Made by a program: the position numbers and the translations under genes. Under the pieces are notes generated by a model that did no database searches, was not told where the DNA came from, and worked only from the letters and a program-made list of their open reading frames with translations. From the NCBI RefSeq assembly GCF_009467795.1, contig NZ_WIAX01000009.1:1-64000 (forward strand): a stretch of DNA of 64,000 nucleotides, written 5' to 3'. Source of the DNA: Nesterenkonia halophila. GTDB taxonomy: Bacteria > Actinomycetota > Actinomycetes > Actinomycetales > Micrococcaceae. Of the stretch, positions 1 to 64,000 are shown one piece after another (position 1 is the first letter of the stretch; every line of letters begins with the position of its first letter).

Positions 1-179
1 GACTGGGAGGTCGGGGGAGCGCCGGACGAGGCACGGCCGAGCGGCGGATCGGCATAACATCATGTCATGAATGGCGACGCCGCGAGGGCCTCGGAGGTGA
101 CTCCGGGGTCCTCGACGCGTGTCGGGCACGTGTCGTGCAGAACGACAGGTCGTGACTCTGATCAACCCCTGTGGACCCG

Positions 180-1457
180 TCGGGCGTGGCCTGGTCGGCC
201 GGATCGCCGTCATCACGGGGAGCTCCGAGAGGGATCTCGCAAAGCAGTCGGTGACGGCGCTGCTGCCGGAGAGCGCGCGAGTGAGCGGTCGGGCGGCTGT
301 CGCCGGCCGCGAGGTCATCGGTCTGCCGGCCGCAGAGTTGCGGCGGCTACGCGGGCAGGAGGTCTCGATGGTCTTCCAGGAGCCGATGACTGCGCTGAAC
401 CCGATGCTCAAGGTCAGCGACCAGCTCATGGAGGTCGTGCAGGTCCACGGCATCGCCTATGCGCGATGCGTTGGAGCGTGCGATCGAGCTCATCGACCAG
501 GGCGGGATCGACGACCCGCCGCCGGCGGATCAGGCAGCACCCGCACCAGTGCTCCGGCGGACAGCGCAAGCGCATCGTCATCGCGACGGCCATCGCGTGC
601 GGTCCGGGATCCTGGACCTGCTGCGCGGGCTGAAGCATGAGCCGGACGCCGGCATCCTGCTGATCACCCACAACATGGGCGTCGTCGCCGACATAGCTGA
701 TCGGGTGGTGGCCATGCTCGACGGTGCGGTGGTCGAGTCGGGTGACGTCTCGCAGATCCTGCGCGAGCCGCAGCACCCCTGCACGCGACTCCAGCTCTCC
801 GCGATGCCGAGACTCAGCGAGGGTGTGGCTGCGGAGCAGGCGCCGGACGAGGCGTCGACGCCTCGGCGTGCGCCGACACCGGGCGGGACGGAGGGCGGTC
901 GCCGCGAGAGCCGGAGTCCGCGACGAGTCCGCCCCTACCCTCGAAGCCCGGGGCTGGAGCACAGCTTCCACCGGAAGCCCCCGGGTAGTCGAAGGGGTGG
1001 GCTTCAGCGTCGACTGCGGGGAGATCTTCGGCCTGGTCGGGGAGCCCGGATCGGGAAAGTCCACATCGACCAATACGATCCTGGGCTGCTCGACGTGGTC
1101 CCTCTGCCGGCCAGCGTTATCGACCGATACCCGGACGAGCCGACGTCGGCGCTGGACGTCTCGGTGCAGGCCTCAGTGCTGGAGATGTTCCGCGGGCTGC
1201 AGGAGCAATACTCCTTCGCATGCCTCTTCGTCTCCCACGACCTGGCCGTGGTCGATTCGCTGGCCCATCAGGTCCTGGTCATGCCGAAGCGACGGACGGT
1301 GGAGCAGGGGAGCACCGGTCACGTGCTCCGTCATGCGCGCCAGGACTACACGCGTCGACTGCTGGCCGCGGCCCCGGTGCCCGACCCGGCGGAGCAGACC
1401 CGGCGTCGTCAGGAGCGCCGGCGCATGCCGGCAGCGCACGGCGAGTCCGGGCCCTGA
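180..1457 (+). pseudogene. Decayed dipeptide/oligopeptide ABC transporter ATPase (DppD-DppF-like, two ABC domains)
   Basis: Pieces of a two-domain peptide-importer ATPase lie in order but in shifting frames. Frame 2 (about 250-460) encodes the Q-loop part of domain 1 (MVFQEPMTALNP). Frame 1 (about 540-600) encodes the signature SGGQRKRIVIA. Frame 3 (about 600-830) encodes the H-loop LLITHNMGVVADIADRV. For domain 2, frame 1 (about 990-1085) carries Walker A (GEPGSGKST), then frame 3 jumps to Walker B DEPTSALDVSVQ and H-loop FVSHDLAVVDSLAHQV, ending at 1457. The Walker A of domain 1, Walker B of domain 1, and the Q-loop/signature of domain 2 are missing, so internal deletions as well as frameshifts have occurred. 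The boundaries are approximate; no functional product is expected. Confidence 0.88.
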
Positions 1458-1467
1458 TCGCCCCGCC

Positions 1468-2382
1468 TCACGCCCCGTCGCCGTGGATCCGCTCGGCCTC
1501 GGCGCCGGCGTCGTGCAGCGCGGCGAGCACCCGGCGCACGGCGAGGCGTTCGGCCCGGTCGGGGCGCATGATCGCGCTGATGTGCCGCCGGGCGTCGACG
1601 TCGGCCAGCGGTCGCAGCATCGTCGTCGCAGTCATCGGCGAGGTGAACCGCGGCAGCAGCGCCAGCCCCGAGCCGTCGGCGACCAGCGCCTCCATCAGGC
1701 GGTTGTCCCGCAGCCGCTGCAGGATCTGCAGCTCGGCACCGGCGGCGCGGGCGATCTCCTGCAGGACGGTGTCGAAGGGGTAGTCGCGCGGCACCCCGTA
1801 CCAGGGATATGCCGCGGCCTGCGCGGCGGTGACCGTCTCGGCGGCGGCCAGCGGATGATCCGCGGCGACGGCGACGTCGATCGGCTCCCGCGCCAGCGGC
1901 ACCACGGTCAGCCCCTCGGTGCCCGCCGGGCGCGGGCCGCTGAGGCTGTGGGCGACGACGACGTCGTGGTCGAGGGTCAGCTCGGCGAACTGGGCCTCGG
2001 CGATGTCGGCGTCGTGGCAGACCACCTCGATGCCCTCGGCCTGTGCCGCGTGCAACGTCCGGGGCAGCAGGACCGCCGCCGCGCTGGGCAGCATCGCCAG
2101 CCCCACCGTCCCGGTCGGATGCGCGCGGAAGGCGTCCCAGCGCGCCTCGGCGGCGGCGATCGCCGTGCCGACCTCCGCGCCGGCCTCGGCCAGCACCCGG
2201 CCGGCGTCGGTCAGCCGCAGTCCGCGGCCCTGGTGCTCGACCAGCGCCATCCCGGCCTCCCGTTGGGCGGCCTTGAGCTGCTGGGAGACCGCCGAGGCGG
2301 TGCGATGCGTGGCCTCGGCGACGGCGGTGATGCTGCCGCGGTCGGCCAGCTCGCGGAGCAGGTCCAGATGGCGCACGTCCAT
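1468..2382 (-). CDS. LysR-family transcriptional regulator
   Basis: The 304-residue protein has the usual LysR length. The N-terminal winged HTH (about residues 1-60, MDVRHLDLLRELADRGSI, then AVSQQLKAAQ) is followed by a periplasmic-binding-protein-like effector domain (about 90-295). It is divergent from the DMT transporter starting at 2455, with 72 bp between the start codons, so it probably regulates that exporter and itself; this is inference from arrangement. The effector is not predictable. It ends 10 bp from the ABC pseudogene and is convergent with it. Confidence 0.93.
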   Translation of the reverse strand: MDVRHLDLLRELADRGSITAVAEATHRTASAVSQQLKAAQREAGMALVEHQGRGLRLTDAGRVLAEAGAEVGTAIAAAEARWDAFRAHPTGTVGLAMLPSAAAVLLPRTLHAAQAEGIEVVCHDADIAEAQFAELTLDHDVVVAHSLSGPRPAGTEGLTVVPLAREPIDVAVAADHPLAAAETVTAAQAAAYPWYGVPRDYPFDTVLQEIARAAGAELQILQRLRDNRLMEALVADGSGLALLPRFTSPMTATTMLRPLADVDARRHISAIMRPDRAERLAVRRVLAALHDAGAEAERIHGDGA

Positions 2383-2454
2383 GAAGGCAGGCTACAGCGA
2401 CGATGCAGGAGAATTCGATAGTGCTTCATCGGTCGGGGTGAGCAGACTGGAGCC

Positions 2455-3480
2455 ATGCCGATCCGCCACCGCCTCCTCGCCCTGCTGGTCGCGGTCCTCT
2501 GGGGCCTGAACTTCCTGGCCATCGACACCTCGCTGGGTCATTTCCCGCCGTTCTTCCTGGTCGCGCTGCGTTTCACCCTGCTGGCGATCCCGACTCTGCT
2601 GCTCGTCCCGCGCCCGGACGTGCCCTGGCGCTGGCTCATCGGCTACGGCCTCGGCTTCGGCACCTTCCAGTTCCTCTTCCTCTACGCCGGCATGGCCGCC
2701 GGGCTGCCGGCCGGAATCGCCTCACTGGTGCTGCAGGCCTCGGCCCCGGCGACGCTGGTGCTCGGGGCGGTGCTGCTGCGCGAGCGCGTCCGCGGCGTGC
2801 AGATCGTCGGCATCGTCGTCGCCGTCGTCGGGCTGATCGTCGTCGGGATCCAGCGCGCCGAGCTCAGCGGTGCGCTGCCCTTCCTGCTCGTCGTCGCCGG
2901 TGCGCTGAGCTGGTCGGTGGGCAACCTCTGCAACCGGAAGGCGGCCGCCGCTGAACCGATGCGCTTCGCGATGTGGATGTCGATCGTGCCGCCGCTGCCG
3001 ATGCTGCTGCTCTCGCTGTTCGTCGAAGGACCGGAGACGATCCTCGACTCGCTGGCCGCGGCGGCGACGCCCGAGGCCGTGCCGGCGCTGCTCGGGCTGC
3101 TCTACACCATGGTGCTGGGCACAGTCGTCGCCTCCGGGATCTGGAACAGGCTGATGGCCCGACATCCGGCCGGAGTGGTCTCGCCGTTCTCGATGCTGGT
3201 CCCGGTGGTCGGGATGAGCGCGGCCTGGATCGTGCTGGGGGAGCGGGTCACCGTGCCGGAGCTGCTGGGCGGGGCGTTGGTGGTCGGCGGCGTGCTCCTG
3301 GGCAGCCGCCGGAGTCTGCCGATGCCGGGCCGGCGACGGCCGGCCCGCGCGCATCCGACCGCTGTGAGTCCGGCCGATGCGGCGACGACGGGAGGCGCGG
3401 TCAGTCCGGAACCGGTGCCTGGCCCCACGGCAGCAGCCGGGTCGACGGAGCCGGATCGTCCCTCAGCCGCCCGTAGGTGA
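2455..3480 (+). CDS. EamA/DMT-superfamily transporter (drug/metabolite exporter)
   Basis: This 341-residue integral membrane protein contains two EamA repeats (about residues 5-135 and 148-280), giving about ten predicted membrane segments (for example ALLVAVLWGLNFLAIDTSLG and VQIVGIVVAVVGLIVVGIQ). The family mostly exports amino acids or small metabolites; the substrate is unknown. The last 50 or so residues are a polar, proline-rich tail without membrane segments. The 3' end overlaps the convergent GNAT gene by 80 bp, so the tail could be a late stop rather than a functional part. The likely regulator is the divergent LysR protein. Confidence 0.92.
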   Translation: MPIRHRLLALLVAVLWGLNFLAIDTSLGHFPPFFLVALRFTLLAIPTLLLVPRPDVPWRWLIGYGLGFGTFQFLFLYAGMAAGLPAGIASLVLQASAPATLVLGAVLLRERVRGVQIVGIVVAVVGLIVVGIQRAELSGALPFLLVVAGALSWSVGNLCNRKAAAAEPMRFAMWMSIVPPLPMLLLSLFVEGPETILDSLAAAATPEAVPALLGLLYTMVLGTVVASGIWNRLMARHPAGVVSPFSMLVPVVGMSAAWIVLGERVTVPELLGGALVVGGVLLGSRRSLPMPGRRRPARAHPTAVSPADAATTGGAVSPEPVPGPTAAAGSTEPDRPSAARR

Positions 3481-4057
3481 CGACGTCGACGCGCTCGCCG
3501 TCGACCAGGAACTTGCCGCGCTCCAGCCCCTCCCGGACGAATCCGGCCGCGCGGGCGACGACGCCGGAGGCCGGGTTGTCCGCCCGATGGCCCAGCTCCA
3601 GCCGCTCCAGGCCGGTCACCGGCCGGTCGCCGTCGAGCGCCGGCGTCGCCGGCGGCGGGAGCGTCTCGTCGACCGGAGTCGAGAGCGCGTGGTGCGCCGT
3701 CGTCGCCGCGGCGGCGGAGGCTAGTCCGCGGCCGCGGTGCTCCGGGCGGACCCAGTAGAACAGCCAGCCGCGCCGGTCCTCGGCAGTGATGCGCAGTCCG
3801 ACGACGCCGACCGCCTCGCCGTCGACGTCGATCGCCGCGGCATGCCGGCCGCGGGAGGCGTCGGTCACGTGCAGCACGTACGCCCGCGCGGACTCGAGGC
3901 CGTCGACGTCGCCCTGCCGGGCCATCTGCGGATCGGCGGCGAAGGCCTGCCGGACCGCTTCGGCATCGGGGAGGCGCAGCGGCCGCAGGCCGGCTCCGTC
4001 GAACGGGTCGGGCGTCCTGCGGCGGGATGTGGGGTCGGAGGCGGGATCCGCGGGCAT
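3401..4057 (-). CDS. GNAT-family N-acetyltransferase
   Basis: The 218-residue protein has a single GNAT fold. It opens with GLRPLRLPDAEAV (about residues 20-32) and carries the acetyl-CoA motif RPEHRGRGLASAAA (about 100-113). The C-terminal strand is typical of RimJ/RimL-type enzymes acting on small molecules or protein N-termini (GFVREGLERGKFLVDG). The start at 4057 is chosen because the domain begins shortly after it; the reading frame stays open far upstream but there it is antisense to typA. The gene is convergent with, and overlaps by 80 bp, the DMT transporter. The substrate is unknown. Confidence 0.85.
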   Translation of the reverse strand: MPADPASDPTSRRRTPDPFDGAGLRPLRLPDAEAVRQAFAADPQMARQGDVDGLESARAYVLHVTDASRGRHAAAIDVDGEAVGVVGLRITAEDRRGWLFYWVRPEHRGRGLASAAAATTAHHALSTPVDETLPPPATPALDGDRPVTGLERLELGHRADNPASGVVARAAGFVREGLERGKFLVDGERVDVVTYGRLRDDPAPSTRLLPWGQAPVPD

Positions 4058-4199
4058 GGGGCCACTGTATCCGGCGGGGCGCCGGGCACTCCGGCGCCGG
4101 GGCCCGGTCGACGTCCCGCTGCTGACCGACGTGCCCGTCGTCGACGCGTTCGCCACCGGTCCGCCCGGTCCGAGACCTCGTGCACCGCTCCGCCTCGTC

Positions 4200-4283
4200 G
4201 AGTTTTCGGGACCTCCTCCAACTGGACCGTGCCTATGAAACAGGACGGGGCGGATCGGCGCCCCCGTCCAGTTGGACGGGGAG
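4200..4283. repeat. REP-like dispersed repeat, copy 1 (upstream of typA)
   Basis: These 84 bp align almost end to end with 40045-40127. Each copy holds two palindromic modules: the left one around CTCCAACTGGAC and the right one CCGTCCA-GT-TGGACGG (copy 1) or CCGTCCA-AC-TGGACGG (copy 2). The segment GGCGGATCGG is common to both. The two copies lie in the non-coding leaders of typA and rpsB. It is not an IS, as there is no ORF and no terminal repeat of IS type. The rest of 4058-4468 holds only the typA promoter. Confidence 0.75.
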
Positions 4284-4366
4284 AACTGGTCCACCGGCCG
4301 GACGCTCCGATCACCCGCCCGCAGCCTCTGCACGCCGCCCGGTACGGCGCTGGCCCGGCGGACCAG

Positions 4367-4372
4367 TAGACT
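4367..4372 (+). promoter_or_regulatory. -10 element of typA (TAGACT)
   Basis: TAGACT matches the actinobacterial TAnnnT -10 box; the predicted start of transcription near 4379 leaves a leader of about 90 nt before typA. No clear -35 is seen. Confidence 0.55.
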
Positions 4373-4468
4373 GGGACATGCTGATGCCCGCACCGCCGCG
4401 GGGCGACGTCGTCGTCCCGGTCCGTCGTGCTGGCCGAACACCCCTTTCTGGAAGGTACGCACTCCACC

Positions 4469-6411
<1,943 letters not shown>

Positions 6412-6415
<4 letters not shown>

Positions 6416-6930
6416 CGACGACGGCGCGTCCGCGCCGCGGCTTCCGCCCGGTGCTGATGGGTCTGACCGTCGGCATCGGCGCGGTGCTCGGCGTGCTGGG
6501 CACCGCCCTGCACGCCGGGATCTGGGTCATCGGCGAGACGCAGGGCGGCCTGGTGATCCCCTGGGGTGCGGCCCTGGCCCTGCTGATCTGCCTGCTGGCC
6601 CAGCTGTGGATCGGCCTGCGCGCGGACTCCGTCGTGGAGTCGACGACGATGGGGGCGGTGACCTTCTCGCTGGTCACAGTCACCATGGTCTGGCCCGGGG
6701 CCGATCAGTTGGCCGTGCCCTACAGCGCCGAGGCGATGGAGGCCCTGCCGGGCCCGACGATCGCCTCGCTGGTCTGGTGGTTCGGCTCGGCGGGGATCAC
6801 CTTGGTCAGCATGCTGGCGGTGCGCTGGCTGATCGCCCGCGAGCCGCTGCCCGCCGAATGGCCGGAGGCCGGCTCCGATGCCCGCGCCGGCGTCGGCGCC
6901 GGGTCCGGCGAGTCTGTGACGCGACCATGA
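6412..6930 (+). CDS. Small membrane protein, DUF6113-like
   Basis: This 172-residue protein has about four membrane segments (about residues 14-35, 46-66, 75-95 and 115-135) and a polar C-terminus. The GTG start overlaps the typA stop by 4 bp, indicating translational coupling. Small tetraspan proteins of this sort sit directly after typA in many Micrococcales; I associate it with DUF6113 but that name is from memory of the family, not a search. The function is unknown. Confidence 0.8.
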
Positions 6931-6962
6931 CCCCCGGTCAGGACATCGAGGCCGGTGCTCGG

Positions 6963-6968
6963 TAGACT
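6963..6968 (+). promoter_or_regulatory. -10 element of fdxA-dapC unit (TAGACT)
   Basis: TAGACT lies 149 bp before fdxA. The predicted transcript start near 6975 leaves a leader of about 140 nt with no recognised riboswitch. Confidence 0.5.
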
Positions 6969-7116
6969 GGGGGCACCGGCCGTCCGAGGACGTCGCCCCC
7001 GTCGCGCTCGACGCCGGGCCGGTCGGAGAGCACCCCGAGAAGCACAGCTGGTCGCCTCGCCCACGACCGGCCGATCCCGTGTCGCCGTCGGCGGCTGAGG
7101 AGAGACAGAGGAGTCC

Positions 7117-7437
7117 ATGACTTACATCATCGCCCTTCCCTGTGTGGACCTGAAGGACAAGGCCTGCATCGAGGAATGCCCGGTGGACTGCATCTATGAG
7201 GGCGAGCGCTCGCTCTACATCCATCCCGACGAGTGCGTCGACTGCGGCGCCTGCGAGCCGGTGTGCCCGGTGGAGGCCATCTACTACGAGGACGACGTCC
7301 CGGACGAGTGGCAGGAGTACTACCGCGCCAACGTCGAGTTCTTCGACGACGTCGGCTCGCCGGGCGGCGCCGCGAAGGTCGGGATGATCGAGAAGGACCA
7401 CGAGGTCATCACCGCGCTGCCGCCGCAGGAACACTGA
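7117..7437 (+). CDS. fdxA: 7Fe ferredoxin (3Fe-4S/4Fe-4S)
   Basis: The 106-residue electron carrier has the two cluster motifs of actinobacterial seven-iron ferredoxins. C9, C17, C21 and C25 lie in the first half (C-x7-C-x3-C-P-x2-C) and C40-x2-C43-x2-C46-x3-C50-P in the second, with an acidic C-terminal tail. It transfers low-potential electrons in the cytosol, for instance to P450s or oxidoreductases. A strong GAGGAGAG-type Shine-Dalgarno region precedes it (around 7098-7112). The fdxA-dapC pair is a standard arrangement in Actinobacteria, with 17 bp between them here, so they are probably co-transcribed. Confidence 0.96.
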   Translation: MTYIIALPCVDLKDKACIEECPVDCIYEGERSLYIHPDECVDCGACEPVCPVEAIYYEDDVPDEWQEYYRANVEFFDDVGSPGGAAKVGMIEKDHEVITALPPQEH

Positions 7438-7454
7438 GGACGGCCGGCGCGCGC

Positions 7455-8552
7455 ATGCTGACCCTCCCCGAATACCCGTGGGACGCCATGGTCCCGTATC
7501 GCGAGCAGGCCCGACGGCATCCCGACGGCGTCGTGGACCTGTCCATCGGCACGCCGGTGGACCCCACGCCGCCGGTGGTCCGCGAGGCGCTGGCGGCCGC
7601 CGCCGACGCTCCCGGCTATCCGACCACGCACGGCCGCCGCGAGCTCCGCGAGGCGGTCGCGGGCTGGTTCGGCCGACGGCGCGGCGTCGCCGACCTCGAC
7701 CCGGAGGCGGTGATGCCGACGATCGGCTCCAAGGAGCTGGTCGCCTGGCTGCCGACGCTGCTGGGCCTCGGCGCCGGCGACGTCGTGCTGCGTCCGCAGG
7801 TGGCGTATCCGACCTATGACATCGGCGCGCAGATCGCCGGGGCCGAGGTGGTCGCCGCCGAGGATCCGACGACGTTGGACGAGGAGACGCTGGCACGGGT
7901 GAAGCTGATCTGGGTCAACTCGCCGTCGAACCCCACCGGGGAGGTGAAGACCGCCGAGCAGCTGCGCGCGATCGTCGAGCTGGCCCGGCGCCTCGGCGCC
8001 GTCGTCGCCTCCGACGAGTGCTACGCGGAGCTGCCCTGGACCGTCGACGAGGTCCCCTCGATCCTGGACCCGCGGGTCTGCGGGGGAGACCATCGCGGAC
8101 TGCTGGCGGTCTACTCGGCGTCGAAGCAGTCGAACCTCGCCGGTTACCGGGCGGCGTTCGTCGCCGGCTGCGGGGAGCTGATCGCCGGACTGATCAACAC
8201 CCGCAAGCATGCCGGGATGATCATGCCGGCCCCGGTGCAGGAGGCGCTGCGCGTCGCACTGACCGACGACGACCATGTCGCCGCCCAGCGGGAGATCTAT
8301 CGTCGACGTCGGGAGAAGCTGCTCGGTGCGGTGGAGTCGCGGGGGCTGCAGGTGACCGGCTCGCAGGCCGGGCTCTACCTGTGGTGCGCCGACGGTTCCT
8401 CGGACACCTGGGAGATCGTCTCCTCGCTGGCCGACGAGGGGATCGTCGTCGGCCCCGGAGTCTTCTACGGCGATCATGGAGCCGGGCACGTCCGGGTGGC
8501 GCTCACCGCCGCCGACGAGCGCGTCGACGCCGCCGTCGACCGCTTGGGCTGA
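7455..8552 (+). CDS. dapC: Succinyldiaminopimelate transaminase DapC
   Basis: The 365-residue class I/II PLP-dependent aminotransferase converts N-succinyl-2-amino-6-oxopimelate to N-succinyl-LL-diaminopimelate in lysine and peptidoglycan precursor synthesis. Visible are the PLP-site segment NSPSNPTGE, the ring-binding DECYAELPW, and the Schiff-base lysine in YSASKQSNLAGYR. The frame is open upstream but there it overlaps fdxA, so the ATG at 7455 is chosen, with GAGGACGG about 13 nt before it. Location beside fdxA, and dapD/dapE nearby, support DapC rather than another aminotransferase. Confidence 0.93.
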   Translation: MLTLPEYPWDAMVPYREQARRHPDGVVDLSIGTPVDPTPPVVREALAAAADAPGYPTTHGRRELREAVAGWFGRRRGVADLDPEAVMPTIGSKELVAWLPTLLGLGAGDVVLRPQVAYPTYDIGAQIAGAEVVAAEDPTTLDEETLARVKLIWVNSPSNPTGEVKTAEQLRAIVELARRLGAVVASDECYAELPWTVDEVPSILDPRVCGGDHRGLLAVYSASKQSNLAGYRAAFVAGCGELIAGLINTRKHAGMIMPAPVQEALRVALTDDDHVAAQREIYRRRREKLLGAVESRGLQVTGSQAGLYLWCADGSSDTWEIVSSLADEGIVVGPGVFYGDHGAGHVRVALTAADERVDAAVDRLG

Positions 8553-8692
8553 CCGGCCCGCGGCAGCCCCGCGGGGCGGGCGCGCGGCGCCTCGATCCCC
8601 GCTGTGCCGGGCCGGGCCAGAGCGTCCGGTGCGGCAGACCATCACCGACCATCGATGCTGTGCACGAACTGGCCCACGAGGTGACGACCAGG

Positions 8693-8698
8693 TAGGTT
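8693..8698 (+). promoter_or_regulatory. -10 element of gltA (TAGGTT)
   Basis: TAGGTT at 8693 with predicted start of transcription near 8706 leaves a leader of about 33 nt carrying AAGGAGA before gltA. Confidence 0.5.
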
Positions 8699-8738
8699 AG
8701 CTGTGTCGCCAGATGAGTGTGCCCGACAAGGAGACCGC

Positions 8739-10022
<1,284 letters not shown>

Positions 10023-10046
10023 GGGCCGCTGAGCTCGATCCCCCGC

Positions 10047-10080
10047 GACGCCCCTGTCGGATCCGTCCGGCAGGGGCGTC
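10047..10080 (+). terminator. Terminator hairpin after gltA
   Basis: The arms GACGCCCCTG (10047-10056) and CAGGGGCGTC (10071-10080) are perfectly complementary, with CGG/CCG extending the stem inside. No U-tract follows, as is common in high-G+C actinobacteria. It may also serve the convergent gene ending at 10148. Confidence 0.8.
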
Positions 10081-10147
10081 GTCGTGCCGGCCGGAGGCGG
10101 GGCGGCGAGCAGCGGGGGAGAGTCGGGGACCAGCGGGGCCGGTGGGC

Positions 10148-11167
10148 TCAGTCCGGCGGAGCGAACCCGATCCGCACTGTGCGCGGCGCGGCGTCCTCGT
10201 CGGTGTCGTCCTCGGTGTCCTGCCCGGCGTCGTCGAGACGCTCCCACCGGCCGGTCTCGCGCCGCCACTCGTAGCCGGCGGCCTGCACCGACCACACGCC
10301 GTGGACGTCGGCGGTGGCCACCGCCCACTGGCCGACCAGCCAGGCGGGGTCGACCGCCGGCCGCTCCTCGGCCGCAGGGATCTCCACGACCAGCCGCGTC
10401 GCGCCGTCGGCGCCCTCCTCATGGCGGATGACCTGCTCCTCCGAGTCGTCACGGCCGTCGCCGTGCGGGAGGTCGAGGACGCGACCGAGGACTGCGGACA
10501 TCTGCGCGTCCATGCCCTCAGGATCGGCGGCCGGGACGTCCTGCCGGCTGAACTCGCAGGTGACGCCCAGCGGCTGGCGGCCGGCCAACGGCGGCGCGAA
10601 GGCGCGGGCGGGATCGACCTGCTCGTCGTAGACGCTGGGGTCCAGCGGGCGGTCCAGGACTGCGGCGGCCTCCTGGACGTCCAGCTGCGGCGTCCAGGAG
10701 CGCTTCTCGCGATCACGGGCCTCGACGAGGGAGTCGTAGAACCCGGACACCGGGGCGAGGACCTGCACTTCCTGCTCCCGATCGGTCCAGTCGGGGCCCT
10801 CGTCGCGGAAGAGGGCCCGCGCCGGACGATCCTCGCCGCCCGGCGAGACGCGCAGCTCGGACTCCTTCAGCGAGATCGCCAGCGCGTCGACGGCGGCCTC
10901 GACGGGCAGTCCGCGGTCGGCCGACATCGCCGCGATGAGTGCGGCGTGCGCCGCCTGCTCGGGGTCCAGGTGGTGCTCCTGGTCGCCGAGGGGCACAGTG
11001 CAGCCGGGGTCGAGCAGGTACTCCTGCTCGTCGATGTAGCGCCAGGCGCCGTATCCGGTGCCGCCGACGAGCACGACCATCACCGCCAGCACCGCGATGG
11101 TCCGCCGGCGGCGACGCCGGCGGACCATGTCGCGGGTGGCGACGATGGGACGCGAGGAGCGGCTCAT
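10148..11167 (-). CDS. Hypothetical single-pass membrane protein
   Basis: I do not recognise this 339-residue protein. It has an Arg-rich cytoplasmic N-terminus (residues 1-22), one hydrophobic segment (TIAVLAVMVVLVGGTGYGAW, about 23-42), and a large acidic extracytoplasmic domain. The domain includes one early Cys (DPGCTVP) and one later (VTCEFS), which could pair. The C-terminus is a low-complexity Asp/Glu tract followed by TVRIGFAPPD. It lies 16 bp before the dapD stop on the same strand, so it may be read through from dapD, an arrangement that suggests a cell-envelope role but does not prove it. Confidence 0.8.
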   Translation of the reverse strand: MSRSSRPIVATRDMVRRRRRRRTIAVLAVMVVLVGGTGYGAWRYIDEQEYLLDPGCTVPLGDQEHHLDPEQAAHAALIAAMSADRGLPVEAAVDALAISLKESELRVSPGGEDRPARALFRDEGPDWTDREQEVQVLAPVSGFYDSLVEARDREKRSWTPQLDVQEAAAVLDRPLDPSVYDEQVDPARAFAPPLAGRQPLGVTCEFSRQDVPAADPEGMDAQMSAVLGRVLDLPHGDGRDDSEEQVIRHEEGADGATRLVVEIPAAEERPAVDPAWLVGQWAVATADVHGVWSVQAAGYEWRRETGRWERLDDAGQDTEDDTDEDAAPRTVRIGFAPPD

Positions 11168-11183
11168 GCGGCGGCGGCCCGGC

Positions 11184-12158
11184 TCAGTTCTTGTGCAGCG
11201 CGGTGTTGAGCTCGACCTTCTCGCCCATGCGCGGCACCGCCTGCACCTGACCGGTCGTGGAGTCCCGGCGGAAGAGCAGGTTGGACACGCCGGAGAGCGC
11301 GGAGGCCTTGACCGTCTCGCGCACTGTGCGGTCGTCGGCCAGGACGGCGACCTTGGTGCCGGCGGTGATGTACAGCCCCGCCTCGACGACCGAGTCGTCG
11401 CCGATGGAGATCCCCACGCCGGCGTTGGCGCCGAGCAGCACCCGCTCGCCGAGGGTGATCTTCTCCTTGCCGCCGCCGGAGAGGGTGCCCATGATCGAGG
11501 CGCCGCCGCCGACGTCGGTGCCGTCGCCGACGACGACCCCGGCCGAGATCCGGCCCTCGACCATCGAGGTGCCCAGGGTGCCGGCGTTGAAGTTCACGAA
11601 GCCCTCGTGCATCACCGTGGTGCCCTCGGCGAGGTGGGCGCCGAGCCGCACCCGGTCCGCGTCGCCGATGCGCACTCCCGTCGGGGTGACGTAGTCGACC
11701 AGCCGGGGGAACTTGTCGATGCTGTGGACGGTGACGTGCCCGCGGCGACGCAGCTTCAGCCGCGTGGTCTCGAAGCCCTCGACCGCGCAGGGGCCGAAGT
11801 TCGTCCAGACCACGTTGGTCAGGTGGGCGAAGATGCCCTCCAGGTTGATGGTGCGCGGCTGCACCAGCCGGTGGGAGAGCAGGTGCAGGCGCAGCCAGAC
11901 GTCGGAGGTCGAGCCCGCCTCGGCGCCCAGGTCGGCCTCGACCGAGACGACCTGGGTGGACACCCCGCGGTCGGGGTCCTCGGACTCGGCCTCGCGCAGC
12001 GAGGCGAGCAGCTCGGAGTCGTCGTTCTCGACCAGCGGCGCCAGCACCGGGGCCGGGAACCAGGTGTCGAGCACGGTGCCGTCGGCGGTGACGGTGGCCA
12101 GGCCGTGGCCGGAGGCGAGGCGGGCGGAGGCGTCTGCGGAGGTGTCCAGCGAAGTCAT
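11184..12158 (-). CDS. dapD: 2,3,4,5-tetrahydropyridine-2,6-dicarboxylate N-succinyltransferase DapD
   Basis: The 324-residue enzyme succinylates tetrahydrodipicolinate, the step before DapC. The N-terminal alpha/beta domain is followed by a left-handed beta-helix of hexapeptide repeats (about residues 165-270: [56 protein letters not shown]), as in the actinobacterial DapD type. Two starts are possible, 12167 (MVTMTS...) and 12158 (MTSLDTS...). The latter is preferred because TAGGAT ends 7 nt before it, fitting a leaderless transcript. It is divergent from dapE. Confidence 0.95.
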
Positions 12159-12165
12159 GGTCACC

Positions 12166-12182
12166 ATCCTACGGATTAGAGT
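12166..12182. promoter_or_regulatory. Back-to-back leaderless promoters of dapD and dapE
   Basis: The 30-bp gap between the two start codons holds two -10 boxes facing apart. TAGGAT on the minus strand (12171 to 12166) is 7 nt before the dapD ATG. TAGAGT on the plus strand (12177-12182) is 6 nt before the dapE ATG. Any -35 contacts of each would lie within the other gene. Confidence 0.6.
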
Positions 12183-12188
12183 GGGCGC

Positions 12189-13412
12189 ATGTCCGAGCGC
12201 CATGACTCCAGCCCGTCCGTGTCCGCAGAATCCCTCGGAACCGCCGATGCCGCCGCTGCCGCGGGTCGCGGAACCAGGCCCGGCGGCTCGCCGACGGTGA
12301 TCGACCCGGAGGTCGACGTCGTCGAGCTCACCGAGCGGATCATCGCCTGCGCCTCGGTCTCCGGCGAGGAGACCCCGCTGGCCGACGCCGTCGAGGCCGC
12401 GCTGGCCGGGATGGAGGTGCTCGACCTCCACCGCGACGGCGACACGCTGATCGCCCGCACCGACACCGGCGCGGCCGAGCGCGTGGTGCTGGCCGGGCAT
12501 CTGGACACCGTGCCGCTGCCGAGCGGCGCCGGCTCCCGCGGCACGGTGCCGCCGCAGTGGGAGGGCGAGACGCTCTACGGCCGCGGCGCCGTCGACATGA
12601 AGGGCGGAGTCGCGGTGCAGCTGAAGCTCGCCGCCGAGATCGCCGCGCAGGTACGCGGACTGGCCGCGGGAGCCTCGCTGGACCGGGAGGTGACCTGGGT
12701 CTTCTACGACCATGAGGAGGTCGCCTCGCACCTGTCCGGGCTGGGACGGGTGATGCGTCGGGTCCCGGAGCTGCTCACCGGCGACTTCGCCGTGCTGCTG
12801 GAGCCCACCGACGGCGTCGTCGAGGGCGGCTGCAACGGCACCTGCCGCATCCGGGCGACGATCCGCGGCACCGCCGCCCATTCGGGCCGCTCCTGGATGG
12901 GGCGCAACGCCATCCATCGCGCCGCCGCGGTGCTGACCGCGCTGGAGGCGTACCAGCCGCGCGCCGTCGAGGTCGACGGGCTGGTGTACCGCGAGGGGAT
13001 GAACGCCGTGGACATCTCCGGAGGTGTCGCCGGCAACGTGATCCCCGACGTCTGCACGATCGAGATCAACCACCGCTTCGCTCCGGACACCACCGAGGAG
13101 CAGGCCCACGAACGGATCCGCGCGCTGCTGCGCGAGGCCGGGGTCCCCGACGAGCAGACCGAGGTCACCGACACCTCGGCCGCCGCCCGGCCGGGGCTGG
13201 ACCATCCGGTGGCGCGGGCCTTCGTCGAGGCCGTCGGCGGCGAGCCGAAGCCGAAGTACGGCTGGACCGACGTCGCGCGCTTCTCCGCGCTGGGCGTGCC
13301 GGCGGTGAACTTCGGCCCCGGCGACCCGCTGCTGTGCCACACCGACGACGAGCACGTCTCCGCGGCGGCGCTGCGCGCCTGCCACGCGGCGCTGAGCCGC
13401 TGGCTGGGCTGA
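12189..13412 (+). CDS. dapE: Succinyl-diaminopimelate desuccinylase DapE
   Basis: The 407-residue M20-family metallohydrolase releases succinate to give LL-diaminopimelate. Metal-binding motifs are visible: GHLDTVPLP (His, Asp), [10 protein letters not shown] (bridging Asp), YDHEEV (Glu-Glu), and a late His near [11 protein letters not shown] dimerisation/lid domain lies at about residues 215-320. The first 35 residues are a non-conserved Ala/Ser-rich extension, so translation could begin later, but the -10 box 6 nt before 12189 supports this leaderless start. With dapC and dapD it completes three consecutive steps of the succinylase branch within 6 kb. Confidence 0.93.
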
Positions 13413-13466
13413 TCCGGCCGGCCGGGATATCCTCCTGGTGTGAGACGGATTACGGTTCGGTCACCA

Positions 13467-13509
13467 GGTCATCGCCGCTTGTCTGCGGATGACCCTGCGG
13501 CCCTAGTCT
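13467..13509 (+). promoter_or_regulatory. Inverted repeat plus -10 upstream of the TRAP operon
   Basis: The arms GGTCAT-CG-CCGC (13467-13478) and GCGGATGACC (13485-13494) form a bulged inverted repeat directly ahead of a -10 box TAGTCT (13504-13509). It covers the expected -35 region, so it may be an operator for the TRAP operon, or a weak dapE terminator. Confidence 0.4.
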
Positions 13510-13582
13510 GGCCGGACCGGACCGGCGGCGACCCCGCCCCGATCCGTGACGACGCGTCACATCGCACCATCAGGAGGAGACC

Positions 13583-14587
13583 ATGAGGATCCGAAGCACT
13601 GCGGCCGCGGCGACGGCGACGGCGGCCATGCTGGCCCTGTCGGCCTGCGGCGGCGACGACGGCGACTCCGGAGGCGACGGCGGCTCCGGCGACGGCGACT
13701 ACGTCACCGATCTGACCTTCGGCACCGGCGGCACGTCGGGCACCTACTATCCGCTCGGCGGCGAGCTGACCGACATCTTCTCGTCGAGCATCGACGACAT
13801 CTCGGTCAACTACGTCGAGTCGGGCGCCTCCGCCGAGAACCTGGGACAGATCTACCAGGAGGAATGGCAGCTGGGCATGACCCAGAACGACACGGCCAAC
13901 CTGGCTGTCAACGGCGAGCTCGAGGGGCTGGAGGGCGAGCAGATCGACAACGTCGGCTGGATCGCCAACCTGTACCCGGAGGCCGCGCACCTCATCGTCC
14001 GAGAGGATGCGGGCATCGAGTCGGTCGAGGACCTCGAGGGCGCCACTGTCGCCGTCGGCGACGCCGGCTCGGGCACCCGCGCCATCTCGGATGCGATCCT
14101 CTCGGCCTACGGACTGGAGGAGGGCGACTACACCCCGGAGGTCACCGACTTCGGAACGTCCACCGAGATGCTCGCCGACGGGCAGATCGACGCGACGATC
14201 TTCGTCGTCGGCACTCCGGTGGCCGGGCTGACCCAGCTCGCCGCCTCCACCGACGTCGAGCTGCTGCCGGTCGAGGACGAGCAGGCCGAGACCATCTCGG
14301 AGAACTCCGGCGCGGAGGCCTACGACATCAGCGCCGACACCTACGACTTCCTCGACGAGGACGTCCAGACCGTCTCGGTCTTCGCCTCGCTGGTGGCCTC
14401 GACCTCGCAGATCAGCGAGGACGTCGCCTATGAGATGACCCAGGCGATCTTCGAGAACTCCGATGACATCACCCTCGAGGTCGGCGACTCGATCAGCCAG
14501 GACGAGGCCCTGGTCGGCGTCGGCGACGTGCCACTACACCCGGGCGCCGAGCGGTACTACGACGAGCAGGGCGTCGAACTGCCGTGA
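13583..14587 (+). CDS. TAXI-family TRAP transporter solute-binding lipoprotein
   Basis: The 334-residue lipoprotein has an N-terminal signal and lipobox LSAC with Cys at about residue 22, then an acidic Gly/Asp linker. The TAXI periplasmic-binding domain follows, beginning LTFGTGGTSGTYYPLGGEL. It should present a ligand (dicarboxylates, glutamate and similar acids are known for the family) to the membrane component. AGGAGGAGACC precedes the ATG. Its stop overlaps the permease start by 4 bp (GTGA), so the two are coupled. Confidence 0.95.
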   Translation: MRIRSTAAAATATAAMLALSACGGDDGDSGGDGGSGDGDYVTDLTFGTGGTSGTYYPLGGELTDIFSSSIDDISVNYVESGASAENLGQIYQEEWQLGMTQNDTANLAVNGELEGLEGEQIDNVGWIANLYPEAAHLIVREDAGIESVEDLEGATVAVGDAGSGTRAISDAILSAYGLEEGDYTPEVTDFGTSTEMLADGQIDATIFVVGTPVAGLTQLAASTDVELLPVEDEQAETISENSGAEAYDISADTYDFLDEDVQTVSVFASLVASTSQISEDVAYEMTQAIFENSDDITLEVGDSISQDEALVGVGDVPLHPGAERYYDEQGVELP

Positions 14588-16635
14588 GCGACGTCCCCTC
14601 CGCCGACCGGCCCTCGGCTGCTACGCAGCCGGGGGCCGGCCCCCGGAACGAGGCCGCTGCAGTCCTCCGCGAGAGGGACACCTCCAGCCGCTACCGCACC
14701 GACATCGGCTGGTGGGGCTGGATCGTGGGGGCGATCTCGGTCGTCTTCACGCTGTACCACCTCTACGCGGCGCTGGAGCGGCCGTTCAACAACTGGATGC
14801 ACGGCTCGCTGCACCTGGCCGGGGCTACCTCGCTGATCTTCCTTCTGTATCCGGCCTCGCGCCGGCTGCTGCGCGCCGCCGGCCCGGTGCCGCGGTGGCG
14901 CCGCGCGCTGACCGGCGCCGGCGGCTCGGTGCCGGTCTACGACGCGGTGCTCGCCGCAGCGGGGCTGTTCTGCAACCTCTACATCTTCGTCGAGTACACC
15001 CGGCTGACCGGCAACTCGGTGCAGGTGCTGGGCTACAGCGACACCGATCATCTCGTCGCGATCCTCGGGATCGTGCTGGTGCTGGAGGCGACCCGCCGCT
15101 GTGTGGGCGTGCCGATCGTGATCATCGCGCTGCTGGCGATGACCTACGCGATCTTCGGCGACCGCAGCCCGCTGTTCTCGCACTCCGGGATGTCGCTGGA
15201 GGGCTTCGCCACCGACACCTTCCTCTCCATCGGCTCGGGCATCTTCGGCACGCCGCTGCAGGTCTCGTCGAACTTCATCTTCCTCTTCCTGTTCTTCGCC
15301 GTGGTGCTGCTGCGCACCAACATCGGCCAGTTCTTCAACGACCTGGCCTTCCGCGCGGCCGGCAAGTACACCGGCGGACCCGCCAAGGCCGCCATCGGCG
15401 CCTCGGGTCTGCAGGGCATGGTCTCGGGGTCCTCGGTGGCCAACACCGTGGCTTCGGGCTCGTTCACCATCCCGATCATGAAGAAGGCCGGATTCAAGCC
15501 GCACGTCGCCGCCGCCACCGAGGCCACCGCCTCGACCGGTGGGCAGCTGATGCCGCCGATCATGGGCGCGGCGGCGTTCATCATGGCGCAGAACGTGCCG
15601 GACCTGGAGTACAACGACCTGATCGTCATCGCCGTCATCCCGGCGCTGCTGTACTTCCTCGGGGCCTTCCTCTCCATCCACTTCGAGGCCAAGCGTCACC
15701 GCATCAAGGGCCTGCCGGTCGACGAGCTGCCCAGCTGGCGCTCGCTGCTGGTGCGCGTGGACCTGCTGCTGCCGCTGGTGGTGATCATCTCCACGCTGCT
15801 CTCCGGGCTGTCGCCGATGCGCGCGGCGCTGCTGGGCATCGGCACCGCCTTCCTGCTGAGCTTCCTGCGGACCTCGACCCGGCTGGGCCTGCGCGGGCTG
15901 GTCGAGCTGCTCTCCGCCGGCGCGCGCACCGCGCTGCCGGTCATCGCCGCCTGCGCGACTGCCGGCATCGTCGCCGGCACGGTGACCTCCACCGGGCTGG
16001 GCGGACAGCTGGGCGGCGGGCTGGTCGACCTCGCCGGGGGCAGCTTCCTGCTGGTGCTGGTGATGGTGATGATCGCCTGCATCGTGCTCGGCATGGGGCT
16101 GCCGACGACGGCGAACTACGTGGTCACCGCGACGGTCGCCGCGCCGATCCTGTACAACAACTTCGACGTGCCGCTGATCGCCGCGCACCTGTTCGTCTTC
16201 TTCTTCGGCATCCTCGCCGACATCACCCCGCCGGTCTGCCTGGCCGCCTACGCCGGCGCGGGCATCGCGCATGCGAACCCGATGGCCGCCGGCGTCTCGG
16301 CGCTGCGCATCGCAGTGGCCGGGTTCCTCATCCCGTACGTGTTCATCCTTCAGCCGGCGCTGCTGCTGCAGGGCTCCTGGCAGGAGCTGCTCATCGCGCT
16401 GGTGACGGTGATCGTCGGGATGGTCGGCATCGCCTCCGGGCTCGCCGGGCATCTGGCGGTGCGGGCCAGCTGGCTGGAGCGCGTGCTGCTCGTCGCCGGC
16501 GGCCTGGCGCTGATCTACCCGCATCTGGGCGTCTCGCTGGGCGGTCTGGCGGCGATGGGGCTGGGCCTGCTGCTGCAGCTCGTCCGGCGTCGGCGCGGCG
16601 GGGGAGACGCCGACGCCGCATCCTCGCCGAGCTGA
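14584..16635 (+). CDS. TRAP transporter fused permease (DctQM-like, TAXI type)
   Basis: This 683-residue polytopic protein fuses the small (DctQ-like, about residues 40-190) and large (DctM-like, about 200-620) TRAP membrane subunits, as is usual for TAXI systems. The DctM core shows GASGLQGMVSGSSVANTVA, TEATASTGGQLMPPIMGAAA and IVLGMGLPTTANYV. Together with the upstream lipoprotein it forms a Na+- or H+-driven uptake system. A GTG start at 14584 is used by overlap coupling. The first 40 residues are cytoplasmic and variable. Confidence 0.95.
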   Translation: MSDVPSADRPSAATQPGAGPRNEAAAVLRERDTSSRYRTDIGWWGWIVGAISVVFTLYHLYAALERPFNNWMHGSLHLAGATSLIFLLYPASRRLLRAAGPVPRWRRALTGAGGSVPVYDAVLAAAGLFCNLYIFVEYTRLTGNSVQVLGYSDTDHLVAILGIVLVLEATRRCVGVPIVIIALLAMTYAIFGDRSPLFSHSGMSLEGFATDTFLSIGSGIFGTPLQVSSNFIFLFLFFAVVLLRTNIGQFFNDLAFRAAGKYTGGPAKAAIGASGLQGMVSGSSVANTVASGSFTIPIMKKAGFKPHVAAATEATASTGGQLMPPIMGAAAFIMAQNVPDLEYNDLIVIAVIPALLYFLGAFLSIHFEAKRHRIKGLPVDELPSWRSLLVRVDLLLPLVVIISTLLSGLSPMRAALLGIGTAFLLSFLRTSTRLGLRGLVELLSAGARTALPVIAACATAGIVAGTVTSTGLGGQLGGGLVDLAGGSFLLVLVMVMIACIVLGMGLPTTANYVVTATVAAPILYNNFDVPLIAAHLFVFFFGILADITPPVCLAAYAGAGIAHANPMAAGVSALRIAVAGFLIPYVFILQPALLLQGSWQELLIALVTVIVGMVGIASGLAGHLAVRASWLERVLLVAGGLALIYPHLGVSLGGLAAMGLGLLLQLVRRRRGGGDADAASSPS

Positions 16636-16648
16636 GGCGCGCCGGCGC

Positions 16649-16654
16649 TAGGCT
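16649..16654 (+). promoter_or_regulatory. Leaderless -10 (TAGGCT) of the SDR gene
   Basis: TAGGCT is followed by 6 nt and then the ATG at 16661, so the mRNA probably begins at the start codon. Confidence 0.55.
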
Positions 16655-16660
16655 GGGGCC

Positions 16661-17416
16661 ATGACACAGAACAGCGCTGACGAGCACAGCACCGCCTCCG
16701 CCACCGCGTCCGGGACCGAGACCGGCACCCGTCCGATCGCCCTGGTCACCGGCGCGACGCGGGGGATCGGCCGCGCCGTGGCCGAGGACCTGTCCCGCAC
16801 CCACCGGGTGCTGGTCGGCGGCACCTCCGCCGAGCGGGTCCAGGAGGTCGTCGACTCCCTGGGCGACGCCGCCGGCTTCGTGGCCGACCTCTCCGACGCC
16901 GACCAGCTCGACGCCGCCGTCCAGGCGCTGGGCCTGGAGAAGCTGGACCTGCTGGTCCACTCCGCGGGTCTGGCCTGGGGCGGGGAGGTCGGCTCCACTC
17001 CAGCCGAGGACTGGCGGCGGCTGTTCGAGGTCAACGTCTTCGCCGTCGCCGAGCTGACCCGGCGGCTGCTGCCGGCTCTGCGCCAGGCTCGGGGACAGGT
17101 CGTCGCGATCAACTCCGGGGCCGGGCACAGGTCGTCGGCGGGCAACGGTCCGTATGCCGGCAGCAAGTTCGCCCTGCGTGCGCTCACCGACGCGCTGCGG
17201 GCCGAGGAGCGCGGCGTCGTGCGCGTGACCTCGATCCACCCGGGCCGCGTGGACACCGACATGCAGCGTGACCTGCAGTCCCAGCTGGGCAATCTGCGCT
17301 ACGACGGCAGCGTCTACATCGCCCCGGAGTCCGTGGCCGAGACTGTGCGGCTCGCCGTGGACACGCCGGCGGCGTCGATGGTGGAGGAGCTGTCGATCCG
17401 GCCGGTGCAGTCCTGA
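16661..17416 (+). CDS. Short-chain dehydrogenase/reductase (SDR)
   Basis: The 251-residue Rossmann-fold oxidoreductase carries the classical SDR motifs. These are the NAD(P)-binding TGATRGIGRAV (about residues 28-38), NSGAG with the catalytic Ser, and the Tyr-x3-Lys pair in PYAGSKFALRAL. The first 25 residues are an unconserved Thr/Ala tail. The substrate cannot be predicted. It has its own leaderless promoter and ends before a strong palindromic terminator, so it is a single-gene unit. Confidence 0.92.
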   Translation: MTQNSADEHSTASATASGTETGTRPIALVTGATRGIGRAVAEDLSRTHRVLVGGTSAERVQEVVDSLGDAAGFVADLSDADQLDAAVQALGLEKLDLLVHSAGLAWGGEVGSTPAEDWRRLFEVNVFAVAELTRRLLPALRQARGQVVAINSGAGHRSSAGNGPYAGSKFALRALTDALRAEERGVVRVTSIHPGRVDTDMQRDLQSQLGNLRYDGSVYIAPESVAETVRLAVDTPAASMVEELSIRPVQS

Positions 17417-17483
17417 GGACGTCCGTCCACGAGACGGGACTCGACCGGGCCGGCCCCTGATTCGGCACCGGTCCGACATGCGA

Positions 17484-17515
17484 CAGGGCCCCGTTCCGAT
17501 CGGAACGGGGCCCTG
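17484..17515. terminator. Perfect 32-bp palindromic terminator
   Basis: The sequence from 17484 to 17515 is its own reverse complement (arm CAGGGCCCCGTTCCGA). It lies between the SDR gene and the opposing tRNA-Asn, so it can end both transcripts. Confidence 0.8.
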
Positions 17516-17522
17516 CGAGAAG

Positions 17523-17594
17523 CTCCCCCAGCTGGATTCGAACCAGCAACCCCTCGATTAACAGTCGAGTGCTCTGCCGTTGAGCTATGGAGGA
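17523..17594 (-). tRNA. tRNA-Asn (anticodon GTT)
   Basis: Read on the minus strand, the 72-nt cloverleaf is complete: acceptor TCCTCCA/TGGGGGA, anticodon stem CTCGA/TCGAG with loop CTGTTAA (GTT, Asn), T-arm GCTGG TTCGAAT CCAGC and discriminator G. CCA is not encoded. A -10 TACACT lies at 17613-17608 on the same strand, about 14 nt before the 5' end. Confidence 0.96.
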
Positions 17595-17764
17595 TTGCGA
17601 CTGAAAAAGTGTAGCAGGATCGCGACAGCGAGGCGAAACCGGCCCGGCGTCTGCGACGGACATCACACGTCCAGGGTGTTCCGAGCCTCGGGAACGGGCG
17701 CTCGGCCGGGCGATGAACTGGCATCGAGGGGAAGGGCGTGGCAGACCTGCGGCGGAGCAGTACC

Positions 17765-18241
17765 ATGGAGCGCGTGCTGACCCCCGATGAGGACACCCAG
17801 ACCGCTCCCGCGGCCGGCGACGCCGCGCCGATCCGTGTGAGCGCCGTGGTCATCCGCAACTCCGACGGCGAGGTGCTGACGGTGCGCAAGGCCGGCACCG
17901 ACCGCTTCATGCTGCCCGGCGGCAAGCCCGAGCCGGGGGAGACGCCGGTGCAGACCGCCGCCCGCGAATGCTGCGAGGAGCTCGACGTCCAGCTGTGGCA
18001 GGAGGACCTGCGGCGGCTGGGCACCTTCCGCGCCCCGGCGGCGAACGAGCCCGATCGCGACGTCGAGGGTGTGGTCTTCGTCCACGACGCCGTGCCCGCC
18101 GGCGCCGACCACACGCCCTCGGCCGAGATCGAAGAGCTGCGCTGGGTCGACTTGACCGCCGAGGAGCCGTCGGCGGACCTGGCCCCGCTGCTCCGCGATC
18201 AGATCGCCCCGGCGCTGCAGGCCGAGGCCGCCGTCGCCTGA
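17765..18241 (+). CDS. NUDIX hydrolase
   Basis: The 158-residue protein contains the Nudix box G-x5-E-x7-RE-x2-EE (GGKPEPGETPVQT then AARECCEELDV; the final Gly of the consensus is Asp here). It should hydrolyse a nucleoside diphosphate linked to another group, substrate unknown. Three in-frame starts exist: GTG 17738, ATG 17765 and GTG 17774. The box TACCAT at 17761-17766 would give a leaderless transcript at 17774, which may be the true start, with loss of only three residues relative to 17765. The LOG-family gene follows after 42 bp and is probably co-transcribed. Confidence 0.88.
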   Translation: MERVLTPDEDTQTAPAAGDAAPIRVSAVVIRNSDGEVLTVRKAGTDRFMLPGGKPEPGETPVQTAARECCEELDVQLWQEDLRRLGTFRAPAANEPDRDVEGVVFVHDAVPAGADHTPSAEIEELRWVDLTAEEPSADLAPLLRDQIAPALQAEAAVA

Positions 18242-18283
18242 CGACGGCTCGCCCACCCCGCCGACCGCTCGGAGGAGGAGTCC

Positions 18284-18832
18284 ATGCCGCGTCTCACCGT
18301 GTTCACCGGATCCAGCACCGGCCATGATCCGGTCCATCGGCGCGCCGCCGATCAGCTGGGCGCCGCGCTGGCCCGGCGCGGCATCGAGCTCGTCTACGGC
18401 GGCGGGCATGTGGGTCTGATGGGCGTGCTCGCCGACGCCGCGCTCCGCGCCGGGGGAGTCGTGCACGGCGTGATGCCCCAGCACCTGGTCGACCGGGAGG
18501 ATGCGCATCCGCGGCTGACCACGCTGGAGGTCGTCGAGGACATGCACGCTCGCAAGCGCCGCATGGCCGAGCTCGGCGACGGCTTCCTCGCGCTGCCCGG
18601 CGGCGTCGGCACGCTGGAGGAGCTCGTCGAGATCTGGACCTGGCAACACCTCGGGCTGCACGCCAAGCCGGTGGGTCTGCTCGACGTCGCCGGGTTCTGG
18701 CGACCGCTGCTGGCGCTGGCCGATCACATGGTCGAGGCCGGTTTCCTCTCCCGCGATCGCCGCGAGGGACTCTGGACCGGCGAGGACGTCGAGCCGCTGC
18801 TGGACCTGCTGGAGGGGACCGGCCGCGGCTGA
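18284..18832 (+). CDS. LOG-family protein (TIGR00730; putative nucleoside 5'-monophosphate phosphoribohydrolase)
   Basis: The 182-residue Rossmann-like protein has the family motifs GGGHVGLMG (about residues 41-49) and PGGVGTLEE (about 99-107), and the conserved Arg/Lys cluster MHARKRRM. LOG proteins remove ribose 5-phosphate from nucleotides and activate cytokinins in plants and some actinobacteria. In bacteria many members are called lysine decarboxylase by error. A good GGAGGAG ribosome-binding site sits 6 nt upstream of the ATG. Confidence 0.92.
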   Translation: MPRLTVFTGSSTGHDPVHRRAADQLGAALARRGIELVYGGGHVGLMGVLADAALRAGGVVHGVMPQHLVDREDAHPRLTTLEVVEDMHARKRRMAELGDGFLALPGGVGTLEELVEIWTWQHLGLHAKPVGLLDVAGFWRPLLALADHMVEAGFLSRDRREGLWTGEDVEPLLDLLEGTGRG

Positions 18833-18952
18833 CGGGCGGCGTCGCCGGCGTCGTGCGGCTCGAGCCGGGTCGTCGCGCCCGCCCGACTGCTATCCTCTCC
18901 ACGACCCCGGTGGTCGCCCGGAGCACCTGGAATCTGCCGATCAGGAGTGAGC

Positions 18953-19828
18953 ATGCCCGCTGCAGACACGACCGCGGCCGACGTCGCCCGGCTCATCATC
19001 AGCTGCCCCGACCAGCCGGGGATCGTCGCCGCCGTCTCGGAGGTCATCACTGATCTGGGCGGCAACATCACCACGCTGGACCAGTACAGCACCGGCGTCG
19101 CCGGCGGGCGGTTCTTCCAGCGCACCGTCTTCCACCTGCCGGGGCTGGCCGCCGAGCGCCCGCGCGTCGAGGAGGCGATCCGCACCCGGCTGGCCGACCG
19201 CTTCGACATGGAGTGGAGCCTGACCGACGCCGCGACCTCCAAGCGGGTGGCGATCTTCGCCTCGAAGACCGACCACTGCCTGCTGGACCTGCTCTGGCGG
19301 CACCGCCGCGGCGAGATCCCGATGGACATCGCCATGGTGATCTCCAACCATCCGGACCTCGCCGACGACGTGCGGCCCTTCGGCATCCCGTACTTCCACG
19401 TGCCGGTGGAGAAGGGCGACAAGGCCGCCGCCGAGGCGAAGCACCTGGAGCTGCTGCAGGGCAACGTCGACGTCATCGTGCTGGCCCGCTACATGCAGAT
19501 CATCTCCGAGACCTTCCTCGAGCAGGTCGGCGCTCCGGTGATCAACATCCACCACAGTTTCCTGCCGGCCTTCATCGGCGCCGGGCCGTACCAGAAGGCC
19601 CGGGACCGCGGCGTGAAGCTGATCGGGGCCACGGCGCACTATGTGACCAAGGACCTCGACGAGGGGCCGATCATCGAGCAGGACGTCATCCGCGTCTCGC
19701 ACGAGGACGACGTCGCCCAGCTGACCCGCTACGGCGCCGACGTCGAGCGGGCGGTGCTCTCCCGCGCAGTGCAGTGGCACTGCGAGGACCGGGTCATCCG
19801 CAACGGACAGACCACGATCGTCTTCTGA
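18953..19828 (+). CDS. purU: Formyltetrahydrofolate deformylase PurU
   Basis: The 291-residue protein has an N-terminal ACT domain (about residues 10-90, LIISCPDQPGIVAAVSEV) and a formyltransferase-fold catalytic domain with INIHHSFLPAFIGAGPY and GATAHYVTKDLDEGPIIEQD. It hydrolyses 10-formyl-THF to THF and formate, balancing one-carbon units for purine synthesis. AGGAG at 18943-18947 is spaced 5 nt from the ATG at 18953, which is chosen over GTG 18947 because that codon overlaps the ribosome-binding site. A -10 TATCCT lies at 18891-18896. Confidence 0.96.
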   Translation: MPAADTTAADVARLIISCPDQPGIVAAVSEVITDLGGNITTLDQYSTGVAGGRFFQRTVFHLPGLAAERPRVEEAIRTRLADRFDMEWSLTDAATSKRVAIFASKTDHCLLDLLWRHRRGEIPMDIAMVISNHPDLADDVRPFGIPYFHVPVEKGDKAAAEAKHLELLQGNVDVIVLARYMQIISETFLEQVGAPVINIHHSFLPAFIGAGPYQKARDRGVKLIGATAHYVTKDLDEGPIIEQDVIRVSHEDDVAQLTRYGADVERAVLSRAVQWHCEDRVIRNGQTTIVF

Positions 19829-19896
19829 CTCCTGGGGCCAGGGCGGGGCGCCGGACAGGACATTACGTCATGGAAGGGTTCTGCAATTCACCTGAC

Positions 19897-19925
19897 GAAG
19901 GTGAGGCGATCCTCTTCTGTAGACT
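19897..19925 (+). promoter_or_regulatory. DtxR/IdeR-type iron box overlapping the promoter of the siderophore-interacting gene
   Basis: The core AGGTGAGGCGATCCT matches the DtxR/IdeR consensus core AGGTTAGGCTAACCT at 12 of 15 positions. It lies at 19897-19915, across the expected -35 region of a -10 box TAGACT (19920-19925). Iron-loaded IdeR/DtxR should therefore repress the gene at 19957. Confidence 0.65.
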
Positions 19926-19956
19926 GCAGGCGCCGTCTTCCCGGAAGGAACCGCCG

Positions 19957-20832
19957 ATGTCGTCCACCTCCTCCCTCTCCTCCACACCCTCCGCCGCCTC
20001 CGCGGCGCCCGCGGCGCGGAAGCCGCGCGTGCAGCACCTGATGCGGGTCGAGTCGGTCCGCCGGCTGAGCCCGCATCTGCTGCGCGTCACGCTCGGCGGC
20101 GACGGCTTCTCCGGCATCGAGTTCAAGGAGGCGACGGACCAGTACATCAAGCTGCTCTTCGCCGACCCGGCCCTGGGCCTGGAGCGCCCCTTTGACATGG
20201 AGGCGCTGCGCGAGCGGCTGCCGACGGAGCAGATGCCGGTCACCCGGACCTACACCATCCGAGCGATCGACCGTGCCGCCGGCACTCTGGCGCTCGACAT
20301 GGTCACGCACGGCGACGAGGGGCTGGCCGGGCCCTGGGCCGAGCAGGCCCGGCCGGGGGACCTGATCAGCTTCTTCGGCCCCGGCGGAGGTTACGCTCCG
20401 CGGCGGGAGGCGGACTGGCATCTGCTGGCCGGCGACGAGTCGGCGCTGCCGGCCATCGCGACGGCGCTGGAGGCGATGGACCCCGAGGCCCGCGGCGTCG
20501 CCGTCGTGGAGGTCCCCGCCGCCGCCGACGAGGTCCCGCTCGCCGCGCCGGAGGGCGTGGAGGTGCGCTGGCTGCACCGCGGGGCGGCGTTCACCCCGGA
20601 GACCACGCGACTGACCGAGCACGTCGAACAGCTCGAGATCCCCGACGGCGACGTCCAGGTCTTCGTCCACGGCGAGCGAGAGGAGATGAAGCGGCTGCGT
20701 CGGCGTCTGGTCGAGGAGTGCGGTCTGCCGCGGAAGGGGATGTCGCTCTCGGCCTACTGGGCCCACGGCCGCGTCGAGGACCAGTTCCAGGCGGAGAAGC
20801 GCCAGCCGATCGGGGCGATCGACCCGGACTGA
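19957..20832 (+). CDS. Siderophore-interacting protein (FAD-dependent ferric-siderophore reductase)
   Basis: The 291-residue protein belongs to the SIP/ViuB family. An FAD-binding beta-barrel (about residues 25-145, with TRTYTIRAID as the flavin motif) is followed by a NAD(P)H domain beginning LLAGDESALPAIATAL and ending in the family signature SAYWAHGRVEDQFQAEK. It reduces imported ferric siderophores in the cytosol to release Fe2+. The ATG at 19957 follows AAGGAACC; upstream open frame is antisense-free but precedes the promoter. The iron box upstream agrees with the role. Confidence 0.95.
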   Translation: MSSTSSLSSTPSAASAAPAARKPRVQHLMRVESVRRLSPHLLRVTLGGDGFSGIEFKEATDQYIKLLFADPALGLERPFDMEALRERLPTEQMPVTRTYTIRAIDRAAGTLALDMVTHGDEGLAGPWAEQARPGDLISFFGPGGGYAPRREADWHLLAGDESALPAIATALEAMDPEARGVAVVEVPAAADEVPLAAPEGVEVRWLHRGAAFTPETTRLTEHVEQLEIPDGDVQVFVHGEREEMKRLRRRLVEECGLPRKGMSLSAYWAHGRVEDQFQAEKRQPIGAIDPD

Positions 20833-20873
20833 GCCGGGCCGGCCCGCGGGCCCCTGGGCGGTGTCGTCCGGGG

Positions 20874-20903
20874 CTGCGTCGTCCTGGACTGCGTCGTCCT
20901 GGA
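20874..20903. repeat. Two tandem 15-bp repeats
   Basis: CTGCGTCGTCCTGGA occurs twice head to tail, with a third degenerate unit before it, in the gap after the siderophore-interacting gene. No function is apparent. Confidence 0.6.
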
Positions 20904-20935
20904 CGGCGCTCGGCGGCCGCCCCGGGTCGCGGCGC

Positions 20936-21385
20936 TCACCCGGAGACGGCGCCGATGCCGCCGAGGATCATCCCGATCACCAGCATCCCGACCAGCAGCA
21001 GCACGGTGAGCGCGGCGCAGGGGCCGGCCCACCGGGAGTAGCCGGCCAGTCGGCGCCCGTCCCGGTCGCGCAGTGCACCGGCGAGCAGCATGATCAGGTC
21101 GATGATCGCCCAGGCGGCGGCCAGCGCGAACAGCGTCTGGCCGAGGACGGCGCGCTCGAGGGTGAGCAGCAGCACGACGCCGGCCGCTGCGAGCAGGAGC
21201 TTCGCGATGCCGACGGCGGGACGGCCCAGGTAGAACCAGGCGGCGCCGAGCGGGCCGAGCAGCAGCGCGAGCCCCCAGGCGACCGGGAGCCGCTTCGTCG
21301 AGACTGGCTGGTCGGCATGGACGCGCCGATCCTCATCGGTCCAGGTGTTGGCGTAGAGCTCGTCGAAGTCCCAGTCGTCGACCAT
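20936..21385 (-). CDS. TM2-domain-like membrane protein
   Basis: This 149-residue protein has an acidic N-terminus and about four hydrophobic segments. Residues about 33-75 resemble a TM2 domain (two membrane helices with a short loop: LLGPLGAAWFYLGRPAVGIA), and a further helix pair lies in the C-terminal half. The function is unknown. It is divergent from the holin-like gene, sharing the 155-bp gap 21386-21540. Confidence 0.8.
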   Translation of the reverse strand: MVDDWDFDELYANTWTDEDRRVHADQPVSTKRLPVAWGLALLLGPLGAAWFYLGRPAVGIAKLLLAAAGVVLLLTLERAVLGQTLFALAAAWAIIDLIMLLAGALRDRDGRRLAGYSRWAGPCAALTVLLLVGMLVIGMILGGIGAVSG

Positions 21386-21540
21386 GGATCCATCTTAGAG
21401 GGGGGGGAGAGGCGGGGGCGCTCTCCGCCGGTCACGTGCTGGGCGTCAGCCGCCGAGCCGGGGTGATGGTAGTTTTGATCCGGGAGTCTGCCCGCCAGGC
21501 TCGCAGGTCCGACCACACTTTCCAGGACGGAGGAGCTGCC

Positions 21541-22392
21541 TTGTCACAGCACGGCGCAGGGCACACGCGCACCGCCCCTCGGCCGACGCTTCTCGACCTC
21601 ATCAAGGTCGTGCTGCGTCTGGGGCCGAAGCAGATCACCGACGAGATCCAGCTGGCGATCGGCCAGCTGAAGACCAAGGGCGTCACCGCCGGCGTCGCCG
21701 TCGGGCTGATGGTCGCCGGTCTGGTCTTCGTGACCTTCCTGATCGTGGCCCTGATCGTCGCCGCCGTCGGCGCCTTCGCCCTGATCTTCGACGTCTGGGC
21801 CGCCGCGCTGATCGTGGCCGGCATCTTCCTGCTGATCGCGCTGCTCTTCGCGCTCGTCGGCTATCTGCGGCTGAAGAAGGCGCTGCCGCTGCTGCCCGAG
21901 GACGCCATCCGCGGGCTGCGCCTGGATCTGGGCGTGGCGCGCGAGGGCAGCGAGTTCGATCCGAAGACGCTCGACCGCGAGGACGCCGAGCGTCGCCGCC
22001 GCAAGGAGCAGGCCAAGAAGGAGGCCGCCGAGCGGAAGAAGCGTGAGGCCGAGCAGACCGGTGAGGGCGCCCCGCAGAAGCCGCCGTATCGCGAGCTGCT
22101 GCGCCGGACGTCGCTGCGCCGCGACCACCTCGGCTCGCTGCAGGACCAGCTCCGGGCACGCCTGGACAAGGAGTCGCTCAAGGCCGAGCTGCGCGGCGCT
22201 GCCGGTTCGGCTCGTCGTCGGTCCTCCGGCGGTGACGGCTCCGGCGGCGGCACCGACTCGTCGGGCTCCGCCGAGTCCGGAGAGCGCGGCGGCGCGGCCG
22301 ACTATGTGCAGGCCCGCTGGAAGCCGCTGGCGGTGCTGGGCGCCTCGACGGCCGCCGGGGCGGTCTTCCTGCGCGAGCTGACCAAGAAGTAG
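21541..22392 (+). CDS. Phage_holin_3_6-type (actinobacterial Holin-X family) membrane protein
   Basis: The 283-residue protein has two long membrane helices (about residues 50-75 and 80-110), an amphipathic segment before them (DEIQLAIGQLKTKGVTAG), and a long charged C-terminus rich in Lys/Arg/Glu and Ser/Gly. The family is named after holins but is chromosomal in most actinobacteria and not shown to lyse cells. The TTG at 21541 is chosen because GGAGGAG lies 6 nt upstream; earlier ATGs lack such a site. A -10 TAGTTT lies near 21471. Confidence 0.83.
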   Translation: MSQHGAGHTRTAPRPTLLDLIKVVLRLGPKQITDEIQLAIGQLKTKGVTAGVAVGLMVAGLVFVTFLIVALIVAAVGAFALIFDVWAAALIVAGIFLLIALLFALVGYLRLKKALPLLPEDAIRGLRLDLGVAREGSEFDPKTLDREDAERRRRKEQAKKEAAERKKREAEQTGEGAPQKPPYRELLRRTSLRRDHLGSLQDQLRARLDKESLKAELRGAAGSARRRSSGGDGSGGGTDSSGSAESGERGGAADYVQARWKPLAVLGASTAAGAVFLRELTKK

Positions 22393-22469
22393 ATCGCCGT
22401 GCGGCACTCGGCGCGCCGCGATCTCCGCCGGCGAGCCGGAGCCTCGTCGGCCCGACCGACGAGGAGACC

Positions 22470-23123
22470 GTGCGACTGATCGGCGCCGGAACCCGGGAGG
22501 GTTTCGACTACACCGTGCGCAGGACGTTCTGGACGGTGCCGAACGTCGTCACCGGCCTGCGTCTGACGCTCCTGCCGGTCTTCATCCACCTGATCCTGGC
22601 CGAGGAGCTGGTGGCCGCCGTCGTGGTGCTGGTCGTCCTCGGCGGCACCGATTGGGTCGACGGCTGGATCGCCCGGCGCTTCGACCAGCACTCCACCGTC
22701 GGCCGCTGGCTGGACCCGCTGGCCGATCGGCTCTCCGTGGCGATCGTGGCGGTGACTCTGGTCGCCGTCGGCATCGCCCCGCTGTGGTTCGTGCTCAGCA
22801 TCCTCGTTCCCGATGCGATGCTGGCGATCAATGCGGCGGCGCTCTTCGCCGGCTCCCCGGAGCTGGCGGTGACCGCACTGGGCAAGGTGCGGACTGCGGT
22901 GCTGATGCTCGGCGCTCCGCTGGTGCTGCTGGCCCGCGCCGAGGTGCTGCCCGGCGCGGGGTGGACGCCGATCGCGGAGAGCGTGCTGGCCGCGGGGTGT
23001 CTGATGCACATCCTGGCCGCAGTCGACTATCTTCGACGTGCGCACCGTCAGGCGAGGCGGCTGCGCGCACGGGGGATCGATCCCCGGGACCGCTCCCGGT
23101 GGGTCGCGGGGGAGCAGACATGA
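22470..23123 (+). CDS. CDP-alcohol phosphatidyltransferase family protein
   Basis: The 217-residue membrane enzyme carries the CDP-alcohol phosphotransferase motif D-x2-DG-x2-AR-x8-G-x3-D-x3-D (DWVDGWIARRFDQHSTVG then RWLDPLAD, about residues 64-90) and about six membrane helices. It should exchange CMP for an alcohol on CDP-diacylglycerol; PgsA (glycerol-3-phosphate) is possible, but the acceptor is unknown. GTG start with GAGGAGACC upstream. Its stop overlaps the next gene's start (ATGA), linking it to glycosyltransfer. Confidence 0.9.
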   Translation: MRLIGAGTREGFDYTVRRTFWTVPNVVTGLRLTLLPVFIHLILAEELVAAVVVLVVLGGTDWVDGWIARRFDQHSTVGRWLDPLADRLSVAIVAVTLVAVGIAPLWFVLSILVPDAMLAINAAALFAGSPELAVTALGKVRTAVLMLGAPLVLLARAEVLPGAGWTPIAESVLAAGCLMHILAAVDYLRRAHRQARRLRARGIDPRDRSRWVAGEQT

Positions 23124-24439
23124 CCACCCCGCGGCATGCCCGCCCGTCGTCGCCCGCCGTCCGTCGCCCAGGAGGACAGGACCCGCTGATGCTCAGCACC
23201 GAGCCGAGCTCCGAGACCCCCGCCGACCACTCTGCGGCCGACGGCGCCGCCGCGCGTCCGCTGCGCATCCTCATCGCCGCCGACACCTACCCGCCCGACG
23301 TCAACGGTGCGGCGGTGTTCTGCCAGCGGCTGGCCCGATACATGGCCGCCGCCGGCCATGAGGTCCACGTCGCGGCCGCCCGCAACACCGCCGGGCCGGG
23401 CGTCGTGGAGGAGACTCCGGAGGCGACCGTCCACCGGTTCCGCTCGCACAAGGCTCCGACCCACGAGTACTACCGGCTGTGCCTGCCCTGGCAGGTGGAG
23501 CCGGCCATGGACCGACTCCTCGCCGAGATCCGGCCCGACGTGGTGCACGTGCAGTGCCACTACATGATCGGCAAGGCGGCCATCGAGGCGGCCGAGCGGC
23601 GGCGGATACGCACCATCGCCACCAACCACTTCATGCCGGAGAACCTGGATCCGTTCCTGCCGTTCCCGGGCTGGTTCCGGCGGATCGTCGCGGAGAACTC
23701 CTGGCGGGACATGTCGCGGCTGATGGGCAAGGCCGCAGTGGTGACCACGCCGACGCCGCTGGCGGCCGAGACCATGAAGCGCCGGGCCGGGTTCCAGCGG
23801 GTGCTGCCGCTGTCCAACGGGATCGACGTCGACCACTACAGTCTGCGCGAGGGCGAGACGGTCGAGCCGCATCCGCGGCCGACGGCGCTCTTCGTCGGCC
23901 GGCTGGCGGTGGAGAAGCACGTCGACGTGCTGATCGATGCCGTCGCGCAGACCGATCCGGCGCTGGACATCGGTCTGGAGATCGTCGGCGACGGCGAGCA
24001 GCGCGACCGCCTGGCCGGGCAGATCGAGCACCTGGGCCTCGGAGACCGGGTGCACCTGCGCGGCCATGTCGACGACGACGAGCTGCGGCGCGCCTATATC
24101 CGGGCCGACGCGTTCTGCCAGCCCGGCACCGCCGAGCTGCAGTCGCTGGTCTCGCTGGAGGCGATGTCGGCGGCCCGGCCGGTGATCCTCGCCGATGCGC
24201 TCGCGCTGCCGCATCTGATCGAGGAAGGCCGCAACGGCCACCTGTTCACCCCGGGAGACGTCGCCGACCTGACAGCCAAACTCGAGGACCTCTTCCGCCG
24301 CAGCCCCGAGGAGCGGGCGGAGATGGGACGGCACAGCCGCACCATGGCCCAGCGACACTCCCAGGCGAAGACCATGGCGGCCTTCGAGCAGCTCTACCGC
24401 GGCGCAGACTGGGCCGAGCCCAACCGCCTCGGCAACTGA
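23120..24439 (+). CDS. GT4-family glycosyltransferase
   Basis: The 439-residue GT-B enzyme has an N-terminal acceptor domain from about residue 48 (LRILIAADTYPPDVNGAAVF). Its C-terminal nucleotide-sugar domain shows LSNGIDVDHY, FVGRLAVEKHVDVLI and the E-x7-E region of PGTAELQSLVSLEAMSA. The arrangement after a CDP-alcohol phosphatidyltransferase suggests glycolipid synthesis (mannosyl or glucosyl transfer), an inference. ATG 23120 overlaps the previous stop; an internal ATG at 23189 after GGAGGA is an alternative start that would remove the variable 23-residue tail. Confidence 0.92.
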   Translation: MTTPRHARPSSPAVRRPGGQDPLMLSTEPSSETPADHSAADGAAARPLRILIAADTYPPDVNGAAVFCQRLARYMAAAGHEVHVAAARNTAGPGVVEETPEATVHRFRSHKAPTHEYYRLCLPWQVEPAMDRLLAEIRPDVVHVQCHYMIGKAAIEAAERRRIRTIATNHFMPENLDPFLPFPGWFRRIVAENSWRDMSRLMGKAAVVTTPTPLAAETMKRRAGFQRVLPLSNGIDVDHYSLREGETVEPHPRPTALFVGRLAVEKHVDVLIDAVAQTDPALDIGLEIVGDGEQRDRLAGQIEHLGLGDRVHLRGHVDDDELRRAYIRADAFCQPGTAELQSLVSLEAMSAARPVILADALALPHLIEEGRNGHLFTPGDVADLTAKLEDLFRRSPEERAEMGRHSRTMAQRHSQAKTMAAFEQLYRGADWAEPNRLGN

Positions 24440-24531
24440 GGCGCCGTCGCCGACTCCGGGCGCCCGGGCATCGGCGATAGGATGGTCTTCGGCCGTCCTG
24501 CCTGTGCGTCCCCGGCGCACGATGCGGCCGC

Positions 24532-24605
24532 GGGGCGTTAGCTCAGCAGGTCAGAGCAGAGGACTCATAATCCTTTGGTCGCGGGTTCAAGTCCCGCACG
24601 CCCCA
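24532..24605 (+). tRNA. tRNA-Met (anticodon CAT), integration site of the element
   Basis: The 74-nt cloverleaf is intact: acceptor GGGGCGT/ACGCCCC, D-arm AGCTC...GAGC, anticodon stem AGGA/TCCT with loop CTCATAA, and T-arm GCGGG TTCAAGT CCCGC. The CAT anticodon fits elongator Met; Ile2 with a modified C cannot be strictly excluded. CCA is not encoded. A -10 TAGGAT lies at 24478-24483. The 3' half from 24561 is duplicated at 33405, so the element rebuilt this gene on insertion. Confidence 0.93.
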
Positions 24606-24608
24606 CCG
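24561..24608 (+). repeat. attL core (48 bp)
   Basis: The core starts at GGACTCATAATCC in the anticodon arm and runs past the tRNA 3' end to CCCCACCG. It is identical to 33405-33452, while the flanking bases differ on both sides. Confidence 0.95.
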
Positions 24609-24666
24609 TTGAAAGTCCTAGTCAGAGCGCTAGTAAAGGAAGTTTCTCACTAGGAAGGTAGAAGTC

Positions 24667-24687
24667 CAGTACGCAGTCAGTACGCAG
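24667..24687 (+). repeat. Arm-type integrase site, left arm
   Basis: Two head-to-tail copies of CAGTACGCAGT (the second lacking the last T) lie 59 bp inside attL and overlap the last codons of the integrase gene. The same 21 bp recur in the same orientation at 33282-33302. Confidence 0.75.
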
Positions 24688-25808
24688 CAGAATTGATTGC
24701 GCCGCCGAGGCCGGTCAGGTCGTCCTCGTACAGCGACGCATAGGCGTCCAGCGTCTCGGTGGCCGACTCGTGGCCGAGGGCGCGCTGCAGCGCCTTGATG
24801 TTCGCGCCGGCCTGGACCGCAATCGAGGCGTAGGTGCCGCGCAGGTCGTGGACGCGCATCGAGTCGTCCAGCTTCGCCTGACGCAGCGCCGGCCGGAACG
24901 TCCGGTTGAGCCAGTTCCCGGAGCGCAGCAGACCGCCGCCGGGGGAGTGGAAGACATCTTCTCGGTCGTCGTGGCCGTCGACGAGGGGGGCGGAGCTCAT
25001 CGGCCAGCGCCTCCGGCATCGGCACCCATCGTGTCGCGTGAGACTTCGGGGTGCTCTCGTGCAGGGTGCCGCCGATGTCGATATAGGTCCGCCGGACAGT
25101 GATCCTCAGCCGCTCGAAGTCCAGCGCTCCTACCTGTAGCGCCGTCGCTTCACCCCATCGCAGCCCCGTCGTCGCCATGGTCAGCAGCAGGGCACGATCC
25201 ACGGCGGTCGGCATCGCATCGGCAGCCCGGTGTAGCTCTGCGATGCTTAACCGAGTGTGCTCACGCCTGCCGCCGGCCCTGGGGAGCTTCACTGTCGCAG
25301 CAGGATTCACAGCGAGCAGGCGGTCCTCTACGGCCTGCTGCAGGGTCTTGCGGAGGATGAGGCCCGCGTGACGGGCGCGGGCGCCGGAGACCGCATCGTC
25401 GCCGCGCTGCAGGCCGACCAGCCATGCCGACACGTCACTGGTGAGCACGGCGTCCAGCGGGACATTCTCCCATCGAGGGAGGACACGAGATCGAGCGACG
25501 GAGCGGTACGAGTCCAGCGTCTTCGCCTTCACCTGTAGGCCGTCCATGTACCGCTGGAGTGCGGCCCCGACTGTCTGCCGTCCGGCCGCTGGGTCGACGT
25601 AGGTGCTCGTGGTGAGCGCGGTCGTCACCCCGTCTACGTGCCGTTGTGCGTCGACCTTGCGGTTAAACGCCTTGGTCTTCTCCTGGCCCGAGGGGTCGAC
25701 CCAGCGGGCGCGCCACCGCAACCCCTGGCCGTGTCGAGCAGAGGGGGTGCCGTCGCCTCGAGTCCAGAGGTCTTCAACCCCGGCTCGGCGATTACGACGC
25801 TGACTCAT
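24677..25808 (-). pseudogene. int: Tyrosine-recombinase integrase, frameshifted at a C6 run
   Basis: The intact family protein would be about 377 residues. The N-terminal SAM-like core-binding domain (about 75-165) and the first catalytic Arg (TGLRWGEATALQVG) are in one frame. The HxxR (VHDLRGTYASI), LGH and nucleophile Tyr (ETLDAYASLY) lie in the next frame, ending at 24677. The frames meet at about 24990, in a run of six C on the minus strand; five C would restore one continuous protein. As written, the catalytic site is split. This can be a true mutation, a sequencing indel or slippage. Start 25808 (MSQRRNRRAG) or 25844; it overlaps the repressor end slightly. Confidence 0.9.
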
Positions 25809-26439
25809 CCAGCTTTGCCCGTCGCCGAAGCTCAGGGTGAGCATTCACGAACCGCTGCATATTTGGACCTAGGCGACCCGTGTCAACGACTGTGATTCCG
25901 TGGTAGTCGAGGATGTTCGCCCGCTCCTGTGAGCTGAGACGCCGAGCGGAAGACAGGGCGTGCTTGGAGAAGTCCAGCCGGAGTTCGAATTGCTCTTGAA
26001 CTGTCTGGAGGGTCCCCTCCAGGAGTTCCTCTTGTTGCCCGCGCCAATCTGTACCCCGCCTATCTGCGGCACGGGCAAATGCTTTCTGCCGCTCGTAGTA
26101 GCGGGCAAGCGCCTCAACGGCATCGGACAGTGCGGTACCCGCCTCCAAGGCGGCGTCATACATCTCTTGATGGAGCTTGATCTGCTTCAACGTTTCCGGG
26201 GTGCTGAGCATGTCGTTCAGATCGTGCCCCAGCTCTCGGGAGATATCGGCGGCTTCATCGAGGCGGACCGGGCGAGTTCCAGATTCAATCTTCTGGACGG
26301 TCTGCTGGTGGAAGTTGTATCCCACCGCTGACATGCGCCTAGCGAGTTCCGCTTGCGAGATCTCTTGGGACTCGCGCTCCGACTTCATGTTCTCCCGGAA
26401 CGCGTCCAGTCGCGTCTCTCCTGGTGGCAGTTCGCTCAT
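25792..26439 (-). CDS. Cro/CI-type HTH repressor of the element
   Basis: The 215-residue protein has an N-terminal HTH_3 domain (about residues 14-75: QAELARRMSAVGYNFHQQTV then QKIESGTRPVRLDEAADI). A helical, charged C-terminal region (about 80-200) with no recognised peptidase domain follows, so SOS-type self-cleavage is not evident. The start at 26439 is favoured because TATGGT lies 6 nt before it on the minus strand, a leaderless arrangement; longer upstream frame is antisense to the excisionase. It is divergent from the early rightward operon and should control it. Confidence 0.88.
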   Translation of the reverse strand: MSELPPGETRLDAFRENMKSERESQEISQAELARRMSAVGYNFHQQTVQKIESGTRPVRLDEAADISRELGHDLNDMLSTPETLKQIKLHQEMYDAALEAGTALSDAVEALARYYERQKAFARAADRRGTDWRGQQEELLEGTLQTVQEQFELRLDFSKHALSSARRLSSQERANILDYHGITVVDTGRLGPNMQRFVNAHPELRRRAKLDESAS

Positions 26440-26451
26440 GACTCCACCATA

Positions 26452-26560
26452 CGACACTCCTCTGGGGTTGGCCTGGGTTGAACAGCGCACACCTGGTGTT
26501 GTGGGCGTGCTACACTTTTGAGTGAGGGCCAAAGAGATTGGCTCGACACTCACAGAGTGT
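26452..26560. promoter_or_regulatory. Early-control region with repeated ACACT operator half-sites and rightward promoter
   Basis: The 140-bp gap between repressor and excisionase holds CGACACTC at 26452 and 26544, an inverted pair ACACT-TTTG-AGTGA at 26512-26525 that includes the -10 TACACT (26511-26516), and a perfect ACACTC-ACA-GAGTGT at 26546-26560. ACACC-T-GGTGT at 26489-26499 is a further palindrome. These are candidate repressor operators. Confidence 0.6.
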
Positions 26561-26579
26561 AGGAAGGAAGGGTCAGCAG

Positions 26580-26804
26580 ATGACGACCATCGAAGAGCTC
26601 CCGCTGTACATGACCACGAAGCAAGTTTCGGAGCTGACCGGGGTGCCAGAGGGCACGCTGAAGTTCTACCGGAGTCGGCAGAGCGGAGGCCCGCGCAGCT
26701 TCGCACTGACTCCGCGCTCGATCCGCTACGCCCGCGAGGACGTCATGGCATGGATCGAGGACCGGCACGCACAGGGCGTCGGCGGCATCGAGGGGGCGGC
26801 GTGA
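26580..26804 (+). CDS. Excisionase-like small HTH (MerR/HTH_17) protein
   Basis: The 74-residue basic protein is almost only a winged HTH: MTTKQVSELTGVPEGTLKFY then YAREDVMAWIEDR. This is the pattern of HTH_17/excisionase-type DNA-binding proteins that bend att-site DNA or act as regulators. The first gene of the rightward operon, it has a strong AGGAAGGAAGGG site before ATG 26580. Excision control is inferred from position and family. Its stop overlaps a following ATG (TGATG). Confidence 0.87.
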   Translation: MTTIEELPLYMTTKQVSELTGVPEGTLKFYRSRQSGGPRSFALTPRSIRYAREDVMAWIEDRHAQGVGGIEGAA

Positions 26805-26908
26805 TGAGTACGCAACAGCCCCAGAACACAGAGAAGCGGCCTGGAGTCTCCCGCCAAGAAGCTCACCAGGCCGCTACCGATTCAGACACCTATCAGGAGG
26901 TATCCGCT

Positions 26909-27328
26909 ATGTCCGACGATACAGGAACCCCGAGCAACTCCGGAACCGCGCAGGCCGAGGAATGGCATCCGTGGTGGTGCGCCCGCGGCGAGTACTGCTC
27001 GCCCAATAGCGCGGGGGACGCCATCCACTACTCGCCGCCGCGTCGACTCGTCGCCACCCTCCCGTCCGAAGGCCCTGACGGTGGGGAGGACTTCACCGCG
27101 GGTGTCGCGGCCGTCGCCCCCACCGAGTGGGGCGAAGTGTACGACCAGGCTGCCTGCCTGAGTATCCACAACGTGTCGGGCATCGGCGACATCGACCTTC
27201 ATTTGGGCGTCAACTCACTCCGCGACTTCGCCGATTGGCTGATGGCGATGGCCGATCTCATCGAGTCGGTCCACGCGGGCCAGCGCCCGGACCTCGCCGA
27301 ACTCGAGGGGGCGGTCTCCAATGCCTGA
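26909..27328 (+). CDS. DUF6907-like hypothetical protein
   Basis: The 139-residue protein contains EEWHPWWCARGEYC near the start and IHYSPPRRL, then an acidic beta-rich region and a helical end (LRDFADWLMAMADLIESVHA). It resembles the actinobacterial DUF6907 group often seen on phages and integrative elements; the name is from memory. An ideal CAGGAGG site 8 nt before ATG 26909 decides this start. An in-frame ATG at 26804 overlapping the excisionase stop could add 35 residues. The function is unknown. Confidence 0.78.
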   Translation: MSDDTGTPSNSGTAQAEEWHPWWCARGEYCSPNSAGDAIHYSPPRRLVATLPSEGPDGGEDFTAGVAAVAPTEWGEVYDQAACLSIHNVSGIGDIDLHLGVNSLRDFADWLMAMADLIESVHAGQRPDLAELEGAVSNA

Positions 27329-27572
27329 GGAGCAGATCGTCACTGTCGCGCACGAGCGGCTGTCCGATGTCTTCGCGGTCGTCTCGCAGGTCTCCAGCGC
27401 CGACGGTGCACCCCACTACCGGCGCAAGGTCCACCTGTCGCTGAGCGCGGCTCAGAACGCAGTCAAGCGGGCGCGAGAGCGCGGGCTGCAGGCAATGATC
27501 GTGCTCTGCCGCATGGAGCCCGTCGAGGCGGAGGAGGACGCATGGACTCACGGTTCCCGACTCACTACCTGA
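27321..27572 (+). CDS. Hypothetical 83-residue protein
   Basis: I do not recognise it. It overlaps the previous gene by 8 bp and the next by 31 bp, as expected of a compact phage-type operon. The sequence is predicted beta-strand then helix (KVHLSLSAAQNAVKRARERG), with no Cys pair, signal or membrane segment. Confidence 0.7.
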   Translation: MPEEQIVTVAHERLSDVFAVVSQVSSADGAPHYRRKVHLSLSAAQNAVKRARERGLQAMIVLCRMEPVEAEEDAWTHGSRLTT

Positions 27573-28261
27573 ACTACCGGGATGTCCTGCGACTCTCTCC
27601 TGCGGCGTTCCGCACGTTCGTCCTCAGCACCGCGTGGTCAGTCTCGAACATGACCGACGGCAGTATCCCTCGGGCAGACCTGCCCCTGGTGCCGTTCGCC
27701 ACTGAGGAGCACGCCGCGGAACTCGTCTCCTCGGGGCTGTGGTCCGAGTCGGACGACGGCTACGTCATCACGGAGTTCGCTAAGCACCAGACATCGGCAG
27801 CTCGGATGGAGGCGTCGCTGACGAACCGCCGCGAGACCGACCGTGCTCGGAAGCAACGTGAACGGAAGCACCGCTCCGGCGATCACTCCTCGTGCCTGTC
27901 GGAGCACTGCGACGAGGCAGACTCAGCCCCTCCTCAGGAGGAGTCACGGGGACTGTCACGTGACCGTCACGTGAGGTTAGAAGGCAAGGCAGAGGCAGAG
28001 GCAGAGGCAGAGGCAGTCCAGGGAGTTCACGAATTTGTGGATGAGGAGACTGGCGAAGTCTTCGACTCAGCATCGACCTCGGATTCTTCAGATTCGACCC
28101 CGCTCTCGTCGCGGGTGCCGTCGTTCTCGGAGGCTCCGGAGTATCGGTCGGCTGATCCGTTCGGGTCGACGTCGAGTTCGTCGGCTTCGTCGCCTGATGG
28201 TCCGTCGTCGGTGGACTTCGATGCGCTGTTGGATGAGTTCCGGAATCCGGGGGTGGCCTGA
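27542..28261 (+). CDS. Replication-initiator-like / phage replisome-organiser-like protein
   Basis: The 239-residue protein begins with a winged-helix-like domain (about residues 1-85: RLSPAAFRTFVLSTAWSVSN then MTDGSIPRADLPLVPFATEE). This type starts many actinophage replication proteins. A very basic region (NRRETDRARKQRERKHR) and a long acidic Ser/Asp-rich tail with a KAEAEAEAEAV tract follow. The tract is encoded by GGCAGA repeats, and two TCACGTGA sites lie just upstream within the gene. The DNA-replication role is an inference from architecture and position; the function is not certain. Confidence 0.6.
   Translation: MDSRFPTHYLNYRDVLRLSPAAFRTFVLSTAWSVSNMTDGSIPRADLPLVPFATEEHAAELVSSGLWSESDDGYVITEFAKHQTSAARMEASLTNRRETDRARKQRERKHRSGDHSSCLSEHCDEADSAPPQEESRGLSRDRHVRLEGKAEAEAEAEAVQGVHEFVDEETGEVFDSASTSDSSDSTPLSSRVPSFSEAPEYRSADPFGSTSSSSASSPDGPSSVDFDALLDEFRNPGVA
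27956..28016. repeat. Twin TCACGTGA sites and GGCAGA hexanucleotide array inside the rep-like gene
   Basis: TCACGTGA (27956-27963) and TCACGTGA (27967-27974) are spaced 11 bp apart, one helical turn. Nearly five tandem GGCAGA units follow at 27988-28016. Iteron-like repeats inside a replication gene often mark an origin. The array is also prone to in-frame slippage. Confidence 0.55.
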
Positions 28262-28452
28262 TGTGCAGCACATGCGGTTACAGCTCGTGTGCTTGTTCGT
28301 ATATCGCCGAGCTTGGTCCTGGTGGTGAGCATGAGGCGCTGGTGTATGTGGCGCGTCGGATGATGTGGGCTCCTCGTCCTCATCGTGGCGGTTGCCCGTG
28401 TCCGGGGTGCTTCTCGGAGCGGCTGTCGTCGTGGCAGGGGGTGCCGTCATGA
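28261..28452 (+). CDS. Small Cys-rich protein (possible zinc-binding)
   Basis: The 63-residue protein has seven Cys: CSTCGYSSCAC at the start and CPCPGC near the end. Pairs spaced by two or three residues could bind one or two Zn2+ ions. The start ATG overlaps the previous stop (TGATG) and its own stop overlaps the next start, so it is translationally coupled on both sides. The function is unknown. Confidence 0.7.
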   Translation: MCSTCGYSSCACSYIAELGPGGEHEALVYVARRMMWAPRPHRGGCPCPGCFSERLSSWQGVPS

Positions 28453-29297
28453 GTGATCCAGGCATGATTCGTCGCTTCTGGGAGGTGCCTCGTGAGGGCG
28501 TCAAGGTCGACGAGGAGGACCCGCTGATCGGCTGGCGGGTCGATGAGGTCGCCCCGGATGGTCGGCTGCGCGGGGTCGGTCGTGACTGTGTTCTCCGCGC
28601 TGACCGGTGCACGGCCCCCACCGGTCGACTGGTGAAGGTCCGGTCACTGGTAGCCCACGTGGCCCCGCACCCCAACTGCGAGTGTGGACCGCGGCTGCTC
28701 GGCGACGTGCAGGCCCTGTCGAAGTTCTGGGGCGACCTCCGCGACTACTCGGTCGATGCGGGGCTGCGGTGGGCTCCACCCGGCTCGAAAGTCGTCGGTA
28801 GATACTCGGCGATGGGGAGGGTGTGCCCTGGGTATGCGGTCCCGGTCGATGACCCGCCGACGACGATCCGGATCGGTGCTGCTCGTCTGCTGGCGGTCTT
28901 CGCTTCTGGCGACGTCGACGTGAAGGCGCTGCGGCGAACCTACCCGGACGTGCCGGTCCGGCCAGCGTCGGAGATCCCCGACGGGGCGTTCGGATGGTTG
29001 GCCGATCCGGGCGCTGTGGTGCTGCAGGCGACGCCTCATCGGCGCCACATCACAGTTCGGACGGGCGCGGCCACGCTGGAGATCCCCCGGTCGTGGCTGG
29101 AGCCGCCAGCAGTCCGTGAGGCGATCTGGAAGGCCATCGGCGGCGAGTGGGCGATGGCAGGCCCGGTCTCGGTTGTCGCTCAGCGGGTCGTGTATCCGCT
29201 GACGGTCGACGAGCTGAACTATCGGCAGATGTTGGGTGTGGCGTTTGGAGTCTGCATCGCACTCGGCAACCTTCCGGAAATTGAGTTTGAACTCTAG
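28449..29297 (+). CDS. Hypothetical element protein with H-x5-C-x-C motif
   Basis: I do not recognise this 282-residue protein. A possible metal site APHPNCECG lies at about residues 78-86. The rest is mixed alpha/beta with regions such as WLADPGAVVLQATPHRRHI. The start is ATG 28449 by ATGA overlap; the open frame upstream overlaps the Cys-rich gene. No signal or membrane segment is seen. Confidence 0.72.
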   Translation: MSDPGMIRRFWEVPREGVKVDEEDPLIGWRVDEVAPDGRLRGVGRDCVLRADRCTAPTGRLVKVRSLVAHVAPHPNCECGPRLLGDVQALSKFWGDLRDYSVDAGLRWAPPGSKVVGRYSAMGRVCPGYAVPVDDPPTTIRIGAARLLAVFASGDVDVKALRRTYPDVPVRPASEIPDGAFGWLADPGAVVLQATPHRRHITVRTGAATLEIPRSWLEPPAVREAIWKAIGGEWAMAGPVSVVAQRVVYPLTVDELNYRQMLGVAFGVCIALGNLPEIEFEL

Positions 29298-29310
29298 GAG
29301 GAACGGGATA

Positions 29311-29712
29311 ATGACTATCTACTATTCGACATACAGCAAGGGCCTGGGGTCTGCAACGGGTGAGCACGAGGAGCCGCTGCCTACCGAAGTCCCGCGCGAC
29401 GACCTCGAAGCCGCCGAGCACGGTGGCGCACCGAAGTCGACACCGCCGGGGCCGCTCCCCGTCGACCGCTCCTCAGTTCACCTCGCGCAGATGTTTGCCG
29501 AGAAGTCCCGGGCAGATCTCCTCGCCGAGAAACTCCGGACTGCGGAGACCGACGTTCGGAAGCTCCGAAAGATGGTGAAGGACGCCCGGCAGGACGCGGG
29601 CCGCTACCGCCATCGCCTCCGCGCCACTGAGGTCGACCTGGAGACTGCCCAGGCGACCATCGCGCACCTTCGCGGCATCGCCGACGTCGTGACCGAAGGG
29701 GAGGCCGCATGA
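29311..29712 (+). CDS. Hypothetical coiled-coil protein
   Basis: The 133-residue protein has an acidic Pro-rich N-terminus (about 1-50) and a coiled coil in the C-terminal half (about 60-125: EKLRTAETDVRKLRKMVKDA, RLRATEVDLETAQATIAHL). GGAGG at 29298-29302 is spaced 8 nt from ATG 29311. Its coiled-coil segment RYRHRLRATEVDLETA resembles RYRLRLRDAEAELEST of the putative scaffold two genes downstream, suggesting a paralogous or partner relation. Confidence 0.72.
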   Translation: MTIYYSTYSKGLGSATGEHEEPLPTEVPRDDLEAAEHGGAPKSTPPGPLPVDRSSVHLAQMFAEKSRADLLAEKLRTAETDVRKLRKMVKDARQDAGRYRHRLRATEVDLETAQATIAHLRGIADVVTEGEAA

Positions 29713-29981
29713 GTACCACCCCGAAGATGTACACGGCGAAGATTCGAGCACGCGCTACGGCCTATGTCCTGGCCGTCGCCCGCAACGATGAGCACCGTCA
29801 CGAGATGCTCGCCGACCTCACCCAGGATGAGCTCCTCCACGTCTTCGAGGGCATCGCGCTTATCGGAGCGAGGACGATGCGGGAACACACCCGCGGCGCC
29901 GAGGTGAACACTCTTGAGCGGATGCTCCGGCTCGAACTCCAGACGATGAACAACACTGATTCTTCCCAGGAAGGAAGCTGA
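29709..29981 (+). CDS. Hypothetical 90-residue helical protein
   Basis: A largely alpha-helical protein (YVLAVARNDEHRHEMLADLT, IALIGARTMREHTRGAEVN) starting with ATGA overlap on the previous stop and ending 2 bp before the putative scaffold gene. Not recognised. The position next to scaffold and capsid genes is consistent with a head-assembly or regulatory role. Confidence 0.68.
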   Translation: MSTTPKMYTAKIRARATAYVLAVARNDEHRHEMLADLTQDELLHVFEGIALIGARTMREHTRGAEVNTLERMLRLELQTMNNTDSSQEGS

Positions 29982-29983
29982 AT

Positions 29984-30619
29984 ATGAGCGACGAGACGAC
30001 TGAGAACATGACCGACGAGCAGAACACGGCCCAGGAGGCCGCAGGAGCCCCGGAGACGACCCAGGAAGAGACGGAGGTCCACGGGGATGTAGAAGCTCAG
30101 GAAGGCGCACAGGACCCCGAGAAGCAGCAGGAGCAGGACGAGCAGCAGAACCCCAACGCGGAGGCCAAGCGCTATCGCCTCCGCCTGCGGGACGCCGAGG
30201 CTGAGCTGGAGTCCACCCGCACCGCCATCGCCGCACTGCAGGAGCAGGTGCTCTCCACCGCACTCGGTGACGGCATCGACGTCGCGCCGGACACCTCGAA
30301 GAACCACGCGGTCGACCCCGACACGCTGCAGCCGAAGCCGATCACGGTGTCTCTCCTGCACCCCGATGACCTGTTCAGCATCGGCGGTGTGGACAAGGCC
30401 GAGCTGTTCACCGACGGCGCGCTGGACCAGGCGAAGCTCTCCCAGGCGGTCGGGCAGCTCCACATCACGCGGCCCGAGCTGTTCCGGGAAGGTCGGCACG
30501 GAGACCCGATCCATCAGCCGGTTCCGACCGCGGGGAACCAGCCGGACACTCAGGCCGCGATCAAGCGTGCCCTCGAAGGCGGCGGCGGATGGCAGGGCGT
30601 GATTCAGAACCGCGGCTGA
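29984..30619 (+). CDS. Putative capsid scaffolding protein
   Basis: The 211-residue protein has an acidic, Gln/Glu-rich N-terminus (about 1-62), a short coiled coil (about 65-90) and a C-terminal domain ending GGGGWQGVIQNRG. Acidic and helical proteins directly before the major capsid gene are usually scaffolds in phages whose capsid protein lacks a built-in delta domain. This role is inferred from position and composition. AGGAAGCTGAAT precedes ATG 29984. A terminator follows before the capsid promoter, so the two genes can be expressed independently. Confidence 0.65.
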   Translation: MSDETTENMTDEQNTAQEAAGAPETTQEETEVHGDVEAQEGAQDPEKQQEQDEQQNPNAEAKRYRLRLRDAEAELESTRTAIAALQEQVLSTALGDGIDVAPDTSKNHAVDPDTLQPKPITVSLLHPDDLFSIGGVDKAELFTDGALDQAKLSQAVGQLHITRPELFREGRHGDPIHQPVPTAGNQPDTQAAIKRALEGGGGWQGVIQNRG

Positions 30620-30641
30620 CCAACAACTGGCACTGCGCCTC

Positions 30642-30670
30642 GCCCTGATCACCCACACGGTGGTCGGGGC
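30642..30670 (+). terminator. Terminator after the putative scaffold gene
   Basis: The arms GCCCTGATCACC and GGTGGTCGGGGC pair over 12 bp (two G-U pairs) around a CACAC loop, 22 bp after the stop codon. It separates the early operon from the capsid gene. Confidence 0.75.
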
Positions 30671-30691
30671 GGGGTCACGTCAGCCCAGCAT

Positions 30692-30857
30692 GATATAATC
30701 AAATCAGACGTTCCACGTTTCCCGAGGAAACAACGAACATCACCGAGACCCCAGTAGGGGTTTCCGGAGCACCCCGAGGGTCGCTGCGGATCAAGACACA
30801 CGTTCTGATCTACAGGCGACCCTTTTCTGTGTCCACGGGTCGCCGGAAAGGCCAACA
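30692..30857 (+). promoter_or_regulatory. Extended -10 promoter and structured leader of the capsid gene
   Basis: TGATATAAT at 30691-30699 is a perfect extended -10, the best sigma-70-like box in the window. The leader of about 150 nt can form three hairpins: GTTTCC-CGA-GGAAAC (about 30717), ACCCC-AGT-AGGGGT (about 30753) and GGCGACCC/GGGTCGCC with a 14-nt loop (about 30816-30845). The last ends directly before the GGAAAGG ribosome-binding site. Confidence 0.65.
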
Positions 30858-31712
30858 ATGGCTCTCAACACTACTTCTACCGGCCGCGCATGGCTCCCCG
30901 ACGCGACCGGTGACCTCATCCTCCGGCCCGTCGCCCGCGAGTCCGTCGCGCTAACCGCACTCGGTGGACCGGTCACCGCGCCCGCCCAGACCAACCGGTT
31001 CCGCATCCCGATCGTCGCCGCGGACCCGTCGGCCTCCTACGTCGCCGAGGGCGCAGAGATCCCCCTGAGCGACGGGGAACTCTCCGAGGTCTCCGACGTC
31101 TTCCACAAGCTCGCCGGTCTCTCGGTGATCTCCCGTGAGCTCGCCGACGATTCGAGCCCCGGTGCTGCTGATCAGATTGGGCAGGGCCTCGCCCGGGATA
31201 TCGCCAAGAAGCTGGACGCCAACTTCTTCGGCGCCGGGGGTCTCAACGCGCCGATGGGCCTCGAAGATCTCGCCGGGGTTACCGTCCACGAGACCAGCGG
31301 CACCTCGTGGGCTGACACCGACGCGTTCGTCTCCGCGATCTACGGCGCCGAGGGGGAGGGTGCGACCCTGGGTGCGTTCGTCGCTAACCCGACTGATGCT
31401 CTGGCGCTGGCCCAGCTCCGAGAGGCCGACACCAGCAACAAGCACCTGCTGCAGCCCGACCCGACCCAGCCGCTGCGGCGACTGCTGGCCGGCATCCCGC
31501 TGCTCACTTCGCCGGCCGTCACTGTCGGCACCGTGTGGGGCCTGCCGACCGAGGGCCGGCTGCAGGTCTGCGTGCGCGAGGATGTGCGCGTCGACGTCGA
31601 CGGCTCGGCGTACTTCTCCAGTGATCAGGTTGCTGTGCGTGCGACTCTGCGACACACGAATCTGTGTGCCCATGAAGCTTCGGTGCAGAAGGTCATGCTT
31701 GCCGCCGCCTGA
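30858..31712 (+). CDS. Major capsid protein, HK97 fold
   Basis: The 284-residue protein has hallmarks of the phage major capsid family. The N-arm region LPDATGDLILRPVARESVAL is followed by the E-loop segment FRIPIVAADPSASYVAEGA and by the spine-helix region KLAGLSVISRELADDS, then IAKKLDANFFGAGG and the P-/A-domains (AFVANPTDALALAQLREADT, GIPLLTSPAV, YFSSDQVAVRATLRHT). No protease or delta domain is fused. Encapsulin is less likely given the phage context and the sequence. Portal, protease and terminase genes are absent nearby, so assembly would rely on a helper or yield a modified particle. Confidence 0.9.
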   Translation: MALNTTSTGRAWLPDATGDLILRPVARESVALTALGGPVTAPAQTNRFRIPIVAADPSASYVAEGAEIPLSDGELSEVSDVFHKLAGLSVISRELADDSSPGAADQIGQGLARDIAKKLDANFFGAGGLNAPMGLEDLAGVTVHETSGTSWADTDAFVSAIYGAEGEGATLGAFVANPTDALALAQLREADTSNKHLLQPDPTQPLRRLLAGIPLLTSPAVTVGTVWGLPTEGRLQVCVREDVRVDVDGSAYFSSDQVAVRATLRHTNLCAHEASVQKVMLAAA

Positions 31713-32299
31713 TGCTCACCTGAGTCCCTGAGAGGCCCTGAGAGGCCCTGAGAAGCGCCACACGTGCCCCGTTCGCACCAGCCCGCCAACGGGCCACGCG
31801 GACGGGGCACACGTGCATGTGGACGAGGACTGCGGCACTTGCCGCAGTTGAGGAGCACGACGACGTGATCAACCGCTGAGCACCTGACCCGCTCCGGGTC
31901 ACCTGCCGACGACAGGACCAACACGCACCCCCGGGGTTACCTCCCCCCGGGTGGCCCATGCCGTCGTACCACCAGTGCATGGCGCTCTACTCACGATCCG
32001 ATTTTCTAGGGGTATTCATATATCGCGTTGTTTGGCCCGTTATTGATGCTTTCCGGGCATCGTGGGGCGGGTCTGTGCGCTCCTGGTACTGAGTAACGGA
32101 TATTCAGCGTCATTCCGGGGGTGTAGGCGGATCGGGCGATCAACTGGCGAAATTTCGCCAGTTGCCGTTACGGCAAAGCGCCAGGTCAGGCGCATGGCCT
32201 CGAATCCTCCACGAGGGCCGGGGGGATATCTCCAGTGCCCCGGGGTGGAGCGGAGGAGGGCACCCCGAGGGGGTGGGGCCGGGGGCGAAGTGTATCCGC
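31713..32299. other. Non-coding region after the capsid gene (587 bp) with nested inverted repeats
   Basis: No convincing gene is present. The region holds three units of CCCTGAGAGG (31726-31755, the last CCCTGAGAAG). A nested inverted repeat has outer arms GTGCCCCGT (31764-31772) and ACGGGGCAC (31802-31810) around an inner GCCCG-CCAA-CGGGC (31781-31794). TGACCCG-CTC-CGGGTCA lies near 31885, and an A+T-rich stretch around 31995-32045. It may contain the transcription terminator, a packaging site or an origin. Confidence 0.6.
32141..32164. terminator. Perfect 24-bp palindrome (possible bidirectional terminator)
   Basis: The arm CAACTGGCGAAA is followed directly by its complement. It lies between the convergent capsid gene and the minus-strand stalk protein gene, with no U-tract beyond the six central A/T pairs. 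Confidence 0.5.
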
Positions 32300-33136
32300 T
32301 CACTTCAGGTCGCGGTGAAAGCCTCCGCCAGTGTCCCGCTGGTCGATGACTGTCTCGCCGGTCAGCGGGTCGTCGAGGTCCAGCGTCTCGATGGTCTCCG
32401 CGTCCCAGGCTGCATTCAGCGCCGGGACATCCCCGCCGCCCTCCGCGGGGAGGGTGGCGTGCACAGCGACCCTCGCGGCGTCCGGGTATTCCTCGGTCGC
32501 GATATCCAGCGCGTCCAGCGTGTCCTGCTGGATGCCGGTCCGCATAAGATCCACCGTGAAGTTCTCGGACGCTGCCCATTCGAGGAAGACCTGCATCCCT
32601 ACGCCGCCGACCTCGTAGTAGCTGACAGTGAACTCGGTGTCGTAACGCTCGATGTCGCGAGGCTGGGATGGGTCGGCTGCTTCCTTCTCGGTCTCCTCAC
32701 TGGGCTTCGATGTCTCAGTTGGGGTGGGTGTCTCGGCCGGCTCCTCCGATTCCTCAGCAGCAGACTTGGACTCCTCTGCCTCTCGGCTGGCCTCAGCCTC
32801 AGCCGACTTGGAAGCCTGGGCGTCGCGGCTAGCTTCGGCTTCTGCAGATTCCGATGCCTCGGCCTCGTGGCTAGCGTCAGCTTCAGCGGACCGGGAGGCC
32901 TCAGCCTCTGCCGCCTTGCTCTCCTGCGCTTCCTGACTGGCTTCAGCGGCCTCGGCGGCTTCCTGTTCGTCGACGATCTCCTGCATCCCGTCCGGGTCGA
33001 CCGCCCACAGAATGCCGCCCAAGGCCAATACGCCCCCAATGAGGAGCACAAAACCTGTCCCCAAACCAGCGGCGATCTTCACCACCAGTGGCCACCTTTT
33101 GATGCGCTGCCATAGCGACAGCTTGCCCTCCGCCAT
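32300..33136 (-). CDS. Cargo membrane protein with Ala/Glu/Ser stalk
   Basis: The 278-residue protein has a basic N-terminus (MAEGKLSLWQRIKRWP) and one membrane helix (about residues 17-45, VVKIAAGLGTGFVLLIGGVL). A repetitive stalk (about 55-135) contains units such as SAEAEASRDAQASK and SAEAEASREAEESK. A Pro/Thr/Glu linker and a C-terminal globular domain of about 110 residues (YDTEFTVSYYEVGGVGMQVF) follow. The topology suggests an extracytoplasmic domain on a rod. It has its own promoter (TAGGCT, 33174-33169 minus) and GGGAGG. The position near attR, opposite to the phage genes, is typical of lysogeny-expressed cargo such as superinfection exclusion; this is inference. Confidence 0.78.
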   Translation of the reverse strand: MAEGKLSLWQRIKRWPLVVKIAAGLGTGFVLLIGGVLALGGILWAVDPDGMQEIVDEQEAAEAAEASQEAQESKAAEAEASRSAEADASHEAEASESAEAEASRDAQASKSAEAEASREAEESKSAAEESEEPAETPTPTETSKPSEETEKEAADPSQPRDIERYDTEFTVSYYEVGGVGMQVFLEWAASENFTVDLMRTGIQQDTLDALDIATEEYPDAARVAVHATLPAEGGGDVPALNAAWDAETIETLDLDDPLTGETVIDQRDTGGGFHRDLK

Positions 33137-33281
33137 GTGCGCCTCCCAGGCTGTGCGACGGTGGGGAGAGCCTAGTCCTGCGCTATGGCAGCAGGCGATA
33201 CATCCTGGCCGGGCTTCGAGTAGTGCAACGTATCGAGACGTCCTCGAAGGCCCGCGATGTGAATGCGAACGCCTTCCACTT

Positions 33282-33302
33282 CAGTACGCAGTCAGTACGC
33301 AG
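33282..33302 (+). repeat. Arm-type integrase site, right arm
   Basis: Same 21 bp as 24667-24687 (tandem CAGTACGCAGT units), 103 bp inside attR. The remainder of 33137-33404 holds the promoter of the stalk gene and no ORF. Confidence 0.75.
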
Positions 33303-33404
33303 TAACCTGAGTTTTCGTAGTCTTGAGTCGCCTCACGTCAACCCAATAAACCCTTCTGACCTGGCCGTTCGAGGTTGGCGCCTCGTCAGACGTACCTCTG
33401 AATC

Positions 33405-33452
33405 GGACTCATAATCCTTTGGTCGCGGGTTCAAGTCCCGCACGCCCCACCG
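33405..33452 (+). repeat. attR core (48 bp; tRNA-Met 3' remnant)
   Basis: Identical to 24561-24608: it carries the 3' half of the tRNA from the anticodon arm to past the acceptor, without the 5' half, so it is a remnant and not a tRNA gene. Confidence 0.95.
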
Positions 33453-33478
33453 CCTTCAGCCGCGTCGCGGGCTCGCCG

Positions 33479-34381
33479 TCAGCGGGCGTCGTCCGCCGGC
33501 TCCCGCACCAGCATGTCGACGTGGTCGATCTGCAGCCGCAGATCGCCGGCGCGGATCTGCGCCAGACGATCCTCGCCCCAGCGGCGGGCCCGTTCGGGGT
33601 CTCCTGCGGTCTCCTCCGCCGCACCGGCGGATTCCCCGGCCAGCTGTTCGGCGGCGGCCCGCGCGCGGTCGGGGACGAGCTGCTCCAGCAGCGCGGCATC
33701 CGCTCCGCCGGCGGCGTCGAGGACCCAGGGGGTCTGAAGGCGATCGACGCTGAGCCCCCGGGTGCCTGCGATCTGCTCCAGCGTCGCCGGCGCCTGCGGT
33801 CCGCGGCGTCCACCCCGGCGCTGATGCCGGTCGAAGGCTCCGGAGACCAGATGATCGTCGGGATGCCGCGGGTCGGCGGACATCCCTCCGGTGACCGTCA
33901 GCGCGAGCAGCATCGGTGTCCGGTGCCGTGCGGCCGCGGCGACCAGGCTGTCGATCTGTGCGGCGGTGAGCAGGTCCAGCAGCGCCGAGGCGATGACCAG
34001 CGTCGGGGTCTGCGCGGTCGCGAGGATCGCGTCGAGCCCGGCGACGTCGTCGCAGCGGGTGCTGATCGGGCCTCTCGCGCCCCGGGCCCGCAGTCGGCGC
34101 GCCGTGGCGGCGAGCAGCTCCGGGTCGTGGTCCAGCAGCACCCATTCCTCGTCGCCGGCCAGCTGATCCTGCAGCCAGCGTCCGCCGGAGCCGGTGCCGC
34201 AGCCGACGTCGACGATGCGGAGGGGAGGCCGAGCGGACAGCAGGTCGGCGACGGGGTCGCGCGTGGACTCGCGGGCCGCGGCGTCGGCCGCCTCGCGCAG
34301 CGTCAGCCAGTCGGCGCTGATGGGCTCGGCCGGCGAACCGGCGTCGGGACGCGTCACGGGCCCGGTCTGCGAGCCAGTCAT
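33479..34381 (-). CDS. Class I SAM-dependent methyltransferase
   Basis: The 300-residue protein has the SAM-binding motif I IVDVGCGTGSGGRWL (about residues 55-69), motif II around EWVLLDHDPELLAA, and an ALLDLLTA post-II helix. Substrate unknown. The ATG at 34381 overlaps the upstream glycosyltransferase stop by 4 bp (ATGA), which decides the start. It is the last of four coupled or adjacent minus-strand genes and probably modifies a product made by them. Confidence 0.88.
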   Translation of the reverse strand: MTGSQTGPVTRPDAGSPAEPISADWLTLREAADAAARESTRDPVADLLSARPPLRIVDVGCGTGSGGRWLQDQLAGDEEWVLLDHDPELLAATARRLRARGARGPISTRCDDVAGLDAILATAQTPTLVIASALLDLLTAAQIDSLVAAAARHRTPMLLALTVTGGMSADPRHPDDHLVSGAFDRHQRRGGRRGPQAPATLEQIAGTRGLSVDRLQTPWVLDAAGGADAALLEQLVPDRARAAAEQLAGESAGAAEETAGDPERARRWGEDRLAQIRAGDLRLQIDHVDMLVREPADDAR

Positions 34382-35586
34382 CGCGCCACGCTCCGGATCA
34401 GGGTCTGCCAGGCTGCTGCGGTCCGTGTCCATGGCGGAAGCCTATCCGCTCGTGCCCGGGCGGTCTCGGCCCACCGGCGGCGCAGCGTCGTATCGTCGAG
34501 CCAGGCGCGCAGCTGCGCGGTCCACGCCTCGGGGCTGCCGGGGTCGCAGGCGGCTCCGGCCTCGCCCAGCGCCTCCTCCGCGCCGGTCCCGGCGGAGACG
34601 ATGCCGGGGACGCCGTGGACGCAGGCTTCTGTGACCACCATCCCGAAGGTCTCGGCCCAGGAGGGGAGCAGCAGCAGGTCCGCGTGCTCCCAGAACTCGG
34701 GCATAGCCTCCGGAGTCAGCGCCCCGCGGTGGTCGACGCGTCCGGGCAGGCGTCGACGCAGCTCCGCCAGCACGGAGGCACCCTCCGGAGTCTCGGCTCC
34801 CGGCCCGGCGAGCTGGAGGGTCCACCCGCGGTCGAGCAGAGGTTCCAGGGCATCGCCGAGGAGACGATGGTTCTTCCGCGGAGTGAAGGAGGCGGCCATC
34901 GCCAATCGCGGCGGCCGGAGCGCGAGGGCGGCGCCGGCATCGGCGCCGGCATCGGCATCCGCAACGGCATCGACACCGGCATCCGGGCAGGATCCCCGTC
35001 CGAAGCCGGGGCCCGACGCCGGCCGCGTCACGCCGGGGGAGATGACCTCGACGCCGCGGCGTCCGTGCCGCCGTCGGATCTCCTCGGCGGCCCACCGGCT
35101 CGTCGCCACCACACGCCGGGCCTGCCGCACCGCCCGCCCCTCGGCGGCATTCAGCTCGTCGGAGTCCGGACCGGCGTCGGCGGCCAGCGGCAGGTGGACC
35201 AGCAGGACGTCGGCGACCGGGCTGGCGCCGCCGTCGGCCCGGTCGACAGCACTGGCGGCGGAGAACAGCTCGGGCATCCCGCCGCCGACGAGCCCGTCGA
35301 CGACCACCGGATGAGATCCGACTCGGTCTCGGACCGCGGACAGCTGTGCGTGCACCTCATGCCGTGCGGCCTCGTCGGGGCGCGGCCAGGCGGCGGAGAG
35401 GTCGACGCGATGGACCTCGAGGCCGTGATCCGCCAGGGCGGCGACCACGCGGTCGTTGTACACCGTGCCGCCGCTGGGGGCCGACAGTCGCGGCACCACC
35501 CAGATCACCGTGCCGGAGGAGGGTCGAGCCGGGTCCTGATGCCGGTCGGAGTCGACAGCCGCCGGCGACGAGCGCGCAGCGTTCAC
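34378..35586 (-). CDS. GT4-family glycosyltransferase
   Basis: The 402-residue GT-B enzyme opens with GTVIWVVPRLSAPSGGTVYN (about residues 25-44). It has the donor domain with AASFTPRKNHRLLGDAL, EFWEHADLLLLPSWAETFGM and VVTEACVHGVPGIVS. A low-complexity insert (DAGVDAVADADAGADAGAAL, about 205-225) lies between the two domains, encoded by GGCATCG-type repeats. GTG start overlaps the pterin-synthase-like stop (GTGA). The sugar and acceptor are unknown. Confidence 0.9.
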   Translation of the reverse strand: MNAARSSPAAVDSDRHQDPARPSSGTVIWVVPRLSAPSGGTVYNDRVVAALADHGLEVHRVDLSAAWPRPDEAARHEVHAQLSAVRDRVGSHPVVVDGLVGGGMPELFSAASAVDRADGGASPVADVLLVHLPLAADAGPDSDELNAAEGRAVRQARRVVATSRWAAEEIRRRHGRRGVEVISPGVTRPASGPGFGRGSCPDAGVDAVADADAGADAGAALALRPPRLAMAASFTPRKNHRLLGDALEPLLDRGWTLQLAGPGAETPEGASVLAELRRRLPGRVDHRGALTPEAMPEFWEHADLLLLPSWAETFGMVVTEACVHGVPGIVSAGTGAEEALGEAGAACDPGSPEAWTAQLRAWLDDTTLRRRWAETARARADRLPPWTRTAAAWQTLIRSVAR

Positions 35587-35981
35587 AGCTCGATCCGGAC
35601 GTCGGCACGGGCCTGCGGATTCTCCTCGGCGGCGACCTCGAGGGCGTGCAGCCCGTGGTCGCTCGGCAGCGCCTCGGCCAGCTGGTCGGCGATATGAGCG
35701 ATGATCCGTTCGGTCGTACTGGCCGTGCCGACGAAGGCCGGGTGGTCGTCGAGGTTGCGGTGCCGCAGCGGATCCAGCACCGCTGAGAGCAGCTCCGCGG
35801 CGGCTCCGATGTCCATGACCACGCCGTGGGGATCGAGCTGGAGACGTTCGAAGGTCGCCTGGACATGCAGCGTGGCGCCGTGCAGCCGCTGCGCGGGGCC
35901 GAAGAACGGGTCGTCCAGACTGTGCGCGATCATGATGTGATCGTCGACGGTCAGGCGGTGGTGGGTGATGCGTCGCGGCAT
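35583..35981 (-). CDS. 6-pyruvoyl-tetrahydropterin synthase / QueD-like protein, atypical active site
   Basis: The 132-residue protein has the T-fold of the PTPS/QueD family: HIMIAHSLDDPFFGPAQRLHG, VVMDIGAAAELL, HRNLDDHPAFV and TASTTERIIAHIA. The canonical Cys-x3-His-Gly-His is changed to A30-QRL-H34-G-A36, so both the catalytic Cys and one zinc His are missing; H39 might substitute. Simple 6-carboxytetrahydropterin synthesis is therefore doubtful. No queuosine genes lie nearby. The subfamily is common in actinobacteria beside an MDR dehydrogenase and a glycosyltransferase, and its function is, to my knowledge, unknown. Confidence 0.88.
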   Translation of the reverse strand: MPRRITHHRLTVDDHIMIAHSLDDPFFGPAQRLHGATLHVQATFERLQLDPHGVVMDIGAAAELLSAVLDPLRHRNLDDHPAFVGTASTTERIIAHIADQLAEALPSDHGLHALEVAAEENPQARADVRIEL

Positions 35982-36052
35982 CCGGATCTCCTTCGGGTCG
36001 AACGGGGCGAGGTCATCCAGCGGCCGTGGTCATGGCGCATGACTGGACGTCG

Positions 36053-37153
36053 TCAGCTCGTGTGGTCGATGACATGACAGAGCGTCGAGCGCCAGTCGGG
36101 GGCGCCGGTGCTCAGCGCGTCCATCACCGTCGGCAGCTCGTCCAGCGGGGACCGGCCGGTCAGCAGCGCGTCGAAGCGGGCGTCGAGCATCCCCAGCGCG
36201 AGGTCCAGCCGCTGCCGCCGGCTGTGTCGCTCCCGGCGCGGCGCCGCGACCTCGCCGACCTGCGAGGCGACGAGTCGCAGACGACGGGCATGGAAGTCTT
36301 CCCCCAGCGGCACCCGCGGGGCAGTGCGGCCGAACCACGACTGCTCCACGACGACGGCGTCGTCGCCGGCCAGCCGCAGCGCCGCGGCGAGCCCGTCCTC
36401 CGTCGCCGAAGCATGGAAGACCACGTCGACGTCGCCGGCGGCCTCCTCCGGAGTCGTCGCCGCCAGACCGAGCCGGCGCGCCAGGTCCCGGCGGTCCTCG
36501 TCGACGTCGAGCACCTGCAGCCGCTCGGGACCCAGCGAGGAGGCCAGCAGCGCGGTGGTGAGGCCGACCAGGCCGGCGCCGACGACGCAGAGGCGGTCGC
36601 CGAGCGTCGCCGGTGCCTCCCAGATCGCGTTGAGGGCGGGCTCGGCGATGCCGGCCAGCAACGCCCGGTCGGCGGGGCAGCCCTCCGGAAGCGGGTGGCA
36701 GTCGCCGGCGGGCACCACCAGATGGTCGCGGTGTCCGCCGAGACAGAAGACCGTCCGTCCGATCAGCTGCTCGCCCTCGCGGTCGGCCGCCGCGCGGACC
36801 ACGCCGACGGCCAGATAGCCGTGGCTGACCGGATGGGGCAGATCGCCGAGCTGCAGCGGGGCACGCATGCGAGGGGCCACCGACTCGGGCACCTCGCCGC
36901 GATGCACCAGCGTCTCGGTGCCGCGGGAGATCCCGCTGAGGAGAGTCTCGACGAGCACGTCGCCGGGTCCCGGCTCGGGGACCGGTGCGCGACGGATCTC
37001 GCCGCGTCCCGGGGCGACGGTCCAGTACTGGCGGCTGAGCGGGGTGCAGCTGCCGGGCATGTCGGAGGACGTGTCGGGGGCCGCCTCGGAGGTCGGTCCG
37101 GAGGCGGGCTGGGAGGTCGCAGGACGACCGGAGCGGAACGTGCCGAGGTCCAT
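36053..37153 (-). CDS. Medium-chain dehydrogenase/reductase lacking the catalytic zinc Cys
   Basis: The 366-residue protein has an MDR N-domain and a Rossmann domain with DRLCVVGAGLVGLTTALLA (about residues 195-213). The catalytic-zinc motif C-G-x-C-G-T-D is replaced by SGISRGTE, so it is a zinc-independent MDR, similar in this respect to BchC-like dehydrogenases. The first 40 residues are variable. It is the first gene of the minus-strand operon, 71 bp before the pterin-synthase-like gene. Start 37153 (MDLGTF) is chosen since the frame upstream is antisense to the divergent gene. Confidence 0.87.
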   Translation of the reverse strand: MDLGTFRSGRPATSQPASGPTSEAAPDTSSDMPGSCTPLSRQYWTVAPGRGEIRRAPVPEPGPGDVLVETLLSGISRGTETLVHRGEVPESVAPRMRAPLQLGDLPHPVSHGYLAVGVVRAAADREGEQLIGRTVFCLGGHRDHLVVPAGDCHPLPEGCPADRALLAGIAEPALNAIWEAPATLGDRLCVVGAGLVGLTTALLASSLGPERLQVLDVDEDRRDLARRLGLAATTPEEAAGDVDVVFHASATEDGLAAALRLAGDDAVVVEQSWFGRTAPRVPLGEDFHARRLRLVASQVGEVAAPRRERHSRRQRLDLALGMLDARFDALLTGRSPLDELPTVMDALSTGAPDWRSTLCHVIDHTS

Positions 37154-37226
37154 GGCCGTATCCTGCCATGTCCTCCCCGTCGGGAGGGGCTGTGACCGGC
37201 GGCGATCGGGCAATAGGATCGCCGAT

Positions 37227-38069
37227 ATGGAGCCGACGGTCTGGAGAGCACGCGGACTCGCGCCGGTGCTGGCGGCCGCTGCGGTGCTCCTCGGCGGACT
37301 GACGCTGCTGGGCGATCCGCTGGCGGCGGGCTTCGGCCGCGGGCCGACCGCCGCGCGAGGAGCCTCCGGCGGCGAGGACGACGGCTTTCCCGGGACGGCG
37401 GTGCTCGGAGGCCTGCTCGTCTTCGGACTGTGCCAGCGGCACGCGCTCCGCGGCGCCGATCCCTTCCGCGCGGCCGATGCGGTGACGCTGCTGCGCACGA
37501 CGCTGCTGGGACTGTTCGTCGCGGTGCTGATCCGTCTGCTCCTCGCCGAGACGACGCCGTCCGAGCCCCTGATGCTCGACTGGCCGGCGGTGGCCCTCGC
37601 CGCCGTGATCCTGCTGCTCGACGGGGTCGACGGCGCCGTGGCCAGAGCCTGCGGCGGCGGCACCACGGCCGGACGTCGCTACGACGATGTCGCCGACGCG
37701 GTGGTGCTGTTCGTGCTCGCCGCGGCGGCGGGCGGGCTGCTGGTGTGGTGGGCGGTGCTGGCCGGGGCGGTCAAGCCGCTGTTCGTGCTCGGCGGGCGAT
37801 TTCGTCCTCGGTGGCGCGACCCGCTGCGTCCCAGCGGCCTGCGACGCGTGCTGGGCACCGCGCCGGGGGCGCTGCTGCTGACGGCGGTCGCGCCCCTGCC
37901 GTGGGAGCAGCGGATGGGCCGGCTCTGCGGGGCCGAGGCCGCTCTGCCGATGGACCCGGCGGTCGGGCGCCTGGTCGCCGCGGGGCTGGCGGTGCTGCTC
38001 GTCGCGGTCTCTTTCGGCCGGGACATCGCCGATCTGGAGCGGAGGGCCGTGGGTCGGGGACATGGATGA
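37227..38069 (+). CDS. CDP-alcohol phosphatidyltransferase-like membrane protein
   Basis: The 280-residue protein has the CDP-alcohol transferase motif DG-x2-AR ... G-x3-D-x3-D (DGAVARACGGGTTAG then RRYDDVAD, about residues 135-158) within about six to seven membrane segments. TAGGAT (37214-37219) stands 7 nt before the ATG, supporting a leaderless start. It is divergent from the MDR gene, and with the downstream glycosyltransferase suggests attachment of a glycosylated head group to a lipid; this is inference. Confidence 0.85.
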   Translation: MEPTVWRARGLAPVLAAAAVLLGGLTLLGDPLAAGFGRGPTAARGASGGEDDGFPGTAVLGGLLVFGLCQRHALRGADPFRAADAVTLLRTTLLGLFVAVLIRLLLAETTPSEPLMLDWPAVALAAVILLLDGVDGAVARACGGGTTAGRRYDDVADAVVLFVLAAAAGGLLVWWAVLAGAVKPLFVLGGRFRPRWRDPLRPSGLRRVLGTAPGALLLTAVAPLPWEQRMGRLCGAEAALPMDPAVGRLVAAGLAVLLVAVSFGRDIADLERRAVGRGHG

Positions 38070-38117
38070 CCACCGCGCGGTCCACGCGACGCTCCCCGCA
38101 GTTGGCACAATGGCGGT

Positions 38118-39212
38118 GTGCTGCGACTCTTCTTCGACGCCCGCTACACCCGGACCCGGGTCCACGACGGGATCTCCCGCTTCTCGGCCAGCCTCATCGA
38201 GGCCGCCGCCGAGCATGCCGAGGTCACGCTGCTCATCAGCGACGAGGAACAGCTGAACCTGCTGCCCGAAGGACTGCCTCGGCTGCGGATCACCTCGCCG
38301 ACCTCGCCCCGCGAGCCCTGGGTGGCCCGGCAGATCAATCCCCACCGGCCCGACGTCGTCTTCTCGCCGATGCAGACGATGGGCGGATTCGGGCGCAGCT
38401 ACCCGCTGATCCTCACGCTGCACGACCTCATCTACTACGAGCACCGGACTCCGCCGCGGGATCTGCCGGGGCCCGTGCGGCTGGGCTGGCGCCTCTATCA
38501 CCTCAGCTATCTCCCGCAGCGATTCGTGCTGAACCAGGCCGACGCCGTCGCCACCGTCTCGGAGACCACGCGCGGACTGATGCACGACCATCGGCTCACG
38601 CGTCGGCCGATCGAGCTGATCCCGAATGCCCCGCAGCCGGTGGCCGAGCCTCGCGATCCCGAGCAGGCTCCGAGTCGTGATCTGGTCTACATGGGGTCCT
38701 TCATGGCCTACAAGAACGTCGAGACTCTGGTGCGTGCCCTCGAGGAGCTGCCTGACCACCGGCTGCACCTGTGCAGTCCGATCGCCGCGTCCCGCCGCGA
38801 GGAGCTCGCCGCCCTGACGGTCCGCCCCGAGCAGCTGGTCTTCCATGACGGCATCGACGAGGCCGACTACCGGAAGCTGCTGCGCACCGCCGAGGCTCTG
38901 GTCACCCTCTCCCGGGCCGAGGGCTACGGGCTGCCGGTGGTCGAGGCGATGGCCCACGGCACCCCGACGATCGTCTCGGACCTGCCGATCTTCGCCGAGA
39001 TCGCCGGCGGCGCCGTCGCCTCCCGCGGGGCCCAGATCGTCGACCCCGATCGGCCCGAGCAGCTGGCCGCGGCCGTCCGCACGTTGGAGGACCGCCGGGT
39101 CTTCGCCGAAGCCTCCCGGGCCGCTCGTCGGCGCAGCGCCGACTTCAGCTGGGAGGACTCCGCCCGCCGGCTGGTCGAACTGGGGGAGCGGCTGGCCGCC
39201 GATCGCAGCTGA
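38118..39212 (+). CDS. GT4-family glycosyltransferase
   Basis: The 364-residue protein is a GT4 enzyme: N-domain LRLFFDARYTRTRVHDGISR, then LTLHDLIYYEHRTPP. The C-domain has YMGSFMAYKNVETLVRALEE, SRAEGYGLPVVEAMAHGTP (E-x7-E type) and TIVSDLPIFAEIAG. GTG start at 38118, 48 bp after the CDP-alcohol transferase. Its 3' end meets the convergent M23 peptidase frame. Confidence 0.9.
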   Translation: MLRLFFDARYTRTRVHDGISRFSASLIEAAAEHAEVTLLISDEEQLNLLPEGLPRLRITSPTSPREPWVARQINPHRPDVVFSPMQTMGGFGRSYPLILTLHDLIYYEHRTPPRDLPGPVRLGWRLYHLSYLPQRFVLNQADAVATVSETTRGLMHDHRLTRRPIELIPNAPQPVAEPRDPEQAPSRDLVYMGSFMAYKNVETLVRALEELPDHRLHLCSPIAASRREELAALTVRPEQLVFHDGIDEADYRKLLRTAEALVTLSRAEGYGLPVVEAMAHGTPTIVSDLPIFAEIAGGAVASRGAQIVDPDRPEQLAAAVRTLEDRRVFAEASRAARRRSADFSWEDSARRLVELGERLAADRS

Positions 39213-39842
39213 GGGCTCGTCCTCGACGGGCAGCAGCACGGAGGGCTCCAGCCGCCCGAGCATCAGCAACGGGTTCAGATACTCGCCGCGCTCGCGGACT
39301 CCCCAGTGCAGACAGTCGTCGGCGCACTCCGCGACGGAGGCGACGTGGCCGCCTTCGGCGAGCCGACCGATCTCGTCTCCGGCGGCGACGACGTCGCCGA
39401 CCTCCACCGATCCGGAGACCGGTTCGAGTGAGCTGACCCGGCCGTCGCCGTGGTCGATCGAGATCACCGGGCGGTCGACCACAGTCCCGACGAAGCGCAC
39501 CGTCCCGGCGGCGGGAGCCACCACGCGCGGTGCCTCGAGGCGCAGATCGACGCCGCGATGTCCGGCGTCCCACGGACGCGGCGGGGCGGCGAAGTCGGTG
39601 ACCACCTCCGGGGCGGACCCGGTGGGCGAGACCCAGTCCGTCTGCGGCGACGAGCGGCTCGCCGCGGCGTCGTCGGCGGTCACGGCCGGCGCCGCGAGGC
39701 TCGGCGCCAGCAGGACGAGCGCCGCCAGGACGACGGCGAGCACCGCCGTCGGCGGTCGTCGTGCGGGATCGGCGTGCGGCGTCGCACGCTGGACGACGCC
39801 GTCGGAGGGGCGGAGTCGCGGGAACAGGTGCATGACCGCCAT
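39213..39842 (-). CDS. M23-family peptidase (secreted), no in-frame stop at the expected end
   Basis: From 39842 (MAVMHLF) or 39833 the frame encodes a short basic head, an export/membrane segment (AVLAVVLAALVLLAPSLAAP, about residues 34-53) and a LytM/M23 domain with HRGVDLRLEAP and CLHWGVRERG, the two metal-binding motifs. The domain ends LLMLGRLEPSVLLPV, where family members stop. Here the frame continues antisense through the glycosyltransferase and beyond with no stop until 36030. I place the end at the start of the glycosyltransferase overlap; the real end is not determined. M23 peptidases beside rpsB are common in Micrococcales. Confidence 0.7.
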
Positions 39843-40044
39843 CGTGGTCCACCTGCGGGTTCTCGGCGCGGCGGACCTCTGCGACTGTGCAGAGCACGGC
39901 GTGTCGTCGGTCGGAGGGGGCCGGCTGTGCAGGAACGGGCCGGCGGTCGGCACCAGAAGGGTGCGGGAGCTGCATGCGGCGGGCTCTGAGGGTGAATGGC
40001 GGGTGAGGGTGGCACGACAGCGTGTGTCACCGATCGACCCCGTG

Positions 40045-40127
40045 GAGTTTCGCGGGCCTCCTCCAACTGGACGGGGCGTGGAGAACACGACGAGGCGGAT
40101 CGGTGGCCCCGTCCAACTGGACGGGGA
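40045..40127. repeat. REP-like dispersed repeat, copy 2 (upstream of rpsB)
   Basis: These 83 bp match 4200-4283 (same order of palindromic modules, common segments CTCCAACTGGAC, GGCGGATCGG, GGACGGGGA). It lies in the long 39843-40519 gap, of which nothing else but the rpsB promoter and leader is recognisable. Confidence 0.75.
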
Positions 40128-40212
40128 CGAGCGACCCCGCATGACGCGAGGCGGGCGGCGCCGGCCTCTCCAGAGTGCCTCGCACCACAGGGCCCGTGCC
40201 GACGATCTGTAG

Positions 40213-40519
40213 TACACTGATCGCCAGCAGCTGCCGCAGGCTGTCCTCACCCCTGCCTTTCTCCGATCGGCCGGACCGTGTCCGGCGCACCGGGGCCGGG
40301 TCGGGGTGCGGATCACGTCGACGGCGCTGACTTCGCGCAGAGGCTGCCTGCTCCGCAGGGCCTCCCCGTCGGTCCGCTCGCCGCAGCGGTCGGGGAGGAT
40401 GAACCGATCCCTCCTCTGCCAGGGCCCCGGGCGAACCGGGGAGGCAACGATCAACTGAGAAGCTCAGCCGGTGCTGCACGTGAGGACGTGTTCGAAGCCC
40501 GGCATCGAAAGGACATCCC
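40213..40519 (+). promoter_or_regulatory. rpsB promoter and long leader
   Basis: TACACT at 40213-40218 is a -10 box. The predicted start near 40225 leaves about 295 nt before rpsB, rich in complementary GGCCGG/CCGGCC-type segments (about 40270-40315). A long structured leader suits autogenous control by S2, as known in other bacteria, but no known motif is recognised. Confidence 0.5.
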
Positions 40520-41386
40520 ATGCCCGTCGTCACCATGCGCCAGCTGCTCGACAGCGGCGTCCACTTCGGCCACCAGACCCGCCGCTGGAACCCGAAGATG
40601 AAGCGCCACATCTTCACCGAGCGCAACGGCATCTACATCATCGACCTGCAGCAGTCGCTGTCCTACATCGACCGCGCCTACGACTTCGTCAAGCAGACGG
40701 TCGCCCACGGCGGCTCGATCCTGTTCGTCGGCACCAAGAAGCAGGCCCAGGAGGCCATCGCCGAGCAGGCCACGCGCGTCGGCCAGCCCTACGTGAACCA
40801 CCGCTGGCTGGGCGGCATGCTCACCAACTTCGCCACGGTCTCCAAGCGCGTCCAGCGCATGAAGGAGCTCGAGGAGATCGACTTCGACGACGTCGCCGGC
40901 TCCGGCCGCACGAAGAAGGAGCTGCTGCTGCTGTCCCGCGAGCTGGACAAGCTGCAGTCCAACCTGGGCGGCATCCGGAACCTGACCAAGACGCCGTCGG
41001 CCATCTGGGTCGTCGACACCAAGAAGGAGCACCTGGCGGTCGACGAGGCCAAGAAGCTGGGCATCCCGGTGGTCGCGATCCTGGACACCAACTGCGACCC
41101 GGACGAGGTCGACTACCCGGTTCCGGGCAACGACGACGCCATCCGCTCCGTGGACCTGCTGACCCGCGTCATCGCCGACGCCGCGGCTGAGGGCGTCATC
41201 GCCCGCGAGGACAAGCGCGGCGGCGGCTCCGGCCAGGCCGCCGAGCCGATGGCCGAGTGGGAGCGCGAGCTGCTCGAGCAGCACGCCGCCGAGCAGGCCG
41301 GCCAGGCCGAGTCCGCCGGTGAGCAGACCTCCGCCGAGAACTCCGAGACTGCCGAGCAGTCGGAGACCGCCGAGAAGTCCGAGTAA
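40520..41386 (+). CDS. rpsB: 30S ribosomal protein S2
   Basis: The 288-residue protein starts with the S2 signature [20 protein letters not shown] and has [32 protein letters not shown] and [20 protein letters not shown]. The C-terminal tail (about 240-288) is acidic and Gln/Glu-rich, usual for high-G+C actinobacteria. GAAAGGA precedes ATG 40520. First gene of the rpsB-tsf unit. Confidence 0.98.
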
Positions 41387-41435
41387 GGCTCGACGCGAGC
41401 GCGACCGCCGAGCGCGACGCTCGTCGCGTCAGTTC

Positions 41436-41482
41436 CTCACGCCCGTCCCCGAAGGCGCCACGCCTCCGGGGACGGGCGTGAG
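41436..41482 (+). terminator. Hairpin between rpsB and tsf (attenuator/terminator)
   Basis: The arms CTCACGCCCGTCCCCG and CGGGGACGGGCGTGAG pair over 16 bp, and the loop contains AGGCG-CCA-CGCCT, which extends the stem. It lies 50 bp after rpsB and 62 bp before tsf, with no other promoter evident, so it may reduce tsf relative to rpsB. Confidence 0.75.
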
Positions 41483-41543
41483 GACTGCGGAGCACGCACA
41501 CCATCACAGATCATCCCCTACGAACCCCATCGGAGGACGGGAC

Positions 41544-42383
41544 ATGGCGAACTACACCGCTGCTGACATCAAGGCCCTGCGCGAGCGCACGGGCGCCGGC
41601 ATGATGGACGTCAAGAAGGCCCTGGACGAGGCCGACGGCAACTTCGAGAAGGCCATCGAGGCCATCCGCGTCAAGGGCCTCAAGGGCGCCGCGAAGCGCG
41701 AGAGCCGCTCGGCCGCCGAGGGCCTGGTCGTTGCCAAGGTCGTCGACGGCACCAAGGGCTTCCTGGTCGAGGTCAACGCCGAGACCGACTTCGTGGCGAA
41801 GTCCGACAAGTTCGTCGGCCTCGCCGAGCAGGTCCTGGAGACCGCGGTGGCCCATGACGTCGACACCCTCGAGCAGCTGCTGGAGGCCGACGTCGACGGC
41901 AAGAAGCTCTCCGACCACGTCACCGAGGAGGGCGCGACCCTGGGTGAGAAGGTCCTGGTCAGCCGGCTCGCCAAGGTCGAGGGCGCCGCCGTCGACGCCT
42001 ACCTGCACAAGACCGCCAAGGACCTGCCGGCCCAGGTCGGCGTGCTCATCGCCGTCGACGCCGACTCCGAGGACGCCAAGACGGCCGCGCACGACGTCGC
42101 CGTGCACGCCGCCGCGATGGCGCCGAACCACCTCACCCGGGACGAGGTTCCGGAGGAGACTGTGGCCAACGAGCGCCGCATCGCGGAGGAGACCGCCCGT
42201 GCGGAGGACAAGCCGGAGCAGGCGATCCCGAAGATCATCGAGGGCCGGGTGAACGCGTTCTTCAAGGACAACGTCCTGCTGGACCAGCCCTTCGCCAAGG
42301 ACCCGAAGCAGACCGTCGCCCAGGTCCTGGAGGCGGCCGGCACCGCGGCGCAGGCCATGGCCCGCTTCCGCGTCGGCTCCTGA
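41544..42383 (+). CDS. tsf: Elongation factor Ts
   Basis: The 279-residue nucleotide-exchange factor for EF-Tu has the N-terminal UBA-like module with LRERTGAGMMDVKKALDEA and the core TDFVAKSDKF motif that contacts EF-Tu. The C-terminal dimerisation module ends QVLEAAGTAAQAMARFRVG. CGGAGGACGG lies 8 nt before the ATG. It follows rpsB as in nearly all bacteria. Confidence 0.98.
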   Translation: MANYTAADIKALRERTGAGMMDVKKALDEADGNFEKAIEAIRVKGLKGAAKRESRSAAEGLVVAKVVDGTKGFLVEVNAETDFVAKSDKFVGLAEQVLETAVAHDVDTLEQLLEADVDGKKLSDHVTEEGATLGEKVLVSRLAKVEGAAVDAYLHKTAKDLPAQVGVLIAVDADSEDAKTAAHDVAVHAAAMAPNHLTRDEVPEETVANERRIAEETARAEDKPEQAIPKIIEGRVNAFFKDNVLLDQPFAKDPKQTVAQVLEAAGTAAQAMARFRVGS

Positions 42384-42399
42384 ACGACGCCGAGACGTC

Positions 42400-42429
42400 G
42401 GAGCACCGCCCCGTGCGGGGCGGTGCTCC
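42400..42429 (+). terminator. Terminator after tsf
   Basis: The arms GGAGCACCGCCCC and GGGGCGGTGCTCC pair perfectly over 13 bp around a GTGC loop, 16 bp after the stop. Confidence 0.88.
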
Positions 42430-42452
42430 TCGTCGGACCGGGCCGTGATGCC

Positions 42453-42458
42453 TACACT
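42453..42458 (+). promoter_or_regulatory. -10 element of pyrH (TACACT)
   Basis: TACACT directly after the tsf terminator; predicted start near 42465 with a leader of about 120 nt. Confidence 0.5.
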
Positions 42459-42584
42459 GAGGCAGAACGCTCGATCCACGACGACAGGGGGTGGCCACTC
42501 GACTGCAGTGGTCACCCTCTTCTCATGCCCGCCTCCGATGTCCGGACCGCTCCGCGCGCCGACGCCGAAAGGACCCCGCCGCCG

Positions 42585-43358
42585 ATGACCGACCAGGCCG
42601 CAGCCCCAGCCGCTCAGACCGCCGTCACCCACCACGAGCCCCGGCAGCCGGGCTCCTCGCGCCGCCGCGTGCTCCTGAAGCTCTCCGGGGAGGTCTTCGG
42701 CGGCGGCAGCGTCGGCGTGGACCCGGCGACCGTCCGCGGCATCGCCGAGCAGATCGCCGCGGTCGGCGAGGAGGTCGAGGTCTGCGTCGTCGTCGGCGGC
42801 GGCAACTTCTTCCGCGGCGCGGAGCTGTCCCGGGCCGGCATGGACCGGGCGCGCGCCGACTACATGGGCATGCTGGGCACAGTGATGAACTGCCTGGCGC
42901 TGCAGGACTTCCTGGAGCAGGCCGGACGGGCCACCCGCGTGCAGACCGCGATCACCATGGGCCAGGTCGCCGAGTCCTACATCCCGCTGCGGGCGATCCG
43001 GCACATGGAGAAGGGACGCGTCGTGGTCTTCGGCGCCGGAGCCGGCATGCCCTACTTCTCCACCGACACCGTCTGCGCCCAGCGCGCGCTGGAGGTCGAC
43101 GCCGACATGATCCTGATGGGCAAGTCCGGCGTCGACGGCGTCTACACCTCGGACCCGAAGACCGACCCGGAGGCCGAGAAGCTCGAGCATCTGACCTACT
43201 CGCAGGCGCTGCGGCAGAACATCCGGGTGATGGACCAGACTGCGATGACCATGTGCAACGACAACGACCTGTCGATGCGCGTCTTCGGCATGGAGGGCGA
43301 CGGCGACGTCACCCGGGCGCTGCTGGGCGAGGAGCTCGGCACGCTGGTGACGCCCTGA
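42585..43358 (+). CDS. pyrH: UMP kinase
   Basis: The 257-residue amino-acid-kinase-fold enzyme phosphorylates UMP to UDP. Motifs: [13 protein letters not shown] (phosphate loop), [13 protein letters not shown], and [18 protein letters not shown]. The N-terminal 28 residues are variable; ATG 42585 after GAAAGGA is chosen, with other in-frame starts upstream less likely. A long hairpin terminator directly follows the stop, so it is probably separate from frr. Confidence 0.97.
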
Positions 43359-43397
43359 GGGCTCCCGCACAGACGCTGCGCGTCTGCACGGGGGCCC
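43359..43397 (+). terminator. Terminator after pyrH
   Basis: The arms GGGCTCCCG and CGGGGGCCC (one G-T pair) enclose a second perfect stem CAGACGC-TGC-GCGTCTG, making a 39-nt hairpin with a CA/CA internal loop starting at the stop codon. Confidence 0.75.
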
Positions 43398-43478
43398 TGA
43401 CCTCAGGGGCCCACGTGACATGGCCCGACGAGCGTCCCCGCGCCGCCCGGCGATGCGCCTGATCAGCTGACCGGCACG

Positions 43479-43484
43479 TAGACT
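43479..43484 (+). promoter_or_regulatory. -10 element of frr-cdsA (TAGACT)
   Basis: TAGACT with predicted start near 43491, about 35 nt before frr. Confidence 0.5.
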
Positions 43485-43525
43485 GGTGCCTGCAGTACCG
43501 ACTCGAGGAGCTCAAGGAGAGCGAC

Positions 43526-44083
43526 GTGATTGACGAGACCCTGACCGAGGCCGAAGCGAGCATGGACAGCGCCGTCGAGGCGACCAGCGAGGACTTCGCC
43601 ACGGTGCGCACCGGGCGCGCCAACCCCTCCCTGTACTCCAAGGTGCTGGTCGACTACTACGGCTCGCCGACGCCGCTGCAGCAGCTGGCCTCCTTCAGCA
43701 CGCCGGACGCCCGGACCATCCTGATCACCCCGTACGACGTCTCGGCGATGCGCGAGATCGAGAAGGCCCTGTCGGACTCCGAGGTGGGCGCCAATCCGTC
43801 CAACGACGGCAAGCAGATCCGCATCGTGATGCCGGAGATGACCGAGGAGCGGCGCAAGGAGTACGCCAAGCTGGTCAGGTCCAAGGGCGAGGACCACAAG
43901 GTGTCGGTGCGCAACGCCCGCCGCAAGGCCAAGGACGCCATCGCCAAGGCCGTGAAGAACGGCGACATCGGCGAGGACGAGGGTGAGCGCGGACACAGCG
44001 ACCTCGAGACCCTCACCAAGACCCACACCGAGCGCATCGACGAGATGACGCGCCGCAAGGAAGCCGAGCTGCTCGAGGTCTGA
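43526..44083 (+). CDS. frr: Ribosome recycling factor
   Basis: The 185-residue protein has the full RRF length and pattern: TVRTGRANPSL, LQQLASFSTPDARTI, LGANPSNDGKQIR-like segment and the C-terminal helix THTERIDEMTRRKEAELLEV. With EF-G it splits post-termination ribosomes. GTG start with AAGGAGA 6 nt upstream. cdsA begins 3 bp after its stop. Confidence 0.98.
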   Translation: MIDETLTEAEASMDSAVEATSEDFATVRTGRANPSLYSKVLVDYYGSPTPLQQLASFSTPDARTILITPYDVSAMREIEKALSDSEVGANPSNDGKQIRIVMPEMTEERRKEYAKLVRSKGEDHKVSVRNARRKAKDAIAKAVKNGDIGEDEGERGHSDLETLTKTHTERIDEMTRRKEAELLEV

Positions 44084-44086
44084 TCG

Positions 44087-44974
44087 ATGATCGGTCAGAA
44101 GCGCCCGAGACCCGCCGAGAGCGCGGAGGCGGCCGCGCCGCGCACTCCGCGGGCGGGGCGCGACCTCCCCGCGGCCATCCTCACCGGCGCGGCTCTGCTC
44201 ATTCCCGCCGTGCTGGGGATCGTGTTCATGCCGCTGCTGCTGATCCTGCTGGCGGTGGTGCTGCTGGCGATGGGCGCCTGGGAGGTCGCCGTCGCCCTGG
44301 AGACCCAGGGCCTGCGGCTGCCCAAGATCCCGCTGTTCCTCGGCGCGCTGACCATGCCGCTGGCCGCCTTCTTCGGCGGCGTCGAGGCGCTGACTCTGGC
44401 GCTGATGGTCACCTGCGCGGCGATCGCGGTGATCGCGGCGATCTACCGGATCCACGACGCCGGACGTTCGATCATGGCCTCGATGTTCGTCGCCTGCTGG
44501 GTGCCGTTCCTCATCTCCTTCGCCGTGCTGCTCATCGATCAGCCGATGGGCCAGTGGCGGCTGGCCGTGGTGGTGCTCCTCGTCGTCGCCAACGACACCT
44601 TCGGCTATCTGGTGGGCGTGCTCTTCGGCAAACACCCGATGGCCCCGACGATCAGCCCGAAGAAGTCCTGGGAGGGCTTCGCCGGCTCGATGCTCGGCTC
44701 CGTCGCAGTGGGCGTGCTCGCCTCGGTGCTGATATTCGACGAGCCGCCGCACATCGGCGCGGTGCTGGCCGCGGCCGTCGTCGTCGTCTCCACCGCCGGG
44801 GACTTCTCCGAGTCGATGGTCAAGCGTGAGCTGGGGCTGAAGGACATGTCGCATGTGCTCCCCGGCCACGGCGGAGTGATGGATCGGCTCGACTCGCTGG
44901 TCTTCGCGATGCCCACCGCCTTCTTCGTCATCGTGGCGCTGTCTCCGCAATCGACCGGCATTCCATTAGGCTGA
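44087..44974 (+). CDS. cdsA: Phosphatidate cytidylyltransferase
   Basis: The 295-residue membrane enzyme makes CDP-diacylglycerol, the precursor used by the CDP-alcohol phosphatidyltransferases elsewhere in the window. About eight membrane segments and the CdsA signature S-x-V-K-R-x4-K-D ... P-x-H-G-G-x-x-D-R-x-D (SMVKRELGLKD then VLPGHGGVMDRLD, about residues 245-272) are visible. Coupled to frr by a 3-bp gap. Confidence 0.97.
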   Translation: MIGQKRPRPAESAEAAAPRTPRAGRDLPAAILTGAALLIPAVLGIVFMPLLLILLAVVLLAMGAWEVAVALETQGLRLPKIPLFLGALTMPLAAFFGGVEALTLALMVTCAAIAVIAAIYRIHDAGRSIMASMFVACWVPFLISFAVLLIDQPMGQWRLAVVVLLVVANDTFGYLVGVLFGKHPMAPTISPKKSWEGFAGSMLGSVAVGVLASVLIFDEPPHIGAVLAAAVVVVSTAGDFSESMVKRELGLKDMSHVLPGHGGVMDRLDSLVFAMPTAFFVIVALSPQSTGIPLG

Positions 44975-44979
44975 GTCCC

Positions 44980-45540
44980 ATGGCGCAGCATCAGACCGCA
45001 CTGTTCACCGTCCTGGACGAGACCGAGAAGGGATATGACCGCGACGAGGTCGACGCGTTCATGGACCAGGCCCGCGGGGCCTATGAATCGGGCACCGGCA
45101 TGCCGCTGGCCGAGTTCCGCGAGGCGAGCTTCATGCTCGGCGCCGGCGGCTACGACCCGGAGGAGGTCGACGGCGCGCTGGACCGGCTCGAGGACGCCTT
45201 CGCCGTGGCCGAGCGCGACCGTTACATCGCCCAGCACGGTGAGGACGCCTGGTACGAGCTGCTCGCCGAGCGGGCCGCTCCGCTGCGCGGCCGCATCGAA
45301 CGGCCTGACGGCGCGCGCTTCCGCGGGCCGGCGCATTCGGCCGCGCTGGGCTACCGCCGCGACGAGGTCGACCGGCTCTGCCGCGAGCTCGGCCGCTATC
45401 TGGACGGCGAGAACCCGATGAGCGTCGAGGACATCCGCACGGTCTCCTTCAGCGGTGCCCACGGCTCCAGCGGCTACGACGAGGCGCAGGTCGACGCGTT
45501 CCTCGACCGCATGACCGAGATCATGGCCTCCGTCGGCTGA
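44980..45540 (+). CDS. DivIVA-domain repeat protein
   Basis: The 186-residue acidic protein has four copies of a short DivIVA-type motif: GYDRDEVDAFMDQ (about residue 20), GYDPEEVDGALDR (about 57), GYRRDEVDRLCRE (about 125) and GYDEAQVDAFLDR (about 167). Such repeats occur in actinobacterial cell-division or polar-growth proteins; the real role is unknown. TAGGCT (44967-44972) is 7 nt before the ATG, so it is likely leaderless although only 5 bp from the cdsA stop. Confidence 0.85.
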   Translation: MAQHQTALFTVLDETEKGYDRDEVDAFMDQARGAYESGTGMPLAEFREASFMLGAGGYDPEEVDGALDRLEDAFAVAERDRYIAQHGEDAWYELLAERAAPLRGRIERPDGARFRGPAHSAALGYRRDEVDRLCRELGRYLDGENPMSVEDIRTVSFSGAHGSSGYDEAQVDAFLDRMTEIMASVG

Positions 45541-45596
45541 CAAGGGCTGACAGCGGGCGACGGCGGCGCGAGCCTCCCTGCGGCCGGCGGGCGCGG

Positions 45597-45950
45597 TCAC
45601 CCCTCCATGACGGGACGGACTTCGGTGGAGCCGTAGTGCAGATGCGGCATCCGCTCGGCCACGGCATGGGCGGCGGCCTCGTCCTCCGCCGCGACGGCGT
45701 GGACGGCGAAGATGATGCTGCGGTCCTCGGCCGTCTCCGCATCGGCGGCGTCGGCATCGTGCTCGGACATCGCCCCGAGATGCACGGTCGACTCGTCCAG
45801 CGCCCAGCCGGCGACCAGCGTGCCCTGAGCGCGCAGCTCGGCGTCGAGATCCTGCCAGGCGCGCATCTCCTCGCGCTGCTCGTCGCCGTCCTCGGCAGGA
45901 CCGGTGCCCGGCACGAAGCGATGGATCAGCAGGTGGGTGGGGCGAGTCAT
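45597..45950 (-). CDS. YciI-family protein
   Basis: The 117-residue protein has a dimeric alpha/beta-barrel YCII pattern: LLIHRFVPGTGP, GWALDESTVHLGAM and VHAVAAEDEAAAHAVAERMP. YciI proteins are often called PhnB/DGPF-like; the function is unknown. AGGAGG lies 5 nt before ATG 45950, which fixes the start. It stands alone in the minus direction. Confidence 0.85.
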   Translation of the reverse strand: MTRPTHLLIHRFVPGTGPAEDGDEQREEMRAWQDLDAELRAQGTLVAGWALDESTVHLGAMSEHDADAADAETAEDRSIIFAVHAVAAEDEAAAHAVAERMPHLHYGSTEVRPVMEG

Positions 45951-46179
45951 GGGAACCTCCTGGTCGCGGATGGGCTGCGGCCGCCGGCTCCGGCACCATG
46001 GCCGGACCGCCGCCGCGGCCTCTACCATCAGAGCACGAGCGCCCCGCCGCCGTCAGCATCCGACGCCGCGCACCGCGCCGACCGGCCGCCCCGGTCGAGC
46101 GCCTCGGTGGTCGCCGGCGCAGGAGGTCTCCGCGGCCCCGGGCGCCGGGGACAGATCGCAGAACCGCGGGGAGAACCAC

Positions 46180-46710
46180 ATGAGCTCGCCGAGCAGTCAG
46201 CAGGGCAGTCAGCAGGGCAGTCAACAGGGCAGCCAGCGTCACCTGATCCACATCGAGGCGCCGCGCGAGCAGGTCTGGGCGGCGCTGACCGACCCGGACC
46301 TGACCGAGCGGATCGGCTGTGGCGGACGCGTCGAAGTGGTCCTCGAGCCGGGCGGGCCCTACTGGGCGCACACCACCGATGCGATGAAGCGGAGGGGCCT
46401 GGGCGACGTCGCCGTCACCGGCTCCGTGGTCGCCGTCGACCCGCCGCGGCTGCTCACCCTGGACTGGCGAGCGACCTGGCACGACGAGCCGGCCTCTCGG
46501 GTGACCTGGCAGATCGACGAGGGCCCCGCCGGGGTCTCGCGGGTGACGCTGACCCACGAGCTGCCGGAGTCCCCGCTGACGGCGGCCGACGTCGCCGGCA
46601 CCGACGAGGTCGAGGCCGGGGGAGGCGGCTGGCCGTGGGAGCTGTCCAGTCTGAAGACGCTGCTGGAGACCGGCCGGCCGATGGCCGGCGCCGGGGCTCA
46701 GCCGGATTGA
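46180..46710 (+). CDS. SRPBCC/AHSA1-type START-like protein
   Basis: The 176-residue protein begins with three QQGS units encoded by a 12-bp tandem repeat. The START-like fold follows: IHIEAPREQVWAALTDPDLT, the beta-sheet VVLEPGGPYWAHTT, and the C-terminal helix WPWELSSLKTLLETGRP. Family members bind hydrophobic ligands or act with ArsR regulators; none is adjacent. Its 3' end overlaps the convergent Gfo/Idh/MocA gene by 13 bp. Confidence 0.87.
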   Translation: MSSPSSQQGSQQGSQQGSQRHLIHIEAPREQVWAALTDPDLTERIGCGGRVEVVLEPGGPYWAHTTDAMKRRGLGDVAVTGSVVAVDPPRLLTLDWRATWHDEPASRVTWQIDEGPAGVSRVTLTHELPESPLTAADVAGTDEVEAGGGGWPWELSSLKTLLETGRPMAGAGAQPD

Positions 46711-47738
46711 TCCTCGCCGGGGTAGCGCAGCCCGATCTGCTCGCGGACGGTGTCGAGCAGCTCCATGATAGCCACCGTCTCGTCCAGGCCGAGCGCGGAG
46801 CCCTCGCAGGTGCCGTCGGCGACGGCGGCCTCGGCGGCGAAGGCCTGGTGCTGCATGCCGCGCCCCTCGCCGCGCACGGCGAAGCGCTCGTGCACGGCGG
46901 CGTCGGCGCCGGTGTGCGTGAAGGAGGTGTCGGCGAACCAGATGCCGTCGACGTCGATGCGTCCCTCGGTGCCCAGGATATGGGCGGTGTTCTGCCCCGC
47001 CGCGCGGGAGGAGGACAGCGACGTCGACAGTGTTCCGCCGCGGTGACGCATCACTGTGGCGACCTCGGTGTCGGCTCCGGTGGCGCCGACGCGGGCCTGG
47101 GCGCTCACCTGCTCGACGGGGCCGAGGATGTCCACGGCGAAGGAGAGCGGATAGATCCCCAGATCCAGCAGCGCCCCGCCGCCGAGGGGCAGGGCATTGA
47201 TCCGGTGCTCGGGGTCGGTGGGCAGCGACTGGGCGTGGTCGGCGGAGAGCGTGCGGACCTCGCCGAGGACGCCGGAGGCGACGATCTCGCGGATCCTGAC
47301 CATATGCGGCAGATACCGGGTCCACATCGCCTCCATGGCCAGCAGGCCGCGGGAGCGGGCCATCTCGCGCAGACCGGCCGCCTCGCCGGCGTTCAGCGTG
47401 AAGGGCTTCTCCACCAGCACATGGGTGTCCTGCTCGAGCATCATCGTCGCGTGCGCGGCGTGGAAGGGATGTGGAGTGGCGACGTAGACGATGTCGACGT
47501 CCTCGTCGGCGGCCAGCTGCTCGGAGGAGCCGTGGGCGCGGGGGACGGCGGAGCCGGTGCCGGATCCTGCACCGGCTCGCGTGCCGGATCCCGCGGCGAG
47601 CTCCGCGGCGAAGGCCTCGGCCGACTCCGTCGAGCGCGAACCCACGGCGACGATCTGCCGACCGGCCAGCTGCAGGTCCGCGGCGAAGGCATGGGCGATG
47701 TGTCCGGTCCCGAGGATTCCCCAGCGCAGTGCAGCCAT
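46698..47738 (-). CDS. Gfo/Idh/MocA-family oxidoreductase
   Basis: The 346-residue NAD(P)-dependent enzyme has the N-terminal Rossmann motif LRWGILGTGHIAHAFAADL, then the family EKP motif (HVLVEKPFTLNAGEA, about residues 93-107) and the C-terminal beta-sheet domain. It likely oxidises a sugar or polyol; substrate unknown. Start 47738 is chosen since the Rossmann strand follows directly; TAGGTT on the minus strand lies 8 nt before it. Confidence 0.92.
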   Translation of the reverse strand: MAALRWGILGTGHIAHAFAADLQLAGRQIVAVGSRSTESAEAFAAELAAGSGTRAGAGSGTGSAVPRAHGSSEQLAADEDVDIVYVATPHPFHAAHATMMLEQDTHVLVEKPFTLNAGEAAGLREMARSRGLLAMEAMWTRYLPHMVRIREIVASGVLGEVRTLSADHAQSLPTDPEHRINALPLGGGALLDLGIYPLSFAVDILGPVEQVSAQARVGATGADTEVATVMRHRGGTLSTSLSSSRAAGQNTAHILGTEGRIDVDGIWFADTSFTHTGADAAVHERFAVRGEGRGMQHQAFAAEAAVADGTCEGSALGLDETVAIMELLDTVREQIGLRYPGEDQSG

Positions 47739-47817
47739 AGGTTCTGAACCTACCAGCATGGTGCTCGCCGGAGTGATCGGCGTCACCGGCGCGGGTTCCG
47801 GCGCGCCGGCGGACGCC

Positions 47818-48285
47818 TCAGTCGAGCTGCAGGAGGATCTCCTCGACGACTTCGGCACGGACGTTGGAGAAGCTCGACTCGCGCCCGATCTCGCGGAAGC
47901 CCAGCGCCTGCAGGATGGACAGCGTGCCGCCGTTGTCCGTCACGACACGGGCGGACACCGGACGCTCGGGGAAGTCCTCCAGGAAGCGGGTCACCGCCGA
48001 GCGGGTCAGCCCGCGGCCCCAGAAGCGCTTGTCCGTCCAGAACATGATCTCGCGCGAGTCCTCGTCCTCGAAGGCGGCGATCGATCCGACGGGCTCGCCG
48101 TCGAGGTCGATGGTCCGCACGATGGTGTCGTCCGAGGAGAGCAGCTCGTGCCAGTGGTGGTCGAAGATCGAGCGATCCGACGGGTTCGTCGAGGCGAAGC
48201 CGGCCATATGGGCGGCGTCGGCGTCCTGCTGGAACTCGAAGAAGCGATCCAGGTCGCTGGACTGGACTTCCCGCAGCGTGATCAT
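47818..48285 (-). CDS. GNAT-family N-acetyltransferase
   Basis: The 155-residue protein has a GNAT fold: ITLREVQSSDLDRFFEFQQD, the acetyl-CoA loop DKRFWGRGLTRSAVTRFLED and the C-terminal VVTDNGGTLSILQALGFREIG. This is the RimJ/RimL-like small acetyltransferase type, substrate unknown. The start at 48285 is the last ATG before the domain. Confidence 0.88.
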   Translation of the reverse strand: MITLREVQSSDLDRFFEFQQDADAAHMAGFASTNPSDRSIFDHHWHELLSSDDTIVRTIDLDGEPVGSIAAFEDEDSREIMFWTDKRFWGRGLTRSAVTRFLEDFPERPVSARVVTDNGGTLSILQALGFREIGRESSFSNVRAEVVEEILLQLD

Positions 48286-48505
48286 CGCGATGAGGCTCCT
48301 CGTGGTCGGACACGGCATGGGCTGGGAGGACCGGCCGGGGCGCCGGGCGGTGCATCGGTCAGGGTCGCACACGTCATCGGGCGCGGCGACGGCAGGGGAC
48401 GGGCCCCTGCGTGTCCTGCCAGCGTACCGGTCGTGCCGCCGATCGTGCGCACCGATTCCGACATGGGATTCCGCGCCCGCCGTCGGCCGGGGCGATAATG
48501 GCCCC

Positions 48506-49936
48506 ATGCAGTCCTCCCGGAATCCCGACGCCGACGCCGACGCCGTCCCGTCGCCAGCCGCCGACGCCGCCGCAGCTCCCGCCGCCGCAGATCCCGATGC
48601 CGTCGCGGCCGCCGTGGCCGATGCGGCCGATCCCGCAGCCGTCGAGCACCTCGCCGCGCGCCTGCCCAGCACGGCGGCGACCGGAGTGCGCCGGCTGGCG
48701 CTGCTGGGCTCCACCGGCTCGATCGGCACCCAGGCGCTGCAGGTCGTCGCCGCCAATCCCGGACGCTTCGAGGTGCTCGCGCTGGCCGCCGGCCGCGCCA
48801 CCGAGCAGCTCGCCGCCCAGGTCGCGGCCACCGGGGCGGCGGTGGTCGGCATCGCCGTCGACGGCGGCACCGCCGAGAATCCGGAGAACCCGCCGCTGGT
48901 CGAGGCGCTGGCCGACGCCGGCGTCGGCCACGAGGTCCAGATCCACACAGGCGAGGACGCCGCGGAGTCCTGTGCGGGCGTCGGCGCCGACGTCGTGCTC
49001 AACGGCATGACCGGCTCGGTCGGGCTGCGTCCGACGCTGGCGGCCCTGGACTCCGGGGCCACGCTGGCGCTGGCGAACAAGGAGTCGCTGGTCGTCGGCG
49101 GGGCGCTGGTCGCCGCCGCCGTGCAGCGGCCCGGGCAGGTCGTGCCCGTCGACTCCGAGCACTCGGCGCTGGCCCAGGCACTGAGCTCCGGCCGCCACGA
49201 GCGCGGCCTCTGCGCGGCGACGCATATGCCGCACCAGCCCGGTGCGAGCGAGGTGCACCGGCTGATCATCACCGCTTCCGGCGGGCCGTTCCGCGGCTGG
49301 GACGCCGCCCGGCTGGCCGAGGTCACCCCGCGGCAGGCGCTGCGGCACCCGAACTTCGCCATGGGCCGGATGGTGACCACCAACTCGGCGACGATGGTCA
49401 ACAAGGCCCTGGAAGTCGTCGAGGCGCATCTTCTCTTCGACGTCCCGCTGGATGACATCGTCCCGGTGGTCCACCCGCAGCAGATCATCCACTCGCTGGT
49501 GGAGTTCCGCGACGGCTCCACGCTGGCCCAGGCCGGGCCGCCGCGGATGCTGGTGCCCATCGCCCTCGGGCTGTCCTGGCCGCACCGGCTGGCCGCCGTC
49601 GACGAGCCGGTGGACTGGACGCGTCCGATGAGCTGGGACTTCGAGCCGCTCGACGACGCGGCCTTCCCGGCAGTGCGGCTGGCCAAGCAGGCCGCGGCGG
49701 CCTCGCCGACGCATATGGCCGTCTACAACGCGGCCAATGAGCAGGCCGTCGAGGCCTTCCACGCCGGACGGCTGAGCTTCCCGGGCATCCTGGCCACCGT
49801 CCAGGAGGTGCTCGCCGCCCATGACGGTCGCACGGCGCCGACGCCGAGCCTCGAGGACGTGCTCGGCGCCGAGCAGCGGGCCCGAGCGCTGGCCGAGGAG
49901 CACATCGCCGCCGCACGCCGGACAGTGGGAGGCTGA
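48506..49936 (+). CDS. dxr: 1-deoxy-D-xylulose 5-phosphate reductoisomerase
   Basis: The 476-residue enzyme makes 2-C-methyl-D-erythritol 4-phosphate in the MEP isoprenoid pathway. Motifs: NADPH-binding LGSTGSIGTQAL (about residue 72), NGMTGSVGLRPTLAAL, LANKESLVVGG, metal site PVDSEHSA, and the flexible loop ASGGPFRG then HPNFAMGRMVTTNSATMVNK. The first 60 residues are an unusual Ala/Asp-rich extension. GATAAT 6 nt before ATG 48506 supports this leaderless start. Coupled to rseP by a 4-bp gap. Confidence 0.96.
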   Translation: MQSSRNPDADADAVPSPAADAAAAPAAADPDAVAAAVADAADPAAVEHLAARLPSTAATGVRRLALLGSTGSIGTQALQVVAANPGRFEVLALAAGRATEQLAAQVAATGAAVVGIAVDGGTAENPENPPLVEALADAGVGHEVQIHTGEDAAESCAGVGADVVLNGMTGSVGLRPTLAALDSGATLALANKESLVVGGALVAAAVQRPGQVVPVDSEHSALAQALSSGRHERGLCAATHMPHQPGASEVHRLIITASGGPFRGWDAARLAEVTPRQALRHPNFAMGRMVTTNSATMVNKALEVVEAHLLFDVPLDDIVPVVHPQQIIHSLVEFRDGSTLAQAGPPRMLVPIALGLSWPHRLAAVDEPVDWTRPMSWDFEPLDDAAFPAVRLAKQAAAASPTHMAVYNAANEQAVEAFHAGRLSFPGILATVQEVLAAHDGRTAPTPSLEDVLGAEQRARALAEEHIAAARRTVGG

Positions 49937-49940
49937 CCCC

Positions 49941-51464
49941 ATGGACATCCTGCTGGTGACCGCCGGAGTGCTGATCGTCGCGCTGGGCATCGCGCTGTCC
50001 ATCGCCCTGCACGAGATCGGCCATCTGCTGCCGGCCAAGCTGTTCAACGTCCGCGTCACCCAGTACATGGTCGGCTTCGGCCCCACGCTCTTCTCGCGGC
50101 GCCGCGGCGAGACCGAGTACGGGATCAAAGCGATCCCGCTGGGCGGCTATGTGGCGATGATCGGCATGTACCCGCCGCCGGAGCCGCACCGGGCCGACGG
50201 CGCGGAGGACGGATCGGAGGCCGACGCCGACGTCGACGACCCGCCGCCGTCGGACGTGCCCGCCGAGTGGGCCGCCGAGTACGCCCAGGCCCCCGGCGCG
50301 CCGGGGCAGGCAGGAGACGCCGGCGGAGCCGCGGGCGCCGAGGAGGGACGTCCCGGCGGCACGCGCACCGTCGCCTCGCAGTCCACCGGACTGTTCCAGC
50401 AGCTCTCCGCCGATGCCCGGCAGACCGCCGCCGAGGAGCTGCGCGAGGGCGACGAGGACCGGATGTTCCACCGGCTGGCCGTCTGGAAGCGGATCATCAT
50501 CATGCTCGGCGGCCCGGCGATGAACCTGGTCATCGCGCTGGCGCTCACCGCCGGCACGATCTCGCTGCACGGCACCGCCGAGCCGACCACTCAGCTGCGC
50601 ACCGTCTACGAATGTGTGGCCACCGAGGACGCCGTCGCCGGCGGGCAGCAGAGCTGCGGCGCCGACGACCCCGCCGGTCCCGCCTATGCGGCCGGACTGC
50701 GCCCCGGCGACGAGATCGTCTCGTTCGCCGGCGCGGACGTCGACGGCTGGGACGAGCTCACCGGGCTCATCCGGCAGGCGGCGGGGGAGACCAGCTCCAT
50801 CGGGTACCAGCGCGACGGCGAGCAGCACACCGCGCAGATCACGCCGATACGCGCCGAACGGCCGGTCATCGGGGCGCTGGGCCGGGCCGAGCGCGACGGC
50901 GCCGGCGAGATCGTCACCGAGGAGGTCGGCTTCATCGGCGTCGGAGCCGACCAGGCGATGGTCCGGCAGCCGCCCTGGGAGGCGGGCCCGCAGGTCTACC
51001 ACCAGTCCACGGCGGTCTTCGGGGTGGTCGCCGAGCTGCCGATGCGGCTCTACGACGTCGCGCTGGCGACCTTCACCGAGGCCGAGCGCGACCCCGACGG
51101 GCCGATGAGCGTCGTCGGCGTCGGGCGCATCGCCGGCGAGCTCTCGGTCCAGGACCAGATCCCGGTGGAGTCGCGGCTGGCCACGCTGGTCTCGCTGGTG
51201 GCCGGGGTCAACGTCGCGCTGATGGTCTTCAACCTGCTGCCGCTGCTGCCGCTCGACGGCGGGCATGTCGCCGGCGCGCTCTACGAGGCGCTGCGCCGTC
51301 GGCTGGCGAAGCTGCGCGGCAGGCCCGACCCCGGGCCCTTCGACCTGTCGAAGATGCTGCCGCTGACCTACGTGGTCGCCGCGCTGCTGCTGGGCATGGG
51401 GGTGCTGCTGATCTTCGCCGACATCGTCGAGCCGATCCGGCTCTTCAGCGACACAGCCCCCTGA
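49941..51464 (+). CDS. rseP: RseP/Rip1-type site-2 protease (M50)
   Basis: The 507-residue membrane metalloprotease has HEIGH (about residues 25-29) in its first helix and PLDGGH near 440 for zinc. A PDZ domain sits between (about 240-320, YAAGLRPGDEIVSFAGADVD). The loop after the first membrane hairpin (about 75-165) is acidic and Pro/Gly/Ala-rich, making it longer than E. coli RseP (450). Such proteases cleave anti-sigma factors within the membrane. The dxr-rseP order is standard in actinobacteria. Confidence 0.94.
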   Translation: MDILLVTAGVLIVALGIALSIALHEIGHLLPAKLFNVRVTQYMVGFGPTLFSRRRGETEYGIKAIPLGGYVAMIGMYPPPEPHRADGAEDGSEADADVDDPPPSDVPAEWAAEYAQAPGAPGQAGDAGGAAGAEEGRPGGTRTVASQSTGLFQQLSADARQTAAEELREGDEDRMFHRLAVWKRIIIMLGGPAMNLVIALALTAGTISLHGTAEPTTQLRTVYECVATEDAVAGGQQSCGADDPAGPAYAAGLRPGDEIVSFAGADVDGWDELTGLIRQAAGETSSIGYQRDGEQHTAQITPIRAERPVIGALGRAERDGAGEIVTEEVGFIGVGADQAMVRQPPWEAGPQVYHQSTAVFGVVAELPMRLYDVALATFTEAERDPDGPMSVVGVGRIAGELSVQDQIPVESRLATLVSLVAGVNVALMVFNLLPLLPLDGGHVAGALYEALRRRLAKLRGRPDPGPFDLSKMLPLTYVVAALLLGMGVLLIFADIVEPIRLFSDTAP

Positions 51465-51533
51465 TCGACGCCCGCCCCTGAGCGACGCCCGCCCCTGAGC
51501 GACACCGACCTCTGAGCGGCGCCGGCCCCTGAG
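51449..51533. repeat. 17-bp tandem repeats derived from the rseP 3' end
   Basis: Five head-to-tail 17-bp units. The first is the rseP end itself (51449-51465, containing its stop), followed by two identical units CGACGCCCGCCCCTGAG and two degenerate ones. Each unit carries a TGA. It looks like tandem duplication of the last codons. Confidence 0.75.
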
Positions 51534-51586
51534 CGGGGCGCCGCCGGGCCGCCGCGAGGGGGCGTCTCAGTGCGCCTGAGCCCGCC

Positions 51587-52819
51587 TCAGTCCGCCGCCG
51601 GCGCGGGGGAGGAGGCGGCCGCGGCGGCCAGCGCGTCGACGCCGGCGGGCGAGAGGGCGTGGTGCAGCGCCAGGATGCTGGCTCCGCGCGTGCCGGCGCC
51701 GTGGTGCTCGACGGCCTGGCGGATGTCGAGCTGCTGGGTCGCCAGCGGCATCGCCCGCTGGAAGACCACTTCGCGCACGCCGGCCAGCAGATGCTCGCCG
51801 GCGGCGGCCATGCGTCCGCCGACGGCGATGACCTCGGGGTTGAGGAAGCTGATCGAGGCGGCCAGCACCTCTCCCAGGTCCCGGCCGGCCTGCCGGACCG
51901 CGCCCATGGCCTCGAGGTCTCCGGCGTCGACGAGCCGGACGACGTCGCCGCCGGTGGAGATCTCGGGGTGGCCGGCCTCGCGCAGGATCGCCGCGATCCG
52001 TGTGCCGGAGGCGACCGCCTCCAGGCAGCCTTCGTTGCCGCAGCGGCAGAAGATGCCGTCGCCCGAGCTGACCCGGACATGGCCGATGTCGCCGGCGATG
52101 CCCTGGGCTCCGCGCTGCAGCCGTCCGCCGGAGATGATGCCGGCGCCGATGCCGGTGGCGACTTTGACGAAGAGGAAGTGCTCGGCGCTGCGGCTGAGCT
52201 GGCTGTGCTCGCCGAGGGCCATGATGTTGACGTCGTTGTCCACCAGCACCAGCGCGCTCAGGTGCTGGCGGAACCAGCCCGGCACGTCGAAGCCGTCCCA
52301 GCCGGGCATGATCGGCGGGCGGCTGGGTCGGCCGGTGCCGAAGTGCACCGGTCCGGGCAGGCCGATGCCCACCGCCATGATCGCCCGGCGCTCGCGGCCG
52401 ATGCGGGTCAGCAGCTCGTCGGCGCGCTCCAGCACCCGTCCCAGCAGCTGCTCAGGGCCGGCGGCGATGTCCACCGGTTCCTCGGCGGCGGCGAGCTGCC
52501 GGTTGAGCAGATCGCAGACCGCCAGGCGCAGGTGGGAGGCGCCGAGGTCCACGGCCAGCACGAGCCGGGACTCCGGGAGGAGGGCGACCCGACGGGGAGG
52601 TCGCCCGCCGGTGGAGGCGCCGTCGGTGGCCGAGCCGACCAGGCCTAGTTCGGTGAGCGCGGCCAGCCGATCGTTGATCGTCGAGCGAGCCATGCCGGTC
52701 CGGTCGGCGAGCTCGGTGCGCGTCTTGGGCGTGCCGTCGCGCAGCAGCTGGAACACGCCGCTGGGGCCGCTCGGGCCGCCGGCGCCCAGGGGGTTGGGGA
52801 GCAGGTGGTCGGTCTCCAT
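51587..52819 (-). CDS. ROK-family transcriptional regulator
   Basis: The 410-residue protein has an N-terminal winged HTH (about residues 15-70: KTRTELADRTGMARSTINDR) and a ROK sugar-kinase-like domain with LAVDLGASHLRLAV and the zinc/ROK signature CRCGNEGCLEAVASG (about residues 252-266). It should respond to a sugar or sugar phosphate. Divergent from the four-gene sugar cassette at 52975, so it is the probable repressor. Start 52819 (METDHLL) chosen; ATG 52825 is an alternative. Confidence 0.92.
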   Translation of the reverse strand: METDHLLPNPLGAGGPSGPSGVFQLLRDGTPKTRTELADRTGMARSTINDRLAALTELGLVGSATDGASTGGRPPRRVALLPESRLVLAVDLGASHLRLAVCDLLNRQLAAAEEPVDIAAGPEQLLGRVLERADELLTRIGRERRAIMAVGIGLPGPVHFGTGRPSRPPIMPGWDGFDVPGWFRQHLSALVLVDNDVNIMALGEHSQLSRSAEHFLFVKVATGIGAGIISGGRLQRGAQGIAGDIGHVRVSSGDGIFCRCGNEGCLEAVASGTRIAAILREAGHPEISTGGDVVRLVDAGDLEAMGAVRQAGRDLGEVLAASISFLNPEVIAVGGRMAAAGEHLLAGVREVVFQRAMPLATQQLDIRQAVEHHGAGTRGASILALHHALSPAGVDALAAAAASSPAPAAD

Positions 52820-52881
52820 GATCATCCAGTGAATCACACTTCTCACGCGGTTCGTCCAATTATCGGCGATTTCTTCCGAAG

Positions 52882-52915
52882 TTCTGTTGACCCCCGACAG
52901 AAGTGCGCATAGTGT
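52882..52915 (+). promoter_or_regulatory. Promoter and putative ROK operator of the sugar cassette
   Basis: TTGACC (52887-52892), 17 bp, TAGTGT (52910-52915) is the best -35/-10 pair in the window. TTCTGT and ACAGAA (52882-52887 and 52897-52902, extending to 8-bp arms with one mismatch) form an inverted repeat across the -35. Confidence 0.65.
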
Positions 52916-52974
52916 GACGAGAACAATCCGGCCGTGATGCCGATCACACGATGCGAAGGAGCGACAGCCTCGCC

Positions 52975-53706
52975 ATGAAGACCCCCTCCATCCAGCTGTA
53001 CACCGTGCGCGAGGCCCTCGACGCCGACCCGGCCGGCACGCTCGAGCGCCTGGCGACGATCGGCTTCACCCAGGTAGAGCCCTTCGGTCTGGACGCCCGC
53101 GCCGCCGTGCTGGCCGAGCCGCTGCGCCGTCTCGGGCTGACCGCGCCGACGGCGCACGTGAAGCTCGTCGACGGCGACCCCCGGGCGGCCTTCGACGCCG
53201 CCGAGAGCCTCGGCGTCTCGACGGTCATCGACCCGATGATCGACCCGCGGCGCTGGACCACCCGCGAGGACGTCGAGGGCGTGGCCGCGGAGCTGCGCGG
53301 GCTCGCCGCACAGGCCGCCGATCGCGGCCTGCGGGTCGGCTATCACAACCACGCCTTCGAGGTGGAGAACCGCATCGACGGCGTTCCGGCGCTGGAGATC
53401 CTCGCCGCGGCCGTCGGCGAGGCGGTCGATCTGGAAGTCGACACCTACTGGGCCGAAGTCGGCGGGGTCTCCGCCGTGGAGCTGCTGTCACGGCTGGGCG
53501 AGCAGGTGGTGGCCCTGCACGTGAAGGACGGCCCGCGCACCCGCGAGAACACCGACCAGGTCGCCGTCGGCTCCGGAGACCTGCCCGTCGCCGAGATCCT
53601 CGCCGCCGCGCCGCAGGCGCTGCCCGTCGTCGAGCTGGACGACCACGCCGGCGAGATCTTCGCCGCCGTCGAGGCCAGCCGCCGCTTCCTCGCCGACCTC
53701 GCCTGA
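52975..53706 (+). CDS. Sugar phosphate isomerase/epimerase (TIM-barrel, AP_endonuc_2)
   Basis: The 243-residue protein is a xylose-isomerase-like TIM barrel: KTPSIQLYTVREALDADPAG, YHNHAFEVE, LEVDTYWAEVGG (metal Asp) and ALHVKDGPRTRENTDQVAVG with metal-binding His and Asp residues. It is likely a keto-sugar isomerase, epimerase or inosose-type dehydratase. ATG 52975 is used; AAGGAG lies about 13 nt before it, and an in-frame ATG at 52951 has no ribosome-binding site. First gene of the cassette. Confidence 0.9.
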   Translation: MKTPSIQLYTVREALDADPAGTLERLATIGFTQVEPFGLDARAAVLAEPLRRLGLTAPTAHVKLVDGDPRAAFDAAESLGVSTVIDPMIDPRRWTTREDVEGVAAELRGLAAQAADRGLRVGYHNHAFEVENRIDGVPALEILAAAVGEAVDLEVDTYWAEVGGVSAVELLSRLGEQVVALHVKDGPRTRENTDQVAVGSGDLPVAEILAAAPQALPVVELDDHAGEIFAAVEASRRFLADLA

Positions 53707-53793
53707 CCCGGACGCCGGCCTCGCCCGCCGCTCAGCATCGCGCTCATCATCGCGCTCACTGCCCGATCACCGCTTCGAAGGAGCACCCCCCGC

Positions 53794-54945
53794 GTGAACA
53801 CCAGCACCAGCCCGCAGCCCGCCGCCCGCCCCGCCGCTGGATCCGCCGGCCCGGGCCCCGTCGGCGTCGGCATCGTCGGCGCCGGAACGATCTCCGAGCA
53901 GTATCTGGGCAATCTCACCCGGTTCCCGGACCTCGACGTGCGCTTCATCGCCGACATCGACGCCTCCCGCGCCGCCGAGCGCGCCGCCGACTGGGGCGTG
54001 CCGGCCTCGGGCAGCTATGAGGAGCTGTTGGCCGACGACGCGATCGAGATCGTGGTCAACCTGACCATCCCTGCCGTCCACGTCGAGGTCGCGAAGCAGG
54101 CGATCGCCGCCGGCAAGCATGTCTGGGGCGAGAAGCCCTACGCGCTGGACCGCGAGTCCGGCCGCGAGCTCAAGCATGCGGCCGAGGCGGCCGGCGTCCG
54201 CGTCGCCGTCGCTCCGGACACCTTCCTCGGCGCCGGGCTGCAGACCGCCCTGCGGCAGATCCGCGAGGGGGCGGTGGGCACGCCGCTGACCGGCCTGGCG
54301 CTCTTCCAGGTGCCGGGCCCGGAGTCCTGGCACCCCAGCCCGGAGTTCCTCTTCGCCCGCGGCGGCGGACCGCTCTTCGACGTCGGCCCCTATTACCTGA
54401 CCACGCTGGTGCAGGTCTTCGGCCCGGTGCGCCGGGTGGCGGCGACGTCGTCGACGGCGCGGGACAGCCGGGTGATCGGCAGCGGGCCGAAGGCCGGCAC
54501 CGAGTTCGCCGTCGAGGTGCCCACGCATCACAGCGCGCTGATCGAGTTCGAGTCCGGCTCCAGCGCGCAGGCGGTCTTCAGCTTCGATTCGAAGCTGCCG
54601 CGCGCCGGCTTCGTCGAGATCGCCGGCACCGAGGGCACGGCGGTCTTCCCCGACCCCAACGAGTTCGGCGGCGAGACCACGCTGCACACCGGCGACGGCG
54701 CCTCGCGGACCGTGGAGCCGACCGGCACCTTCACCACCCGCGGCACCGGAGCGGCCGACTTGGCGCGCTGCCTGCGCTCGGGAGAGGCCGAGCGGGTCCC
54801 CGGGGAGCTGGCCTTCCACACCCTGGACGTCATGGTCGCGATCACAGAGGCCGCCGCGTCGGGGCAGTTCGTCGAGGTGAGCTCCACCGTCGAGCCCTCC
54901 GCGCTGCTGCCCGACGGGTGGGACCCCACCGAGCGCACGCTCTGA
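53794..54945 (+). CDS. Gfo/Idh/MocA-family oxidoreductase
   Basis: The 383-residue enzyme has a Rossmann domain (VGVGIVGAGTISEQYLGNL) with the EKP motif (HVWGEKPYALDRESGRE, about residues 109-125) and a C-terminal beta-sheet domain with FDVGPYYLTTLVQVFG. Probably NAD-dependent oxidation of a sugar or inositol-type substrate in the cassette. GTG start 53794 with AAGGAGCA upstream. Roughly 25% of the first 25 residues are Pro/Ala and variable. Confidence 0.92.
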   Translation: MNTSTSPQPAARPAAGSAGPGPVGVGIVGAGTISEQYLGNLTRFPDLDVRFIADIDASRAAERAADWGVPASGSYEELLADDAIEIVVNLTIPAVHVEVAKQAIAAGKHVWGEKPYALDRESGRELKHAAEAAGVRVAVAPDTFLGAGLQTALRQIREGAVGTPLTGLALFQVPGPESWHPSPEFLFARGGGPLFDVGPYYLTTLVQVFGPVRRVAATSSTARDSRVIGSGPKAGTEFAVEVPTHHSALIEFESGSSAQAVFSFDSKLPRAGFVEIAGTEGTAVFPDPNEFGGETTLHTGDGASRTVEPTGTFTTRGTGAADLARCLRSGEAERVPGELAFHTLDVMVAITEAAASGQFVEVSSTVEPSALLPDGWDPTERTL

Positions 54946-55031
54946 CCCGTCCCGACTCCGACGATCTCCCGGGCCGCGGGCCGGCAGGCCGTCCGCGCCG
55001 ATCCGACGCGCAGAGAAGAGAGGTACTCGAT

Positions 55032-56099
55032 ATGCAGAAGCTGACAGTCGGCATCGTCGGCGGCGGGTTCATGGGGCGCGTGCACAGCCATGCCGCCCGC
55101 GCGGCCGGCGCCGAGGTGGTGGGGGTGACCTCCTCGAGCCCCGAACGCTCCGCCGCGGCCGCGGCAGAGCTGGGCACCGCCGCCGTCGACGACGTCGCAG
55201 CGCTGGTCGAGCAGGTCGACGTCGTCCACGTCTGCTCGCCCAACGCCGCCCACGCCGGGCATGTGCGCACCGCGCTGGAGGCCGGCCGCCACGTGGTCTG
55301 CGAGAAGCCGCTGGCCCTCGACGCCGCCGAGGCCGAGGACCTGGCCGCGCGGGCCGTCGACGCCGGCGTCGTCGCCGCCGTGCCCTTCATCTACCGCTTC
55401 CACCCGATGGCTAGGCAGGCCGCGGCCCATGTGGCCGCCGGGGAGCTGGGTCGACTGCTCACCGTCCGCGGCTCCTATCTGCAGGACTGGATGCTCGACC
55501 CCGAGGCCGGCAACTGGCGGGTGGATCCGCAGGCGGCGGGGCGCTCGCGGGCCTTCGGCGACGTCGGCTCGCATCTGGCCGATCTGCTGGAGTTCCTCTC
55601 CGGCGACCGGATCGTCCGGCTGGCCGCGGCGACGACGATCGCCCACCCGCGGCGCGGCGGCGTCGAGGTCACCACCGAGGACGCCGCGGCGCTGACCGTG
55701 CAGCTGCGCTCCGGGGCGGTGGGCTCGCTGATGGTCTCGCAGGTCGACGCCGGGCGGAAGAACGCGCTGACTCTGGAACTGGCCGGCACCGAGACCAGCG
55801 TGGTCTTCGACCAGGAGCATCCCGACGAGCTGTGGATCGGCGGCGTCGAGGCCTCGCGCACGGTGACGCGCGACGCCGCGGCGCTGGCCGACGATGCCGC
55901 GCGGCTGAACCTGGTCCCCGCCGGACATCCGATGGGGTATCTGGACGCCTTCGCCGCCTTCGCCCGGGACGTCTACGCCGCCGTCGGCGGCGAGGCTCCG
56001 CACGGGCTGCCGGGCTTCGCCGACGGCGCGCGGGCCAACGCGGTCATCGACGCAGTGGTCTCCTCGGCCGAGCACGGCGGCTGGGTGGACCTGGACTGA
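55032..56099 (+). CDS. Gfo/Idh/MocA-family oxidoreductase
   Basis: The 355-residue enzyme begins LTVGIVGGGFMGRVHSHAAR and has HVVCEKPLALDAAEAEDL (about residues 87-104) plus the C-terminal domain (FGDVGSHLADLLEFLSG). It is a second, distinct member beside the one at 53794; paired dehydrogenases of this family with TIM-barrel isomerases are typical of 3-keto-sugar or inositol catabolism. ATG 55032 after GAGAGGTACTCGAT. Confidence 0.93.
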   Translation: MQKLTVGIVGGGFMGRVHSHAARAAGAEVVGVTSSSPERSAAAAAELGTAAVDDVAALVEQVDVVHVCSPNAAHAGHVRTALEAGRHVVCEKPLALDAAEAEDLAARAVDAGVVAAVPFIYRFHPMARQAAAHVAAGELGRLLTVRGSYLQDWMLDPEAGNWRVDPQAAGRSRAFGDVGSHLADLLEFLSGDRIVRLAAATTIAHPRRGGVEVTTEDAAALTVQLRSGAVGSLMVSQVDAGRKNALTLELAGTETSVVFDQEHPDELWIGGVEASRTVTRDAAALADDAARLNLVPAGHPMGYLDAFAAFARDVYAAVGGEAPHGLPGFADGARANAVIDAVVSSAEHGGWVDLD

Positions 56100-56202
56100 G
56101 CGGGCCAGCGCCCGCAGGATCGACGACGGGGCTGACGTCAGCACCGACGTCAGCAACGACGACATCATCGAATCAGCACCGACGACAGGACAGGAACGCA
56201 CG

Positions 56203-57225
56203 ATGAGCGACACGCAGCATGCCTCGCACCCGGTGACGCTGTTCACCGGCCAGTGGGCGGACATGGAGTTCGAGGAGCTGGCCCGCCGGGCGGCGGACTG
56301 GGGCTACGACGGGCTGGAGATCGCCGCCTCGGGCGACCATCTGGACCTGAAGCGCGCCGACGAGGACGATGCCTATCTGCAGTCTCGGCTGGACATCCTC
56401 GAGGAGCACGGGCTGAAGGTCTGGGCGATCTCCCACCATCTGGGCGGCCAGGCGGTCTGCGACGACCCGATCGACTTCCGGCACCAGGCCATCCTGCGTG
56501 ACTACGTCTGGGGCGACGGCGACCCGGAGGGAGTCCGCACCCGGGCGGCCGAGGACATGAAGCGCTCGGCGCGCGTGGCGCGCAAGCTCGGCGCCGACGT
56601 CGTCGTCGGCTTCACCGGCTCGCAGATCTGGAAGTATGTGGCGATGTTCCCGCCGGTCCCGGCCGATGTCATCGACGCCGGCTACCAGGACTTCGCCGAC
56701 CGTTGGAACCCGATCATGGACGAGTTCGACGCCCAGGGGGTGAAGTTCGCCCTCGAAGTCCACCCCTCGGAGATCGCCTACGACCACTGGACGACGGTGC
56801 GCGCCCTGGAGGCCATCGGCCATCGCGAGGCCTTCGGGCTGAACTGGGACCCCTCGCACATGCTCTGGCAGGGCATCGACACCGTGGGATTCATCACCGA
56901 CTTCGCCGACCGGATCTACCACGTCGACTGCAAGGACACCCGACTGCGCCCGGCCACCGGTCGGGCGGGGCTGCTCGGCTCGCATCTGCCCTGGGGCGAC
57001 CCGCGGCGGCGCTGGGACTTCGTCTCCACCGGCCACGGCGACGTGCCCTGGGAGGACGCCTTCCGCGCGCTGAACCACATCGGCTACGACGGGCCGATCT
57101 CCATCGAGTGGGAGGACGCCGGCATGGACCGGCTGCACGGCGCCGCCGAGGCGATCGGGCGGATCCGCGAGCTGCTCTGGAAGCAGCCCGAGGCCTCCTT
57201 CGACGCCGCCTTCTCCCAGCAGTAG
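56203..57225 (+). CDS. Sugar phosphate isomerase/epimerase (TIM-barrel)
   Basis: The 340-residue protein is an AP_endonuc_2-type barrel: TLFTGQWADMEFEELARRAA, FALEVHPSEIAYDHWTTVRA (metal Glu), NWDPSHMLWQGIDTVGFI, YHVDCKDTRL and ISIEWEDAGMDR. These fit the metal-dependent sugar isomerases or dehydratases encoded near Gfo/Idh/MocA enzymes. It ends the ROK-controlled cassette. Short GACGTCAGCA repeats lie in the 103-bp gap before it. Confidence 0.92.
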   Translation: MSDTQHASHPVTLFTGQWADMEFEELARRAADWGYDGLEIAASGDHLDLKRADEDDAYLQSRLDILEEHGLKVWAISHHLGGQAVCDDPIDFRHQAILRDYVWGDGDPEGVRTRAAEDMKRSARVARKLGADVVVGFTGSQIWKYVAMFPPVPADVIDAGYQDFADRWNPIMDEFDAQGVKFALEVHPSEIAYDHWTTVRALEAIGHREAFGLNWDPSHMLWQGIDTVGFITDFADRIYHVDCKDTRLRPATGRAGLLGSHLPWGDPRRRWDFVSTGHGDVPWEDAFRALNHIGYDGPISIEWEDAGMDRLHGAAEAIGRIRELLWKQPEASFDAAFSQQ

Positions 57226-57294
57226 GGGAGTCGGCGCCTTCACCCGGCGGCGCCCGAGACGGGGCGGGAATGGGCCGGACTCGGCGGGGCGGCG

Positions 57295-57300
57295 TACCAT
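57295..57300 (+). promoter_or_regulatory. -10 element of ispG (TACCAT)
   Basis: TACCAT fits the TAnnnT pattern; predicted start near 57308, leader about 50 nt. Confidence 0.45.
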
Positions 57301-57357
57301 GGGGACAGCCGGGTCCATCCCCGACCAGAGACAGAAGTCCACATCCCAGGAGTGTCT

Positions 57358-58527
57358 GTGACCGCCATCAACCTCGGCATGCCGGCGTCCCCGCCGCCGG
57401 TGCTCGCACCGCGCCGGACGACGCGCAACTTCCAGGTCGGCGACGTCGGCGTCGGCAGCGACCATCCGGTCTCGGTGCAGTCGATGACGACCACCAAGAC
57501 GCATGACATCAATGCCACGCTGCAGCAGATCGCCGAGCTGACCGCCTCCGGCTGCGACATCGTCCGGGTGGCCTGCCCGACCGACAAGGACGCCGAGGCG
57601 CTGCCGATCATCGCGCAGAAGTCGAAGATCCCGGTGATCGCCGACATCCATTTCCAGCCGAAGTACGTCTTCGCCGCGATCGAGGCCGGCTGCGGCGCGG
57701 TGCGCGTGAACCCGGGCAACATCATCAAGTTCGACGACAAGGTCGGCGAGATCGCCCAGGCTGCCAAGGACGCCGGCGTCTCATTGCGCATCGGGGTCAA
57801 CGCCGGCTCGCTGGACAAGCGGCTGATGGAGAAGCACGGCAAGGCCACCCCGGAGGCGCTGGTCGAGTCCGCCGTGCGGGAGGCCGCGCTCTTCGAGGAG
57901 CACGACTTCCACGACTTCAAGATCTCGGTGAAGCACCACGACCCGGTGGTCATGGTCCAGGCCTACGAGCAGCTCGCCGAGCGCGGCGACTGGCCGCTCC
58001 ACCTGGGCGTGACCGAAGCCGGTCCGGCCTTCCAGGGCACGATCAAGTCCTCCACGGCCTTCGGCTCGCTGCTGTCGCAGGGGATCGGCGACACCATCCG
58101 TGTCTCGCTCTCGGCCCCGCCCGCCGAGGAGGTCAAGGTCGGGGCGCAGATCCTGGAGTCGCTGAACCTGCGGCCGCGGAAGCTGGAGATCGTCTCCTGC
58201 CCGTCCTGCGGGCGCGCGCAGGTCGACGTCTACAAGCTGGCCGACGAGGTCACCGCCGGCCTGGAGGGCATGGAGCATCCGCTGCGCGTGGCCGTGATGG
58301 GCTGCGTGGTCAACGGACCGGGTGAAGCGCGCGACGCCGACCTGGGCGTGGCTTCGGGCAACGGCAAGGGCCAGATCTTCGTCAAGGGCGAGGTCGTCCG
58401 GACTGTGCCCGAGGACCAGATCGTGGAGACGCTGATCGATGAGGCGAACCGCCTCGCGGAGGAGATGGATCTCGACACCGATGGAGATGCTCCGGCAGCG
58501 GGTGCCCCTGTGGTCTCCGTCAGCTGA
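57358..58527 (+). CDS. ispG: (E)-4-hydroxy-3-methylbut-2-enyl-diphosphate synthase
   Basis: The 389-residue [4Fe-4S] enzyme of the MEP pathway converts MEcPP to HMBPP. Family features: [14 protein letters not shown] near residue 40, the TIM-barrel [18 protein letters not shown], and the cluster Cys in [12 protein letters not shown] and [14 protein letters not shown] 57358 is chosen because AGGAG ends 5 nt before it; GTG 57352 overlaps that site. ispG usually follows rseP directly in actinobacteria; here a sugar cassette lies between. Confidence 0.96.
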
Positions 58528-59413
58528 CACGCTCGCCGCGCGGATCCGCGCCGCCGCCGACGGGGCGGTGCGGATCCTCGAGGAGGACGACGCCCCGGCT
58601 CTGCGGCGCCTGCTGGACGCAGAGCCGATCTCCTCTGCCTCAGTGGTCACCACGCTCGCCGCCCGGGGAGGGGCCGGCCCCGCGGACGGCCGCGGCGGTC
58701 CGCTCTTCCTGGGCATCGACGCCGAGACCCGCGGCGGCGCGGCCGGCGAGCTGGACGCCGCCTGCTGGGTGGGCTCGAACATCAACCCCGTCGGAGCCGA
58801 CGAGCACGCCGCCGAGCGCTTCGGGCTGGCCATCGGGGCGATGCGCCGGCGCGTCTCGTCCATCTACGGTCCGTCCGCGGCGGTGCTGGAGCTCTTCGAC
58901 GCCGCCGGCTGGCGCAGTCCGCGCGACATCCGCGGGGTGCAGCCGCTGATGGCCACAGACCGGACCCCCGACGTCGCCCCGCTGGACGGGGTGCGCCCGG
59001 CGCTGCCGGAGGATTTCGACGTCGTCGAGCCGGCCTGCGCGGCGATGTTCACCGAAGAGCTGGGCTTCTCGCCCTATCGGCACGGCGCGGCCGGCTACCA
59101 GGAGCGGATCCGTCGGCTGATCGCCGACGGGCACGCGATGGTGCTGCTCGATCCCGTCACTCGCGAGGTGGTCTTCAAAGCCGAGTTCGGCGCGGTCACC
59201 GATCATGTGGTCCAGGTCCAGGGCGTCTGGGTGCGTCCCGCCGACCGCGGCCGCGGCCTGGCCGCGCCCGGGATGGCCGCCGTCGTCGAGCACGGTCTGC
59301 AGCTGGCCCCGACGGTCAGCCTGTATGTGAACAGCTACAACGACGCCGCGCTGCGCACCTATCGGAAGGTGGGCTTCGAACAGGTCGGGACCTTCTCCAC
59401 GATCCTGTTCTGA
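58481..59413 (+). CDS. DUF4081 / GNAT-family acetyltransferase
   Basis: The 310-residue protein has an N-terminal DUF4081-type domain (about residues 15-150) and a C-terminal GNAT domain (about 170-305) with [20 protein letters not shown] as the acetyl-CoA loop. It overlaps the ispG 3' end (start ATG 58481, or 58487, or GTG 58502), as this gene does in many actinobacteria. The target is unknown. Confidence 0.9.
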
Positions 59414-59494
59414 ATCCTTTGCGGCCCTCGACCGACCCTCGACCGGCCTGGGTGCGAGCCTGCGCCGGCGGTCGTCGGGGATATGCTGGCGAAC

Positions 59495-60550
59495 ATGCCG
59501 CCTCGCAGTCCCCGCGCCACGATGAAGGACGTCGCCGCGCTGGCCCGCGTCTCGCCGAAGACGGTGTCCAACGTGGTCACCGGTTCGGCCCAGGTCAGCG
59601 AGCCCACGCGCCAGCGCGTGGAGGATGCGATGCGGCAGCTGGACTTCGTCCCGAATCTCAGCGCCCGCACGCTGCGCAATGGACGCACCGGCATCATCGG
59701 CCTGGCGCTGCCGGATCTGTCCACCGCCTTCTCCGCCGACCTGACCCATGCCGTGGTCCAGGAGGCGCACCGGCGCGGCCAGGCGGTGCAGATCGAGGAG
59801 ACCGCCGCCGAGCCGGATCGCGAGCATGATCTGGTCTCCCGGGCGCGGGCTCATCTGATCGACGGCCTCATCCTCAACCCGGTGCGGCTGGAGGACAGCG
59901 CCGTCGAGCACGAGGAGAGCCTGCCGCCGGTGGTGCTCATCGGCGAGGTCGAGCAGACGCGGACCGACCGGGTGTTCATCGACTCGCGCCGCGCGGCCGA
60001 GGAGGTCACCGCCCACATGCTCTCCCGCGGAGCTCGGCGCCTGGTCGCCCTCGGCGGCGCCGAGCACGGGGAACGGGCGACGGCGACCGCGCGACTGCGC
60101 CTGCAGGGCTTCCGCGATGCGCACGCCGCGGCGGGGCTGTCCTCCGCCCCGGAGCGCGAGCTGGGGGTCTGGCCCTGGTCGATCGGCGGCGGCGCCGAGG
60201 CTGTGGAGCAGCTCGTCTCCGCCGGCGTGGAGTTCGACGGGATCGTGGCCTTCACCGACTCGATCGCCATGGGCGCGCGGCATGCGCTCCACCGGCATGG
60301 ACTGTCGGTCCCCGACGACGTGCTGCTCTCCGGCTTCGACGACGTCGAGCACGCCGCCTACAGCATCCCGCCGCTGACCACCGTCGGCTTCGACCATCAC
60401 GACTATGCCGTCGCGGCGCTGGACCTGCTGGCCGCCCGGCTCGACGATCGCAGCCGAGCGACGCGGGCCGAGCCGATCGCGCATCGGCTCATCGTCCGGG
60501 GCAGCACCGGGGATCCCGGCGCGGCGCCGCGCGGCCACCGGCCGGCCTGA
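59495..60550 (+). CDS. LacI-family transcriptional regulator
   Basis: The 351-residue protein has the LacI HTH and hinge at the N-terminus (TMKDVAALARVSPKTVSNVV, then LRNGRTGIIGLALPD) and a periplasmic-binding-type sensor (VAFTDSIAMGARHALHRHGL, SGFDDVEHAAY). TATGCT lies 7 nt before ATG 59495, so it is leaderless. It is followed by the sugar ABC operon at 60684, whose promoter has a LacI-type palindrome, so this regulator very likely controls uptake. Confidence 0.94.
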   Translation: MPPRSPRATMKDVAALARVSPKTVSNVVTGSAQVSEPTRQRVEDAMRQLDFVPNLSARTLRNGRTGIIGLALPDLSTAFSADLTHAVVQEAHRRGQAVQIEETAAEPDREHDLVSRARAHLIDGLILNPVRLEDSAVEHEESLPPVVLIGEVEQTRTDRVFIDSRRAAEEVTAHMLSRGARRLVALGGAEHGERATATARLRLQGFRDAHAAAGLSSAPERELGVWPWSIGGGAEAVEQLVSAGVEFDGIVAFTDSIAMGARHALHRHGLSVPDDVLLSGFDDVEHAAYSIPPLTTVGFDHHDYAVAALDLLAARLDDRSRATRAEPIAHRLIVRGSTGDPGAAPRGHRPA

Positions 60551-60608
60551 GAGCCGGCCCCGGCGGGCCGCGTCTCCTCCAATGGTGACGATCTGGAATG
60601 CATGTGTC

Positions 60609-60637
60609 TTGCCTCACCATTTACAACGATGTAAGAT
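60609..60637 (+). promoter_or_regulatory. Promoter and LacI-type operator of the sugar ABC operon
   Basis: TTGCCT (60609-60614), 17 bp, TAAGAT (60632-60637) is a clear promoter. Between them TTACAACGATGTAA (60621-60634) is a palindrome with central CG and TTACA/TGTAA arms, overlapping the -10, as expected of a LacI operator. Confidence 0.72.
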
Positions 60638-60683
60638 CACTGTCAGCCACATCACGGCACGATGAGTGGAGGATGGCAGTTCC

Positions 60684-62000
60684 ATGATCACCAGACGACA
60701 GCTGCTCGGCGGAGTCGGGGCCCTCGCGGGCGCCGGGGCTCTGGCCGGCTGCGCACCCACCGGCGGACCGCCGGGCACCGCCACGCTGCAGTTCTGGCAT
60801 CTGCTCGCCGGCGGCGACGGCATCACCATGCAGCAGATGCTCGACCGCATCAACGGATCCCAGGTCGACTACTACGTCCGGCCGACAGTGCTGCAGTGGG
60901 GCACTCCGTACTACACCAAGCTGGCCATGGCCGGTTCGGGCGGTCGCGCGCCGGAGGTGGCCATCATGCACTCCTCACGGGTGCCGGGCTACGTCCCCGG
61001 CGGGCTGCTCGATCCCTGGGACACCGGCCGGCTCGCCGAGCTCGGCGTCAGCCAGGACACGTTCACCACGCCGATCTGGAACAACAGCATGGTCGGCGAC
61101 GAGCTCTACAGCGTCCCGCTCGACGCCCACCCGTTCCTGATGTTCTCCAACCGCGAGGTCCTGCAGAAGGCCGGAATCCTGGAGGACGGGGGCTTCCCGC
61201 AGGTGAACTCGCCCGACGCCTTCCTCGAGGCGCTGCGCGAGGTCGCCGCCGCCTCCACGGGACACGCCCTGTCCTACGGCTTCATCTCCGACGGCACGCA
61301 GATGTGGCGGCTCTTCTACACCTTCTACGCCCAGCACGGGGCCGAGATGTCCTTCCCGCAGGGCGGGCCGGCGGAGATCGACGACGAAGCCGCCAAGGAC
61401 TCGCTGGAGATGATGCACCAGCTGGTCGACGGGGAGATCGCCGCACGCCAGGGCACCATCGACTCGGGCATCGCCGAGTTCGCCGGAGGCGACAGCGGAC
61501 TGCTTTTCTCCGGCGTGTGGGAGCTGCCGACGATGCAGGACGCCGGCATCGACGTGAACATCCAGATGATCCCGCCGGTCTTCGGCGAGCTGACGACCTA
61601 CGCGGATTCGCACGCCTTCGTGCTGCCGCATCAGCAGGATCCCGACCCGCAGAAGCGCGAGGACACCTACGCCTTCGTCGCCGAGCTGCTGAAGGGCTCC
61701 ATCGACTGGGCCGAGGCCGGCCACATCCCCGCCTACGTGCCGGTGACCGAGGAGCCCGCCTATGCCGACCTGCGGCCGCAGGCGAACTACGCGAACGCCG
61801 CCGAGCACATCGTCTACGACCCCAAGGCCTGGTTCACCGGCTCGGGGGCGAACTTCCAGGCCGACTTCGGCCAGGCGGTCCAGAGCGCCATCCTCAGCGG
61901 CTCCGGCTATCAGGAGGCGGTGGACAGCCTGCGCTCGATGGTGGACGAGATCCTCGCCGAGCCGAACCCCGTCGACCCTGAAGGGACGTGGAACGCATGA
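60684..62000 (+). CDS. ABC sugar transporter substrate-binding lipoprotein
   Basis: The 438-residue protein has a Tat-type RRQLL motif and a lipobox LAGC (Cys at about residue 25) at the N-terminus, then the family 1 solute-binding fold (TLQFWHLLAGGDGITMQQM, WELPTMQDAGIDVNIQMIPP). It should bind a mono- or oligosaccharide outside the membrane. ATG 60684 is chosen with GGAGGA 10 nt before it, rather than GTG 60666. Its stop overlaps the permease start (ATGA). Confidence 0.94.
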   Translation: MITRRQLLGGVGALAGAGALAGCAPTGGPPGTATLQFWHLLAGGDGITMQQMLDRINGSQVDYYVRPTVLQWGTPYYTKLAMAGSGGRAPEVAIMHSSRVPGYVPGGLLDPWDTGRLAELGVSQDTFTTPIWNNSMVGDELYSVPLDAHPFLMFSNREVLQKAGILEDGGFPQVNSPDAFLEALREVAAASTGHALSYGFISDGTQMWRLFYTFYAQHGAEMSFPQGGPAEIDDEAAKDSLEMMHQLVDGEIAARQGTIDSGIAEFAGGDSGLLFSGVWELPTMQDAGIDVNIQMIPPVFGELTTYADSHAFVLPHQQDPDPQKREDTYAFVAELLKGSIDWAEAGHIPAYVPVTEEPAYADLRPQANYANAAEHIVYDPKAWFTGSGANFQADFGQAVQSAILSGSGYQEAVDSLRSMVDEILAEPNPVDPEGTWNA

Positions 62001-62974
62001 GCATGGCTCCGCAGACTGCCCAGCCGCCGGTGCCGGCGGGCCGCGTCGGGACGACCGAGCCGGCCGCCCCGATCACTGCCGAGGCCGAGGCCAGCGCCCG
62101 GAGGGCGCGGAAGAAGAATCGGCTGGTCGCCCTGGCCTTCCTGGCCCCGTTCCTCGCCGCCTTCCTGCTGTTCGTGGTGTGGCCGATGATCCACGGCTTC
62201 TATCTGAGCTTCACCAATCAGTCGCTCACCGGATCCGGAGGCAGCCTGGTCGGCTTCGACAATTACGCCGAGGCCTTCTCCGACCCGAAGATGTGGGGGT
62301 CGATCCGCAACACGGTGTGGTTCACCCTCATCTCCACCGTGCCGCTGGTGATCATCGCCATGGCCATGGCGCTGCTGGTGAACACCGGGCTGCCCGGCCA
62401 GTGGCTCTGGCGGCTGTCCTTCTTCATGCCGTTCCTGCTGGCATCCACGGTCATCTCGCAGATCTGGAGCTGGATCTTCAACCCGGAGATCGGCCTGGCC
62501 AACGAGGTCCTCGGGGCGGTCGGGATCGGCCCGATCGCCTGGCTGCAGACGCCGCATCTGGATCTGATCTCGATCACCATCGCGACGGTCTGGTGGACGG
62601 TGGGCTTCAACTTCCTGCTCTACCTGGCCGCGCTGCAGAACATCCCGGAGGTCCAGTACGAGGCCGCCGCCGTCGACGGCGCCAGCCGCTGGCGGCAGAT
62701 CTGGTCGATCACCATCCCGCAGCTGATGCCGGTGACCGGCGTGGTCTTCGTCCTGCAGATCCTGGCCTCGCTGAAGCTCTTCGACCAGGCCTACCAGATG
62801 CTCGGAGGCATCTCCTCGGACACCTCGCGGCCGATCGTGCAGTACATCTTCGAGGCCGGCTTCGTCGGCTATGAGTTCGGCTACGCCGCGGCGATCTCCT
62901 ACGTGTTCTTCGCGCTGATCCTCGTCGTCGGCATCGTCCAGATGACCATCGTCAACCGCCGGAAGGGGCAGTGA
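61997..62974 (+). CDS. ABC sugar transporter permease (MalF-like)
   Basis: The 325-residue permease has six predicted helices and the EAA loop EAAAVDGASRWRQIWSITIP (about residues 221-240) that docks on the ATPase. The N-terminal 35 residues are a cytoplasmic Pro/Ala tail. It pairs with the following permease. No ATPase gene is present in the window, so a shared ATPase such as MsiK is probable, as is common in actinobacteria. Confidence 0.95.
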   Translation: MSMAPQTAQPPVPAGRVGTTEPAAPITAEAEASARRARKKNRLVALAFLAPFLAAFLLFVVWPMIHGFYLSFTNQSLTGSGGSLVGFDNYAEAFSDPKMWGSIRNTVWFTLISTVPLVIIAMAMALLVNTGLPGQWLWRLSFFMPFLLASTVISQIWSWIFNPEIGLANEVLGAVGIGPIAWLQTPHLDLISITIATVWWTVGFNFLLYLAALQNIPEVQYEAAAVDGASRWRQIWSITIPQLMPVTGVVFVLQILASLKLFDQAYQMLGGISSDTSRPIVQYIFEAGFVGYEFGYAAAISYVFFALILVVGIVQMTIVNRRKGQ

Positions 62975-63864
62975 TGACGACAGCAACCTCCGTCGCCGAC
63001 GTCACTGACATCAAGCGCCAGCTCAAACCGGGGGAGCGGCACTTCGGGCCGGCCCGCATCGCCGCCTTCGTCGTGCTGGCCGTCATGGCCCTGACCTGGC
63101 TGTTCCCCTTCCTCTGGGCGGTGGTCACCTCATTCAAGACCGAGGGCGACGCCGCCTCGGGCAGCGTCTCGCTGATCGGCGAGAACGGGCTGACCACCCA
63201 GGCCTACGAGAAGATCCTGGGCGAGGGCAACGTCTACATCTGGGCGTGGAACAGCCTCTGGACCTCGCTGGTGATCACCGTGATCACCGTGGCGATCTCC
63301 GCGCTGGCCGCCTACGCCTTCTCCCGGCTGCACTTCCGCGGACGGACCGCGCTGTTCTTCGCGGTGATCGCCTCGATCATCGTGCCGCCGCAGGTGCTGA
63401 TCATCCCGCTGTACTACGAGATGCTCGCCTTCAACCTGGTGGACACCCCGTGGGGGCTGATCCTGCCGCAGATCGTCATGGCCCCGATCGTGCTGATCCT
63501 GAAGAAGTTCTTCGATGCGGTGCCGATCGAGCTGGAGGACGCCGCCCGCGTCGACGGCGCCGGCCGGCTGAGGGTCTTCCTCTCCGTGGTGCTGCCGCTG
63601 TCCCGGCCGATCCTCGGCGCAGTGTCGATCTTCGTGTTCATCCAGGCCTGGAACAACTTCCTGTGGCCGTTCATCGTGCTCAACGACACGATGCTGATGA
63701 CCCTGCCGGTGGGTCTGCAGACGGTGATCAGCGCCTACGGCGTGCAGTACGCCCAGGTGATGGCCCAGGCGGTGCTCGCCGCGCTGCCGCTGATCGTGGT
63801 GTTCCTCTTCTTCCAGCGCCAGATCGTGCAGGGCGTGGCCACCACCGGCTTCGGCGGCCAGTGA
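62974..63864 (+). CDS. ABC sugar transporter permease (MalG-like)
   Basis: The 296-residue permease has six helices and an EAA loop DAARVDGAGRLRVFLSVVLP. ATG 62974 overlaps the preceding stop (TGATG); a GTG at 62971 is the alternative start. GGAAGGGG is the ribosome-binding site. It completes the importer membrane core. Confidence 0.95.
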   Translation: MTTATSVADVTDIKRQLKPGERHFGPARIAAFVVLAVMALTWLFPFLWAVVTSFKTEGDAASGSVSLIGENGLTTQAYEKILGEGNVYIWAWNSLWTSLVITVITVAISALAAYAFSRLHFRGRTALFFAVIASIIVPPQVLIIPLYYEMLAFNLVDTPWGLILPQIVMAPIVLILKKFFDAVPIELEDAARVDGAGRLRVFLSVVLPLSRPILGAVSIFVFIQAWNNFLWPFIVLNDTMLMTLPVGLQTVISAYGVQYAQVMAQAVLAALPLIVVFLFFQRQIVQGVATTGFGGQ

Positions 63865-63975
63865 GCCGATCTCGGTCCGTCGCCGGGGAGGCTCCGGCGG
63901 CGGACCGCCCCGGACCGTCCGATCCCGGCAGCACCGGACACTCTTTCGAATTCATCATGTGAGGATAGGAGACTC

Positions 63976-64000
63976 ATGACCACTGCTCATCTGACCGTCG
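63976..64000 (+). CDS. Start of next gene (truncated by window end)
   Basis: ATG 63976 with AGGATAGGAG upstream begins MTTAHLTV and runs out of the window. Eight residues cannot identify it; GH51 arabinofuranosidases often start in a similar way and would fit a sugar ABC operon, but this is speculation. Confidence 0.45.

What the first reader, a model, noticed from the sequence alone, without database searches (positions are those of the whole stretch)
24561..33452. Capsid-only phage satellite or mini-prophage in tRNA-Met
An 8.84-kb block between 48-bp att cores encodes integrase, Cro/CI-type repressor, excisionase-like and replication-like proteins, a putative scaffold and an HK97 capsid protein. 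It has no terminase, portal, protease, tail, or lysis gene. That set differs from a defective prophage with random loss and fits a satellite that forms its own capsid, or redirects a helper's capsid, while borrowing packaging. Layout and size recall phiRv1/phiRv2 of mycobacteria and capsid-forming satellites (general knowledge); several of its seven small genes look undescribed.
Basis: partly seen in the sequence, partly recalled or inferred. Interest (0 to 1): 0.82.

Follow-up and report, generated by a model that had tools for sequence, protein, structure and literature searches.

The report
Phage satellite carrying its own capsid
An 8.8-kb mobile element sits in a tRNA gene and carries the two genes for a virus shell but no recognised gene for filling it with DNA or giving it a tail; related compact elements in other actinobacteria suggest it is a parasite of larger phages, not a broken phage.

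Summary
Exact 48-bp repeats (24561-24608, 33405-33452) bound an element in tRNA-Met; the nearest relative has the empty site. It encodes integrase, repressor, excisionase-like and replication-initiation proteins, a putative scaffold and a complete HK97-fold capsid protein (model pLDDT 89.6). No terminase, portal, protease, tail or lysis gene was recognised.

A random remnant is unlikely: of 33 att-bounded elements (window included, 5.7-11.1 kb) all have integrase and capsid genes, 29 a scaffold-like gene, and 26 neither large terminase nor portal found. The capsid's nearest phage records are twelve 10.9-11.1-kb Mycolicibacterium 'phages'.

Most likely it is a helper-dependent satellite that builds its own small shell and borrows portal, motor and tail. 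Mycobacterium 'candidate PICIs' (PMC10654092) are the same kind; cf-PICIs differ by carrying portal and terminases. Relatives' capsid genes have a long leader rich in one hairpin class, but the window's own leader fails the strict pattern. No particle, helper or circle was shown.

The parts
24532..24607 (+). host tRNA-Met (CAT), integration site
   Evidence: ARAGORN; Rfam tRNA
24561..24608 (.). attL, 48-bp core
   Evidence: exact repeat; empty site
24667..24687 (.). arm-type repeat, left (CAGTACGCAGTCAGTACGCAG)
   Evidence: the CAGTACGCAG motif recurs (reverse strand) at the ends of L025 and L034, whose integrases are 64.6% and 71.0% identical over the N-terminal piece
24677..25844 (-). tyrosine integrase, in two reading frames (25001-25844 and 24677-25000), frame broken near 25000
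   Evidence: pieces searched apart
25792..26439 (-). Cro/CI-type repressor
   Evidence: HTH_3 4.3e-7; phrog_3 5.2e-8
26580..26804 (+). excisionase-like HTH_17 protein
   Evidence: phrog_66
26909..27328 (+). DUF6907-like small protein
   Evidence: PF21848 2.4e-4, below the curated cut-off
27321..27572 (+). small protein shared with L024, L025, L026, L034, L091, L101
   Evidence: tblastn
27542..28261 (+). RepA-like replication initiation protein
   Evidence: phrog_2447 2.1e-15; Microbacterium and Gordonia phage relatives
28261..28452 (+). small Cys-rich protein, relatives in L032 and L036
28449..29297 (+). 282-aa protein of unknown function
   Evidence: no phage hit; no hit in 98 related loci; 2 distant hits in 245 genomes of the family, own excluded; unusable model, pLDDT 32
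29311..29712 (+). 133-aa protein, relative in L034; short scaffold-like stretch
29709..29981 (+). 90-aa protein, relative in L024
29984..30619 (+). putative scaffolding protein
   Evidence: upstream of the capsid gene; relatives; home-made scaffold model hits in 29 of 33 elements
30620..30857 (+). 238-nt leader of the capsid gene
   Evidence: strict hairpin pattern not met in the window itself
30858..31712 (+). HK97-fold major capsid protein, 284 aa, no N-terminal delta-type extension
31713..32299 (.). 587-bp stretch without a called gene; packaging signal possible but untested
   Evidence: inference
32300..33136 (-). repeat-rich protein with a putative membrane segment, possible cargo or immunity gene
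   Evidence: role is inference
33282..33302 (.). arm-type repeat, right
33405..33452 (.). attR, 48-bp core

Best explanation
It is a helper-dependent phage satellite. Shown by sequence: integration into tRNA-Met, repressor and excisionase-like genes, its own replication initiator, and an open HK97-fold capsid gene with a scaffold-like gene before it and no recognised packaging or tail gene. Inferred: when a helper phage infects, repression is lifted, the element excises and replicates from its own initiator, scaffold and capsid protein assemble a shell suited to about 9 kb on the helper's portal, the helper's terminase fills it through a helper-like packaging signal, and the helper's tail and lysis genes complete release. 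The present copy may be stuck because its integrase frame is broken, unless that is a draft-assembly error.
For: Intact att pair, arm-like repeats and empty site. 33 non-redundant att-bounded elements, window included: integrase 33/33, capsid 33/33, scaffold-like 29/33, large terminase plus portal 5/33, split large terminase 2/33, neither found 26/33. They sit in 13 kinds of tRNA gene, so they inserted independently. Two bounded elements (tRNA-Arg, tRNA-Thr) share one genome of the window's genus (L025, L026). Capsid dN/dS 0.03-0.52 in 10 of 11 computed pairs, 1 saturated. Capsid model pLDDT 89.6, pTM 0.86, best solved match HK97 Head II E 1.8e-15. Twelve deposited M. aichiense 'phages' of 10.87-11.08 kb share the capsid lineage; the one I opened (Suzzy) is annotated with a 97-aa terminase, adaptor, stopper, scaffold, capsid and tape measure, but no portal.
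Against: No helper, particle or excised form of this element was seen. The integrase is frameshifted. The own assembly has no second PF05065 hit and no TerL by two models, but is only 65.5% complete. The scaffold assignment is indirect. TerL and portal absence in relatives rests on home-made models, Pfam/PHROGs on selected large proteins and protein size; L082 (475 aa) and L160 (571 aa) keep unresolved large proteins. No packaging signal was identified.
Confidence: 0.72

Rival explanations
1. A satellite whose capsid protein does not build the shell alone but co-assembles with, shrinks or poisons the helper's capsid (capsid redirection or interference).
For: No portal or motor found in the window or in 25 other bounded elements. 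Known satellites such as P4 and SaPIs redirect helper capsids (PMC10690885 introduction, passages seen).
Against: The capsid protein is full length with a complete HK97 fold and is paired with a scaffold-like gene. The 12 M. aichiense records are deposited as complete linear genomes with the same capsid lineage, which suggests packaged DNA.
Confidence: 0.18
2. A decaying remnant of a larger prophage that happened to keep its capsid and scaffold genes.
For: The integrase is frameshifted; no packaging genes.
Against: A similarly reduced set recurs in many independent insertions of similar size with intact att pairs, 20 of 33 with arm-like repeats; capsid dN/dS below 1 in the computed pairs; no larger phage with a close capsid among 50,697 records.
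Confidence: 0.07
3. A domesticated HK97-fold shell (encapsulin-like compartment) carried on an integrated island.
For: Foldseek also lists encapsulins (9fy6, 6nj8, 8vjo) below the phage capsids.
Against: A sequence-profile search of solved structures gives 26 hits, all labelled as capsid or head proteins and no encapsulin; there is a scaffold-like gene and no recognised cargo enzyme; integrase and att bound the set.
Confidence: 0.03

Closest known systems
Mycobacterium candidate PICIs, including phiRv1/phiRv2 (PMC10654092, passages, section 9 read)
   Same: Integrase plus major capsid gene, at tRNA genes in the examples with tyrosine integrases, some with scaffold, helicase or terminase genes; proposed to be satellites.
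   Different: Described there for Mycobacterium and defined just by integrase plus capsid. Here a reduced capsid-plus-scaffold set is traced through several actinobacterial families with att boundaries. I did not compare with phiRv1/phiRv2 sequences.
Mycolicibacterium phages Suzzy, WillG, Alyssa1 and nine others (OR387110-OR387121)
   Same: Capsid of the same lineage (33-34% identity, 81% coverage), scaffold before capsid, 10.9-11.1 kb, no annotated portal in the one opened (Suzzy).
   Different: Suzzy has a serine integrase, a 97-aa terminase, head-tail adaptor and stopper and a tape measure. I opened 1 of 12 records. No paper on them found.
Capsid-forming PICIs (cf-PICIs)
   Same: Satellite with its own capsid that borrows from a helper.
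   Different: cf-PICIs carry portal, protease, connectors, both terminase subunits and HNH (definition read in PMC10690885); none was convincingly found here. Predicted Actinomycetota PICIs with a portal are mentioned in PMC10690885 section 14.
MiniFlayer / MulchRoom Streptomyces satellites (PMC10690885)
   Same: Actinobacterial satellites with capsid and scaffold genes.
   Different: They encode both terminase subunits, portal and adaptor and lack recognised primases (section 12); the window element has a replication initiator and lacks the packaging set.
EfCIV583 (PMC3675006)
   Same: About 12-kb integrated satellite packaged in a small shell.
   Different: Encodes no capsid; takes helper capsids (passages).

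Membership tests
phage satellite (general) | integrates at a specific site with its own recombinase | tested here: met
   att pair and empty site; integrase pieces, but frame broken in this copy
phage satellite (general) | lacks genes needed for an autonomous virion | tested here: met
phage satellite (general) | mobilised and packaged only with a helper phage | not testable with these tools
   needs induction experiments
cf-PICI | own major capsid protein | tested here: met
cf-PICI | own portal, head maturation protease and head-tail connectors | tested here: not met
   no match; no ORF of 350 aa or more between integrase and attR
cf-PICI | own large and small terminase and HNH | tested here: not met
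   no convincing match (one phrog_3377 HNH-endonuclease hit, E 0.026, on the repeat-rich protein); no TerL in the own assembly
[quoted passage not shown]
   definition in PMC10654092 methods passage
Mycobacterium-type candidate PICI (integrase plus capsid region) | not a remnant with nucleotide similarity to known phages | tested here: inconclusive
   protein searches (capsid; integrase piece) show no phage record at 60% identity or more; a nucleotide search of the block was not run
encapsulin | encapsulin-type shell protein by sequence | tested here: not met
   no encapsulin among 26 profile hits

The most novel reading that the evidence does not exclude
Actinobacteria hold a distinct satellite class that keeps only the shell (scaffold plus capsid protein) and outsources portal, motor and tail, so the satellite capsid must dock on a foreign portal. 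Its capsid gene is expressed from a separate long leader carrying repeated pentaloop hairpins, a candidate RNA control element that matched no Rfam family where scanned.
Probability: 0.45. Interest if true: 0.75.

Novelty: new variant of a known kind. Interest (0 to 1): 0.55.

Why it matters
Known satellites mostly either reshape the helper's shell or bring the whole head with its own motor. A class that brings only scaffold and capsid would show that a satellite shell can be built on a foreign portal, which makes capsid-portal compatibility and helper range directly testable. It would also mean that many sub-12-kb 'cryptic prophages' of actinobacteria could be working parasites. The capsid-gene leader, if confirmed, would be a new RNA control element of viral shells.

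Tried and rejected
Encapsulin-like shell: rejected. Random prophage remnant: disfavoured. cf-PICI membership: rejected for the window (portal, terminase not met). Function of the 282-aa protein at 28449-29297: no phage relative, viral-contig scan empty, two distant genomes of the family, unusable model. First viral-contig scan with the single capsid protein found nothing; with a 4-row alignment it gave 8 loci. Plasmid collection, searched with L138's capsid: 4 records at 21-32%. Integrase N-terminal piece in phages: 486 records, all below 60% identity. Rfam: no match to the leader in the window (E<=1) or in L164, L102, L091 (E<=0.1). Resident helper: no TerL in the own assembly with PF03354 and phrog_2, which proves little at 65.5% completeness; phrog_2 also rang in 11 of 14 control genomes and may miss some terminases. 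I did not build a covariance model of the leader, and did not look for a packaging signal beyond noting gene-free DNA. Capsid trees: the label 'tRNA-att bounded' is scattered on the first tree (17 changes, no fewer than shuffled labels), perhaps because contig edges hide att sites; the label 'TerL plus portal' is clustered on the second (2 changes against a shuffled mean of 4.8).

Errors of mine: the query called g281 was taken one base out of frame; it was redone in frame. That mis-framed piece also entered the training of the simple gene caller, whose gene calls trained. The gene calls are my own script, not a standard program. Scripts wrote the first residue of called proteins as M.
Full report
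What is there. The window holds an integrated element from 24561 to 33452. Its ends are exact 48-bp copies of the 3' part of tRNA-Met (24532-24607). Inside both ends lies the same 21-bp sequence, itself a near-tandem repeat, typical of integrase arm sites by general knowledge. In the nearest relative of the same genus (L109; flanking glycosyltransferase 96% identical) the tRNA runs directly into DNA matching the right flank and its methyltransferase gene, 85% identical: the empty site. L111 and L112 show the same two neighbours with the methyltransferase at 59% and 48%; in the other loci of that search it was not seen in the stretch held.

Genes. Reading from attL: integrase and Cro/CI-type repressor on the minus strand, then a plus-strand run of excisionase-like protein, DUF6907-like protein, an 83-aa protein, a RepA-like replication initiator, a small Cys-rich protein, a 282-aa unknown, two small proteins, a putative scaffold and the capsid protein, and a repeat-rich protein on the minus strand. 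No gene for terminase, portal, protease, tail or lysis was recognised; the weak matches were a tail-fibre family (0.0055) and an HNH family (0.026) on the repeat-rich protein and a minor-head family (0.09) on the 133-aa protein. No ORF of 350 aa or more lies between integrase and attR. The integrase is broken near 25,000: two pieces in different frames each match Phage_integrase. Relatives with one open frame exist in L025, L026 and L034. The source genome is a 65.5% complete draft in 29 contigs, so an assembly error cannot be excluded.

Capsid. With 36 related sequences AlphaFold2 gave a confident model (pLDDT 89.6, pTM 0.86); the best solved match is HK97 Head II (E 1.8e-15). A profile search of solved sequences gave 26 hits, all labelled as capsid or head proteins and none an encapsulin. 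At 284 aa it has no N-terminal delta-type extension, consistent with a separate scaffold gene. The scaffold itself is assigned by place and by relatives: 2 of 6 relatives searched hit a scaffold family (L023, L160).

Relatives. The capsid protein found matches in 17 of 147 related genomes, own included (E<=1e-3), and a 7-row alignment in 47 of 396 genomes of the order, own included (E<=1e-10). In the phylum sample 9 of 396 genomes, own included, matched a 36-row alignment at E<=1e-30, with at most 6 candidates scored per genome, so a lower bound. A scan of named genomes gave 40 loci, in Microlunatus, Acidipropionibacterium, Actinomyces, Rhodococcus, Arthrobacter, Demequina, Brevibacterium, Nocardia, Mycobacterium, Streptomyces and others.

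Boundaries. Among 51 sources examined first (window plus 50 loci), 21 have an exact tRNA repeat of 18 bp or more around the capsid gene. That leaves 33 elements of 5.7-11.1 kb, att copies included. Loci cut by contig ends cannot show both sites. Thirteen kinds of tRNA are used (Met, Thr, Arg, Lys, Val, Tyr, Gly, Phe, Ser, Ala, Leu, Asn, His). In 20 of 33, the inner 250 bp of both ends share a word of 11 bases or more, against 0.4 expected from mononucleotide shuffles; the window's CAGTACGCAG motif recurs in L025 and L034, whose integrases are the closest of those compared (N-terminal piece 64.6% and 71.0% identical).

Gene content of the 33 (my own gene caller and home-made models). Integrase 33, capsid 33, scaffold-like 29. 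Large terminase plus portal in 5 (L029, L031, L095, L102, L174). Terminase split into ATPase and nuclease reading frames in 2 (L023, L077; Pfam support). Small terminase-like cluster in 2 (L027, L088). Neither large terminase nor portal found in 26, the window included. Many of the larger other proteins of these 26 match primase, helicase or replication families, by Pfam or PHROGs (D5_N, DUF3987, Prim-Pol, AAA_25, DUF3631, PHROG primases and initiators) or only by my AAA_25 model (L092, L096, L103, L159, L185). Unresolved large ones are L082 (475 aa) and L160 (571 aa, beside a Prim-Pol gene); L147 (580 aa) has a weak primase match. Not every protein was searched. The absence claim is therefore good but not absolute.

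Not a remnant. Reduced elements of like design sit at different tRNAs in different families. Capsid dN/dS was 0.03-0.52 in 10 of 11 computed pairs, one saturated; of 12 pairs asked, L076/L090 was not computed. These pairs include elements that are not capsid-only. Against 50,697 phage records the window's capsid has 21 matches: 12 are M. aichiense records of 10.87-11.08 kb at 33-34% identity, the other nine are phages of 49-80 kb of Coprococcus, Ruminococcus and similar hosts at 25-31%. L146's capsid gives the same picture (24 records); L164's adds many distant full-size phages, but its best 12 are again the M. aichiense set (149 records, 25 listed). Suzzy, the one of these records I opened, is annotated with a 97-aa terminase, adaptor, stopper, serine integrase, scaffold, capsid and tape measure, and no portal.

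How it probably works. Helper infection relieves the repressor; the element excises, replicates from its own initiator, makes scaffold and capsid protein, and borrows portal, terminase, tail and lysis. Only the anatomy is shown. The chief rival is that the capsid protein redirects or poisons the helper's shell. How a satellite shell meets a foreign portal is what makes the class interesting.

A second pattern: the capsid-gene leader. Of the 35 rows (the 33 elements plus L182 and L091), 32 have more than 100 nt without a called gene on that strand before the capsid start (window 238); the exceptions are L157, L159 and L169 (10-29 nt), where a small called ORF or start may be wrong. In 84 leaders (9 near-duplicates dropped of 93), 61 hold a hairpin with a stem of 4 or more and a CNGNN-type pentaloop, 123 in all, against 11.5 leaders and 12.5 hairpins on average in dinucleotide shuffles, maximum 18 and 20. 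With stems of 5 or more and a narrower loop set, density is 4.21 per kb in leaders on the capsid strand, 0.32 on the other strand, and 0.14-0.20 elsewhere. Inside the 33 elements, with stems of 4 or more: 6.26 per kb in leaders against 1.38 in other intergenic DNA and 1.39 in coding DNA. I chose the loop class after looking at the sequences. On seven loci fetched later, six gave a leader: 4 of 6 match, 7 hairpins, against 0.72 and 0.78 in shuffles, maximum 3 and 4. In six full-size actinophages, taken because they had turned up in earlier searches, the gap before the capsid gene is -4 to 27 nt and 1 of 6 has such a hairpin. Against this reading: 23 of 84 leaders lack the strict pattern, among them the window's own, L023 and L025, and no covariance analysis was done.

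Comparison with what is known. Mycobacterium 'candidate PICIs', defined as regions with integrase and major capsid gene, tRNA-integrated in the three examples with tyrosine integrases, some with scaffold or terminase genes, are in print, and phiRv1/phiRv2 are counted among them (PMC10654092, passages, section 9 read). So the kind is known. cf-PICIs (definition read in PMC10690885) need portal, protease, connectors and terminases: not met. A survey of actinobacterial prophages says that elements below 15 kb could be satellites or PICIs (PMC10023795, passages); PMC10803314 and PMC11389934 were seen in passages. My searches for a description of the capsid-plus-scaffold-only form outside Mycobacterium showed none in their listings; the held library is open-access only, most listed papers were not opened, and the original cf-PICI paper was not read.

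Verdict. A real, well-bounded satellite-type element, a new variant of a known kind. The window copy is probably a recent guest whose integrase is broken or mis-assembled.

Noticed in passing
leaders of 84 capsid genes, for example L164, L102, L150, L022 (window leader 30620-30857): Long capsid-gene leaders enriched in oriented hairpins with CNGNN-type pentaloops; no Rfam match in those scanned. The window's own leader does not meet the strict pattern.
   Followed up: partly
L091 (whole contig, 9,087 bp): Contig with a 95-bp terminal overlap, so probably circular, holding scaffold-like and capsid genes but no integrase found by my model: perhaps an extrachromosomal or plasmid-like form. Its proteins were not searched in Pfam.
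   Followed up: no
L138, 2973-3809 and 12061-12897: Two capsid genes 84% identical, 9.1 kb apart on one viral contig: possibly two elements in tandem.
   Followed up: no
L023 11095-12509 and L077 7388-8824: Large terminase apparently split into separate ATPase and nuclease reading frames in two diverged elements.
   Followed up: partly
L139 and L172: Nocardia caishijiensis contig of 10,888-10,900 bp, about the size of an element and with the capsid gene; the longer version has inverted 6-bp ends.
   Followed up: no
L025 796-1344, L087 7782-8963, L169 11621-13639: Variable genes near the ends of relatives: SocA/Panacea domain, RmrA-like regulator with M78 peptidase domain, mad8/SspH-like defence hits, as expected for satellite cargo.
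   Followed up: partly
window 32300-33136: Repeat-rich protein with a weak PADLOC hit to PD-T4-6 (1.7e-5, over the low-complexity stretch, probably not meaningful).
   Followed up: partly
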